Positions 1-64,000 of a stretch of DNA of 64,000 nucleotides are shown piece by piece; position 1 is the stretch's first letter, and each line of letters starts with the position of its first letter. A program made the position numbers and the translations under genes. The stretch is from contig CM026574.1 in assembly GCA_015143295.1 (NCBI GenBank), forward strand, positions 15,192,938-15,256,937, in the 5' to 3' direction. The notes beneath the pieces are model-generated. The model was not told where the DNA came from. It searched no databases and saw only the letters and a program-made list of their open reading frames with translations. Source of the DNA: Tetracentron sinense (lineage: Eukaryota; Streptophyta; Magnoliopsida; Trochodendrales; Trochodendraceae).

Positions 1-1611
1 GGTGGCGGACAGAAGCGAGTACGTGAAGAAGAGAGTGGTGGTCAGTTGTCTGAATCTGCTTTAAGGGTTCATAGAGGGTTTGGTGATTTCAGGACTTCAC
101 AGGGAGAATCATCATCAGGTGCACCAGGTTAGTTTCAAAACATTTCTTAATTTTCTAGTTTTAATATTGATTTATCCTCTTTCTCTCTACTTTTCTTTTG
201 ATTGGATTTTTCTCTCTGTATTTCATTTTTTTTTCCTATGATCATAATCTTCATATATATAATATATTGGATCTTTGTTTCTTACATACCTTAAAAAAAA
301 AAAAAAAATTTGAGTTTAGATGCTAAGATCATAGAAGTATTATGGGTTTTTATACTTATATGATCTGTGAGCATCTAAATTAACCCTTTTTTTAGTATGG
401 GATGTAAGAAACAAAGACAAAACTTCATATATAATTTCTCTATTTTTTTCTACTTTCTTATACTTATATACATATATTTATGTACTTTGATATGGGTTTT
501 CATACTTCTATGAGCTTAGCATCTAAATTCAGTTTTTAAAAAATGGATGCAAGAAAAAAAGATCAAATAAATTTTTTTAAAAATTTTCTCCATTTTCTTT
601 TGGTCTATTTTCCCCCTAATATTTAACTACTATGTATATAGGGTGTAATATTGCATGTAAGATATGAACAGTGTAAAATTATCTTCTTCATTGATCTTAT
701 GATCTCTACGACATAGATTTAAAACAGTTTTATGTCACCACCACCTTTTCAATTCCTTCCATTCCCTTTACAGCTTTACTAGAAGAGTACAAGAGGGTTC
801 TAGTACTCTTATGTGATCAATGAAGAACTCAGAACTAAATGTAGATATCCTTAAACCTTTTTTTTTTTTTTTTTCAATTTCATTTTCTATAGTAAAAGAA
901 GAAGTTCCAAGCATTACAAAGCCCACTACAGCAGCTACATCGAGTCCTCAAAATGAGAACATCTCTCATGGAGAAGGATTACCAGGAGAAAGGAAGAGAA
1001 GATACAGAGGAGTAAGACAAAGGCCATGGGGAAAATGGGCAGCCGAAATAAGAGACCCACATAAAGCTGCCAGAGTTTGGTTAGGCACATTCGAAACAGC
1101 TGAAGCTGCTGCAACAGCTTACGATGAAGCTGCTCTGAGATTCAGGGGAAACAGAGCAAAGCTTAACTTCCCGGAGAACGTCAGAATCCGGCCATCTCTG
1201 CCCGTTTCTCCGACGACCCAACTGGTCATTTCTGATTCTCCAACAACCCTTTTGCCTGTATCTCCATTAATGCCTCAACCATTCATTGATCAATCTCAAG
1301 CTACTCAGCAACTACAGAGCTCTGATATTACAAGGGATTATTTGGAGTATTCTCAGTTACTTCAAAGTTCGGGTGATTTTCAAAGACAGCCCACTAGTTT
1401 GTTAGAACAGATGTATTATTATTCATCATTGGGTTCTTCCTTTCAGGCTTCTTCTTCTTCTTCTCCTTCTTTACCTCTACCTCTGCCTTTTCCGAATCAG
1501 CCAAGGGGTTATTTCATGCCACCGGAAACTCAGGGTCAGAGTAGTAGATCAGATTTTCCGGCACCGTCGTGGACGGATTCTAGTCATTATCCTCCTAGTT
1601 CTTCTAGTTGA
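1..1611 (+). CDS. AP2/ERF-domain transcription factor (5' partial), two exons seen
   Basis: DNA-binding transcription factor of the ERF subfamily, expected in the nucleus on GCC-box-like promoters. Exons are <1..127 and 893..1611. The donor is CAG|GTTAGT at 127/128, and the acceptor is a pyrimidine-rich tract ending TATAG at 892. The split codon G+TA gives Val and keeps the frame. The visible protein is 281 residues. The first 42 ([14 protein letters not shown]...) are hydrophilic. One AP2 domain lies at about residues 80-137, with [25 protein letters not shown] and [19 protein letters not shown]. The Ala and Asp of WAAEIRD are the residues typical of ERF rather than DREB proteins. The tail is Ser/Pro/Gln-rich, with a Ser run before the stop and no EAR repression motif. 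An intron upstream of the AP2 domain and the overall layout recall ABR1/ERF110-113-type (group X) proteins, but that subgroup is an inference. An in-frame ATG at 820 lies inside the intron and is not the start. The real start is upstream of the window. Confidence 0.92.
128..892 (+). other. Intron of the ERF gene
   Basis: AT-rich 765-bp intron between the two visible ERF exons (GTTAGT...TATAG). It contains homopolymer A and T runs. Two similar stretches around 310-420 and 480-560 share the words 'tatgggttttyatactt' and 'gcatctaaatt', which suggests an old internal duplication. I see no gene in it. Confidence 0.8.
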
Positions 1612-1910
1612 TTTTGAATTCTTGTCTTTGTTAACTCGTTCTTCTTCCTTTTTTTAATTATTATTATATGTTATTGTCATTATTGTTTTATTGAGTGATG
1701 ATTAGCCTACCCCTCATTTGACCACATAATCATAATCAAATGTGTTCGCATTTTATCCCATTTAACTCTTTTAAGCTTACCAACTTAGAGTTAATATTTT
1801 TTTCTCAAAACAATGTCTAGTGTTGAGTGAATCTTAACCACAGTTATTGTTGGATGTGAAAAAAGGAGTGAGTTCAATGAGAACGTACATTTTGTTACTA
1901 TTTTATTTAA

Positions 1911-2232
1911 GAACTTTGCTACTGAGACCCCTTAGGGCCGAAATCACCGAGACCGTGCTCTAAGAATAAGGGATTTAAGGTGGGCTAATTTCATATGGTG
2001 GATCCCACCTGAAATCTCATGCTCTTATAGCATGGTCTTGGGCCTAAGGGGTCTTGGAAGCTTTATCCTTTATTTAAAGATAAAACTTTGGAGACCTTGA
2101 AGGGCGGAGACCATTCCGAGACCGTGTGTAATAACACGGAAAAATGAAAAAAGTGCATGGGATTAAAAAAAAATAGAATCCTTAGGCTGTTATGCACAGT
2201 CACCACCCTGAACAGTCTCAATAGCAAAGTTC
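1911..2232. mobile_element. Mutator-like MITE with 9-bp TSD
   Basis: A 322-bp non-coding element. The left end GAACTTTGCTACTGAGAC matches the inverted right end GTCTCAATAGCAAAGTTC at 17 of 18 positions. It is flanked by an exact 9-bp direct repeat TTTATTTAA (1902-1910 and 2233-2241). A 9-bp TSD is typical of the Mutator superfamily. It lies about 300 bp downstream of the ERF stop codon, between the convergent ERF and RPN5 genes. Confidence 0.82.
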
Positions 2233-2635
2233 TTTATTTAATGAAAAACCTTTCCCTACGTGTTTATTCATAAAGAGAAGAGCCTAGCCCAGTGCAATCC
2301 GTAGATACAAAAAAAAAATAGGAATATAAAACCCGAGATCATCAAAGAGAATGACCCGACACCTTATAGACTCTATACATTCAAACATGCCTAAGCCAAA
2401 AGGTCAACAAGAAATTTCTGAGTCATACTCTCACAATCCTCACTCTCACCTTTTTCAATAATAAAAGAAATTGTTACTGTGGGCCATAATTAAAAAAAAA
2501 AGTGAGTGCGGAACAAATCAAATTCTGAAACTTTCAAATTTTGAGATGATCTTGAACAAGAAATAAACCAATTTCAATATTGGTGTCTTTGTATTTTAAT
2601 TTTATAATTATAAATTTAATTTTAAAAAAAAATTA

Positions 2636-2834
2636 CAAAAGAAGGCACACGGGTTGGCCCAGGCACAATCCATTAGCACGGCATGACATGGGCCCATCAT
2701 GGGCCATGCCAATGGGCCGTGTCTGGCCCTCCATATTTTGTTAATGGGTCGGCACGATACATTTAATTAGGTGGGCCTGCACGACACGAAGCACGAATGG
2801 ACTGTCCATCTGGCCCGGCCCGTTTGACAGCTCT
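2636..2834. mobile_element. GC-richer hAT-type MITE fragment
   Basis: A block rich in GGGCC and GCACGA words inside AT-rich DNA. Its right end GGCCCGTTTGACAGCTCT reads, on the other strand, as AGAGCTGTCAAACGGGCC, a common plant MITE terminus. The left end is not clearly defined, so this is probably a truncated copy. Confidence 0.5.
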
Positions 2835-2932
2835 ACTCATTAGTAAGCTTCCCTCTATATATCATTCTACTAATAAAAGTATAAGAAGTAACCTAAATTT
2901 TATGTTGACATAATTAACCTTCACCTTATTTT

Positions 2933-3003
2933 ATTGTTGATAAAGTAAACATTGTATTAATAAATAATTATTGTTGATAAAGTAAACATTGTATTAATAA
3001 ATA
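2933..3003. repeat. Tandem duplication of about 36 bp
   Basis: Two head-to-tail, nearly identical copies of an AT-rich unit beginning TTGTTGATAAAGTAAACA and ending in TATTAATAAATA. The unit is duplicated once only. Confidence 0.85.
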
Positions 3004-4568
3004 AATAGAGAAGTTTATGACTAATTTTTATAATGGTTCTTAGGGATAGTATGGTCATTACAAATTTCATTAATGGCATTCTATGTAAATAATGAACAAA
3101 TTAGAATTCTATTAATAGTATCCTATTTAAATTAGAATTTTATTTACATGTATAGTATATACACGTGATGAGAAAACTTCATTATATTTAGTCTTTAGAT
3201 ATACACGTGAATTTAGAAGGTTTGTTGTTCACAAACGTCTCCTTACTAGCTAGGCAATCTCCATATCCTATGGAGGACTCTTAAGTGAAAGTCATCTTCC
3301 TATTGAAGCATGTTTATGGTGAAGATTTCTTTTAAGGGTTCTGGGAATTAAAAACTCATTTTCTATTAAGTGCGATGATGTGTTCTTCTCGCCCCTAAAA
3401 TAGAGTGCTTCGTACGATGACCTTCTTGGGAATTTCGGTAATACGGATACGGAATCAAAGAATTCAAGCAGAAAGGGATCAGAGAAGAAGATAAAGATAT
3501 GTATGATTTTATTGATTTGATAACAGGGTTTGATGAAAGTAGTCCTTTATGGGTTTTTTCTTCTCTTGTATACCATGATTATATCTCGGAATATGACGAG
3601 ATCACATCCAAGTTTATCTAGGAGTGAAGTGACTAAGGTACGTTCCGGAGTCCCGTGGCCTCTGTGACTGCATGATAAGGTGCATGAACTGTATATGTAT
3701 ATATATATTTTTTTTTTTTATTTTTTTTTATTTTTTGGGGTCTTAGCACTCTTATATATATTATTTTTATAATAAACAATTATGTTTTATTAAAAAAAAA
3801 ATACATGCAAAGCACATGCACATTTACTAGTGTGTCTATATATATATATATATAAAAGAGAATGCTAGCCCTACTCATCTTTGTGGTGAGAGAATACTTT
3901 AAAGGTGGCAGAATGGATTGGTGGAGACCGAGAGTAGGGTTGGATGAGGTCTAAATTCTCCGTTAAAGCATTGAAATTATTAAGAATAATATGTACTTAA
4001 AATTGAAAACGTGGTTGGTTTAAGTTGAGAGTATTTTTTTGGTTCCAGATATACGTTTAGGCCGGAAGTAGGGTTAATTAGTACTCCTCTCTTTATAAAA
4101 TTGGGTTAGACATCACATAGCGTACAATTTTTTTTGGTTCAACCGGGAAAGAATGGATCAGGTCGAAGATCATTACGAGTTTACCACAAATCTTTGTTTC
4201 CATTATTTTTTTAGGGTTCCATTTTTTCAGATTACGTGCGATTGAAGTTCACGTCTCTCTTACGACGTGGCTGTAGACGTGACGATCAAATCTAAAAACG
4301 CATGAGCCACGTGTTGAATAGTTCCGTGATAGACGTTGAGGAAACGTCACTAGCATAGATTTGCTAGGGTGGGTGTGTACAGCTTTACAACCAAAGTGCA
4401 CGTGTGTTGTTATCGAAAGTGGTAAAATAAAGTACTCTTTGTCTTGGCATTAGAGCGGTAGGTTTGTTTTGGGTAAGGGAACTCGACAACATGCTTAGGT
4501 CAGGGCGGTTCTCTCTAGGTACAGTCCTTCCGGAACATAGATGAAATAGATCGAATCACAACCATTCG
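3004..4568. other. Intergenic DNA without a recognisable gene
   Basis: AT-rich intergenic DNA between the convergent ERF and RPN5 genes. It contains T-rich runs near 3700-3730, a (TA)n tract at about 3838-3855, and a cluster of ACGT words (separate entry). No ORF longer than about 60 codons shows domain-like composition. Confidence 0.6.
4234..4404. promoter_or_regulatory. Cluster of eight ACGT cores, two of them CACGTG G-boxes
   Basis: ACGT occurs at 4234, 4251, 4265, 4277, 4309, 4333, 4344 and 4400. Those at 4309 and 4400 sit in CACGTG, and others read GACGTGG or TGACG. bZIP and bHLH factors bind such cores, and clusters of them are typical of ABA- or light-responsive promoters. No gene start is recognisable nearby, so function is unproven. 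The cluster lies downstream of both neighbouring genes. Confidence 0.3.
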
Positions 4569-4807
4569 CGATTGAACTCAGGGAGAGTTCAATCGCACCC
4601 ACTGGTCAACATGTGTTTTTTTTTAACCCCTATTAACCGTTGTTAAAATTCATTCCCTAAGGTTAATTTTTTATAAACATTTTTAAAAAAAACTAAGATT
4701 TGATTGTTGAACCTAAGGGCTAGAGAATCTTAACCATGATTAATAAGGGTTAAAAAAGATGTGTTAGCCTATGGGTACAATTGAACTTTCCCTTAGTTCA
4801 ATCACGA
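4569..4807. mobile_element. Fold-back MITE, member of the dispersed 'TTAACCATGGTTAAG' family
   Basis: Nearly the whole 240-bp segment is an inverted repeat. The ends are GATTGAACTCAGGGA and its complement TCCCTTAGTTCAATC. The arms continue through the core words TTAACCGTTGTTA / TAACCATGATTAA and CCTAAGGTT / AACCTAAGG, with an A/T-rich loop. It is the most complete fold-back copy of the family described at 50672..50905 and 60215..60730. Confidence 0.65.
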
Positions 4808-6785
4808 TTGACTTAGATTTGATCTCCAGATGAAATTCTAGCCTTAGACGCTATCTTTCAGAGTGGCATGTGTCGCTACTTCTTCCTCTAGAGGAAGAAA
4901 AGGGAGAGAGATTAGATCCGTCAGGGTTTGATGTCCCCGGGACTGATCGATAAGTGTCGCTATTTTTCCCTGATATTTTTACAATGAGTGAAGTTAAAGG
5001 TGACAATTGACCAATTTTAAGCTTGAATTTTGGTGATTTTTGAATAAGTTCAGCCCAAAGCTCAACACATTTACAAAAGCTTAGAAGCTTGAAGCATTAT
5101 TCTTTTTCTCGGACATTCCTTACTCAGCTAAAATAAAAATCAACACATACCTTGCTTTTCACTGTTAGCTTAAGAATCGGCATAAACCATAAATTCATTC
5201 TTTGGAAATTTTGTTTTCTTAGTCGATTGAAGGATAACAACATCAGATGTTGCACCCACAAGTGAGTTTAAAAAGAAATTTTGAAATGTCTAATTGAGGC
5301 TAGACTCTTACCCTAAAAATTGTTTTCTTGACAGTATTTTACCAACAATGAGAATTTGGAATCTGAACAACCAAATCTTAACTGAACAACCAAATCTTAA
5401 CCATAAATACAGCCAATGTGATTTTCTAAAACTTAAGAAGGGGAGAGCGCATCAACCTAAGTGATTAATGTAGATGTGTTAGAGCGAAAAGGTGGTTTTG
5501 GAGCTCAGATTTTAAAAGGAGCTATAAGAAAAACCTAATCTTAAAGCGCTTTGTTTTTACTTTTTACAAAATGTTAAAGATTTCAAAGTAATAGCATTTT
5601 AGGGTTTGCTGCCTTTGCACCGAATCCCTTTCCGTCCTTCCAACCTTTGCATGGAACACGTGGCAAGTATTCCTAATGGATCCCACTAATGGGGTGACCA
5701 TGACCTTCTGATTAGATTTGTCATCTCCTCTTTCCCTATGTGTTAAAATTTGATTGGAGTGGTCAGCTTGGAAGAGGACCTTGCGGTCCTCGTAATCAGA
5801 ACTCAAAATTGGATGGTTTAATTTAAGCCCAAGAAGTCCTACTCCTTGGTGGACTATCAGGAAAGAGGTTGGTTCATATGATAATGTACTACACGTGGGT
5901 CGGCAACGGTTAGGCCCCGGGTCGAATCAAATCAAAATGTACAGCAACCCTTCACTTTCAGGTACCGATCAGATTCTAACGGGGGTTGCTTCAGACCAAC
6001 CAAAAAGAACCCTAGATTTTCTTCTTTTGACGATGGTATACAACTTTCAATGCCAACCCTATTCTGTGGGATGGACTGTTAACCTAAGACTTGACTACAG
6101 GTGATGGTTACGGATTCAGGATCCACCATTTTGTTCATATCTGCAACTTTCTAAATCAGTTACCATACACACGGACTTATGAGGCTAAATCCAACTCATC
6201 TATGAGCCTATCGGAATCGTACAAAACATGAAAGTCTACATCTTCTAGCGAAGGATGTGGGACTAAATCGGTTATACCCACCGTCCAAAGGGTAAGTACC
6301 ACTCACTTCGCTTTTTTTAGTTTAAGTCTCAATTCTAAATCATGTTGGAGTACATGGTTTGAGACCAGTATACTGCTGCTGCTTGAAGAAAGATCTAATT
6401 TTCGGAAACATTTTCCCTCAGACAAATAAAAACCTAGAGCAATAGTACCCTCCTCACCTTAACAGAGCCCCTTTGAACTATGGTTAACAAATTTTCACTT
6501 GTGGTTACTTTTTTTGGGAAAATGTTTGGCAAACTAGCAGAATGCCAGTCCTCGTTAATCCACATCCCCCTTTTCTGGCTTTGTCAACACGGTCCGCGCA
6601 GTATGGAAGATTAGTCCACTCTGCAAAGCTCAAGCTCTGCCTCTTCTCTCTTGATGGAATATAACAATACCCAAGCTCCAGCTTTGGTTGCGGTGCTCGC
6701 AGAATGTATCACCCCTAGGGTTCATCCATTTAACATTGATTTTTAGAAAAACTAAACTAAATAAATAAATTGATTAAATTTAACC
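4808..6785. other. Intergenic DNA without a recognisable gene
   Basis: About 2 kb of low-complexity to average sequence. Two short reading frames (5564..5806 - and 5895..6104 +) have no recognisable motif, no splice context and no composition bias, so I treat them as chance. Short G/C-rich islands near 5900-5920 remain unexplained. Confidence 0.55.
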
Positions 6786-7041
6786 CAGTGTTATCAGAAT
6801 CGGACCGGGCATCAAACCGGTAGATTGGCCGGTTCCCGATTCCACTGGTCCGGTTCGACTGTGTACTTTTTACACACAAAAAAAAACCATTTTTTAAAAT
6901 TTTTCCCTAATTTTTTCCCGATTCCGGCTGGTTCTGGCCAGTTTTAACCAGTTCTCAAAGAGTACCGGTTTTCAGGGTTTTGGGAACCGACAAGGGGGCC
7001 GGTTCCCAATTCAACCGGCCGGTCTGGTTCTGACAACACTG
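6786..7041. mobile_element. hAT-like MITE rich in CCGGTT
   Basis: A 256-bp element with inverted ends CAGTGTTATCAGAATCGGAC and, on the other strand at the right, CAGTGTTGTCAGAACCAGAC. It is flanked by near-identical 8-bp sequences ATTTAACC (6778-6785) and ATTTAATC (7042-7049). The interior is rich in GGTTCCCGATTCC-type repeats. The 8-bp TSD suggests hAT. Confidence 0.75.
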
Positions 7042-7049
7042 ATTTAATC

Positions 7050-7952
7050 ACATTTAAAAGGGGGCGAAATGAAAGGCATTTGGCTAGGTAACCAAATTCA
7101 AGGTCGGGCTCTTTTTTCCTTCAAAACACCAAGGTTAGATGCTTTAACCCTATATGGGGTAGTGAATCCACAGTTAAAGTGAGTGAAAAAGGGGTCATGT
7201 GGCACGAAAAGGGCACGAGACAGTAAATCACCTTATCAGAGGTCACGTGGCACAAAAAAAGGCGCAAGACAGTAAATCACCTCATCCGGCCAAGACGGTG
7301 ATTATTTTTCATAATACTAAATGGCAGAAAGTACCATCCAAATAACCAATCACGCTTCAAATCAATGGTAAAAAAAAATAAACATAAAGATCTGCAAGCT
7401 GTTCGAGTTCTATCCCATATGATTAGAGGCACAAGACAACATCAAAAACTACCAATTTGGAGGAAATTATGAGAATCGGTCCACCAACACAAAACCCATC
7501 TCAGTCCACGGTTGGATGACAAAAACCGGTAGTAGTCTTCAACGAAGCTAAAAGAGAATAGATAAAACAATAATCTATGAAACAATGAAACCTGTTTTGA
7601 TCATTTGTGGTTAGGCAGAGGCAATGTGTATATGTTTTTGTAGTATACAAACATTCTTAAATTCATTTCAGTTTGGAAGAGGAATATGGAGTTTTCTATC
7701 TTTCACCACAGCCACTGCAGTAATTGACCAACAAAAGAAGGAATTTTTGAAAAACTAATAATGCTTGCCTGATCAACCACGCAAATGAAGAGTATTTGTA
7801 ATGCCGATCATAACCACTTGGTCGAAAAAATGCATAGTATCAGATTCAACCTGCAAAACAATGGATCAAACGAAGCATTATTATCTAAAATAAAGTTGCT
7901 TACACAGAAAGAGGAGACAGAGGTTCTACTTGCCATCCGTAGAATCATTTGT
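7050..7952 (-). other. Downstream flank and probable 3' UTR of RPN5
   Basis: Sequence immediately 3' of the RPN5 stop codon on the minus strand. I see no canonical AATAAA that fixes the cleavage site, so the UTR end is not defined. The reading frame at 7785..8021 + overlaps the terminal RPN5 exon antisense and is not a gene. Confidence 0.5.
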
Positions 7953-10900
7953 TTATATTTTCAGAGCAGCTTTGTGAACCATGGTTTCCTTGTGGATTTG
8001 GTGACAACTTTTCTCAACTAGTTCAAGCAGCTTCTCCAAGTTCATTGCCCACGAGTTGAGAATGTCATTGCTGTCCTTTGCAGTTTGGAAGCAGACTATC
8101 TCCATCGGTCGGTCAATCTTTGCCACCAGTGACTTGGAGACAACCATATCTGAAAGGTGCTTCTCAGTTTCCTGAAATGGAAAGAGATACTAAAATAAAT
8201 CAAAGTGTTGTGGAACTATTCACGATGCCACGGACAGAAAATGGATTGGACTATACATTGTATGTTGTAAGTTTTTTTAGCTCTCCGACTCTGACTGATG
8301 TTATGTAAATGTCAATTTTGAGATTCAAAGTAGATATTACAGATCTGGCATCACCTTGACAAAGTAAATATATTTCAACATATGCCAGACACGAAAAGGA
8401 TGTATTGCAGTTATGTAGGTAAGCTTGCTGCCACAAAATATTTCAAATTTTGTAAACATTGCATTTGTACTGATTGTCATGCCAATCGACTGTCGTGCCA
8501 CCCCTTCCCAATAAACTAGGCTAACAGATCACAGTTACAATAGCAGACATATTTCTAACAGTAGATCCTATAGGATATAATCCCCATAGTGCAAGTTTAG
8601 AAAATTATAATTTAAAGGATTAAAAAAATCTTCAATGAAGGTCTCCACAGACATATATTACAAATCAAGAGAGGAACTTGGGGCAGAGATCCCATTCAAA
8701 GGAGAAACATCAATCGTGAAAAAGCTGCTCCCAGCTGATCAGAGTTAATAAAATTGTACTGCTATAAAAACAAGTGAATTTTCAAGAGGTTTTCTTTTTC
8801 CTTTTCTTTCCAAAACTTTCTATTGATCTACGCACCCTCTAAGAGTAATTTAAATCCATAGGAATTTTTTTTTTTTTGGAGTAATGTGCTAAAATTTATA
8901 GGTTTTCAAGTCTTTATAAAATTATTTTCCATATTTGAAATCCATAAATTCATTGACTTATTATATACTTATCTTCAGTGAATTAATATATAATCTTTAT
9001 ACAATTACTAAAATTAATAAGAAAAAACCATTCTATAGTTGAAATCTTATTTTGCGCGGATTCTTTAAGACAACAAGTGTGCCCCGTGTAGAGACGGACA
9101 TGCTTGTCGTGACTCATATCTACAAGAATCCATGTATTTTGGACTAGGATGGATACAGACACGCTTGATACCCATAAACTCTTAGTGTTCATTGCACAAA
9201 AAAGACGTACAACTGCATATAATTACCAAAAATTTTAATAAATTCTTTCTAACTCTTATCGTTAGCAAAGAGAAGCGGGTAGGAAAAAGAGAGGAAGAAT
9301 CGGAATCCAATTGCTTTCAACAACAAAAACAACACCCCAAAAAACAGAAAAAAAATATGAAAGATTACCGATCTTGCAACATAAAAGAAATGGGGGATAT
9401 GTATATATATATATAGAAAATCATTCTCTAGGGATAAGCTTCAAACATTATAGAAATGCGCTTCGAAAACTCGAATTATTGAAGTTTGAAAGAGATCAAG
9501 GGATAAACTTCGAACATTATTCTCTACAGACACTTCATGTAGGGCTGTAAAGGGATACGGATATTATCCATATCCGAATCCGTTTAGTCGGATAATTATC
9601 CGAAAAGGTATCTGGAGGAACGAATTCGGATAGTAAAATACTATCCATTTATAATCAAATACAGATTCGGATACTAGTATATCTGATTTGATAAAAATTT
9701 ATAAAATTAATATAACCTTTAAAATATATATTTTAAATAAAAATTTACATATTTTTAAATATTAATTTAAATTTTTTAATATTTTTTTAAATAATCGGAT
9801 AATAGCCGAATCTGGATATGTCGGATACGGATATCATATTTCACTATCCGCTGGATATTTATTCGGATTAGGATATCCGGATATATAATCGGATACGAAT
9901 TCGGATATACCACTATCCACTCCGTTTACAGCCCTAACTTCAAGAGTCATTTTCCCATCATCAAGACATTGAGGTCTTTATTTCATTAGAAAATTAAGAT
10001 TTTAAATTAATCTTCTTTGAGATTAGCAATAATTTTAGAATTAATACCTGTTTATCACTTCATTAATTCATTTACTTTCATTTATGTCTTATTTATATTG
10101 TTTGATGTACTGCAGTTTGTAATATATTACTTATGCCTTGTTTGGATACACTTCTCTAGAAGAAATTTCGAGAGAAGTAACATCTGAAAAAGTTTGCAAG
10201 TCATTTTGAGAGCAAAAGACTAGTTTGCAAACTTGAGATTACTTTTTAACCCCCAACTTTACCAAACGTGAGCCAATGCGAGCGTGTAGTGTGACTTCCC
10301 GCAAAAGTAGAAACCTCAACTTCCCACGGAAGTCAACCCCTACCAGCTTCCCTTAATGGTCAGTTTTTTTTAGACTATTTCTGACTTCTGCGAGAAGTAA
10401 AAAATGAACGACAAACAAAACCCAATTTTTATGAAAACACATAGTATTAGGGGTAAATTACACTAACCTCCTCTCTTGTTTATGAAATTACATTGCCCTC
10501 CCCTTTGCTTTAGTTGTCAGTAACAAATTCCTCATTCTAATAGTATGTCGTTACTGACATGGAAGGATTTTGATAATGTCATGGTTTAAACATTTTAAAA
10601 TACCCAAATTACCCTTCCCTAAACCCCTCTAAAGAGATTGTATTTAGTAAGGGCATAAAATTAATTTCATACTCTTACTTATCCTTACCATAGTTGTTAA
10701 ATCCTTGCGATTTGCGATTTAAATCCTACGATTCGATTCAAATCCCAAGCAAAATGATTCAAATCGGAGATATGGGTAAATCTCATTTGATTTGCGCTTC
10801 TGATTACGATTTGCGATTCAAATCGTATGATTCGAGCGATTCGAACACGAAACTCCTTTTACGGACCAATACTTAAAGAATATTTTTTATTCTTTGATTT

Positions 10901-13900
10901 TCTAAAGGTACTTTATGTCTTTTAAAAAAGAGAGAAGAAACAAGAAAACACCTGTCACAGACATGCCAAAACCCCAATTTGGGTTTTCTCTCTATTGCTT
11001 ACATGTTGTGAAATGGGAGAAGAAATGAGGAAGAAGAAAGATCGAGTTGGATTTTGGTAAAACTTTATAGTTTCCGTTGATAGTTTATTTTATTAGTCTT
11101 TTTATTTTTATAAGTTTTTTGATACTTGATCTCATAGAACATGATTATATGAGTTTACTTTTGTTGATTTATCTATTCTGATATTGGTTTTTTTTTTCAT
11201 TTTATGGAGTTCATTCGCGTTTTTATAGTGTGCAATGAAATATTAATTACTTTCTTTTATCAATAGATATGAATGAAATCTTTTGGATAATAGATTATTC
11301 TATTTTTCTGATTTATTAAGTAATTTTTTGCATTTTTTTAACAATTTGTTTAAAGATGGATTGAATCTTACGATTTATGATTTGAATCTCAATTTGAATC
11401 GAATCGGTCCTAAAACAATTTTACGATTCGATTACGATTTAACAATCTTGATCCTTACCCTATGTAAAAATAACATACGGGATTTTTTTAGTCATAATTG
11501 AATATTTCAATCAACTTTTTTAAACATTCTTTTCTCATTATAATAGTAGAGATGGTGGAAAATTCGTGAAAGAGCATCCTCCGTTAACGGTGTCAACTTG
11601 AAGAGCCTAATAGGAGAGGGCAATGTAATTTTAAAAGCAAAAGGGAAGGTTTCTACAATTTTTCGCCAAACCTTAGGGAAATGTAAGTGTAATTTACCAT
11701 AGTATTATTCATATAACATTTGAAGTAAAGTAATTTTTAAAATTAAAAATATCTTCTCTTGTCCCTGGATCTTTTTTGGAGTTCGCCGTGTCCAACACCC
11801 CATATCCGAGTCCATAAAGACACTGAAACCGTGTCCATGTTTGTGAATAGAGATGAAATCTATGGTCGTTTACTTCTGAGTTGTGACCCACCTTATCTTT
11901 TGAGTTTGACTTAATCAAACTTTCTTCTAATCTTCACACTAAATTAGAACTCCCAATTTAACTAAGATTGTGCTTGGATCCTTGGAATCATATTGCGCAA
12001 TATATCAAAAGATCTAGGCATTCAAACTCCCAAGGATTCATTCATCTATACTTATAAATTCTCCTAGTTGGAGGGATTTCGGAATTTCCAGTGGACACAA
12101 CATTGTAGCAGATCCCTTTCGTCGCCGTTGCAGGCACAATGGTCGAAAGGGTAAGCTCTCTGCATGTGATGTGTGAAATGGTTTGGAGAGTCAGGAGGAA
12201 CTGCAACCAGCTCTGGTGGTTCTATGAATAAGAAGATCAACCTAATAGGTTTTTTATTTTTTTTAAGTTTGAGGGCTCTAATGCCTTAGGCTGTTAAAAA
12301 TTGTAGGTGTGTTTAGTGCATCAAACATCAGTTTCTTGAGAACTACTATGGAAATCGAAGTCCAAGGATCCACACAAATCCTTAAAGTTTTTTTTTTTAA
12401 AAAAAAAAGGGGGATCTTAACCAAATAAAAATGTGATTGAAAACAAAACACGACTACCATAGGATTTAATTTAATTAATTAACTATTAAAACTACCAAAG
12501 GAACTAGTCTAACACAATTTGATTATTATTATGCATAACTAGTAAGAACTATTATTTCACTACAAAACTTAAAAAAACAAAAGCCTCACTAAAACTATAA
12601 ATCCAAATTGCACTAGGTGTTTTGGTAAGAACCGTAGGTGTTTAGCACATCAAACACCAGTTTCTTGAGAACTACTATGGAATCAAATCCTAAGGATCCA
12701 CACAAACCCTTAAAAGGTGGTATTTTTTAATAAAAGAGATCTTAAAAAAACTAAAAAAGTGATTGAAAACAAAACATGACTACCATAGCATTTAATTTAA
12801 TTAATTAACCATTACAATTACCAAAGGAACTAGTCTTACACAATTTGATTGTTATTATTCATAACTAGTAAGAAGTAAGAACTATTTTTTTTAACTCAAA
12901 TCTTAAAAAATGAAAGCCTTTCTAAAACTATAAATCCAAATTTTACTCAAGGTATTTTGGTAAGAACCTAAATCCAATAAAGACAATGCAAAAAATAATA
13001 TTCAAAACTAATGTGTCAAACAGAAAGGCATAATTACAAAGCCTAGTACTTTTTTTAAATCCCTACAAGAATCTAAGACCACGATTTTGAAAATTAACGA
13101 AAAAAAATTGATACATATTTTGAAAATGAACAATTACCAATATTAACCCTCATAATCTTATTAAATGCTATTGTTATTCTTAGAATATTATCACTAGCAA
13201 GCATGGTTGTTAAATCCTTGCAATTTGCGATTCAAATCCTATGATTCGATTCGAATCCCAAGCAAAACGATTCAAATCGAGGCTGAAAATTTTAATTGGG
13301 TAAATCTCATTTGATTTGCGATTCAGATTACAATTTGCGATTCAAATCGTACAATTCAAACGATTTGAGCACGAAAAACCTTTTACAGATCAATACTTAA
13401 AAAATATTTTTTATTCTTTTGATTTTCTAAAGGTACTTTATGTCTTTTAAAAAGAGAGAAGAAATAGGAAAAACCTTGTTACAGACATGCCAAAATCCCT
13501 ATTTGGGTTATCTCTTTGTTGTTGTGAAACGGGGAAAAAAAGAAAAAGAAAATAGAAGAAAGGAGGATGGAGAAAGATGGAGTTGGATTTTGGAAAAAAA
13601 TGATAGTTTATTTTATTAGTCTTTTTAATTGTATAAGTCTTTTGATGCTTCATCTCATACGACATATTGTCTGAGTTTACTTTTGTTGATTTATCTTTAA
13701 TGATATTGGAGTTTTTTTTTTTCATTTTATGGAGATCATTCACATTTTTTATAGTGTATGCAATGAAATATTCATTACTTTTTTTTATCAATACATATGA
13801 ATGAAATCTCTTGGATAATAGATTATTATTCTTTTTTTTTTTTTATTAAGTAATTTTTTGTATTTTTTAAACAATTTTTTTAAAAATGGATTGAATCTTA

Positions 13901-16027
13901 CGATTTACTATTTGAATCCCGATTTGAATCGAATCGGTCCTAAAACGATTTTACGATTCGATTACAATTTAACAACCTTGCTAGCAAGTTGCAACCAAGG
14001 TTGTTAAATCGTAATCAAATTGTAAAATTGTATTACAACCAATTCGATTCAAAATGGGATCCAAATTGTAAACTGTAATATTCAATCCAATTATTTTTTA
14101 AAATACATGAAATACTTAATAAATCAAAAAAAATAGAATAATCCATTATCCACAAGATTTAATTCATATCTATTAAAAAAAGAAAGTAATGAATATTTCA
14201 TTGCATACACTATACAAAACGCAAATGAACTCCATAAAAAGAAGCATAACCCCCATATCATCAAAAGATAAATTAACCAAAGTAAACTCATATAATCATG
14301 TTGTCTGTGATCAAGTATCAAAAGACTTGTACAATTACGAAGACTAATAAAATAAAATATCAAGTTCTCCTAGAATCCAACTCTCCAACTTCATCATCTT
14401 TCTTCTTCCTCCTTTCACAGCAACACAGAGAAAACCCAAATAGGGGTTTTAGCATGTCTGCGATAGGGGTTTTCTCGTTTTTTCTATCTTCTTAAAAGAC
14501 ATATAGTACTTTTAGAAAATTAAAAGGAAAAAAAAAACATTTTTTAAGTATTGGTCCATATTCCGTAGCAAAGGTTTCGTGCTCGAATCACATGAATCGT
14601 ACAATATGACTCGCAAATCACAATCTGAATCGCTAATTGAATCATTTACCCGCGATTTGAATTGTTTTGCCTACGATTCGATTCAAATTGTTGGATTTGA
14701 GTCGCATATTGCAAGGATTTAACAATCATGGTTGCAACACATATAAAGCATACTAGTTATGAATTTAAGATTAACTGATCAAGTGCAGTAACTGTGACTT
14801 GCACTACTTACCAGCTATGTACACTGCACATTAGTTAGTCACTGGGCTAAAGCATTTTCTTAGACATTCAGGACAAAATAGGCCTTGTAACGCATTGAGC
14901 TTTTTTTTTTCCCATTGCTTTTTAATTCATTGCTTTTTAAAGTTGGGGAGCATAACAAATATATGAGGTACTACACCAATTGGCATGACAAAGAAAAATG
15001 GCTATTAGAATCATAATTTATTTGGGTTGGTGTAATACTATGACTTCCGACTTGTTTTTTCTTTCCCTTCTCTCACTAGTGAAGAAATGTTATCAAAAGA
15101 CAACAGAATCAGACAGCAACCTCCATGTTTCTTCACATTAGTTCTGGCCAATGAATCACTTCACTGTTGGGGTTTCACTATATATTCTAATCACGCTTCC
15201 ACTCTAAAAAAGGAACCACTGGATTTACAAGCCACCAAGGTCCTTTCATCTTTCTCGATTGATATAATAATAGAACATTAGGTGATTAGATCTATCAGCA
15301 TGAAAACAGATCCCATAAATAACCGTCTACAAAGATTAGTTAACCTGGTAACTTCAAATTAAAATCTTAATTAGAAGATCTCTCTAGTCGGACAAACATG
15401 GCCATTTAATATAATTACGAGGTCACGCCATGTCTAACTCATATCCTTCCCATAGAATTCCAAATATCAAGAGTCAAGGCAATGGTATGATATACTGGGA
15501 AAAAAATCCACTTAAGCACAAGTATTTGCTACCCACCAATTAACATTGATGTTCCATTCATTGAAAAAATTGTCATGTTGGACTGACAGTCTCATTCAGA
15601 CATCCTAATTTCCATGTATATCGCTTTCAGCTATCATTTTTATATAGCTTTAGAGTACGAGTTGTTATTGTGTAACTATATGAACCAAACCCATCTTAGA
15701 AAAGGTCTTTTAAGATTAACTCATCGGTGCAGCCCAGTGTTTTAAAAAGCGTTTGAGGCTTACGCCTCGGGGTGAGGCTGAAGGAAAACGCCTTGAGGCT
15801 CAACCATGAGGCTTAAACCCCATGAGGCTCACATGAAACACACGCCTCATGCCTTGAAGCTCGCTTTATGTCTATTGCATACTTCTTATACATTAACTAA
15901 TATTAGGTTTCTAGTCACTACTAACTAAAATGTCCTTTTTTTTTAATTTATTATTTGTTTCAACAAATTTCTATAGTATTTCATGTGTATGCGTACGCCC
16001 ACACGAACACACACAATGTACACGAAT

Positions 16028-16063
<36 letters not shown>

Positions 16064-19000
16064 CTCTCTCTTTCTCTCTCTATATATATATGTATCTATA
16101 TACTATAATCTTTCATTAACTTTTTAAATTTTTTTGCAATTTTTCTTATATTTTATTTATTTGATAAAAATGAGAGAGCACGAAGCTTTCTTGTGAGGCT
16201 TATACCTCACGCATCTTGAGGTCCTAACGCCTCGCCTCACGCCTTCATGTTTTAAAACATTGGTACAGACAAATTGCATAATACGTTCGTGGGATCAATG
16301 TCTACGTTCTATGAAAACAAATTTTAATGAATTATTAATGATATTACATTTATCCAGAACAAGAAAAATGTAGATGAAGAACACAAACTACCTGATCCCC
16401 GGATCTAACATAAATTTCAAACATCCCAATCAGTCTGTCACAATGAATGCCCATCTATGGACATTGCAGTTGCCATCCTTGTGTCTTAAGTGAAAATACA
16501 CTCCAAAGAGTAGCAGATGCATTTCTCTTGTGCAAACTATAAAGCCATGTATGGTCTCACAACAGAAGAGTAAATATAGTGAAGATGCACAAGAATTTAT
16601 TTATCATACAGGAAAGAAAAAGTTATCAAGGTAAAAGATTCAGCAGTAGCTAACCTGGATACTGAGGCACAATAACTCTGCAAGTCTCTTCAAGGTAATC
16701 CGTGAGTAATATTTTGAAATGACCAAGATGTTCTGAAAGCATATTATGTCTTGAAAATAAGAAACCTTAAAAAGTAGGGGAAAAAAGGATTAGGCCATAT
16801 AACTTGATGTGCACTGAAGCATTACATGTTCAATAATTCTTTGTCTGAGATCATCTGCTGCCTTGTTACACAAAGAGCCCCCAAGCATATTCTTCTCATT
16901 CTCAAATTCATCTATATATCTATTCCAAAGAGTTGTCCATTGGATCACCTCCATTGTAATCAGCTGTTTCAACAATAACCTGAGATAGTACACCAAACCG
17001 TAGAGAGGCATCAAAAGAAATTAGACGACAAAATAGTGAATACTTTTACGAACTAAAGCAGGAATGTCCATCAGGAAGACAATAAGACCACAGATGTACC
17101 TAAAGTTTGGAATTTCAGATAGGTTCTTATCTTCCAAGGTTGAGTTGAGAAGGCTCGACTGCATTGGATCATGTGGTGACAACACCAAATGCCAGCAAAT
17201 TTTCCTCAGGACCTACAAGTTGAAACATTGTCAGAAAAATTCCATAAGATTTGGGAAAGGCACAAATTAAGAATATGCCTCTACCGGTATCCACTGTGCT
17301 GGATCTTCTTTCACAGATGGGATCTCATATATTGCCTTGTAGCTGCGGCAAATTTCAAGGTAATCATTGTTATGGGAGTGGTACCTACAGAGAAGAAAAA
17401 AATCTAATCAAATGGATGACTGTTTCCAGGGGAACAATATACAAACAATAAGCTACAGACATTTCATTGTGCATTTCCAATTTATAAGGATTTCCAACAA
17501 ATGGCTTTAAGGTTTCTACATTGACATGATGCCCTTGGAATGGTCTAAAACTTTTTTTTTTGTTAACTAGCATTTTAACTGAGATGTGTGAAAGTTACAT
17601 GTAAGGGGATAAAGTATTCCCTTGAGAGAAGAAAACACAATTACAGGTCGCTATGGGTTCCATCTTCTGGCAAAATCTACACTTCTATAATTCTTGAACT
17701 CATTCAAAAGGAGTACCATTCAAACAAAACCAGTCAATGTTGCCTATCTTTGCGAGAGATTGATCAACACCTCAAAATTCATATTTTCGCTCTTTCCATA
17801 TACCCCAGCTGATGGGGAAAGGAAGCTTTCTCCAGACAATTCTATCAATCTTCCCAAGGGGACCTCTTAGACAACTGAAAAAGACCTCCTTTGTTCTCCT
17901 AGTAGAGCTGACAGTCCAATAAATGACATGAAAAAATTCCACGGTTTCACTCCGCCACTCAAACGCAGTTAGTTGATAAAGATTCCTTTTCCTTTTTCAT
18001 TTCACCCTGCAGTCAAGGACTGCAGTCCAAGTGAAAGCTTTGAACCTAGGAGGAACCAGCTACTTCCAGATTTTCTCGAAGGGTAATCTACGGTCTATAT
18101 AATCCAGAGGGGATAATAGAATAACTAATGAAATATATCCCTTCTGAATCCTCACATCAAATACCGAAATCCTCCCTATTTTCATGCATTTATTTGTGGC
18201 CAGTCAGTCTTGCATTCTCTTCTTTCAAACAAAGTCATCCTAACTTATTCCTTTCCATACGCCCACCCCATAGGTCAAAGTTAACTGTGCAAATATCTGA
18301 GTTGGGATTTGTGACTCCAAATTTGATTCACCCTTGTGCTGAATCTTCCTTACTGAACCTCCAAAGCCATTTGTCTAAAAGAGCTATATTTATGGTACTA
18401 AATCTTCCTTACTGAACCCACAAAATCCATTTGGGTAGAAGAGTTCTATTTATGGTCCTTAATCTTCTGAAGCCTAACCCCTAAATTCCTTGGTTGACAG
18501 ACCCAATCCCACCTCACGAGGTGAAATTTCCTCTTATGCCCTCTCACTTTCAAAAAAATATCTTGGGATCTTTTCAAGTCAATCTGTTAATTAAGGTTGA
18601 TGTGTTGAATGCAATAATTACAAGGGATCTTAGCGAAGGAACTTTTATTAAAGGACCCTTCCTCCTAGCGGAAGCTCCTCTTCCAGCTTGCAAATCTTCT
18701 TTCCATTCTCTCTACCACTGGACCCAAATATCTTTGAAGACCGATTGAATCCGATGAGTTCAAGATAGGATTTAGGAGTCTAATGCAGAACATAAGCATT
18801 TGGCATAATCTTCAGCAGACCTTCCCAGTAGTCTCCAATTCCGATCAGAGTGCTCGTCTTCAAGTTCTCATGAAGACCAAAGAGCATAGTTGCCAAGAGG
18901 TGGTACGAGGTACTGGTGCAATGTATTGAAAAAAGTTTAAGGTATGTATTATATTGGTATGACATAGATACGCTATGGATATGAAATAAATACGACATGG

Positions 19001-22000
19001 GTACGATATTGTTATAACATAAATATGTAATATGAAATAGGTTTATGATATTAATTAGATTTTGATACTTCTATTGTGTGTATTTATGATATATACATTT
19101 TACGCAAGTATTATAGTTGTGCTATTGAACTTCAAGTTAAAAATATTAATGACATCATGGTGAAAATAATACAAATAGATAGTTGCATTTGCATGCACAT
19201 GAAATTCATACCATGTTGGCCCAATATAAAATTGTTGGAAAAAATGATAATAAATAATCACAGTTCTTAAGCAAGCATAAAATACAAATACAATTTTTAT
19301 TTTCTCATTTGATTATAATTCTTAACACTAGAGGTGCAAAAAACCAAATCCATTCCATAAGTTCAAAAAACAAAAGCAATGAGATGAACAACCTCAACTT
19401 CAAGATCCAGTCTAAAAGGTTTTGTTATTTGAATATACATGTTTCTTTATTAGAAGAAACAAGTTTCTTTTTACAAACGAACAAGTTTTTTTTTTTAAGA
19501 AAAGAGTTTCTTTCTAAAGGGAAACGAGTTTCGTTCTGATATACCCCCAACTGAAGTCAATGCCAAGCTAAAAAATGATGACGGAGAACTCTATTTTTGC
19601 CTCAGCTTACAGGTCTTTTAAAAAGGCCTTTGGAGATATTCGTGGGAGGAAACTAGAAAGCACTAATCAAAGGTCAACTCCATAGGATCAAGTATGCGAT
19701 AGAAGGAAACATGTTTCTTTATTAGAAGAAACGAGTTTCTTTTTACAAACAAACAAGTTTTTTTAAAAGATTTTTTTTCTTATATTAAAACAAGTTTCCG
19801 GAAATATTTTATACCAGTCCTAGTATTGGTATGCATATGGACCGGTATGGAGGGCTAAACTAGGTTTCTTGGTTACTATGCTAAAGACTAAAACATAATA
19901 TCCAAGAACAACTACCAAGTTTGAATCTTACTCCCTGGATACCTCAAGAAAGATGAGCGGCATTGGCATATTAAAGGGGAGAAATCACAAAGCCCTCCCC
20001 ATGCTTTAAAGCCTTCAAGTCATCCAGACTCCCCTACTACTAACAATAATTTGCTTCCGGCACAATGATGAAGAGAAAGGGAGATGAAAGGCATCCTTGC
20101 CTAAAGGCTCTAGAGCTTTTGAAGTATCCTTCTGGAGAACCATTAAAAGTTAAGAAGGATGCTAACAAGATGCATGCCCACGCCTAACTCCTCCACCTAC
20201 TGTTGAGCCCGTCCTCAATTTCACATAATCATCGAAGGATCAATTCATATGATCGAACACCTTTTCCAAGTCTATTTTGCAAACCACTTCTTTGATGCCT
20301 TGGTGAATTCTGGAGTCAATGCTCACTTGCAATTGGAACTAGGGGTGCACACAAGCCGAGCTAGGTCGGCTCGATTAAGCTGAGCTCAAGCTCGAAAATA
20401 TGGCTCGATCAAGCCAAGCTGAGTTTTGAAGCTTGAAATGTATTAAAGCCGAGCTCGAGCCAAGGGTTGTTTGATTCGGCTCGGCTCGGCTCGGCTCGAA
20501 GCTCAGTTCGATTTGGCTTGAATATTATATAAAAAATATTATTATTTATATCATTATTATATAATTTAAAATATATATTAAAAAAATATTTTTTTAAATA
20601 AATCAAGTCGAGCTGTTTGAATTCAAGCCGAGCTTTGAGCCAATTTTTCGAGCATCATTTCAAGTCAAGCCGAGTTCGAGCCTAGATAAAATCCATTTCA
20701 AGCTGAGTCGGGCCAAGCTCGGCTCAAATACACCCCTAATTGGAACCTAGGGGTGGTTACCGAACAACTCGAGCTTGGCTCGTTTAAAAGCTCGAGCTTG
20801 TTCGTTTATTTAGTAAACGAGCCAAGCTAGAACATACATGTGCTCAGCTCGTTAAATATTTAATATATACTATGTAATTATATGCCCGCCTATCGTATGA
20901 AGGGCTGGTGAATGGTATAAGTAATACTTAAGGGATCAATTTATAATTTATCAGAAAAGGAGAACGGTTCTTTGTAAGTATCAATTATACAATATACTTA
21001 ATAGTAATTTATCTTAAGTTTTTGTCTAATATTGAAATTTCATACCTAGTTCAGAAACCCTACCCCTAAATCATTACGTCTCTCATTTCCTATTTCTGTA
21101 TTTGACCTATTCTCTCGTTCTCATTCTCCTAATCTCTCTAATCCCTAGATGGATCAAAGTTGCAGGTATGGAGTTTCGTTGCAGGTATGGAGTTTCTACA
21201 ACTCCATTCGATCAATGTCGTCTCACGGCGATGGTCACCTCAACAAAGAAGAGTGATAGAGAAGGAAATGTCTTGTGCTTAATTCGGAATCGGAATTGAA
21301 AAATGGGGAAATTGAGGCCAAATGAAGAAGAGGAGAAGGAAATATTCTCACCTGCCTTTTGCTTCAATAATGGTGGCACCTAATTTTAGATCGAAAGTCC
21401 TTCGAACGTAAGTTAGTTTAATCACAAATCTTAACCTAATTTTTTTTCGTTTCTTGATTTTCTGATTTTGAGTTTCTTCTCTTGATTTAATCACAAATCC
21501 TAATCCCAATTGAAAACGAGCTCTCGGTTTCCTATAGACGATCCGAGCATGTTTATACCCTTATCAATAGGGGTGATATTGAGCCGAGTAGTGGGGTGTT
21601 CAGGCTTGATTCGTTACACTACATGGCTGTTCAAGCTCAGCTCGAGCTCGAATCGAGCTTCACCACTTAGGTTAAAACCCGGCTCGTATATAACACCACA
21701 AGCTTGAGCTCGGCTAGGCTAGGCTCGGGTATACTCTGGTAAGGGTGTAAACAAGCTTGCATTGTCTATAGGAAACCGAGTTAGCTCGTTGACAGATTCA
21801 ATTGAGGCTAGGATTTGTGATTAAATCAAGAGAAGAAACTCAAAATCAAAAAATCAAGAAGCGGAGAAAATTTGGGTTAGGATTTGTGATTAAATTAACT
21901 TACCTTCGAAAGATTTTCTATCTAAAATTAGGCACCACCACTACTGAAGCAAAAGGCAAGTGAGAACATTTCCTTCTCCTCTTCTTCCATTAAACCTTCG

Positions 22001-25000
22001 GCCTCATTTTCTCAATTTCTCAATTCCGATTCCAAATTAAGCACAAGACATTTCCTTCTCTATCACTCTTCTTTGTCGAGGTGACCATCGCCGTGAGACG
22101 GCATTGATTGAATGGAGTTGTAGAAACTCCATGTCTGCAGCTTTGATCCATCTAGGGATTAGAGAAGGTAGAAGATTAGGAGAATGAGAACAAGAGAATA
22201 GGATATACAGAAATAGGAAATGAGAGAATGAGAGGTGTAAGGATTTAGGGGTAGGGTTTCTTAACAAGGTATGAAATTTCAATATTAGACAAAAACTTAA
22301 AATAAATTACTATTAAGTATGTTGTATAATTGATACTTACAAAGAACCCCTTCTCCTTTCTGAAAAATTACAAATTGATCCCTTAATTATTACTTATACC
22401 ATTTGTCAACCCTTCATACGAGAGGTGTGCATATAATTATATATTAAATTAAATATTTAACAAGTCGAGCACATGTGTGTTCAAGCTTGGCTCGTTAATT
22501 AAACAAGCTCAAAAATCAAGTTCAGGCTTGGCTTGTTTACTAAATAAACGAACGAGCTCGAGCTGTTCATGAGCACTGGTGTTCGTTAACCACCCTACCT
22601 ATCAGAGTATACCCGATCCGAGCCGAGCCGAGCTCGAGCTTGTGGTGTCATTTATGAGCCAAGTTTGAACCTAAGTGATGAAGCTCGAATCAAGCTCGAG
22701 CCGAGCTTGAATAGCCATGTAGTGTAACAAGTCAAGCCTGAACAACCCCAACTCAGCTCGGCTCGATACACCCCCATTGGAACCAAGGTTCAAAAAAAGG
22801 GTTTCGGACACCGTAACGGACACAGCTGAAACCGTTACGTAACGGTATCGGCCGATAATTTATTCTTATTTTTTTGCTTAAAAAAATCTGAAAAGTCCCA
22901 ATCAATTGAAAAAAAAACATGTAATAAATTAGTAACAAGATACTTTTAAAGCCAATATGAAGGTTAAAATGTAGAAACAATGAAATTAGATGAGTCGAGG
23001 GTTGAGACTTGAAAGTTGAAACATACACAGAATCTAGTCCAGACTCCAGACTCTATATGGGCAGATAGCCAGATACATATACACCTGCTAAGTGCTAAAG
23101 CCACATAGAATTACGAGCTAACTCATCATCATCATTTCTATTTGGTTGAATGTAAGGCTGCAATATTTTTGATGGATTCGTGAGGGGTTTATAAAACAAT
23201 GAATGAATGGAGTTCATGGGTCTTCACTACTTTGTTTGTAGGCAATTAGGAGTCTAGGAATCTAGACATGTAGTTGGGTGGGTGTCAGAGTCAAACTGAA
23301 AGGCCTGTAAGGCTGCAAAGGAGATTCTCAAAGTTTATTCACGGGTGCAATGCATTTCCGCGAACGAGTCCTACGCCCGTTATCGTTCCGTAACGGGCGT
23401 AACGCCCATTACGTAACAGTTTCGGGCATTACATTTTGGTTTCGGGAAAAAGCCGTAAAGGCACGGTTTCGGGTATTGGAGGCCACCAAAACCGTTACGT
23501 AACGGTTTCGGCGAGTTTTTAAACCATGATTGGAACCCCATCTACCAAGTGTTCATCCTTGACAAAGCTCCGTGATAAGCTCCGACAATTCTGTCTATTA
23601 CCTTTATTAGACGAGAACTCAATAAGAGAAGATTTTGCCTACTATCTTATTGATTTTGTACGCATTTGTTGGCTTGAAATTTGTCAACTCCTCTACCCCT
23701 TTGTTTTTTTGGAATGAGAGAGGTGAAAGTCACATTTGAAGCTTTGTCCCACTTTCTTCTTGCATAAAATTCCTAAAAGATCTTGATGAGATCCCCTTTA
23801 TTGTCCCACAACATGCCTTATAGAAGGCTAAAGAGAAGCCATCAAGTCCATGAGCTTTATCCCCACCCAGGGCTTTAACAGTTGCAAGGATCTCCTCAAC
23901 TTTCCATTGAAGCCAACACATTATTCGCTTTAAGTGAGGCCCAATTTAATGCAATCTCACTCCGGTCAAGAGCCAACACACTATTCGCTTTAAGCAAAGG
24001 CTAAATTTAATGCAATACAACTCCAGCCTAGAAAGGCCCTTTTGGTGTAAATGTTTAGACATAATAAATCAATCTCCTTTCTGAAATCAAATTTTCCTCC
24101 AACATCCACTTGCCCACCTTTACCCTACTTATGAAAAGTGATCCTTCTTCTATCATTTGCATATGTATGGAAGAACCTGAGACTTTGTCCCCCACTTTGA
24201 GCCAATTGATCTTCGACTCTTTTTATCCAACTCATCAATTCTTTCTGGTTTTTTTGTTCTTTCCACTGTGGATAAGGAAGCATCTTCTTTAGTGTTTGTT
24301 ATTTCAATTGTCGACATGAACTCCTTCTTTCCCCCCACTCCAAATGTCTCCTAGTTCAATACCTTGAATATAGAATTGAGACCCTTCAGTTTCATGCAAA
24401 AAGCGTAGCTCACCCACCCACTGAAAATAGAGAACTCCATCAATCTTTGACTCGTCCCTTGAAGTTGGGCTATTCTAACCACATAGTCAAACATGAATGG
24501 AGTCAATCCTACTATCTCTTTCAATTGGATAGGTCTAGATATGAAATTGGGTTAGTTAGAGCCTTTTGAATGACTTTTTGAAAGCTAATTTCCTAACCAA
24601 CCAATATAAGGAACCCATCCAACCGGCATAGAATGGGGGTAGACCCTTGGTTGAACCACGCAACACAAGAACTCTAATTAATGGAAGGTCTATTAGACTG
24701 TTCCAATGGATGAAATCCCAAAGGTGTGCATACTTCTAGTCACATTTTTCTTTTGCCTCCTTTCTTTTTTAGGGCACAAGACCCTCGACTAGCAGATAGA
24801 CCCAATCCGTTGGGCCCCAATTTGCTTTCGTCATCCCCAAATCTCTAAAATCAAATTATTGCCCACCTCCTCAAATTTTCCAAGGTACCATGATCAGGTA
24901 TGACCGTATGAGTTGCTCTCACCACAGTGACAAAGTCGGGGTTCGGGAATAATTTGGCAAAGGTCAAGTTCGGAAAATTCGGGAAAAAATCGGGAAAAGA

Positions 25001-25001
25001 A

Positions 25002-25032
<31 letters not shown>

Positions 25033-28000
25033 CCGAACAATTTTATTAAAAAATATACAAAATAAGTAGTTTTTGACCAAATTCGATAAAATAATTCGAG
25101 AATAATTCGGGGAAAATTTGTGAATAATTCGGGAATCCAATAATTCGCGAACAATTCGGCAACCCAAAAATGCGCGAATAATTCGCGAATTTTTGAAAAA
25201 AATGGAGTTTTTGTTACAAAGGCTCTCACACACTATATTTGCCAACATTAATGTCCTTGATGGGCATCCCACTCCTGAATATTGCATGACATAATCCTCA
25301 TGGTTCACTATTGATGATCCTACCTTTCTGCCCCCTTTTATCCGACTTCCCATGTCTTTATTACTCCCTCTTGCCATGACCTAGACCTTCTTTACCATGG
25401 TCGCTGCAACATATCCAAGAATTATTAGACTTCCACGGATTTGTGATTACCTTATGTGGTTCACGATCTCCTTTGCTACCCCTTGCATGATGTTGGCTTT
25501 CAATAAAGGATAATCCCAACTAATTGCCATTTTTCGGGGAATATACCTCTCCCAAAAAAAATGAGCACATCTATCGAGAACACCCCATTTGGCATCTTCC
25601 ATAATCAACATGAATAAGTCTCATGGAAGCGCATATGCCAAACTCATCTCCATCGAAGTGGTTGGCCCAACCGCCTTGTGAGGACAAGAGGGTTGAGTTT
25701 GAAACCCTTAGTGGAAGTAAATAAGGCCCTGTTGGGGAAATGGATGTGGAGGTAGGGGAGGAGAGGGAGAGCTTGTTGAGGAGGGCAATAGTGACTAAGT
25801 ATGGTCTGGTGATAGGTTGGGAATCGAGGGACGTGAGGGGATCCCATGGATTGGGATTATAGAAAGGTATAATGAGAGTGTCATAGTCTTCTTCGTGCCG
25901 TTTTAACTATGGAGTAGGGAATAAAGAAGAGATTAGATTCTCGAAGGATTTCTAGTGCGGGCAAACACGATTAAAGGACGATTCGAGAACCTGATTGTGT
26001 TGGCCTTAGATAGGAGAGCAGTAGTAGCGGATTATTATGAGATGATAGCAGATAAGGTGATGTGTGCCCTAGGTTGAGGAGGGGGTTAAATGATTGAGAG
26101 TTGGAGGATCTCCTTCGTCTACTGAGGCATTTGAGTATGTTCACTCCATGCCATCAATCTAAGGATGCTAGATTAGGGTTTAGAGGCACCAATGGTCAAT
26201 TCTTAGTGAAAGCATATTTTCAATCCTTTGAATTGGCTACTAGTCCCCCATTTCCTCATTGGACTGTATGGAATCCAGGAATTCCGCTAAGGTATCTTTC
26301 TTCATTTGCCCCGCAACCTTGAGCAAGATCCTCACATTTGATCATTTTCAAAGCAAGGAATGGTTGTGAATCATTGTTTTATGTGCCATCATGCGGATGA
26401 ATTGGTGGATAAACACTCTTGCATTGTCCCATTTTAAATGGTATTTGGGGATATTTCTTGTCTCAATTAGGGATGAATTTGGTCTTCCTTTCATCCTTTC
26501 AGGAATTCTTATTTGGTTTGGTTGCTCCTCAGCGAATCTAGTGGTCCCTTAAGAGACTATTTGATCCTTCCTATATGGGGCTATTTCTTGGTTGATATAT
26601 GGTTGATATAGAAAGAGAAAAATAGAGTGTTTGAAGAAGCCACGTCCCCATTAACCTCCACCTGCTTGAGGATTCACCAGTTACAGTTAGCTTGGTGTTC
26701 CATCCAAAGGGAGGTGGTGGATCGAGTAATCATTTGTTGTGATGGAGGGGATTTGAGGTTACACATTTCCCGTTCCCGTTTTCACTTTTAGTTGCTTTTT
26801 TCGGCCTTTATTTGTCCTTTGTTTACCTTTTTTGTTGTGCTCGAATTTACTTTCCTGTAAGTTGTTCTTTTGTATTGTTGGTGTATTAATCAAGCTTGCT
26901 TATTACCAATCAATAACAAACAAAAAAAGTGGTTGACCCAATTTGGCTGATCTATCCACCACTTGGTTGGCCTCACGATAAATTTGCCTAAATCTCACTC
27001 CATTAAAATTGGGACATATTGCACTAATACTTTGATCATGGTCCTGATATGCCAAGGAGAGGGACTCTTCATTATGCAATCAATTACAATTATGGACCTG
27101 CCCCAACCATTAAATTGCCAACACCTCGAGAAAGCAGAATTCCTCATTTCAAAGCCCAAATCTCAGTTGATAGAATGTCAATTTTAGCCAACGAGCATGT
27201 GCATCCTCTAATAGGCTGACCACTGAAGTTAACTGTGTAGTTAACCAAAGCATGCCTTTTGTAAGCTGACTGCTGACTCCACCTCTTTAGTCTTGTTAAC
27301 CTACTTGATAGCTCAGTTTCAGATTGTGTGTTGTGTGAAGATTCTTCTCCTTTTGTGAGTGACATGTCAAATTTATGTGCTTTACTAGAGTTGTGTGTCT
27401 GAGGCTACTTATTATTGCGAGATCCACCAAAGGCTGAGCGAACCTTGTAACCTGCTCCCCTACTTTCTGCCTCACCTCGATCAGAGTTATGCCAACTTGG
27501 GAGGGGCGTGTGTCCTCGACTGCTATGTGTCACACGTCCTAGTCCATATTTGTCAGCTCAATGGACCCTCCTCATTTAGAGCTTTGCTAGCACTGCAATT
27601 CTCCCACAGTGGCTCTCTTCCATCACATACCTCTTGACTTTGGTTTGTGAGGTTGGGTTTTATAAGTCTACTTGGCATACCAACTCATCACCAGCTCCAC
27701 ATGCTCCTCGCGAACTCTCAAATGGGTGGACTAATTGGTGGTTGTTGCATTGCTCTCTATGCTTTACAGGCTTCTAACGCCACACTAATGTCATCTCCCT
27801 CCAACCATCTCTCTGGGTTTAACCCTTTTTATCGGAGTTTAGTTAGCCTGCACCATGGATTGGCCAACCCTTCCAATTGTGCCAGCAGATCAGCAAGCCT
27901 CTGTCACTGCCTTAGTTTTTCTAATTCTGACACGATAGAGGATGTCTCCACCCAGACGCAATTTTATTCCTTCGATTACCAATCTCACCTTGTGCATACG

Positions 28001-31000
28001 ACTTCCTACTCCAGCCCTAATTCATTAGGGCATGGTGTTGTGATTCAAGCTGCAGCTAAGCACTCTGGCATAATCTTCTTCTTCAATAACATGGACCTTG
28101 TATCAGTTTTACAAATCCTCCACAGGCGTCCCTAATCACACAAAAAGTTTCTTCGCACCAGACCTTTATCATATCGCAAAGATTCACAACCCACCATAAT
28201 GTTCAGTCTTCAAAGAAAATCGATAATAGGATATCAGATATCCAAATGTAGGGATAAACTATTGAAAATTCTCCTTCCTCCATGGGGGATTCAGATTGCT
28301 TCTCCTTTTAATAGAAAGATGAAGAGAATGAAGCCGTTACCAAGTCTCCTCACTCTAATGGAGTAAAGTGTATTGCAACCCTTTGAGACCCACACCAAGA
28401 TCAGGTCTTCAGCAAGTTCATGATCTACAAAATTGTCTGGCCAAATAGCAACTAAGGAAACTCTTCCTCTCCACCATACCCACCTACTCGAAAACTACCT
28501 TTTCTCTGATCCATATATGCTCATCCTTCATTACCCAACCCTCATCCATTGAGTCACATCTTTGAAAGATAGTCTTTATTGGACCATCCTCCTGAAATAT
28601 TTGAATCTCACCATATTGTCATTGATTTATTTGGATTCTTACCAGATCAAAACCAAACAGGATCTCACTCGCCAGCTAGGTCCTGGTGGATGTGTCTAGT
28701 ACCAAAGCTGTGTTTTGGAGATTGATTATGAGTGCAATCTGCTGAGGGGTATGGATGGAGAGGAACAAGAGAACATTTGGGGCACATAACATTTTTTTTA
28801 TCGGTAAAGCAATATGATGTAAAAGGATAGCAATAAAATATAGGGCACATCAATTCCACTGTTGATCGCATTCTCTGTATTATCAAACATTTGCTATGAG
28901 ACTGATGCTCAGTCAGAGGAGACTCCGCTATAGATTATTATGTCCAGTATTTGATGCCTCATTCATGGGATGTACCATTGTACACTTTTGAGTTGTCCGT
29001 CTGTCTTTCTGTTTTTTTTTTCCTCATTTTCTTTTCTTGGTTCATCCATCGATGAATTTCTCCATATCTTCCATATATCATTTATGCATTGATCTTATTT
29101 GTCAATCGAAAAAAGGGATCTCCATACATTCTACCTGTAGTACACTTGGCATATCAATTATGGCTTCTTCACCCTTGACCCATCTATTGACATTGTATCA
29201 GACTAAAATCAAGTGACTTGAACTTGGTCAAACCAACTAGTTTGGACAACAATTACACACTAGTCTCCATTATATTATAACTTATAAGGATCTTTAAAGC
29301 CTGCAATTATTTAAAAAAATAAAAAATTGTTTGTCTTTATTCTTTAGGATAAATTAGGACTATAAACTCCTCGATCATGGAAGATCAAATATGATTGAAG
29401 AAGTATTGACCTTGACCCTCTCTCTCTCTCTCTCCCTCTCTCTCCAAAAGGAAGTACAAAACCAGAAGTGGAAATACATTGTTTTAAACCTAATGAACAT
29501 AAATATCAAATTAAAACTATATTAGCAAAATAACATTATAAAGACGAGAAAAAATGAAGAAGAAATTGAGAATCATTCCAAAGTTCAAAATATTAGAAGA
29601 AATTTAGAACAAAAAAAAACAATGGACGAAGTGTTTGGGCTGCATTTTTTCCTCAATAAAGTAACAAAACACCATTCAGCCCATCGTTACAAATCTCCCG
29701 AGAAATTCCTAATTTCTCGCGAGAAATACTGAAAAAATCATCTAAAGTTTAAAACTCTGTTTTTATCACGATATTTAAAAGTCTCATGAGAAATACAATT
29801 TTCTTTTTTTATCACGTAAATATCCCGAGATTTAGCCGAGATTTTAAAAATATCACGAAAAATACCTAATATTGTTAGTGTGATGAATTTATAAATTGGT
29901 GATATTTATTACTATTTTTAGTAATTTTAATAATTATTTTAATCATTGCCGAGATTTATTCGAGAAATACCCGATAAAAAAAACTTCATATGAGAAAATC
30001 TCCTGAGAAAAACTTCGGCTGATAAAAACCCGACAATGAAATTTGTAACATTGATTTGGCCACCACCCTAGCTGTTAGAGTTGTAATTCAAATCACAAAA
30101 ACCTACGAGTCACAATTAAAGTCAAAACAGAATTGAATCTAGTCATAAAATAAATCCACAGTGGATTAAAGATCTGGTCAGATGAAGAATTCCACTCTTT
30201 TATGTTCGTGGTTCTCCTTCGGGTTCGAGAGGTATTAGGCAAAGGTAAACAAATCACTTAAATCTTTTCTTTTTCCTTCATTTTTATAGGTAAGGGAAAA
30301 CTTTAATGAGAGAAAAGGAGAAAGGAACACTTAAGCCTCTAAATAAAACAATTCTATGCACTCTTTCCTTAGCTAAAGAATTCCCCTTATCATCCAAGGT
30401 TTCTAAGTGGAGTTTGTAATCCATTTCCCACCTTTAATTTGCCAAACATATAGTTCTGAGAGAAGTATTAAGATGCATTCCTAGATGATGAAGCAGTTCC
30501 GACTTTTGGGTGTGTGGGGCCTGGTAACTACTAGAAAAATGCACTCAAGTTTACTTGAATTGATCATGTAATGGATTAATCAAGTCTGCCCAGTATTTTC
30601 TCAAGATATCATTTTATTTTATTTTTTTATCAATAAGACTGGTATTAATCAAAGGAAGGTACAAAAAAAGTTTACAAGAATGTAAACCTGGAAATTGCAA
30701 AAGAGGATACAACCAAGAAAGAGGGACCCCCAAAAACAGCAAAAATGTCCTATGTATTAAAGGCATTGTGATGGCCCTCCATGATGGATTCCAACTCTTC
30801 TTCCTCGTGGCGAATGCTTGCCCATTCTAGGATCAATAGGCGTGCGTGTGAGCATAAGCAAGTAATTGAGGACTAAGAGTTCTCGAAGACTCTCTTGTTG
30901 CATTCCTTCCAGATGACCCATGAGATAGCCCCCGACAGAACAGCTCAAAGTGCCTTCCGAGCACTATCCTCACTCATCAAAACCCAGCAAGATAAGAAGT

Positions 31001-34000
31001 TGTGAAATGATGAAGGAAAGACCCAATCCACCCCTACTCAGGATAGAAAGTATCCCCAGACCGCCCCCACCTTAGGCCAATGCAAGAGCAAGTGGTCCAC
31101 CGTCTCTTCCACGTGAAGGCACATAAAACACCGGTTGGCCAACCTTCACCCTCTAGATTTTAAGTGATCATAAGTAAAAAATTTATTGAAAGTCACATTC
31201 CATAAGAAGAAAGATACCTTAGAGAGAATTCCGGGATTCCACACATGTCATTCAACCCCTTCTCAAGATATCATGCAGAAACAATGTCATTCAGGTTTTC
31301 TATTGGTATACTTTACATGTGCTCAGCTAAGCTAATTGAGATTTTCGCTACATTGTGCAAAACCCTAGAAGTGGTAATGGGTATCTTGACCCTAACAGAC
31401 AGGATTGGGTGGACCGTTGACCCAACCAAGAGGAATATCATGTGTTGCCACCTCTAAGTTGGCCAAAATTGAAACTAAAAGGAGTACAGGATTCACTGCC
31501 GATAAGTTAAGTTGATCTTTATTCCAAAAAATTGACCCGCACATTTACATAAAATTTTAGTCCGAACTGCCTTTGAAGACGTGTTAGAAACTTTTAACCT
31601 TTCATATAGCAATGGCAATGTAACAAGCTCAGCACAGGTTGAGATTAAACTAATCCCTACCCAAATCTAAAACCCAAAATCAACTTGGGTTATTAAAAAA
31701 ATGGGGATGGCATTGGGTGGGGCGAGTTTGGTTACTTCTATTGCAAAAGTGGTTTGATGTTTCTTTGGATTGGATTCAAGTTGACCCCTTTTTTCACCAA
31801 CAAAAACAAGGATAATTCAAATTTGAACAAGCTGTAAAAATTGTTTTTGCAATGGAGGTGCCAAAATTGGCCCCACCCATTGTCATCCCATTTTCTATTT
31901 GAGAGAGAGAGAGAGAGAGAGGTTGCGTCACCCAGGTATAGTAATGGGACTGCTACTTAGACATATATCAATCTCTAAAAATAGGGTATGTGGGTATGGC
32001 TTCCAAAATAGCTTTCAAGAAAAATATTAAAATTCACAACTGATTTAGAGAAGAGGTTATCGACTTATAGTAAAGGAGTATCATTTTTTTCAAAAGAAGG
32101 TAGAGAGCTTGAGGATTGGCAATGAACTTGGTTAAAATTGGAAACTCATCCTCACACGACAATATGGCGTCCTAATAGTACTGGTATCATATATTTATAT
32201 ACATATAATTGTCCAATATGGTACATAAATCAAAACGATGTGTATGAGGAACATTGCAAACCTCAAACTCAAAAATCTAGAAATATGATCAGCACATGTA
32301 ATCAATAATCACACTGGATCTTAGAACAATGACCAAGGAATGTATACAAAATTGCAATATCCGAAAATTGAATGTATACATGATGAGAAGCTTATTCAAA
32401 ATCCAGGGGGGAGCGGAAAGCAGATATCCACATACCGTATCATTAATTCATAGTAGATCCGCTTCAACTCCAACAGTGAAGGTATATCAGCAGGAGCCTC
32501 TTCAACAACATTATCACCTTCTTTGGCCTTTTTCTTTTCTTTTGAAGTATCAGCATCAAACACTCGTGAACTGATCTTCCTCGAGAGGATTTGAGCACGC
32601 ACATAATCCTGGCGGTCTAAACACAAGCGAACCTGAAATGTTTGAATTACAGCAATTCAGTTGGCACATAAATTAATATCACCTCTTGTGCCCCGCAAAA
32701 AAACATCCGTCAATTAATTAAGTCCTCTCACAATCTCCATGATACAGTGGTCTTACTTGTTCAAGGATGAATGCTATCTTTTCAGTTTTTGCCATTGCTC
32801 CAAATGTTTCCACCTGTGATATAAAATCATCAGTAAAAGGCATTGTTAGAGGATAAAAGCTGACCATTCCAACCATGTACCAATTTCTCATTTATCTAAA
32901 GCATACAAGAACTCCAACAGCATAGATTACAAACAAACTCTTATAGCTCTGTAAAACACTTACAGCAATTTCTTGCATCAAATCAGCGGCTTCAGCAATG
33001 AGGCCCTGTTCTTCCTTAATTTTTGCAAGTTTCTTGACCAGTCGTGCCCTCTCAATTTCAACATAAATCTACAAAAAAGTGCAGGAAATTAAATTAAAAA
33101 CTTTGAAAAATGAGAGGAAAAAAAGGGGATGCTCCATAAAAGTATAAGCCATAGGAAGACATATTTGGACTTGTCAAAATATCTTCACCTTCCCCGCAGA
33201 TACACTGTTGAGTGTCTTGATTAGCTCTACACGAGTTTCAATATCAGGTGTCTCATCAATATATTGCATGGCTTGCTGGACCATCGCAGTAACCGCCTAT
33301 GTGACAATACACAACCCCATAAACAACAGATGAAGCCCATTCCAAAGATCAAGCAAAATAAAATCCAACAGAAATACCATATCAAGCAAAAGAGTTACAA
33401 AGCAGTACTATCTCAGAATAATGGAAATACTAGTAATTAAGCAAAAAAAATTCTTCATAAATAGGAAATTCAAGATGAATTCTGTAAAATAGTGCAGTGC
33501 ATCTGATTAGAATTAAGCATTTATTAAAGAGAAAGATCATCAAACATGGGTAAGACGATACCTTTCTCACATTTCATCAATTACACTAACTGAATGAATA
33601 ACCAACAAAGATCATTATTTCCTTTAACACACACATCAAATTCGACAGTAATTACATGAACGAACAAGTATTACAGAATTTCTGTCTTGTGTTCGCAATT
33701 TCCTGAACCGAATCAAATCAGACTGCAAACTGACTTGTTGCGAACTAAATCTTCCAAATTTTTTTTCTTTTACCTGCTTGAGCTGACCTCTTCGCTTCGA
33801 TAAAAGAAAAATCTGATCATTAAGGGTCTTCCATGCCCGAGCTTGAAAGCAAAGTTGCAGGATGTCGATGGCGGCTTTTTTCGTCCCAGCAACATCTTCG
33901 GCAAGTCTCATCTGCTTCTCCACATTCAACAGAGATTCAATGGCGGCATCTAGATTACCTCCTCCTTCCTGCAAATTGAGATACAACACAACACAGTAGC

Positions 34001-34081
34001 CTCGCGATCAGATGAACACAAACCAGATTTGTAGGAAACTCGAGATCTGGAACAAATCCAAAGGATGAAGAAACTCACCAT
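7953..34081 (-). CDS. RPN5: 26S proteasome non-ATPase regulatory subunit 12 / RPN5 (lid), 11 coding exons, 442 aa
   Basis: RPN5 is a PCI-domain scaffold of the 19S regulatory lid, which deubiquitinates and admits substrates to the proteasome. Coding exons, in order on the minus strand, are 34079-34081 (the ATG alone), 33774-33968, 33189-33296, 32964-33068, 32757-32813, 32436-32632, 17285-17384, 17100-17212, 16826-16979, 16655-16732 and 7953-8171. All introns are GT...AG and all phases join. The sum is 1,329 nt = 442 codons plus stop, the same length I recall for Arabidopsis RPN5a. The protein starts [20 protein letters not shown]. Next come an alpha-helical repeat region and the charged stretch around [20 protein letters not shown] (about residues 185-205). 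The C-terminal PCI region (roughly 240-420) includes [14 protein letters not shown] and [18 protein letters not shown], and the end is ESCHQIHKE-like ([19 protein letters not shown]). No frameshift, stop or lost motif is seen. Two introns are enormous (8,483 and 15,051 bp) and packed with transposons. The other introns are 97-460 bp. Confidence 0.97.
9540..9936. mobile_element. hAT-like MITE made of CGGATAT/ATATCCG words
   Basis: A 397-bp element with ends TAGGGCTGTAAAGGGATA and, inverted, TAGGGCTGTAAACGGAGT. It is flanked by 8-bp repeats ACTTCATG (9532-9539) and ACTTCAAG (9937-9944), identical at 7 of 8 positions. The interior is dominated by degenerate GGATATCCGAATC motifs around an A/T core. 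Confidence 0.8.
10450..11699. mobile_element. MITE with GGTAAATTACACT ends, interrupted by a second MITE
   Basis: Left end GGGGTAAATTACACT and inverted right end TGGTAAATTACACT are flanked by an exact 8-bp TSD TAGTATTA (10442-10449 and 11700-11707). The element is about 480 bp once the nested copy (10689..11450 plus its TSD) is removed. A second family member is at 59938..61283, with the same interior words (CTTTAGTTGTC, GACATGGAAGGATTTTGAT, CATTTTAAAAT). Confidence 0.82.
10689..11450 (+). mobile_element. 'CATGGTTGTTAAATC' hAT-like MITE, copy 1 (nested)
   Basis: A 762-bp element, CATAGTTGTTAAATCC at the left and GATTTAACAATCTTG at the right, with exact 8-bp TSD ATCCTTAC (10681-10688 and 11451-11458). 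The terminal 150 bp consist of degenerate GCGATTCAAATC repeats. It was inserted into the element at 10450..11699, so it is the younger of the two. Confidence 0.87.
12298..12968. repeat. Direct tandem duplication, unit about 335 bp
   Basis: Two head-to-tail copies (about 12298-12632 and 12633-12968) share TAGGTGT(G)TTTAG, CAGTTTCTTGAGAACTAC, AAGGATCCACACAAA and a long A/T interior, and end with TTTTGGTAAGAACC. The sequence is diverged, with small indels, so the duplication is old. It has no coding content. Confidence 0.75.
13202..13980 (+). mobile_element. 'CATGGTTGTTAAATC' hAT-like MITE, copy 2
   Basis: A 779-bp element with ends CATGGTTGTTAAATCC and ATTTAACAACCTTG and exact 8-bp TSD CTAGCAAG (13194-13201 and 13981-13988). 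Its interior is collinear with copy 1 through the 'acgattcaaatcg' terminal blocks, the TTGTTGATTTATC stretch and the GAATCGGTCCTAAAAC block. The minus-strand ORF inside it has no known motif. Confidence 0.88.
13996..14730 (-). mobile_element. 'CATGGTTGTTAAATC' hAT-like MITE, copy 3 (inverted)
   Basis: A 735-bp copy in opposite orientation to copies 1 and 2, with exact 8-bp TSD GTTGCAAC (13988-13995 and 14731-14738). Its left TSD begins on the last base of copy 2's right TSD, so the two insertions abut and form a large near-inverted pair inside the RPN5 intron. Confidence 0.87.
15735..16261. mobile_element. hAT-like MITE with AGTGTTTTAAAA ends
   Basis: Ends CCAGTGTTTTAAAAAG and, inverted, CCAATGTTTTAAAACATG; the flanking octamers GGTGCAGC and GGTACAGA agree at 6 of 8. 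Subterminal repeats of GAGGCTTACGCCTC type occur at both ends. A (TA)n plus (CT)n microsatellite lies at about 16030-16092. Confidence 0.65.
18885..19880. mobile_element. DNA element with CATAGTTGCCAAG ends
   Basis: About 996 bp. Left end CATAGTTGCCAAGAGG and inverted right end CATAGTAACCAAGAAA are flanked by CCAAAGAG and CTAAAGAC (6 of 8). The interior has degenerate 'GGTATGACATAGATACG' repeats and two direct copies of a GTTTCTTTATTAGAAGAAAC palindrome (about 19440 and 19711). It is inserted in the LINE. A fragment with similar ends lies at 45605..45840. Confidence 0.65.
20340..20738. mobile_element. Element A of the stacked set: MITE rich in GAGCTCGGCTCG
   Basis: About 399 bp with inverted ends TAGGGGTGCACACAAG and TAGGGGTGTATTTGAG, flanked by exact octamers ATTGGAAC (just before 20340 and at 20739-20746). 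It interrupts the LINE RT frame just upstream (in LINE sense) of the Lys-Ile-Asp-Leu-Glu-Lys motif. The subterminal sequences are GAGCCGAGCTC repeats. Confidence 0.85.
20748..22775. mobile_element. Element B of the stacked set: 2-kb fold-back element
   Basis: About 2.0 kb, starting TAGGGGTGGTTACCGAAC and ending CGATACACCCCC, flanked by ATTGGAACC on both sides. Two long arms (about 20748-21535 and 21770-22601) are inverted copies of each other over about 800 bp. Shared blocks include CTCACGGCGATGGTCACCTC and its complement, and GATGGATCAAAG and its complement. A smaller GAGCTCG-rich unit lies in the centre (about 21562-21755) and its inverted copy lies at the right end (about 22602-22775), giving the order X, y, X', y'. 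No transposase ORF is seen. Confidence 0.8.
22784..23528. mobile_element. Element C of the stacked set: CCGTTACGTAACGG element
   Basis: About 745 bp with ends CAAGGTTCAAAAA and, inverted, CATGGTTTAAAAA, flanked by ATTGGAAC (22776-22783 and 23529-23536). Both ends carry subterminal copies of the palindrome CCGTTACGTAACGG, with more CGTAACGG words in the interior. The ends resemble the CATGGTTGTTAAATC family in the other large intron. Confidence 0.82.
24923..25221. mobile_element. hAT-like MITE rich in AATTCGGGAA words
   Basis: A 299-bp insertion in the LINE, flanked by an exact 8-bp TSD GCTCTCAC (24915-24922 and 25222-25229). Terminal inverted similarity is imperfect (CACAGTGACAAAG against CTTTGTAACAAAA). 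The interior has degenerate TTCGGGAATAATTCG repeats and a (TA)n run at about 25003-25026. Confidence 0.75.
25870..26927 (+). mobile_element. L1-type LINE 3' portion, + strand
   Basis: The + strand reading includes [32 protein letters not shown], followed after a frameshift by [20 protein letters not shown]. This matches the C-terminal zinc-ribbon (zf-RVT) region of plant LINE ORF2. The 3' part ends with TTGTATTGTTGGTGTATT and an A-rich tail near 26916-26927. The 5' end is not recognisable, and the reading frame is broken. Confidence 0.65.
26930..27365 (-). mobile_element. LINE-derived RNase H-like remnant, - strand
   Basis: Minus-strand translation with frameshifts gives IWALK...L, then [19 protein letters not shown] and [19 protein letters not shown]. 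This is the end of an RNase H-type domain (YREAN.VAD.LAK pattern) carried by many plant LINEs. It abuts the A-rich tail of the + strand LINE, which probably landed in it. Confidence 0.5.
27366..29681. other. Unassigned intron sequence
   Basis: The + strand reading frame 27647..28135 (162 codons) is the longest uninterrupted one here. It has no motif I recognise and no splice or start context, so it may be the antisense of decayed retroelement sequence. A pyrimidine (CT)n run lies near 29419-29446. Confidence 0.4.
29682..30053. mobile_element. hAT-like MITE rich in TCTCGCGAGAAA
   Basis: A 372-bp element with ends CATCGTTACAAATCTC and, inverted, CAATGTTACAAATTTC, flanked by ATTCAGCC and ATTTGGCC (6 of 8). 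Repeated palindromic words of the TCTCGCGAGA and TCCCGAGA type fill both subterminal regions. Confidence 0.68.
30613..31259 (-). mobile_element. 5'-truncated LINE with exact 15-bp TSD
   Basis: A 647-bp insertion flanked by perfect direct repeats TTCTCAAGATATCAT (30598-30612 and 31260-31274). On the minus strand it reads [29 protein letters not shown], then [33 protein letters not shown], a zf-RVT-type LINE C-terminus. A 3' UTR and an AAAAAAATAAAATAAAA tail follow. It is the best-preserved LINE copy here, with long open stretches. Confidence 0.88.
31275..32435. other. Intron sequence next to RPN5 exon 6
   Basis: AT-rich intron DNA with a (GA)n run at 31903-31921. No gene or clear mobile element was recognised. 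Confidence 0.6.
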
Positions 34082-34340
34082 TGCTAAATTGATCCGAAGC
34101 TCCAAAACCACAAGAGAGAGAGAGAGAGAAGCACTGGATCGAGTTGATGGAGAGTGAAACCCTATGAAAGAGATTTGGGGAGAAATTCGAAAAGGAGAAA
34201 TCCTCTCCAACGAAGAAGAACAATTCCTTGCGTACGGGCCACTCCCGAGCCCAAGTAGGAGTGCCAAGGGCTGTCAAATGCTGGGCTTTGACATGGCTAG
34301 GCCCAAGTCTACCCTTTTGGGCCAAGGCCTAATAGAAGTG
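34082..34340 (-). promoter_or_regulatory. RPN5 5' UTR and proximal promoter with site-II-type motifs
   Basis: Immediately upstream of the RPN5 ATG is a (CT)n leader (34109-34128), common in plant 5' UTRs. Between about 34225 and 34330 the words GGGCCA, TTGGGCT, GGGCTT, TAGGCCCAA and TTGGGCCAA occur within 100 bp. TGGGCC/TGGGCT (site II) clusters are bound by TCP factors and are typical of plant housekeeping and ribosomal promoters, which suits a proteasome gene. The start codon is followed directly by a GTGAGT donor, so exon 1 encodes only Met. Confidence 0.6.
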
Positions 34341-34407
34341 AGTTCTTTTTATAATTTTTATAACATTAACCCTTCCCATATGATTCAAATTTTGGTTTGG
34401 AAAATAA

Positions 34408-34590
34408 TCACCTCCTCCTCGGTTGGAGACGCGAGGAGGGGCGTCCCACGTTTCCCTAATTGTGGTTAAGAGCTATCCACTCTTAGGGTTCTACCCATCT
34501 ACCCTTGGATTTTAGAAAAAAAAAAATTTAACTCGAGGATTAAAAAAAAAAACTTACCGGGGTTAATAGGAGTTGAAGTGTCGGTTATGT
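34408..34590 (+). repeat. Dispersed fold-back family copy with CCTCCTC / GAGGAGG hairpin head
   Basis: Starts with a hairpin (CACCTCCTCCTC...GCGAGGAGGGGCG). The family core follows: TTGTGGTTAAGAGCTATCCA, TTAGGGTTCTACCCATCTA, CCTTGGATTTTAGAAAAA. A closely similar copy with the same hairpin head is at 36240..36520, so these two are sister copies. Confidence 0.6.
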
Positions 34591-35703
34591 ACTGTCATCA
34601 ACTTTCATATATTTTTTGCAATTTAGCGATAACCTTAGGTCTGACTGTGTATGTTTAGGTGTTACTTTATCTCCTTAACCAAAGAAAAAAAAGTTCACAT
34701 ATTTCTTTTCAATCTCAATGTATAAAAGAAGTGACACTAACTCAGAAACTAGATTTTATTGAGATCTTTCAAAAAAAAAAAAAATTTTAATTTATTTTTT
34801 TTTTTTTGATATAGATTATGATCTTCTTTTAGCGAGGTAAAATAGATTAAACATATCGAATCAAGTACCATTTCAGCTTAATTAATTTTATTGTGAAAAA
34901 TAAGTTTTGTTATTCATAATTGCAGGAAAGCTATGTACAGGGTGAAAAACTCGTTTCTCAAACTTACTTATTCATATAAACTCGTTTCTTAGGAAACTCG
35001 TTTCTTTGGACAAACTCGCTTCCTAAGAAGCTCATTTTCATCACGTCTTATTTAATAGTCAAAAAGAACTCTATGTGTGAAGTAATGGGTTAGACTAAAG
35101 TTTATAGCCGAATGTATAGACTCTAAGCAAATATCGTCAGTTTTGACCTAAGACACCTACTTTTCACAAAAATATCATGTAAGATAAAATCAAAAAGCAT
35201 AGCTACCCACAATAACATCATGAGAATGAGGAACATATATCTTTTTTCTCGCTTCCCTTTCTTAAGGTTTTTTTGAGTATCGTTTCTTATTTCGTGCTTT
35301 TGTTTTGCTTTTCATTTTCACTTCTCGCTTTGATAATTACGATGTTATTCATTGGTGAGAACTATATTTGTTTTATAAAAAAATGAATTATCATAATGTC
35401 AATTTTGAATTATTGTAGAACACAATTGAGAGAGACTTAGGTTGGTACATAATAATATATGAAAATTCAAACATAATATCCCTTGAAATGATCATGTAGG
35501 TAGAAACATATCGGACAAGTCAACGACTGATTCATAGATTTGTTGGATCTTCTTATCAGACAATTTGTACAAGTACATCTTGTGATCTAGGGTTTGATTG
35601 GATTGTTACACATATTAATCCAAATGGATTGGAATGCAAAACTCCCCACCGATAGTGGTGTTTTTGATTTGGGAGCAGAGGAGAGGAGAAGAGAAGAGGC
35701 ATG

Positions 35704-35907
35704 GGATTGTCTCTAGTAGATGCCAGAAAAGTGGCCTCAGGCTTCCACACATCATGCGATATATGGCGATAAAAATGGGGAGAAGTCATTTCATTTTCCC
35801 ATGCTTTTGACTTCTTCCCACTTGATATATCTTCCATTTTTATCGCCACATGTCACATGATGTGTGGGAGCCCGAACCACTTTTCCGGCTTCTGTTAGAG
35901 ACAATCC
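35704..35907. mobile_element. Short inverted-repeat element (about 70-bp arms)
   Basis: Arms of about 70 bp begin GGATTGTCTCTAGTAGATGC and end with the complement (TTCTGTTAGAGACAATCC). They share CAGAAAAGTGG, CTTCCACACATCATG and GCGATAAAAATGG around a 50-60 bp loop. No convincing TSD was found, so the superfamily is unknown. Confidence 0.6.
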
Positions 35908-36239
35908 TAAGATATCCCTGATTAGACTGGTTAGAGATCTGTACAGCCCTACACACACTAGTGCGATCTGGAATCGTAGAGGCCTACATGAGATTTGCAA
36001 ACTTTACGGACCTAGATGAGGTCTGCACTCTACAATCCGGTTTGGTCTGATCTTCTTGAATGGGTTTGCAATTTGGTCCGGTCTGGTCTTCTAGGATACA
36101 ATGTCTCATGTGGGTGCACAATCAGGTCTTTTGATGGACGGCTCTAGGAGAGTCAAAATAAGAGGCGACCAAATGCGACGATGCACACATGCAAAACACG
36201 CCTAAAGCGCCATTGCGGCGTGTACCCGCATATATGTGT

Positions 36240-36520
36240 AAAGGAAAATAATCACCTCGGTCGGTGACGCGAGGAGGGGCGTCTCGGCTCCCATTTTCTT
36301 GTCATGTGTCCTCCTTTTAACCTCATTTAACCGTGGTTAAGATTTATCCACCCTTAAGGTTCACCCATCTATCCTTGGTTTTTAGAAAAATAAAATAGAT
36401 TAAATTAATTAAAAGGTTAAAAAAAACTAACCCGGGTTAATGGGAGTTGAAGGGTCGGCTAAGTGAGAGTGATGAGGAATAGTCCCCTCCTCGGCCATGT
36501 GTGAATAGGCTAAAGATTTA
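36240..36520 (+). repeat. Dispersed fold-back family copy, CCTCGG hairpin head and tail
   Basis: Head ATCACCTCGGTCGGTGACGC followed by GAGGAGGGGCG. The core is TTAACCGTGGTTAAGATTTA, CCACCCTTAAGGTTCACCCA and CCTTGGTTTTTAGAAAAA. The tail is CCCCTCCTCGGCC, the complement of the head. It is the sister of the copy at 34408. Confidence 0.62.
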
Positions 36521-36796
36521 TTATTTATTGGAATGGGAACCTTTATAGACTTGATGAATATTTATTATCCACATAAGTAGGGAATTTACTCCCCTAAAAT
36601 GCCGGTTTGTTTGTTGTTGGGCCTGTTTTCCTTAGACTCATTCCTCTTATTCATTCTATAAGGCAGCGTTCTCTGGTTGAATCAATTTATCACTCAATCA
36701 CAAGCTCGTTGTCTGATTTTTGGTTGTCAGCCTACACAGGAAATTAACACTCTCTTTAAACTCTCATAAAGTGGGATTTCAGTAGTTTAAGGCACA

Positions 36797-36930
36797 GGAT
36801 TCTCTCGAGTTCAACTCGAGAGAATCTCTCGAGTTGGAACCCCTAGAGGCTGCCACGTCTCTTTTGACACCCCTTAACCATGGGTAAGGTTCACCCACCC
36901 CTTTAAAATCATTTTCAAAACCGCGTTCCC
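36797..36930 (+). repeat. Dispersed fold-back family copy with TCTCGAGTT hairpin head
   Basis: The head is a near-perfect palindrome, GATTCTCTCGAGTTC then GAACTCGAGAGAATC (sharing the central bases). The family core follows: GCCACGTCTCTTTTGACACC, CTTAACCATGGGTAAGGTTC, ACCCACCCC. The hairpin differs completely from that of the copy 550 bp upstream, while the core is the same. Confidence 0.62.
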
Positions 36931-36979
36931 AACTTTTAAGAGATTGGCCTTCACATAAAGTTCAATGAACTTTCCCGCG

Positions 36980-37970
36980 GAAAAAAGCAGAGTCCTCATC
37001 CTCCTCCACCGGCAACATACTCTCAATGCCTTCATCATCCCTCTCTGAGACAAAGCTAGTGATCATATCCAAGCAAGAACAGTTCATACATTCTAAGTCG
37101 ATCTACTCCAAAAACCTCATTAAATATTGATGCATTCTTTCCAGTCAAATGCTCAAACAATACAACACCATAACTAAATCGATACTGAGAGACCACAATC
37201 AAATAATTTGGTAACATGCTCATCCAATTAAATGTTATGGGATTTTTTTTTTTTTTTTTTTTTAAGTAACGGAAAATAAAAACTAAAATAGCATAGACTC
37301 ACAAACAAGTCTACGTGATTTGGCAAGGTGCCTACATCCACAACCTCAGAGAGATCTTTTGCACTAGTTTCTTGTGAAAATGGGTTATAATTCTCTCGGC
37401 GCTCGTTTCTTTCATTTTATGTGTAATGAAGAAAACCTAAAACACAACGCATTTATATAACGTAAAAACATGGAATTACCATTGTGTAACCCTCTAAAAA
37501 TTTCGGGTGATAACAGTCCAAACTGACTATCAACTAGAATACAAGGCACAATCATAACAGATTTGATGTGCCTATGGATGATGGGTAACTGCATCAGCAA
37601 TTTCCATAGCAATCCTCAACTTACTCTCCCATGATAGTATATAGTATATGACTTGATGAAGAGTCCTTCAGATTCTCATAAATGTGAACGAAAAGAGCTC
37701 CGCTGGAGGCAAATTCAAATACCAACATGAGTGCCTTGGTCTCTAGAACTTCAACTCCCTTCCATGATTGTTGATCTGTGATGCAATTACAATTTCATTT
37801 ATTCCATGTCCAGTAAATAGAGCATCATTGTCTTTAAATTTCTTGACATAAATATTGCGTTCTTCATTCCTCCCCAGTACAAGGTATCATCCTAACCTAA
37901 TTGTAGAATTCGGCCTGATGATAGTTGTTGGTTGCTAATTCAAGCTATTTCACAGGCCATCATAAGAAGC
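36980..37970 (-). pseudogene. Receptor-like (WAK/ZED1-related) kinase pseudogene
   Basis: Minus-strand translations in shifting frames line up in order with the cytoplasmic kinase family related to wall-associated kinases and ZED1-type pseudokinases. They include GHGINEIVIASQINNHGRELKF (37740-37830), LMLVFEFASSGALFVHIYENL, ILSWESKLRIAMEIADAVTH (37575-37640), a broken catalytic-loop segment, YSYGVVLFEHLTGKNASIF-like sequence (37140-37190) and SQETSAKDLSEVVDVGTLPN (about 37320-37380; the order here suggests a local rearrangement or overlapping family members). Multiple stops and frameshifts make it non-functional. The T23 run at about 37241-37263 is an insertion scar or expansion. I cannot name a parent gene. 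Confidence 0.6.
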
Positions 37971-38504
37971 GATCATCTTCTCGATCAAGTGAGCTCCATT
38001 CACAAGGAATAACTCACTTTTGGATTTCTGCTTTCTTGGGTAGTCTGAAGCAAGACAACGTAGGTACTGCAGTTCCCTTACCAGTATGTCAAAAGGCTAC
38101 CCTATTTCTACAGGAATAACAAAAAAAAATGCCATATAATAGCCAAGAAAATGTTAAAGTTCCTTCAAAAGAAGAAGCCCAATAAAACCAACAGAAGCAT
38201 TAAGAAGTCTCAATTTTTCTCATCTTCTCAATTTTCTCATCTTCTTCACGTCCTAACTCTCATCTAAAGCTGTCAGACCTTTGAAGCAACTCCCCACGAG
38301 GATCAACCTTAAACTTGTTTGAAAATCTGAATTTTATTTGCTTATTAATCTTAGTCGCAGGTTATCTAGATGAATATAATTAACAGTCAGTCGGAGCAGA
38401 TCTGGAAGTGGGATCCTGTTGGAATTCGTCAGGAATTATATTTCTGTGTTTTTTCTTTGTATAATTGGAGTATTAATAATTAGTGAGGGACTTGGGTTTT
38501 CTTA

Positions 38505-38747
38505 GGGTGTGTTCGTTTGGCAAGAAAGTGGGTGAAAGAAAAGAGAAAAAAGGAAAAGGAAAAGAAACTTCAATTTTCTCGCAAAATAACCCATCAAAAG
38601 ATTAATGAAGTTTTTGGGAGAAATTGTCACTGTTGATAAAGTGTAAAAAAATGAAATTGTGTTTCTTGCAAACCAAACACAAGAAAAATGCAAGAAAACA
38701 CACTTTTCTTTTTCTTTCGCTCACTTTCTCGCCAAACGAACACACCC
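38505..38747. mobile_element. PIF/Harbinger-like MITE E1
   Basis: A 243-bp element with near-perfect inverted ends GGGTGTGTTCGTTTGGCAAG and GGGTGTGTTCGTTTGGCGAG. It is preceded by TTA and followed by GTA. A 3-bp TTA-type TSD and GGGTNTGTTTGG-like ends fit PIF/Harbinger (Tourist-type) elements. Confidence 0.78.
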
Positions 38748-38750
38748 GTA

Positions 38751-39020
38751 GGGTCCGTACTTTTGTTGATACTTATAAAGCTTGGCACTTTGCGCTTTGT
38801 CATGGTAGTCCGTAGTTAGGAAATTTGAGCCACTTCTTCAAGGTTTCCAAAAAAAATTAATTCTGACCTTGAAATCATTCATTTTACTACATTTGAAGTT
38901 TTACAGGAATTGTAACCCAACAGATGAAAAGCACTATACATCTAGTTCTGAAAAGAAAATGCATGTCATCAAAACTTGCAAAGTGCCGGACTTTGTAAGT
39001 CTCAGCAAAAGAACGGACCC
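38751..39020. mobile_element. PIF/Harbinger-like MITE E2, directly abutting E1
   Basis: A 270-bp element with ends GGGTCCGTACTTTTGTTGAT and, inverted, GGGTCCGTTCTTTTGCTGAG. It is preceded by the GTA that also borders E1 and followed by TTA. The two elements therefore share one target trinucleotide. Confidence 0.75.
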
Positions 39021-39037
39021 TTATAGGAATTCAATTG

Positions 39038-39369
39038 GGGTCCGTTCTTTTGGTGGAACTTTTAAAGTCTAGAACTTTCATGGTTTCATGCTTAATTTTA
39101 CTTAATGTCTAGAGTTATCTTATTCCATAGAGTGCAAAAGTTCTACAAATATGGAACTTTCAAGTTCTGCCCTAAATTTCGAATGTTTTAAGTTCCATCC
39201 ATGCTGATCTTCTAAGTAAATTGAACCCAATAAATATGAGATATCATCGTATAAAAGAGTTACAAACCCTCTCCCCTCTCCCCTCTCCCCTCTCCTCCCA
39301 GACACTTGCCTCTTGCTCTAAAATATTAATGTTCCAAACTTTTAAAAGTTCCACCAAAAGAATGGAGCC
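39038..39369. mobile_element. PIF/Harbinger-like MITE E3
   Basis: A 332-bp element with ends GGGTCCGTTCTTTTGGTGGA and, inverted, GGCTCCATTCTTTTGGTGGA, flanked by TTG (39035-39037 and 39370-39372). It belongs to the same family as the insertion at 48308. A (CCCTCTC)n-type run at 39271-39297 lies inside it. Confidence 0.77.
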
Positions 39370-39840
39370 TTGGGGAATTCCTAGTTAGTGAAGAACTTGG
39401 GGTTCAGACTTTAAAAAGGTTAGGGTATATGCATATGGAACAGTTGAGATCATGAGACTCTTGAGTGTGGCTCTCATGGAGAGAGTGCTCTCATCGAGCG
39501 TGCGATAATGGCTCTCTTGGAGAACTGGCTCATGAGTAATCACAGAGTAATCCCAATGGCTCTTGTAGAGAGTGTTGTTCTTGGTAAGAGTAGGCTTTTA
39601 AATCATTGGCTCCTTTAGTACCTGAGCTTGGAGTATTTTAATAGCTCTTGGGGTGTGTGCTCTTGTACAAGTGTGGCTCTTGGTGAGTGTTCTAGGGTTT
39701 GTTTAAGAATATAACTATTGCATTGATCTTGTAATATTTGCATAGTAGAAGCTCTAGGATCGTCTTCTCCCATAGATGCCACTCACGTCAGGAACAATGT
39801 AAATTGGCTTTGTTCTTTCTCTTCTCATTTTTATTCATGT

Positions 39841-41055
39841 TCCCATGGACCCTAAGATCACATTTCTACACAACAAACCGGTATCTAAGCAATTGGTAAG
39901 GGGCACTCCATTCCTTTCAGGAATGGCGGCCTGGTTTAGCTCTTCAAGGAAAGGTCGGGCCTGACTCCATTCATTGCATGAATGGCGGTCTTCGGCTTCG
40001 CACCTTCTTTTTAGAGTTGAGCTCCAGCTCTTTTGGATCAAGGAAAGCTAAATCAACGAAAGCGACCCTTGAGTAGACTTGACCTTAAGAGCGAGAGAAG
40101 GAGGGGGAGGGGGTTTTTCTTAAAATGAGACCTGGAGTTTCAGGGGAAGGACCCCCCGAACCCCCCTTAACAAAAAAGGAAAATCTTCCTTTTGTTTTAC
40201 TGCCCGACATTCCTGAAAGAAATGGAGTAAGGGCAGACCAGCTATGAGCTATCAGAAAGGAGAAAACAGACAAGTTAATATGAGGGAGAATCCTCTTCTA
40301 GTTTATGAGTTATGAGCTTGAGTAGAAAGAGGAGAAAAAAGAGATGTAACCCCCTGGGGAGGTGAAATTGAGCTAGCAGGGTAGCCCTCGCCCTTAATGT
40401 CGGGCAGATAACGATTCGGATTCTCCTTCATTGTTACATCTCTTTTTTTTCCTCTTTCTACTCGAGCTCATATCTCATAAACTAGAAGGGGATTCTCCCT
40501 CATAATTACTTGTCTGTTTTCTCCTTTCTGATAGCTCATAGCTCAACTCATAGTTGGTCTGCCCTTACCTTTCAGGAATGTCGAGCAGTAAAACAAAAGG
40601 AAGATTCTCCTTTTTCGTTACAGTTATTGTTTTCTATTTAGCTCAAGCTCAGTTACTACTACAAAAAGGCCTGATGGAGTTACTGTTCCGTGAGTGAGGG
40701 ACTCTATAAGAATAATGCTCAAGACAGATTATGACATGAAAGTACTTAAAACAACTGCTTTAGTAGGCTTCTTTAAGCTGCTCAGGTCGTTGAGATAAGT
40801 TAACTCATAAGAGGGACTGCCCTTACTCCATTCCTTTCAGGAATGTCGGGCAGATAACGATTCGGATTCTCCTTCATTGTTACATCTCTTTTTTCTCCTC
40901 TTTCTACTCGAGCTCATAGCTCATAAACTAGAAGGGGATTCTCCCTCATAGTTACTTGTCTGTTTTCTATTTCTGATAGCTCATAGCTCAACTCATAGCT
41001 GGTCTGCCCTTACTCCATTCCTTTCAGGAATGTCAGGCAGTAAAACAAAAGGAAG
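39841..41055. repeat. Repeat block of possible mitochondrial origin
   Basis: GC-balanced sequence unlike its AT-rich flanks. The segment about 40165-40345 recurs inverted at about 40435-40620 and again at about 40833-41045. Shared words are GGGCAGACCAGCTATGAG, TTTATGAG, GATTCTCCTTCATTGTTACA and the short palindrome CATTCCTTTCAGGAATG (also at 39908 and 41016). The texture (GAGCTC-rich, CCTTTCAGGAATGGCGG, purine-rich leaders) resembles angiosperm mitochondrial intergenic DNA, so an organellar insertion (NUMT) is my inference, unproven. Confidence 0.5.
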
Positions 41056-42699
41056 TGATAATCTCTGATACAACAAACTTGTGTAAGATCTGGCAAAGCC
41101 TGGTTGACATCTCTAATAACACAACAGAATAAGTGGTTCTCTGAAGTAAGAATACATATTGGTGATATGATACACAACAGGAAAAAAAAATGGTGATATG
41201 ATACCCTCAATGAATTGAAATCCCATCCACCCCACATGCATGACAATAAACAGAAAGACCAAAGTCCACTTATCTCTCTTAGTTTTCAGGTTGTTTCTTG
41301 GAGTATATACAAAAATATTGAGATAAAAAAAATGAAAGATGGGGTTTCAAATGTGATCAGCAACTTCAAGTTAAATGAATAATCAGCAAGCGGTCTTTCT
41401 TTATCTGATTCAAATTAACCTATAAGAGGATGCAGAGAAGATAAATGAAAGATGGAAACAAGAAAATAGAATTACCTTTTGTGAGGTCTGATGATAATAG
41501 ATCTTCAAGAGTGATGGCAGGCATAGGAAGATGTCAAAGCTCTTTACTTCTTCATTTCTCTGAAATTTCCACTCCAAATCATGCTGGGCCAACTTCCCTC
41601 ACATGGGTAAGGTTTAGCAAACAATCCAGAAGAAGTCCGGACCAATGCATCTACTTCATCTGCTGGATTCAACTCAACCCCACCTGATAAACATACAGAT
41701 CTAGAGGCCAAAACTTAGTTTGGCCTGTCACAGGCTGAAACAGCTTGCATTCCGAATTATATCCGATATATTGGGGTTGCCTGTCTGGGTTTGGGTACTT
41801 TCTGGGGGGTTCTCGTGTATTCCAGTGAACAGTGTCGTGTTTCAGCACATCATACAGCCCGTTAACTCATAATCCACATCCTGAATGAGTCATCAAACAA
41901 AAGACATGCTGATTGAAAAAGGTGGATTTATCAAACAGAAACCAACATTTGCTCAGTCCAGCTATCATCTCAACCCAATTGCATGAGCCTAACCAACTGA
42001 TGTATTGCATCCTATCGGATAGTAAAAATATTGGGAACTGTTCAGAAGAAACAAGAAATGAAGTCAAGCTCAGGTGATTAGAAACAGCAACTCAGGTGAT
42101 TTTTGTCTCAGGACATCCCCTAGGTGGTACCAATCAAATCGCAAGTCCTGACATTTTATGTGTGCAACACAAGCTCATGGAGGAGGGCTTCTAGCATCCC
42201 CCTATACTGATCCAACAGCTTGAAAAGTGTTTACAATGCAGAAAATTACAGAATACTTTTATTCATCTTCAGCAGTGTTAATTTACACATAAAGAATCAA
42301 GCCAGGACTAAAGAATCACAAATCCTTAATTGCGGACTGTTTCCATGATATCAGTTGAGATAAAACAAAGGAAAAGACAATGGCAGAGGAATCTTCCCTT
42401 TTCTTCTCCAACAGTTAATACACAGTCCTGCCTTTTGAAAGAGATGAAAGAGCTTGCATTCCTCAAGGTCTATACCTGAATGGGGAGTTAAAGTCGACTC
42501 CCGGAGCGGAATACCTGAAATTGATGGTGACTTCATCAACCACTAATCCAACCAAACATTCCCAAACCAGGAAATGAAGAGGGGTTCACTGCATCATTGG
42601 CACCCATGTAAATAACTAAATCAACTAAGATAACTACACCTTACTGGTGGGCTTCCTTTTGAGTGTTATAGTTTATGCTTTTGAGTGGCGTGCCTCTGA
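41056..42699. other. Flank 3' of the S-acyltransferase gene
   Basis: No recognised gene. Two minus-strand pieces are bounded by AG and GT and might be extra 3' exons. One near 42470-42512 reads AG|GTATTCCGC...TTCAG|GTATAG. The other, near 41590-41690, reads GGVELNPADEVDALVRTSSGLFAK. I recognise neither. Confidence 0.4.
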
Positions 42700-45600
42700 T
42701 CAAACAGCAGGTACTTGTTGCTCTGAACCCAATACAAAGTCAGCATCCAAGGAATCATGGTGGGGCCCGTTGCTGCCTCTTCTGCAAATATCCTCATCTC
42801 CTTCAAAGTTACGGTGCTGGGAGATCTTCAACAGATCTCCACCGATCTCTAGATCGTCTTCTACCTTTGTGTGAGGGTCCCCACCCGAATCATTTACTGC
42901 TGCTTCTTGGGTGCAGGACACAGGAGGTCTTTGTACCTCCTCTTGTACATAAGCACGGAAGTTGTTCCTTGAGGGCTTTACCTTTGTGCAGAATACTTCA
43001 AGAAAATTATTCAAACAACCACGGTTGTAGACATTCTTGCGTTCTTTTCGGCCTTTCTCAAATAAGGTCTGAACAAAATATAGTAATATATAATAAATGA
43101 ATACGGGAGAATGCTGTGAATTGAGAAAGTCCTAACATTTAAAAATAAATTAGAATAAGAAGAAAGAGGGGTCTATACAACTAATTTAATACGTAGAAGG
43201 GTATCAGTATATGCACTTCCACACCATGTACGTGGTCAACCACTCATTAAATTTGGACCCTTAAATTGGTGTAAGGAATTCAAGGATAGGTATAGCCAAA
43301 AGAAAAAAGACTGACTGAAGGATCTTAACATTCCCTATCTGAGCTGAACTTGGTCCAAAGAACAAGATCAACAGTCAAGGAAAGAACATTCATACATTGG
43401 ATGGTTAGACGTGTCTCACTGGTATAAACTTTGTGCCACGCCCGCAAAAGAAGTGGCCTATGGTTCAATGGTACCAACTGATTGAATTGGCAGGCCACAA
43501 GGATAAAATAGTTCATTCAGGATTTTGGAGGTCAGTTCCATCAGATGTTTCTCTTTTAAAGAACCATGGAAAATGAGTGATAGTTGTAACTATTAGAGTT
43601 GCCTCCAACAATTTTTATCATACAACCAGAGACAGATAGAGAATAATGTCCAAAAAAAAGAAGGTAGCAGACCTGATTTGTGCCGATAAGGTATAAATGT
43701 AAGCCAGTCAAAGAACTGAGAGGCCACAGAAAAATAAAACTGTAGGCCAGTAGTACCACCGATGCAGGAGATTCTTTAATTGCCTTCCATACCATGCCAT
43801 GATAATCATCCATCAGAATTTTAAAGTACAAAGCTGACATGGCAAACATGTATATGCAAAGAACAGTTGAAGAAGAAACAAACAGAACGAAGTAGCGATA
43901 GTTGCGCTGTACATAATCACAGGCAGTTAGATTTATAATATTGCATTTCCAATATGGCAGCGGACAAGAAACAGCAAAGAGGCCCCAGAGAAGTATAAGA
44001 ATTAAAAGAAGAAGAATTGTGAAATGGATGTTCAACAGCATACCAGTCCAACACATTGGCCCACCCATGGGCAATGGTGGTCAAATCGCTCCACACAATT
44101 CTCGCAGATAAGGCAATGAGAACAGCGGGGAGGGCAATACATCATGCACTTATCACAATAAACCTCTTCTTTCATGCGAGGGAAGTGTGAAGCACGTGGA
44201 ATAATACCCGGGTCCCGGGCTGAAGTACATAGAAGAAGCACCAATACCTATCAAGACCAAGGGATTTATATACGCAATACACACAAGACAACTTGGGATG
44301 AAAAAAATTACAGTGGAAGAGTTATGTATATTAGATAAATGCAAATGAACATATAACGAACACAGAACGATAAATATTAGATAAACTACAAACTTATAAA
44401 GGCAAATGAAATATAAATAGCAAAGAAAAATACAAAAATTATTGACAATAAATCTATTAGAAGATCGAGGAAAAGCCTCGATACCAGAAATCTGTATGCA
44501 GTCTCGGCCAAATCAGCTGAAGAGTGATCAGGTTTTAACTGATGACCTCACAAAAATTCAGTCATTCACTCACAAGAGGGCATACTCAGCACGTGATATT
44601 TAAAGAGTTCTTTTGATGAATTTTCAGTAATTATCGAGTGTCAAATAAAAGGGGTTAAGAGGACCAACATAGATAGTAAAGACAATCGCTACCACCAGAA
44701 TTGCATATCCTGCATTGTGTGCAGAAAATTCATGGAGAAGATGCCTTGCAACGAACACACAAAATATAAAAACCGGAACAAGGATCAGCAATAGTGTGAC
44801 AAGCAGTAACTTAGCATCTGGTCCAAATATCAACCTCCCATCCAACATGAACTTCTGCAGAAAACAGACAAAAGAAGACGTTAAATACAGGCCAGAAACC
44901 CACACACAGGAAAAAAAATGGCAAGTCTACATTATTTTGAAAATAAGAAACATGATTTTTATAAAATTGACAAGAATACCCCAAATTTATTTATTTTTTT
45001 CTTGGTTCAGTGACATTTATGTAATACACGTATAATCATGAAGGACAAAATGTAGGAAAAATATGGATTCTAATTCTGTTATCGCGTGATACCGTATAAA
45101 ATAACTTTTATCTGTACTGTATTCTTTTTGGTACATCTACAGAAAGACTTAAAAGTGTCAGAACAGCTCCATTAAGAGCTGCCACTTTATGTGTTACAAA
45201 CTAGCATGGATGAGTGGCAGACTTTCATGTATCACAGCTGTCAAATTTTTTCATACATTTCTCTTGATTGTAATACTGCAATGCATAAAGGACTTAAGAA
45301 AGAATATGTTTTCGACCACCAAAAAGGGGATAAAAGAAAAGATTTTAGCAAAAATAAGTACCAAATATAAGACCTTCTATAGTGCTTGAATCGACAAAGG
45401 ATGGTCCCAAAGGGTTCCAAAGATCAAGAATCACTCAAGACTCTCTTGAGGACCTTGCTATGATCCTCGACCAAAGATTTGAGACTCTAGAGTGTAAAGA
45501 AAACTTTCTTTTAAGAAAATTATAATTCATCCTTCTTGCAGAACATCTTTTGCAAACAAGTCCTTACACCAAATCCATATCATGGTGATCCTTGTCTTGG

Positions 45601-48600
45601 CTCAGCTCAATCATAGTTACCAAGTACGGGTATAATACGGCAATGATCCGTTCAGGAAGTACGGGTGTTATACGGCAAAAATATCACAAAAGTACGGAAA
45701 AATTAAAAAATATTTAATAGGTATAAATAAATAGGAATCATGATATTAACTAATAACAATCGTTCAATATGGAATTTGCAGTTAACACGGTGAAAATACG
45801 AGTATTATACGTGCTTAATACGGAATTTGTGTATTAAACCCTAAAATGGAATGAAATTCTTTTGGAATGGTAAATGATTGCATTGATAATAATTTTAATG
45901 TGTCTGACCATTTTTTAAGAAGTTTGTAATATTTTCAGAAGTATCTTCAAGAATTCCTCAAAGATATGTTTTTTGCATTATTTTCTCCATTATAGTGATC
46001 TAAAACACCAAATAAGTATGACAGTGAATTGTGTTATTTACAAAACAAAATCAAATATCAAAGCGACAACCTAATTCAAATCCAATTCCAGTTATAACCA
46101 AACAATGCGATCAGTCAATCAACCCCACCTTTTTTCTAAACAAAACTAACCTGATGTGTACCCAATACACATCCTCTTACTCACATCTTCCTTATCCCTA
46201 ATGTAGTTATTTACTTGTAATTTAGTTTCTATAACTCCTTTGTAGGGCTATAAATAGGAGAAATGTAATCTGTATTTGATATGTTGAATGAAATTAAATT
46301 GTTTTATGAGAACATGTGGAGGTTTGCACCCTCAAAGAGCCATCAATGGAGGTCCCGGGCTGCCTCGAATCAGCCATATCCTCTCCCCTTTCTCTTTTTT
46401 TAATGTTTTCTTGTAAAAGGTACGTAACAAATGGTATTAGAGCACCGGTTCTGCGACTGTGGTGAAGATCGATGTTGTAAAGGGTAAAGGTTGGAGGAAA
46501 ACCCCCTCGAAGCGGTTTTTAGGAGGAAGACCCCCTCGAAGCGGTCACCTGTATCCCAACAGCGTCTACTCCCATTGCTTGAGGCTTTGCAGATTAAAGT
46601 GGTGTGCTGTTAGGCACACCCCACTTTTTGATGACTACACCCCATTAGTGAAAATTACTAACTATGCCCCATTAAAATCATAAAATTACTTGTACACCCT
46701 AAAAACAAAAAATATTTAACCATAAAATTTATAATTACACACCAATCACAATTTTAGACATTACCTATTAAGCTAGACCAAAACTGAATGAGTGATGCAG
46801 TCAATTTTAATTTCATCACTAAAACTATTTATGGCAGACATATGTATTCTAAAGAAATCCCAAAAAAAAAAATGAAGTCATAAAATTTAAGCCATAAAAT
46901 ATCAGAGCCAAAATTTGATGAAATAAACTATTTTCAGATGCAACAACAAAGAAATTTGATGATATGAGTTTTTAGTCAGTACATAAAAAAATATTAGTGT
47001 GGTGAACCAAGCAATCCAAGTGGAGTGTGTGATTGTACCAAATTGGGTGCGTGTGTTTTCCTTCCATCAAAAAACCAAGCAATCCAAACACACATATGAC
47101 ACCTAATGCTAGAGGCCTCTAAGTTACTTGAGCCTCACTTTTTGGGAGGCACGTACCCAATTTCTATTAGTTACAGTTTTTTCTTGATAGAAAGAAGTTG
47201 GGTGAGTTTGTTTCATCAAACACTAAAGTCCTAATAGAAAGAAGGGGGTTGAGAGTTGAGACCCAAAAATAGTTGAAGCAATTGTAGCAGTAGGGTTGCT
47301 TGCATTCAATACAGACGATGTTGAACACGAGTAGAGAGAAAGAAGCAGAGGAAGAACGGATGAAGAGAGGAAGAAGAGAACGACGCAAAAAAATTGTGGG
47401 GTGCGGCTATTAAGTTTAGGAAAAACTATAAGGGCAAAAAAAAAAGGTGCACTCAAAAAATTTTGGGGTGCACCTAACATTACCCTTAAAGTGTTTCGTA
47501 ACCTTGAGGACAAAGAATGTTTCTAGGGGAATGGAATGATGTGTACCCAATACACATCCTCTTATTATCTCTTGTCTTCCTTATCCCTAATGTAGTTATT
47601 AGTAGTTATTTACTTGTAATTTAGTTTCTATAACTCCTTTGTAGGGCTATAAATAGGAGAATGTAATTTGTATTTGATATGTTGAATGAAGTTAAATTGT
47701 TCTATGAGAATATGTGGAGGTTTGCCGCCTCGAAGAGGCATCAATGGAGGTCCAGGGCTGCCTCGAATCAGCCATATCCTCTCCCCTTTCACCTTTTTTT
47801 AATGTTTTCTAGTAAAAGGTACCTCCATAAGGGATCTGCTTCGAGTGTAGATCGAACTCCACAAGTGTAAAACACTAAGTTAATTTGTTCTTTCTTGCTT
47901 CATTCATTGAAGATAATACATATTTATAATGAATACATGTAACTGTCTATAACTCCCCACAACTCACAACTCACAACTCACAACCCTATAACTACCCACC
48001 ACCCACCACTCCTATCTTATCTCTAAATAACTACTTATAAATAAAAGACGCAAAACATACTATTCCCCTTAAGAAAACCTTGTCCTCAAGGTTTGAAATG
48101 AAATGAACGCCATTAATGGATGAAGGTTACCGCTTTGAGGGGGTTTTCCTCCAACCTTCAACCTTCATAGCAATCTTTCCATTGATCCATCTCCAGCCCG
48201 GGAATGCAGCTCTGATACCAAATGATACATACCCAAATAAAAGTAAACAAATTTAAAAAGAGGGAGGGAAGAAGATGACTCATTCGAGGGAGTCTGAACC
48301 TCCATAAGGCTCCGTTCTTTTGGTGGAACTTTTAAAATTCCAGAACATCAATGTTTTGGATCAAGTGGCAATAGTCTAGGAAGAGAAGGAAGAAGGTTTC
48401 CAACCGTTTTACTTGATGGTATCTCAAATTTATGAGTTCAATTTAGTTAGAAATTCCACATCTATGGGACTTAAAACATCCAAAATTTTGGGTAGAACTT
48501 AAAGGTTCTATATTTGTAGATCTTTTGCACTCTATAAATAATATAGTTCTAGACATTAAGTAAAATTAGGCATGAAACTATGGAAGTTCTAGACTTTAAA

Positions 48601-49052
48601 AGTTTCACCAAAAGAACGACTTCGAGTGTAGATAGAACTCCACAAGTGTAAAACACTAAGTTAATTCATTATTTCTTGCTTCATTCATTGAAGATAATAA
48701 ATATTTATAATGAATAACTCCCCACAACTCACAACCCACAACCCCTATAAATACCCCCACAACCCACCATTCCTATCTTATCTCTAAATAACTACTTATA
48801 AATAAAAGGCACATAACATAACCCATGAAAAAAAATCTTACTAAAATCTATTGGGATTGTGAAAAACTAAATTCAGCAGAATCCAGTTCAGATACCCAAA
48901 TCATTTAAAAATTACTATTTCCAACCTCAATCAAAACAACACCCAGACTTTAAAATCGATAAAGAACAACAATCACCGTAGAGAGCGAACATTAAATAAA
49001 TAAAAAAACTTACATTCTCTCCTTTCCAAACTTGGTATACTCGCTTCGCCAT
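42700..49052 (-). CDS. DHHC-type protein S-acyltransferase (PAT05-09 clade), 5 coding exons, 343 aa
   Basis: Membrane palmitoyltransferase that attaches palmitate to protein cysteines, expected in plasma or endomembranes. Coding exons on the minus strand are 49014-49052, 44669-44854, 44044-44247, 43673-43906 and 42700-43068. All joins are phase 0 with GT...AG introns; the second donor GTTGGT is weak. The protein starts [27 protein letters not shown]. Membrane segments lie at about residues 29-48, 63-82, 148-170 and 192-217. The cysteine-rich domain has [15 protein letters not shown] and [12 protein letters not shown], with DHHC at 131-134 (catalytic Cys134). [11 protein letters not shown] and [11 protein letters not shown] follow the last membrane span. 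Relatives in this clade (Arabidopsis PAT08 and PAT09, from memory) are about 400 aa. This protein lacks about 40 residues between the PR.S and the first zinc Cys pair and has a shorter tail. The usual TTxE motif reads TLFE. The 3' end could use another exon. Confidence 0.92.
45605..45840. mobile_element. Fragment related to the 18885 element
   Basis: Begins CATAGTTACCAAGTACGG, similar to the ends of 18885..19880, with repeated GTATAATACGG and TACGGAATTTG words. I cannot find a matching right end or TSD, so it is probably truncated. Confidence 0.45.
46155..47822 (+). mobile_element. TRIM-type LTR retrotransposon
   Basis: Two direct LTRs begin TGTGTACCCAATACACATCC (46155-46429, 275 bp, and 47540-47822, truncated at its 3' end). 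Each contains a TATAAATAGGAG promoter box and GGAGGTCC-type 3' sequence. Right after the 5' LTR is TGGTATTAGAGCAC (46432), a primer-binding site for initiator tRNA-Met (canonical TGGTATCAGAGC). A purine stretch CTAGGGGAATGGA precedes the 3' LTR. Subtracting the nested 884-bp element leaves an internal region of only about 220 bp with no gag/pol, which defines a TRIM. Replication would depend on proteins of other elements. Confidence 0.85.
46602..47485. mobile_element. hAT-like insertion nested in the TRIM
   Basis: An 884-bp element bounded by exact octamers TTAAAGTG (46594-46601 and 47486-47493). The ends are GTGTGCTGTTAGGCACACCCC and, inverted, GGGTAATGTTAGGTGCACCCC. Several GGGGTGCA / TGCACCCC words recur subterminally. 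It is younger than the TRIM. Confidence 0.8.
47823..48822 (-). mobile_element. Minus-oriented short LTR element, 3' LTR truncated and joined to the TRIM
   Basis: Read on the minus strand, an LTR starts near 48822 (TGTTATGTGCC) and runs, interrupted by a MITE at 48308, to about 48225. There a primer-binding site reads TTTGGTATCAGAGCTGC (tRNA-Met type). A second LTR copy starts near 48057 (TGTTTTGCG) after a purine tract and stops at 47823. The LTRs share TTATAAGTAGTTATTTAGAG and CACTTGTGGAGTTC. The internal region is only about 170 bp, so it too is TRIM-like. Both elements lack their 3' LTR ends at the junction at 47822/47823, suggesting deletion between them. Confidence 0.7.
48308..48618. mobile_element. 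PIF/Harbinger-like MITE of the E3 family, inserted in an LTR
   Basis: Left end GGCTCCGTTCTTTTGGTGGA follows TAA. The right end has ACTTTAAAAGTTTCACCAAA and stops at AAAGAACG, lacking the last bases expected from the left end. Comparison with the unoccupied LTR copy at 47823-47850 defines the insertion point. Confidence 0.72.
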
Positions 49053-49950
49053 GAGAATCCGCTCTTACCACGACGGAAGAGAGTCGAAAATTTTGGGTAC
49101 AAATGACGCTCGTCCGATTGGTGATTGTCTGGGTTTTTCTGTGATTTAGAGAGAGAGATGAATCCATTCTCTTTTTGATTTGAAACGCAGTTAGGAATAT
49201 GGATGCCTCAAGTGTGAAGTTTAGAATTGTCAATTGTAGGAAAGCTTCCGCTCCCACACTCTGCTCTTGATTTAATTGTGACCAAATAACCCATTTACCC
49301 TTCATCGTTCAAAGTTTTTGTTTATTCTTGGAAAATAGTTAACTTACCTGGGAAATGGATTTTACAATGACCACCTCATTGGTCCATGACCTCCCTTTTA
49401 AATATCAACCACCATGTCCTCCTCTTAAATACCCGTCACAGTTGGTTGGTATTTAAGAGGGGGGCATTGACCAATAAAGTTCGGCTTTTGATTGTAAAAT
49501 CCATTTCCCAAGTATGCTAATCACTGCTCTTTATTCTTTTGTTTGGTAACTGCTATAGATCCGATTAGTTATCCGTTGGAATTTTCTTCTAGTTGTACCC
49601 ACTCAACCACTCTTTTCAGGTATCCACAACTTATGACACCATAGTGGCTACCTCAGGCTGTGTGTGTGTTTAGACCGTGCGTGTTAGTTACATGATATCA
49701 TTTCAACCACAAAAAAAAAAAAAAAAACCACCCTTTTTCATGTATCCACAACTCGAGTTCGGATGGGCAACAGCGCTTGTTGTTGCCCCATTGTGTCTGA
49801 AAAATGAGGGCCCCACTCATGGTTGATGTGGGGGGCCATCCTTATTAAATGCAGGACCTATTTTGTTCATATACAAGGGGCAACAGCGCAACAGCAAGCG
49901 TTGTTGCTCATCCAAACTCCCACAACTCTCCCACTAAGATGTGCTAGATT
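49053..49950 (-). promoter_or_regulatory. Upstream flank of the S-acyltransferase gene
   Basis: Sequence 5' of the ATG on the minus strand, containing a short GA-rich leader (GAGAGAG at about 49149-49156). I see no clear TATA box or other recognised motif. A short ~100-bp inverted repeat with arms TCCTCTTAAATACC and GGTATTTAAGAGG lies near 49380-49460. Confidence 0.4.
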
Positions 49951-49959
49951 AATTTTTTC

Positions 49960-50330
49960 ATAACCGAACAGGCCCTCGAATTGTCTGGGTGGACCATTCC
50001 TGGTTCGAACGGTTCAACTGGTGCGGTTTGATTGTTTCCTTTTATTATTATTTTCATTCTTTCCCATTTTCAGGCGTATTCTTTCTATTTTATCACCTCT
50101 TATCAAGTTGAACTGGCCGGTTCTTTTAGCTCCCGGTTCTAAGGTTGGTTTTGAATTATGTCTGATTTTAGTGGTTTTCGGAACCGTCGACATAACCAGT
50201 TTCCCCCGTTTACCGGTTCAACATGCTGGATCGGTTTTCAAAACAATGTGCTATACTACTAAGCTAGTTTTTGAAGTTGAATATACTCTCAACCCACCCA
50301 CTAACTGTACTAACACCTAACCGGCGTTGT
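49960..50330. repeat. GGTTC/CCGG-rich repeat, possible relative of the 6786 MITE
   Basis: Repeated GGTTCGAACGG, GGTTCAACTGG, CCGGTTC and GGAACCG words, as in 6786..7041. No paired ends or TSD were found. Confidence 0.35.
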
Positions 50331-50504
50331 GGCCTAAACGCTCGAACCAAAAAAACAAAACATACCTAACCTAAACATGGTCCATTCCCACTCGTAATCG
50401 TGATGTTCAATATGCGAGCTTCCTTCACCTACTTGATTCACATTGAGGTGATTAAGGTTTCACTCTTTTTCAGATGCATCGATTCATATGCTCATCGTTT
50501 GGCC

Positions 50505-51095
50505 CAGGGGCGGGCAGGGACCATGCCCCCCCCCCCCCCCCAAAATTTTGAAAACTCCTACTATAGTAGGTAGATTTTAAAATAATAATAGTATCGAAAT
50601 TTTATATCGAGTCGGCCCAAATTATGAGTTACTGCCCCCCCCCCCCCCCTCAAATTTCCACGTGTCCGTCTCCCTTTAAATGTGGTTAAGCTTGCCAAGA
50701 TTAACCTTAGGGGTGAGTGAATCTTAACCACGGTTAGTGAGTGTTAAAAGGGATACATGGCAGCTAGTAGATTCTCCTTTAACTGTGGTTAAACTTAATC
50801 AACTTAAGGTTAATATTTTTTTTTCCAAAAACCAGGTTAGATGGATGAACCTTAGGGGTGAGTGAATCTTAACCAAAGTTAGTGGGTGTTAAGAAGGGAC
50901 GTGTGGTGACTATAGAGGTCCACACATTTCGCCAAAAAGAATAGCTCTCCTTGACCCATTGCCCTGGAAAAAAAAATCCAGGGGCTACACCCCTAAACCC
51001 CCAAGACCCATACTCGAAACCCACTAATCTTCTAAATAAATGTACTTTGCCCCCCCCCCCCCCCCTCAAAGAAAATTTTTTGGCTCCGCCCCTGG
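50505..51095. mobile_element. Element with CAGGGGCGG ends and three poly-C tracts
   Basis: Left CCAGGGGCGGGC and inverted right CCAGGGGCGGAGCC are typical plant MITE termini. Poly-C runs of about 14-16 lie at 50526, 50635 and 51051. Two copies of the dispersed fold-back family (50672-50765 and 50775-50905) sit inside. The TSD is not clear. Confidence 0.55.
50672..50905 (-). repeat. Two copies of the dispersed fold-back family
   Basis: Both copies read AACCTTAGGGGTGAGTGAAT, CTTAACCACGGTTAGTG or CTTAACCAAAGTTAGTG, and GTTAAAAGGGATACATGG or the like. The second also has the CCAAAAACCAGGTTAGATGG linker. They are in tandem, same orientation, and opposite to the copies at 34408-36930. Confidence 0.6.
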
Positions 51096-51229
51096 TTTTG
51101 ACTAGTTTCCAATGCTAGACTTCTAACCCTCTAACTAATGAACGGATACTAACACCAGTAACCAGGGTTGTGTCCAAACCGCATGTCTTGTATTAGATAA
51201 ATATACATGCAAGCAAGACAAAGCTAGGT

Positions 51230-51628
51230 GAGGGGCGAGGGGGCTCTAGCCGTCCTGAACTTTTGAGAAAATAATTATTTAATTTAAGATGGGATAGCCA
51301 TATCCTCCTAGCTCAACAAAAATCTTTACAAAGAACACAAACGGATGAGATTCCCACAAACATGGCCCTCGTAAGAAAAAAAAAATGGATACCTTGGACG
51401 AAAAATATTTGGTACCCATCTAAACATTTTTCACAAACTCATAATATTGTTTGCCACTACTGCTCCGTTTGTTTTAATGTAAAACAGGGGAAAACAAAAG
51501 AATTCCACGGAAAATATTATTTTTCACTTGTATTTTCTGTAGGACAATTAACGTTTTTCATGAATTTCATTTGTTTTTCCCTATTTTACATCAAAACAAA
51601 TGGAGCATACATGGAAATCTTGGCTCCA
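51230..51628. mobile_element. MITE with GAGGGGCGAGG / CCACCCCTG ends, carrying a nested MITE
   Basis: Left GGGGCGAGGGGGCTCTAGCC and right TTGGCTCCACCCCTG are imperfect inverses and belong with the 50505 element's termini. A smaller element at 51462..51606 is inserted within it. Confidence 0.45.
51462..51606. mobile_element. 145-bp MITE with long inverted ends
   Basis: Left end GCTCCGTTTGTTTTAATGTA and inverted right end GCTCCATTTGTTTTGATGTA, continuing AAACAGGG / AAATAGGG, so about 28 bp of each end pair with only a few mismatches. The TSD is uncertain. Confidence 0.72.
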
Positions 51629-52319
51629 CCCCTGTATGTTAGCAACTAATGCTCTATGATTATGATGTACATAATTACAAGCCAAATACCACCCTTAGTC
51701 TGCCTTGCATTGGCCAGCATCGTGAATAAAAATAGTCGTATGCAAGACCAGGCACATTCGTTGAATATGCTTCTACCTCATATCCATATAACTGAAAATA
51801 TGGCACCATCATTGAACAATCCTCGGGCTTGTATTTACCAATCACTGTTGATAAAGAGAATGCTCACGAATACAAGGCTAACTTTGTATTTTAGTTTCTT
51901 TTAAACTAGTTCAGTATATCATTCCCTTTTGTTTATGGCTTGATAGTATTCTTCTCTATTACATTCAATCTACTATATATTAGAGGTCGCTACCTTCGTA
52001 ATTCTCTGGTGAAAATGTCCGAACGAGTCAACTCGAACCGGGCAGGGTTTGGCTCCCATATACTAAGGTACAAGGGTGTTTCAGTCATTTTCAACCGAGA
52101 TACTTAACGCCGGGGGGCTGTAACCGCATAAGGCAGCTTCAAGTAATTTCTTAAACCATAAGGCAACGTATAACCCTACAAGCCATACACCAGCAAATGT
52201 ACAAAGGACATTTAGTCTTTTTAACTGAGATACTAAATGCCAACGGTGGTAACAAATATATGTATATTTTTTTGTTAAACAAAGCGGTAACAAATAATTG
52301 GGAAAAGGAGTAAAGGCTA
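51629..52319. other. Intergenic DNA without a recognised gene
   Basis: No gene recognised. Near-duplicate phrases (TTTTCAACCGAGATACTTAACGCC at 52087 and TTTTTAACTGAGATACTAAATGCC at 52217) show a small imperfect duplication about 130 bp apart. Confidence 0.5.
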
Positions 52320-52448
52320 AGAGCATCCACAATGATGCCGCTTTGTTAGCAATTGCTAACAGTTGCCACGTGGGAATATTCTCATAGTATCTGACAATGA
52401 AACTTAAAGCTACCAATTATTGCTTCGTGTTCTCCAATGTTGGATGTT
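52320..52448. mobile_element. Short MITE with GAGCATCCACAATG end
   Basis: Left CTAAGAGCATCCACAATG and right CCAATGTTGGATGTTAG are approximate inverses, a widespread plant MITE terminus. A terminus of the same type (GGAGATGCTCTC) occurs at 57889-57900. Confidence 0.45.
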
Positions 52449-52499
52449 AGATATTTGTTAGAACCCAACTTTTACACTCCTTCCTAATCATGGTTAACA

Positions 52500-52720
52500 A
52501 TCTTAATCATGGTTAATCCTCTCAAACCCTAGGTCAAACTTAGGCAAACCCTAGTCAAACCTTAGTCGAACTTCAGGTAAACCCTAGTTCAAACCCTAGG
52601 CAAATCCTAGGTCCAATCCAAGCAAACCCTAGGACCAAACGTAGGCAAACCCTAGTCAAGACTTAGTCAAACCCTAGGCGAACCCTCCCTATGTTAACCA
52701 CAGGTAAACCTTAGTTGAGC
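52500..52720. repeat. Degenerate CAAACCCTAG repeat array
   Basis: About a dozen imperfect units (CAAACCCTAG, GGCAAACCCTAG, GTCAAACCTTAG) spaced 15-20 bp apart. The unit contains the telo-box word AAACCCTA, but there is no strict 7-bp telomere period. Confidence 0.65.
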
Positions 52721-55020
52721 CCTTTAGCTTGGCCCATGGGCCCAATACCTATTTACAGGCCCAAAGACCCAAAAACCACAACCAGATCACCTTGTGGGCC
52801 CAAGTATGGGCCCACAAGCCTTAGATGACCGTTGGTGGGGGGTCATGCCCAAAATTTGAAAAATCAGACAATGGCAGTAATAACATTACCGCTAGTACCA
52901 GATTTAGCAAAAGCCACAATAACCCAGACCAAAAGCAAGTGGTTTGGGCATGTTTGGGCAAAAATCAGATAATTGCGGTAATACATCTACCGCCATTATA
53001 TTTTAGCCTAGAAGATGAATGACGGTACTGACATTACCATCATTCTTGGGGTTTACGTAAAACTTGTCTGGCACCCCTCTGGACTCCCCAGCTGCGCCTC
53101 CCTAGTATCTTACACTTTCTTCCTAATCCCTAAACTACTCTAGGTCTTCCCTAGCCTATAAATAATAGCCTTCCCCAAGCTTAAACTCATTCCAAAAAAA
53201 AATCCTCAAAGAAACCGTGTAGAAATTCTAAGGAATCCGAAAGTCTAGTCTTCCCAATCTTGTCCTACACCTAAGGGGAGATCCTAGAGCACCCAGAGAT
53301 TATCCACAGTCCTCTTTCAGTCTGCCACCACCGTGCACCGCCACCTCCATCACCATAGGAGTTAAGCAGTAGGGTAGGGCCTTCCCTACCCCTTTATTTT
53401 CTGTAAAATATTTCTGTAAGCCCCTGGTCCTACTCCAGGGGCCTCTTTGCTGCTTTTTTTTTATGCTGTATATCCAAGGACAGAGGTCCCCTTGCCTCTT
53501 TATAGGCATAGGGACCCTCTTGAGGGAATAAGCTCCAGCCAAGTAGCCCCTACGTGCATGGGCACTCCCCTGAACTTCTGGGGGACCCTCAGTCCATGAG
53601 GGATCCCCTGGAAGTGGCTTGGTTCAGTCCTAGGAGGGAGATCTGATTTTCTGAAAAAAAAAAAAAACCAAAAATTGCGGTAAACATAGTACCGCCATTT
53701 TTGGCATTCCCTTTTGCAGTGACTCTAGGCCTATTTTAGTCTCTAAAATCTCCTTCTATTATCTCTGGTCCTTCCAGGCTCCCTCAGTTAGATTAACCAT
53801 GGTTAAAATCATTTTTGTGGAAACTGTCCAGAATGTCGATAAATAGTTTACTGACATTCTAGTTTTTTTGGTTTGCATTATGAATGGTCACAGGCCCACC
53901 CAGGCCAGACCCAGGGCCCAGACCATGCCCAGGACTTGCAGGAAGTCTCCTAAACACCCTCATGGGTCCAAGACCCCTTGGGCATCACCCTCAACCTTTG
54001 TCATAGCCGCAAAACCACTGTTATGTAAAACAGTGATAATGGTGGTAGTTATTCTACCGCCAATTCCATTTTGTGAAGAAATGGAATTGGCGGTATTTGT
54101 ATCTATCACCAATTTTAATGTCTTGCATAACAATAGCCTTGTGGGGCTCAGACCAGGTAGGAGGTCATTTTAGGCCTTGTCAGACTGCATGGGTCTACAT
54201 TTGATCAGACTAGGGTTTGCTCAATCCCGATTAACTAGGGTTTGCTCAATCCCGATTAACTTTTAACAATGGTTAAGACTATTTTAACCTTGAAAATTTT
54301 GAAAAAATCCCAAAACCATCTTAAAAATGCAAATAGACAAAAAAAACTGACCATTGGACTTTGTAAACCATGGTTAGCTCTCCCCTTAACTCCAGATAAG
54401 CAATCCTTTACCCCCGGGCTCCAACCTTGACCTATCGGGCCCAATCTTAGTCTATCGGATTACCCCTTGGCCTCTAGGACTTTTTTTTTCCTTGGCCTCC
54501 AGACCCATGCCTTAGCCTCCGAGCTCAACCCTTGGCCTCCCGGGTCCAAACCTCATGTCTACCGAACTAACACTTGGCCTCCTGGCCCAAATCTTCTAGA
54601 CCTTGCACTTGACCAACCAGGTCAACTAACCCTAACCCCCCGAGTTAGATCCTTAGCTACCCCCGTGCACACACACACTCCCCTAGCCTTGGCACGGGCT
54701 CATGTGTCATAACTACGTTCGGTTTGATCTCACCCCAGTGAGTACGTAGACAACCCAACCCAGGTTCGACCCTAGTTAGGAATTTTTTTCTTTATTGGAT
54801 TATTATAACTTAAACACTTATGCATTTGAATAAATTTAGACCTTAACTTGGCTTATACCTAGAGAGTAGGAAACCATTGTAAAATGGGGGTCTCGGGGTG
54901 CCTAACATCTTCCCCGAGACTTAATCGAATATCTTACCTAGAATATCATGTAGACCATAAGACCTTATCCATAATCCGGGATTTATCCCTCATAATTAAT
55001 AAGCGGTGACTCTAAACCAA
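52721..55020. mobile_element. Probable Ty3-type LTR-retrotransposon remnant
   Basis: No coding region survives. The block GGTCTCGGGGTGCCTAACAT followed by CTTCCCCGAGACTTAATCG, then AAGCGGTGACTCT (about 54890-55010), resembles the LTR 3' parts of Tat/Ogre-type plant elements. Upstream are several degenerate GCGGTA...TACCGCC palindromic repeats (52870-54110) and a proline-like CCT-rich stretch. The boundaries are unknown. Confidence 0.4.
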
Positions 55021-55439
55021 TCCCAAAACCTATATATATTGTAAGTAAAATCTGTGCTCACACTATTGTTAGTGATGCAATGATGACATCATAGTGTTAT
55101 TCCAATGGCTATTTACTAGTGTTTTTCCAACGACTAGTTTTTTCAACGATTATATTTATAAACCTATATAAATCAACCCTTTCTTCTTCTTTAGATAATT
55201 TCTTCCACTTTCTCGATTATCTTTATTTTTTATTTTAAATTAATTAATGGCTTCATCATTGTAATTTATTCATATTATCGAGTCTAGTTCTTCTACATCT
55301 TCGAGTACGCCACAAACTTCGAATGATGAGAGTTCATCTAATAAGGATCAAAAAATGATTTCCCAGCGTCATAACAAACGATTGCAAAAAATGATGAATT
55401 TGATGCAGCCACAAATTTTAGCAGTACTTGTAGACTCGG

Positions 55440-57460
55440 GATTTAAACCTCACTCCTGATCAGGATTGAACCCGATGAGGAATAGTGCTAAAAATGCTGA
55501 AAAGAGAGTCGCCACCTATTTAGATTGTTGGGAAAAATATGGTCCCTTAAAAGGTTGGATAAGACTTTGGTTTGAAAATAGAGTTCAAGGTAAGAATTCA
55601 TTTGAATTAGGAGAATGTGTTAGGCACCCCTAAACTCTCATTCGGAGATGGTTACCAACTCTCTAAGTCTGAATTAAAGTGGGGGAAACCATAAGAGAAG
55701 CTTACATTTCATATATATGCTGATAGATGTTATATGAACAGTAATGTACAAGTTGAAATGAGCAGGGAGAGGACAGGGGTTCTATCCTAGGTGAGTTGAA
55801 CCCGATCAGGGTTGCCTACGTATCCACTATTGGTGGAATCAAGCTGCACGTAGTTCCAGATGGGTAGTTGGTGGTTTGATTTGTTTTGTTTAAATTGTAG
55901 ATGTTTGATAGGCTGAGATTTGTCTTTGGATGTTAGGGTGTTTTTTGAATGGTTTGGCTCATGTTCAGGGGCGCTTGGGCCTTTTATGCTCTTGTCAGGG
56001 AGCATTTGAATAGTTTTAGTTCGTGTCAAAGAGCATTTGGGTTGAGTAAAGATTTGAACTAGAGGTTCAACTAGGTGGGTAGAGTTTGAACCAAGGTTTG
56101 AATCGAGGTTCGGACAGAGGTTCGACTAAAGTAAGTAGGGTTTGAACTAGGGTTCGAATCAAGGTTCGGACAGAGGTTCGGCTAAGGTAAGTGGGGTTTG
56201 AATCGAGATTCGGACAGAGATTCGGCTAAGGTAAGTGGGGTTTGAACCAAGGTTTGAACCGAGATTCGGACAGAGGTTCGACAGGTAAGTCTATGTTTGA
56301 AACGTAGTTCGGCAGGGGTTCGACATAGTAGGCTAAGTTTGAACCAAACTTCGGGCAGATGTTCGATAAGGCAAGGTAAGTATGAACCTAAGTTTGGGCA
56401 GAAGTTCAACTAGGGTACGCTAAGTTTGAACCAAAGTTCGGGCAGGATTCGACAAGGCAGGGTAAGTTTGAACTGAAGTTCGGGCAGAGGTTCGATAAGG
56501 CAGGGTAAGTATGAACCGAAGTTTGGGCAGATGTTCGACTAGGGTAGGCTAAGCAAGCAGTCTAAGTATTTAAAAACAATAAAGTAATTAAAACTAATAA
56601 AAGACTAAGCAAAAGTCAGAGTTTTGACGAGATTTTACCTTCCGGGAAACTCAAAAGGGTCTCTTTAACAAGTGCTCCCGAGAATGATTCTTCAAAATCA
56701 AATCCCCGGGATCGCCAAACGCTAAAGAAAAAAAGAGAACATGGGTTTTTCTAAAGAGAAGAGAGAGAGAAAAAGTTTGGGAGTGAATGAGAAATGAAGG
56801 AATGGGGTGGGGTATTTATAGGGGTAAAAAAATAGGGGGCGCTACTTAAAGTAGTGCCCCTATTTGGTTATTACTGAAACAGTAGGCGGCAACGAATAGT
56901 AGGGCGGCAAAACAAGGGCAAAATCGTATTTTACTGGGGCACTGTTTGAAGTTGCGCCCCTATTTATGATATTTTTAAATACGATGTCAACGGGGTTGAT
57001 CCGTCTTACGAGATGGGAAATTTTGTAAATATAAGGGCACTGTTTGAAGTAGCGCCGCTATTCAGAAGTTACAAAAATGTCACATGGCACTCTTCGATTT
57101 GCCGATAAGCCGTTTTTCCGTTTTTAGCCCGAAAATAGTCAAAATTGAACTGATAAAATCCATAAGGGGCATTTTGGTCATTTTGCACTCCAAGGGTATA
57201 TTGGTCACTTTCTACAATTTTAAGTCTAATTTAATCCCAAAATTCATCAAAAAAAAATTGTAAAATCATTTTGGACAAAACGACAACTTTTCAGAACTTT
57301 TCCAGGGGTATTTTAGTCATTTTTCACCTTAGAGACATTTTGGTCATTTTTCACCTCAGGGCCGTTTTTGAAAATCGAAGCACGTGGCAAGAGGGTTTTT
57401 AGAGGTGTGCAAAGAGACTATGGGATGTAAAATTGGGGTGTTTACAATACTCTTACAACT
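55440..57460 (-). mobile_element. Second LTR-type remnant, opposite orientation
   Basis: On the minus strand, GAGTTTAGGGGTGCCTAACA (about 55620-55645) and AGGTGGCGACTCTC (about 55505-55525) mirror the words at 54890-55010, so two related LTR fragments face each other. The segment runs into a tandem array at 56030-56560. A zone with repeated GGGGCGCTACTT / GTGCCCCTATTT words follows at about 56835-57060. No gag or pol was recognised. Confidence 0.4.
56030..56560. repeat. Imperfect tandem array, unit about 50-70 bp
   Basis: Eight or nine units of the form GTTTGAACCRAGGTTCGG, CAGAGGTTCGACTA, AGGTAAGT, varying in length. The units are collinear but diverged. The translations (VRISVQTLVQT-like) are just repeat read-through. 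Confidence 0.75.
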
Positions 57461-57764
57461 AGTTGGTAGATGATATATTAAGCGTGATCGAGAGAGAAGT
57501 CATCGACAGATATGGAAAGAGAAATGTGATCGAGAGGGAAGCCATCTAACTTTGAGTTTTAGTAAAAAAAATATTAACTTCAAGTTAGTTAAGTTTTTAA
57601 CTATGATTAAAAGAGGATAAAAGAGAAATGTGTCCGGATGTAGGCGCGCACGCATTCCACCCAGTGGAATGTAGGCACGCCAAATATCATGTCCCTTACA
57701 AAATTTAAAAGGACAAAAATGGCATTTAAAAAAAATATTTAAAGGAAAAAATGAACATAAACGG

Positions 57765-57900
57765 AATTTCGGGTGGATGAATAGTGTTTTGGAGATGAGT
57801 TCTCCATTTTCTCTCTCATCTCCATATATGAAGATTCATTGTAGCGATTTGGAGATAGGTCTCCATGTATGGAGATTTGGAGATGTGTTGGAGATGCTCT
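57765..57900. repeat. Hairpin-rich GGAGAT / ATCTCC segment
   Basis: Several mutually complementary words (GGAGATGAG, CTCATCTCC, GGAGATTTGGAGATG, ATCTCC) end with TTGGAGATGCTCTC, the GAGCATCTCCAA terminus of plant MITEs. It is probably one end of such an element. Confidence 0.45.
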
Positions 57901-58210
57901 CAGCCTCCTACACCCACCCTTTATAATCTATACCAAGTTCGTCTGAAGCTTCTCCAAGAATATGTATTGCTTGTGGGGAAGTGAGGCAATGACCCCAATC
58001 ACACCATTAACAATGCCAAATATGACTGTTGGTATTTGACCGACATCAGAATTTGGGTGGAAACGAAGAGGGGCTTCGGGGATAATCGTTTCCTTCACAC
58101 AGCGTATCGAAGGATGATAAAGATGTGGATTGGTCTTTAAGGGAATAGAACTTAGAAGAATATAGAGAATCGAGGAGTGGAAAGAGAGTTTTCTTTGGGG
58201 AGATTAAGAA

Positions 58211-58248
58211 TTGCGGGGGGGAAAGGGAAAGGGAAAGGGAAAGGGAGT
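58211..58248. repeat. (GGGAAA)n microsatellite
   Basis: A run of about five GGGAAA units after a G-run. Confidence 0.85.
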
Positions 58249-58779
58249 CGGCTCCTATTGAATAAGGGAGTTCACTAATTAACTAATTAATTAGAGGGGT
58301 TTTAAGTAAGGTCTAGTGGTATAGATTTTAATTAAGGTGAGTAGGGTTCATATCTTAATAATTTAAATAAAGAAAGAGAATGGGTACACATGACACACAT
58401 GGAGTAAAGCTATTGGTTGGAGGTTGTGCCATGTGACACCAATTTGAAGAGAATTGAGAGCAATGGAGTGTGCCACATGGATACCAACTGTTATATAGTA
58501 GTATTGATATATAAGTTCAGGCAAGTGCCCTTATCCCTTGCTAAGCCCCAGGGTTTAATAGGCTGAAGGTTAATGAAGCAGTGGCTCAAATTTTAGGGAA
58601 GTCGGTTGACCGGGTTGCAACCGATCGATCGTGCTCAATATTTATTTCACAGGTAGCAACTCCAGTAGCCAAGTTGGTCGACCGATTTTCGCGAAATAGA
58701 CTAGTTTAGTCGAAATTTGGCAAGTTGCACAAATTTGGGTATTTCTAATTGTCACAGTCTCTGATTTAGGCTTATATAT

Positions 58780-59100
58780 TCAAGGTGGAGATAATAGAAT
58801 GTGATTAAATACTCTAGGGCTTAGAGAAAGGTTTTAGGGAAGGAGATAGGGATTCTTAAGAGGGGTGTACAAGGGTCTCTGCACTTGAGTTTGAGTTTAA
58901 TATGAGAGGAGAGAGTGTTTCTTATATTGGTTTCTCAATGTTTCTTTGAAGGGAAGAAGTGATCGGATCTTGACCTGTGGACGTAGGTAAGTTATTTGCC
59001 GAACTACGTAAATTCTATTTTATTGCTTTATTGTTTTCTTCTTTGTGTGTGTGTGCTTGTTTACTGTTCCGTCGTACGGTTCTATTGTTCCCAACAGGAC
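58780..59100 (+). mobile_element. Ty1/copia-type LTR fragment (3' part)
   Basis: Contains TGTGGACGTAGGTAAGTTAT, TTGCCGAACTACGTAAATTC and a T-rich stretch with (GT)n, ending ACGGTTCTATTGTTCCCAACA. This arrangement is familiar from plant copia LTRs. A matching 5' end and TSD were not established, so it is a fragment or diverged solo LTR. Confidence 0.5.
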
Positions 59101-60214
59101 AGTGAGGACACATATTACTATCTCACAATGAGAGTGGAAGTGTCCCCATGGGTCTAGTAATTCTCAACATTGCTTCCAAGACAAAAATTCTATTAAGTAC
59201 AAAATTCAGCTTATTCTTTGACTGGTAGCAACACACAGTGAGATTGCCGTTAAAACAGAAAGAGTAATGTGTACCGTTTCGTATGCTATCTAGTTTATTG
59301 TCATGTCCTTTTTAACATTTTTTAATAATGATTAAGCTAAACTAAATTAGGATTAATTTTTTATTTATTATTTTTAAAAAAACTAAAGTTGGTTGGATGA
59401 ACCCTTGGAGTAAGTGAATCTTACCCACAGTTGGGTTTTTAAAAATGGGTGTGGTCCAATGAGGACCGCGTGGTACACTATCTAGTTTATTGCGCCATAA
59501 GCTAAACATTTTCCAAACAAAAACAATTTTTATAAGAGAAAATCTAGCCCTACTCTCAGGCCTTTCCTACTCTCAGCCTCCACCAACCACTTGTTTAAAA
59601 GTAGCCATTTAAAGCTCAAACATAAGAGAGAGAGTGTACTTTAACCAGAACAATGGAAGTTGGTATAGGCTAAGAGTGAGGTGCCATTTGGAATGTCTAA
59701 ACTTCGGGTCTACTTGTCTATACGTCTATTACGGGTAGCCGTTTTCATGTTTTAGACCATTTGATAATGTGCCTACTTGATATTAAAAAAAGACAAAAAA
59801 ACATGAAATGTCTAAAATAGAAATTCAAGTTTTTGGTAAGTTTTGGGGAATAAGTGTACGTCTATTCCGGAATCCGGATAGACGACAAAACTGAAATTTA
59901 TGTCTTAGTAGTAATAGTTTAATTACTATTATTATTATGGTAAATTACATTGACCTTTCCCGAGGTTTGGTGAAATTTTAGAAATTTCCCCTCTAGTTTC
60001 TGAAAATACACTACCCTCCCCTCAACTTTAGTTGTCTGTAACACATACCCTCTTCTGTTAGTTTGCCGTTACTTACATGGATGGATTTTGATGATGTCAT
60101 CATTTAAACATTTTAAAATGTCTAAAGTACCATTCTTGAAGACAGTCAATTAATATACTTAAATAAATGATAATTGAGTTTGGTAAGTATATACTTAAGG
60201 TTAATATATATTTC

Positions 60215-60730
60215 CAAAACTAAGGTTAATGGCATCAACGTAAAGTAAATATTTTTTTTCTAAAAAATTGAGGTTAGATAGATGAACTAAGGGGTGAGTG
60301 AATCTGAACCATAGTTAGTGGGTATGAAAAGGGACACATGACAGCTTACAAAGACCATTTTAATGTGGTTAAGCATAACTAACCTAAGGTTAATATATAT
60401 ATATATTTTCCTAAAACCAAGGTTAGATGGATGAATCTTAGGGGTGAGTAAATCTTAATCACAATTAGTAGGTGATATTAGAGACATGTGGCGGCTTGTA
60501 GAGCCCCCTTTAAATTGTGGTTAAGCATAAACAACCTAAGATTTTTTTTAAAAAAAAAGCAAGGTTAGTTGGAGTGGAGTGATAGCATGCATTGCACATT
60601 ATGTTGGGTGGTACACGCACACCTCCCAAGCTCACCACATGCCCTCTTTGACATCCACTAACCATGGTTAAGATTCACTCATCCATAAGGTTAAATAATC
60701 TAACCTTAGTTTTTATTAAAAAAATATTTT
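60215..60730. repeat. Tandem cluster of the dispersed fold-back family
   Basis: At least three units of about 130-170 bp: CTAAGGTTAATATATAT, CAAGGTTAGATGGATGAAT, TTAGGGGTGAGTAAATCTTA, ACATGTGGCGGCTTG and so on, with a final unit in opposite sense (CCACTAACCATGGTTAAGAT, about 60653-60680). Another half-unit lies at 60993-61065. Confidence 0.65.
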
Positions 60731-60754
60731 TAAAAAATTAACCTTGCTTAATCT

Positions 60755-60970
60755 TCTGAAGTTCTTAATGAAGACGGCATTGATGAGAACTTGATTGATG
60801 TTATTCCTGCTCTTGTTAATGAAGCTGATAACAACTTTCCTTCCTTGGAAGAACTTAAGGAAAGCGTCTTTGAGATGTCTGGTGCCCCTGGTCTTGATGG
60901 CTTCTCTGGTAGCTTTTACCAGGCCTGCTGGGACATTATTAAGGACAATCTTCTTGAAGCTACTGAGTGA
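60755..60970 (+). pseudogene. LINE reverse-transcriptase fragment
   Basis: An uninterrupted reading of about 71 codons: SEVLNEDGIDENLIDVIPA, then NNFPSLEELKESVFEMSG, APGLDGFSGSFYQACWDIIK, then DNLLEATE and a stop. The GAPG.DGFSG.FYQ.CWD pattern is the RT fingerprint of plant L1 elements. The open frame is cleaner than in other LINE debris here, but it is only a fragment between MITE units. It differs from the LINE at 17551-25640 ([23 protein letters not shown]), so it comes from another family. Confidence 0.8.
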
Positions 60971-61402
60971 ATCTTGTAGTTAATTTTTTCTAAAACTAAG
61001 GTTAGATTATTTTACCTTAGGGATAAGTGAATCTTGACCACAATTAATGAATGTCAAAGAGGACATGTGTCAAGCTTGGGAGACGAATTGAGCCAAGCCA
61101 TTGAGCTAGCTTGGCTTAAGTGCACCACTAGCGGTGTTTTCTCAAGTAATGTGGGTAAAATTATAAAAAAGTAATGTTGTTAACTTGCCAAGGCTGATAG
61201 GGGATGATAGTGTTATTTAAAAATTTAGAGGAGATGTGTGTGAAATTTCACAAAACTTCAGGGGAGGTAAGTGTAATTTACCCTTATTATTATCACTATT
61301 CACATTATTATAATAATAATTATTATTTTTATTACAATTATTATAATGAGTAAGTATTATTATTATTTTTACTATTCTTCTTCTTATTAACACACAAAGC
61401 CA

Positions 61403-61598
61403 CACACCATGGGCTTGCCCCAGTGGTAGTGTATCTCCCTTTGGGGAGTTGCGACTCGTGTTCGAGTCTTTGGTGTGGCTGTTGACGCCCACCATGAACA
61501 CGAGTCTTTGGTGTGGTTGTTGACGCCCACCATGAGTGCCGACCTCCTAACCCCTAACCTAGGTAGATAAGTGATTAGGACCTTAAAAAAAACACACA
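61403..61598 (+). mobile_element. tRNA-derived SINE with 12-bp TSD
   Basis: Starts with a tRNA-like head: an A-box-like TGCCCCAGTGGTAG and a B-box-like GTGTTCGAGTCTT about 35 bp further on, which would serve as an internal RNA polymerase III promoter. A 37-bp segment (ACGAGTCTTTGGTGTGG..., about 61455-61533) is duplicated inside. It ends in an A-run and is flanked by exact CACACAAAGCCA (61391-61402 and 61599-61610). Confidence 0.82.
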
Positions 61599-61599
61599 C

Positions 61600-62266
61600 A
61601 CACAAAGCCAGACTTAAGGTTGCCCCTAAGGTGCCATAAGGGTATTAAGGAGGGTTGATGGCCCCTTATACACTCCTGCGAATCCACTTCAGGAATCGGG
61701 GCTTATATTGTGATTTCCTAATGCCCCGAGGCTTTTTTTGTTTTGTTTTAAAATGTACTAGCAAAACCTCCGTGTAATGCACGAGCACAAAGTAGAATGA
61801 GATAAACATGCATGTCTATATATTTTAAGATATGTGTGTTTGTATGCGTGTACAAGATAAGGAAGAAAAATCATCACAACTAATGAGATATGAAACGAAA
61901 AATACATTAACTGGAGAATCATGAACTCTATATGTATCAAATGTAATCTTCAAACCAATTGCGAAAATATAAAAAAATTAGAAAGAATTTGTAATTAAAA
62001 TCTAAAATCTGAAACTTTAGTTGGTATAAAAACCTTAAAACCAAAACATCAAACACCCCCAAAATCATTTGATTAAAAGTAAATAAACTTTGTAAGAGAA
62101 TAATACAAATTTAAGAAAGTAGTCTGCAGAGAAAAAATGAATGAAAAATCTGATTTTTTTAAAATCAAAATTGGTAAAGTATAATTTTAAAATTGTAAGG
62201 TTTTTCATCTTCTATGAAATTCAGTTAGTATAAACCATAAAACAAAAATATCAAGAGACTAAATCC
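61600..62266. other. AT-rich intergenic DNA
   Basis: No gene recognised. A GTTGCCCCTAAGGTGCC to GGGGCTTATATTG stretch near 61620-61740 has mirrored AGGGGC-type words that may be a MITE end. Confidence 0.4.
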
Positions 62267-62440
62267 TCTACAGTGATAACCGGATTTGGAAAATCCGGTA
62301 ATCACCCCCTAAAGTCGCCACATGTCTCTGTTGAAACCCCTTAACTATGGTTAAGATCCACCCACCCTTAGGGTTTATCCACCCATCCTTGGTTTTTAGA
62401 AAAAATATTAATTCTTTTTTTAATATTAAAAAAAAGGTAT
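62267..62440 (+). repeat. Dispersed fold-back family copy with CCGGATT hairpin head
   Basis: The head is ACCGGATTTGGAAAATCCGGT, a near-perfect hairpin. It is followed by CACATGTCTCTGTTGAAACC, CTTAACTATGGTTAAGATCC, ACCCACCCTTAGGGTTTATC and CCTTGGTTTTTAGAAAAA. Confidence 0.65.
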
Positions 62441-62759
62441 AAAGTGGGTTGTAAAGAGAAGGTATTTATGAGTCCAACTTAAGTGGAGTTGGGACTTGGG
62501 GAGAGAGAGGAGGTCTTTGTTGAGTAGAAGAATCTGTTGGGGGTATGGGAGAGAGTTAATAATGGAGACAGAAAATGGAAAGTGAAGAGAGTGTATTTAA
62601 GGGTTTTTCCCAAATTGCCCCTTTAGAATGGGGTTCTTCCCCAAATAACCAAGTTTTAAAAACTCTCCTCTAAATGCCCCCATACACATGTGCATCTATT
62701 CGCACATGCGAACTATTCTCATTTTATCCAAATCATTTGAAGAAAAGACTTTGGGTATC

Positions 62760-64000
62760 CCTACCTCATTTCCGACGAGTTCTTCATTCCCACTCTATTT
62801 CCGACGAGAGAACTTCGTTCCCACCCCATTTCCAGCGAGAGATCTTTGTTCCAAGAGCGTTCTTTCCATGTTCTTTTCGTGAAAAAATGTCATTAACCGA
62901 AGAACAACCCTCATTTTTGGGTTTTTTGTGTTTTAAAAAAATGAATTCAAAAAAATCATTGCATGTATGATTAATTCATGGAAAAATGTTTATTATCATT
63001 GTATTTATGGTTCAAAACCTTAAATTTCATGTTATATATGTGTTTACATGTGTTTTTTTTTCCATTTTCTATAACTTACAGTCATGTTTCTAAGCTTGAA
63101 GACGACGGTCGATACAATTTGCGCGGGGTCGATGCATAAAATGCACGAGATAGATGCATTGTATCAACCTAAGCATTTTGTACGCGGTCGATGCATTTTG
63201 CATGAGGTCGACGCATAAAATGCACGAGGTCGATGCATTGCATCAACCTAGTGCCTTTTGCACGGGGTCAATGCATAAAATGCACGAGGTCGATGCATAA
63301 AATGCATGAAGTCGATGCATTGCATCAACTTATTCCATTTTGTATGCGGTCGATGCATTTTGCAAGGGGTCGATGCATAAAATGCACGAGGTCGATGCAT
63401 TGCATCAACCTAGTTGAGTACCCCTATCTCATTTCCGATGAGTTCTTCGTTCCCACCATATTTCCAACGAGAGAACTTCGTTCCCACCCCATTTCCGGCG
63501 AGAGATCTTTGTTCAAAAAGCGTTCTTTCTATGTTCTTTACGTGAAAAAACGTCATTAACCGAAAAACAACCCTCATTTTCGGGTTTCTTGTGTTTTAAA
63601 AAAAATGAATTCAAAAAAATTACATGTATGATTAATTAATGGAAAAATGTTTATAATCATTATATTTATGGTTCAAAACCTTAAATTTCATGTTATATAT
63701 GCGTTTACATGTGTTTTTTTCCATTTTCTATGACTTACAGTCATGTTTCCAAGCTTGAAGACGACGGTCGATGCATTTTGTACGGGGTCGATGCATAAAA
63801 TGCACAAAGTCGATGCGTTGTATCAACTTAGTGCATTTTGTATGCGGTCGATGGATTTTGCATGAGGTCAATGCATAAAATGCACGAGGTTGATGCATAA
63901 AATGTACCAAGTCGATGCATTGTATCAATCTAGTACATTTTGTACGCGGTCGATGCATTTTGCACGCGGTCGATGCATTGCATCAATCTAGTCCATTTTG
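62760..64000. repeat. Higher-order tandem repeat, unit about 660 bp, with GTCGATGCAT sub-repeats
   Basis: Two large units (about 62760-63425 and 63426-64000, running off the window) share ATTTCCGACGAG, CGAGAGAACTTCGTTCCCAC, AAAACCTTAAATTTCATG and GTTTCNAAGCTTGAAGACG at an offset of about 660 bp. Each ends in an array of 20-30 bp sub-repeats built from GTCGATGCAT, AAAATGCACGAG and TTGCATCAACCTAG (63105-63415 and 63765-64000). The long + and - frames across it (for example 63233..63559) are repeat read-through. Confidence 0.82.

Follow-up and report, generated by a model that had tools for sequence, protein, structure and literature searches.

Clustered or parallel insertions of MITEs are already known from carrot, guayule, rice and pineapple. 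The SaTar arrays of guayule and rice are described as rows of distinct non-autonomous elements abutting one another, each neighbour being uninterrupted, and their members as Mutator-like elements that target microsatellites and generate duplications of 10 bp (guayule) or mostly 9 bp (rice) (PMC5907723). For the microsatellite-associated MITEs of pineapple, which are reported to be Mutator-derived and to target (TA)n, 46.1% of full-length copies are given as clustered (PMC8449440). Carrot Stowaway MITEs include different elements at exactly one position, at about 1.6% of sites, which the published accounts read as insertion hotspots (PMC6881990, PMC3695323). The Ac/Ds elements of maize are hAT elements, described with 8-bp duplications and ends C/TAGGGATGAAA (PMC3260210). 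Among the open-licence papers searched, we recognised no hAT stacks sharing one duplication.

In a 64,000-nucleotide stretch of Tetracentron sinense DNA (the window), three consecutive elements, A, B and C, lie against one another without any of them interrupting another. As in the SaTar arrays as described, this is an uninterrupted end-to-end array of different elements; as in the pineapple clusters, the insertions are adjacent and non-nested; and as reported for carrot Stowaway, different elements share one position. However, A, B and C are hAT-like, with an 8-bp duplication and an 8-mer target within a LINE, and member B is itself nested, which sets them apart from the published features of SaTar; the pineapple clusters are Mutator-derived and lie on (TA)n, and the carrot insertions are given as alternative alleles of mariner-type elements at a TA target in different plants, whereas A-B-C is a stack on one chromosome.

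The 8-mer ATTGGAAC occurs on the plus strand at 20332–20339, 20739–20746, 22776–22783 and 23529–23536, at the borders of the three elements, and a search of the window found a single minus-strand copy at 24700. Against these five copies the expectation is 3.9, and as many were reached in 35 of 100 shuffles, so that enrichment in count by itself was rejected; the unusual feature is the placement of ATTGGAAC, not the number of its copies. We slid the borders of each element by up to 2 bp and scored the duplications and end matches in every register, and A, B and C all showed perfect 8-bp duplications in the register with the best-matching ends. Element A (399 bp, 20340–20738, ends TAGGGGTG/CACCCCTA) lies between the first two plus-strand copies with 8/8 terminal bases matched; a perfect duplication was also found one register to the left, but only 4/8 end bases match there. 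Element C (745 bp, 22784–23528, ends CAAGGTTCAAAAA/CATGGTTTAAAAA) lies between the last two with 11/13 terminal bases matched, and its alternative, one register to the right, had 0/8.

Element B likewise had two registers with a perfect duplication, one flanked by ATTGGAAC, as the first-pass annotation had drawn it (ends 4/8), and one flanked by TTGGAACC at 20748–22776 (ends 7/8). Because the ends match better in the latter, and because alignment of the two copies inside B fixes the same register, we assigned B to 20748–22776 (2,029 bp, right end TGGGGGTG). Its plus-strand duplications, at 20740–20747 and 22777–22784, are thus shifted by 1 bp relative to ATTGGAAC; the last C of the right-hand copy is also the first base of element C, and the first A of the ATTGGAAC copy at 22776 is B's own last base. 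The earlier placement of four 8-mers at the borders of three elements therefore stood for the positions of the 8-mers and for the borders of A and C, while those of B had to be moved, and the proposed re-use of a duplicated target stood for elements with different ends but not for a single register shared by all three.

The first-pass annotation had also called A, B and C three unrelated MITEs, which did not survive closer analysis. B is a roughly 1-kb element carrying an inverted copy of its own family, and is no simple MITE. Global host-guest alignment placed the first part of the host, e, at 20748–21567 (plus strand), its final 8 bp being the guest's left duplication (CTTATCAA, 21560–21567, plus strand); the guest, e', at 21568–22597 (1,030 bp, minus strand, opposite to the host); the guest's right duplication (CCTATCAG, plus strand) at 22598–22605; and the second part of the host, ending CACCCCCA, at 22606–22776 (plus strand). 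Aligned end to end, host and guest shared 859 identities over 1066 columns, of which 111 were gap columns (89.9% ungapped), and the guest's own sequence, in which the counterpart of the duplication is CTTACCAG, shows what the host site looked like before the nested insertion. The guest's left border was further supported by matches elsewhere in the genome, 16 of the 38 listed beginning exactly at 21568. A double Ds of maize has this layout, one copy being inserted inverted in another, and B resembles it in architecture, with a decayed guest duplication. Mismatches fall at 2 of 8 positions in the guest's duplication and at 0 of the 24 positions in A, B and C taken together (P 0.056), and the nesting might thus be older than B's arrival at the site; however, of the 218 candidates 40 were scored, and the 41 matches showed the host-guest junction only at B.

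By the definition of a MITE that we applied (under about 800 bp, without coding capacity, with inverted ends), A and C have the size and the inverted ends, and B is too long. A and B have in common the ends TAGGGGTG and a GAGCCGAGC stretch adjoining one end, and BLAST among the three elements at E 1e-4 reported no similarity of their bodies. All three look like non-autonomous hAT elements. The 8-bp duplications are perfect for them and for the elements D0, D1 and D2 (6/8 for the guest e'); short terminal inverted repeats starting T/CA are present as TAGGGGTG and CAWGGTT ends; and no stop-free stretch over 89 amino acids was found in B or C. The ends of A, B and C resemble those of hAT elements. 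The TAGGGGTG ends differ from the C/TAGGGATGAAA given for Ac/Ds.

The outermost copies of ATTGGAAC had been said to join into continuous LINE sequence, and this was borne out. The left flank (20140–20331) is decayed LINE reverse-transcriptase sequence with its coding sense on the minus strand, and the right flank (23537–23699, minus strand) continues the same LINE; when the outer flanks were joined through one copy of the 8-mer, the reverse-transcriptase reading ran across the join. The joined pieces matched RVT_1 at E=2.7e-6, just under the curated cut-off, and gave five PDB matches at E<=1, all weak (E 0.032–0.16) and collinear across the join, four named LINE-1 ORF2 and one RNA-directed DNA polymerase. 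Taken singly, the five LINE pieces matched weakly: RVT_1 was hit by one (E 0.036) and a family read as chance by another (E 0.13), and three had no match. Other LINE copies, proposed as a check of the empty site, agreed. Two paralogues in the same 1.16-Gb genome each carry one 8-bp counterpart, with no insertion or gap at the site. The one on contig C1 covers the site across the whole query (collinear over query 5–363 at 67%), and the scored match of the other, on C8, extends only 8 bases past it. Because the C1 paralogue passes the site with a single counterpart, and the second agrees, we conclude that there was one ancestral copy of the 8-mer.

The sequence nTnnnnAn is reported as the hAT target motif for Hermes and hobo (PMC2803484, PMC3276498). 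It fitted 10 of 23 distinct sampled insertions in this genome, against about 10% expected (P 2.9e-5), and 13 did not fit; symmetrised, the motif at other insertions reads GTTnnAAC. The target of A and C, ATTGGAAC, fits nTnnnnAn, and that of B, TTGGAACC, does not. Perfect TAGGGGTG ends spaced 7–9 bp apart were found at nine places genome-wide, A-B-C included, and beyond that locus these hold one exact shared-duplication pair (GCTCTAAG three times, around elements of 788 and 1336 bp) and one with mismatches (ATTTCAAG/GTTTTAAG/GTTTCAAG, around elements of 95 and 116 bp). A second genomic ATTGGAACTAGGGGTG was set aside as a stack when no element border was seen there by eye. In rough models at the observed copy number, 10–136 shared-duplication pairs would be expected genome-wide, and 0.001–0.02 triples with motif preference or 0.15–0.37 under an assumed stronger motif. 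Pairs are thus predicted by tens and only the triple would be rare (0.001–0.37 overall). That it is rare under motif preference too, that B's target departs from nTnnnnAn and that 13 of the sampled insertions do so as well all speak against the reading given next. The suggested site preference remains plausible, as ATTGGAAC fits the genome's insertion motif, but is not proved, since pairs are expected by tens.

Very probably, A, B and C are the outcome of separate hAT insertions that returned to a preferred target, of which each one made a further copy. We propose that these non-autonomous elements entered one site of a dead LINE one after another, mobilised by hAT transposases that would have acted in trans. 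Since each staggered insertion duplicates 8 bp of target, every event would provide its successor with one more suitable target, and the closeness of ATTGGAAC to the motifs GTTnnAAC and nTnnnnAn may have made the site a favoured one; we infer that this preference caused its re-use. B itself formed when one copy of its family, about 1 kb long, inserted inversely into another, and it came to lie at the site 1 bp out of register with A and C.

An improbable alternative is that hAT transposases are drawn to existing hAT ends, by bound transposase or bent DNA, whatever the target sequence. D1 and D2, in the same window, are separated by 15 bp, and their target 8-mers overlap but differ, so that closeness does not always mean re-use of one sequence; elsewhere, GCCTAGGG served as target for an element whose ends resemble those of B, and it takes in 5 bp of the neighbouring element's end (L047), and another place has a 15-bp spacer, its right element verified (L038). 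However, D1/D2 was the only D-family junction with those exact ends within 30 bp genome-wide, giving no sign of a general tendency, and, of 97 places, the 50 that were listed had spacers with no sharp peak once repeat families were set aside by eye, a comparison without a clean baseline. The distance control, CACCCCTA-200..230-TAGGGGTG, gave 1544 places and was useless as that baseline because one repeat family dominates those listed. All eight spacer-0 junctions among the same 50 share one repeat family's flanks, and were rejected as stacks. A scan of viral contigs found 0 matches to a D-family end, and three to a 16-mer were read as chance.

It is very unlikely that separate alleles, with one insertion each at the same site, were later joined by exchange between the 8-bp copies. 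The outcome would look identical, but homology of 8 bp would have to suffice for the exchange, and the scenario explains nothing extra because several insertions at one site would still be required. That the array reflects segmental duplication or assembly error is scarcely credible: repeats can mislead assembly, and the junction of another stack (C10) recurs on contig C826, but A, B and C are each bounded by ends of their own, with no similarity among them reported at E 1e-4, and the paralogues of the LINE point to a single ancestral 8-mer.

The stack is in keeping with an ordinary process, insertion more than once at a preferred target. We offer only tentatively the broader and rather doubtful idea that hAT target motifs are self-multiplying hotspots, at which an insertion yields two equally good targets, since the favoured motif is part of the 8 bp that are duplicated, and different hAT families, all adding to one stack, would build up arrays of abutting elements at unique, microsatellite-free sites. 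The locus provides a clean case of several hAT-like elements with different ends sharing a target, accompanied by empty sites in LINE paralogues and by other stacks elsewhere in the genome, and through stacks of this type the question of whether a duplicated target is still attractive becomes countable. For annotation it carries a warning, as what is taken for a 2-kb "foldback MITE" can turn out to be a nested pair like a double Ds.

A count across the window confirmed the positions of the four copies of the 8-mer ATTGGAAC that the first-pass annotation had placed at the borders of three serially stacked, unrelated MITEs. As the number of occurrences was unremarkable (5 on both strands versus 3.9 expected), the evidence lies in where the copies are rather than in how many there are. 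When the borders of these hAT-like elements, A, B and C, were tested by sliding them up to 2 bp and scoring both the duplication and the end-base match, A (20340-20738) had a perfect duplication at shift 0 (8/8 end bases matching) and at shift -1 (4/8), and C (22784-23528) had one at shift 0 (6/8 end bases; 11/13) and at +1 (0/8), so that both borders were kept. B had a perfect duplication in its original register, 20748-22775 (4/8 end bases), and at the target TTGGAACC (7/8), and was therefore redrawn as 20748-22776. A and B have common TAGGGGTG ends, plus GAGCCGAGC adjoining one end; BLAST of A, B and C against the window (E 1e-4) reported no mutual similarity, and "related" therefore covers only the ends of this pair. 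No feature was found that reveals the order in which A, B and C inserted.

Inverted-repeat searches of B gave interleaved arms, which would be resolved if a 1,030-bp element sat in a copy of its own family. The guest would then occupy 21568-22597 on the minus strand (1,030 bp) and the host 20748-21567 and 22606-22776 (991 bp), which is the double Ds arrangement. Host and guest could be aligned from first to last base (859 identities over an alignment of 1,066 columns with 111 gap columns; 89.9% ungapped), and B is accordingly a nested inverted pair rather than a simple MITE. The guest has CTTATCAA on one side and CCTATCAG on the other, which match at 6/8 bases, likewise at shift -1, and the uninterrupted counterpart of its insertion site, in the guest's own sequence, is CTTACCAG. 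A 161-base query across the host-guest junction, searched against the genome with 40 of 218 candidates scored, gave 41 matches among those scored: the locus itself, two within B and 38 in other parts of the genome. Among these 38, 16 began exactly at the guest's first base and none contained the junction. As a whole, the double-Ds-like inverted pair at 20748-22776 resembles a 2-kb foldback element. Passages of a maize study describe nested Ds as rarer than nested LTR elements, with chromosome breakage the probable cause (PMC3260210).

The stack lies in LINE sequence, as previously annotated: with the flanks joined through one copy of the 8-mer, the minus strand reads as a LINE reverse transcriptase interrupted by frameshifts and stop codons. 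A protein string, joined from pieces hand-picked from three frames, matched Pfam RVT_1 at E=2.7e-6 with 27.7 bits (curated cut-off 29.6); because this match starts 4 residues ahead of the join, its support comes from the left flank. The right-flank part alone matched no Pfam family at E<=1 and, in PDB at E<=10, one unrelated protein only (E 0.53). The whole string had five PDB matches at E<=1, four to LINE-1 ORF2 and one to an RNA-directed DNA polymerase, which were collinear over residues 17-226 (join at 137) and weak (E 0.032-0.16). DNA paralogues are the stronger evidence for the empty site. The joined flank, searched against the window's own genome (1,161,278,568 bases), had four matches, namely both flanks themselves and paralogues on contigs C1 (query 5-363, 67%) and C8 (query 121-208, 79%; the match stops 8 bases beyond the site). 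Both are uninterrupted at the site, aligning without a gap to a single 8-bp counterpart (ATCACCAC and ATTAAAAC, respectively), so that the ancestral LINE held one copy of the 8-mer.

Eight or more hAT-like elements bearing duplications lie in the window. Besides A, B and C, these are three copies of another family, D1 (13202-13980, duplication CTAGCAAG), D2 (13996-14730, GTTGCAAC) and D0 (10689-11450, ATCCTTAC; 83% identical to D1), and two elements at 9540-9936 and 6786-7041, each with one mismatch; eight is a lower bound because the scan missed D0, which was found by similarity. D1 and D2 are inverted relative to each other and separated by 15 bp, their target duplications sharing 1 bp, and theirs was the sole genome-wide junction of exact D-family ends no more than 30 bp apart, in a search that diverged ends would escape. 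A 3.9-kb stretch at 45747-49690, with CATGATAT at either side and TAACTAA ends, is perhaps another transposon. A 263-aa ORF at 820-1611 presumably resembles a plant AP2/ERF transcription factor.

Elsewhere in the genome, CACCCCTA-N0..30-TAGGGGTG occurred at 97 places (reversed control, 5); 50 of these were listed and the surrounding sequence was inspected for 39 of the 50, many being repeat-family members. An end-to-end spacing of 7-9 bp was found at 9 places, the A/B junction included (control, 1). Two further places are stacks, on C10 with exact duplications on all three sides and 2 mismatches in the left end, and on C8 (locus L021) with outer copies differing from the middle one by 2 and 1 bases; the C826 place, whose spacer is identical to that on C10, is probably the same stack as the latter. 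Two places on C13 have the spacer GGGTTCA(C) of one repeat family seen in the distance control. On C20 the right element alone was verified (GTTTCCTT twice, 901 bp), on C6 (GTTGGAACG) the element on the left shows GTTGGAAG/GTTGGAAC and its neighbour on the right is without a matching duplication, and C15 gave a left match only, which was weak. The C10 locus (L022, 2248-4395) carries GCTCTAAG three times, around 788 and 1336 bp; both ends of its right element are B-family-like, and nested inside this element is a 556-bp one that has CATGGTTT ends and AGGTGAAG duplications. At another locus (L047, 1944-2525), a 566-bp element whose ends resemble those of the B family has GCCTAGGG on either side, its target taking in 5 bp of its neighbour's TAGGGGTG end.

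Target preference was evaluated in 271 kb, comprising the window and fetched loci, a sample biased because many loci were picked for adjacent ends. A scan for 8-bp duplications bounded by TAGGG-, CAWGGT- and similar ends yielded 25 elements (2 in one shuffle), or 24 with A and C counted as one site and 23 with L039 and L040 counted as a single duplicated insertion. Strict nTnnnnAn was present at 10 of the 23 distinct insertions (P 2.9e-5 at 9.8%, in this biased sample) and nTTnnAAn, judged by eye, at 5/23; the symmetrised consensus was GTTnnAAC, from a table that counts the duplicated L039/L040 site twice. Outside the 23 are B, D0 and the guest, which the scan did not pick up; D0 fits nTnnnnAn, B misses it, and the guest's duplication has one fitting and one non-fitting copy. 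Published target motifs are nTnnnnAn, reported for Hermes (PMC2803484), and GTNCGNAC, reported for hobo (PMC3276498).

With eight insertions distributed over about 57,835 bp, the chance of a triple at a single site was ~1.7e-8 under uniform insertion, 1.9e-6 if only nTnnnnAn sites are used, 1e-4 for nTTnnAAn and 0.02 for nTTGSAAn. A genome model of 107,000-145,000 such elements, rough because the window and that same biased sample supplied its densities, predicted 10-18 shared-duplication pairs under uniform insertion, 23-43 with an nTnnnnAn preference and 74-136 assuming a 30% share of nTTnnAAn, with 0.001-0.002, 0.009-0.02 and 0.15-0.37 triples, respectively. Shared-duplication pairs are thus ordinary (10-136 expected), and the A-B-C triple, chosen for being striking, is rare (0.001-0.37 expected).

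The stack, in its anatomy, empty site, nesting and counterparts elsewhere, is well supported, and comparable phenomena are already in print, with published work describing parallel insertion sites in carrot (PMC6881990, PMC3695323) and end-to-end element arrays in guayule and rice (PMC5907723) and in pineapple (PMC8449440). Staggered joining over 8 bp during cut-and-paste insertion duplicates the target, the duplicated copies would remain good targets, and hAT-like elements with different ends used them. A hAT transposase may have acted in trans on these elements, and target preference would be the cause of the re-use.
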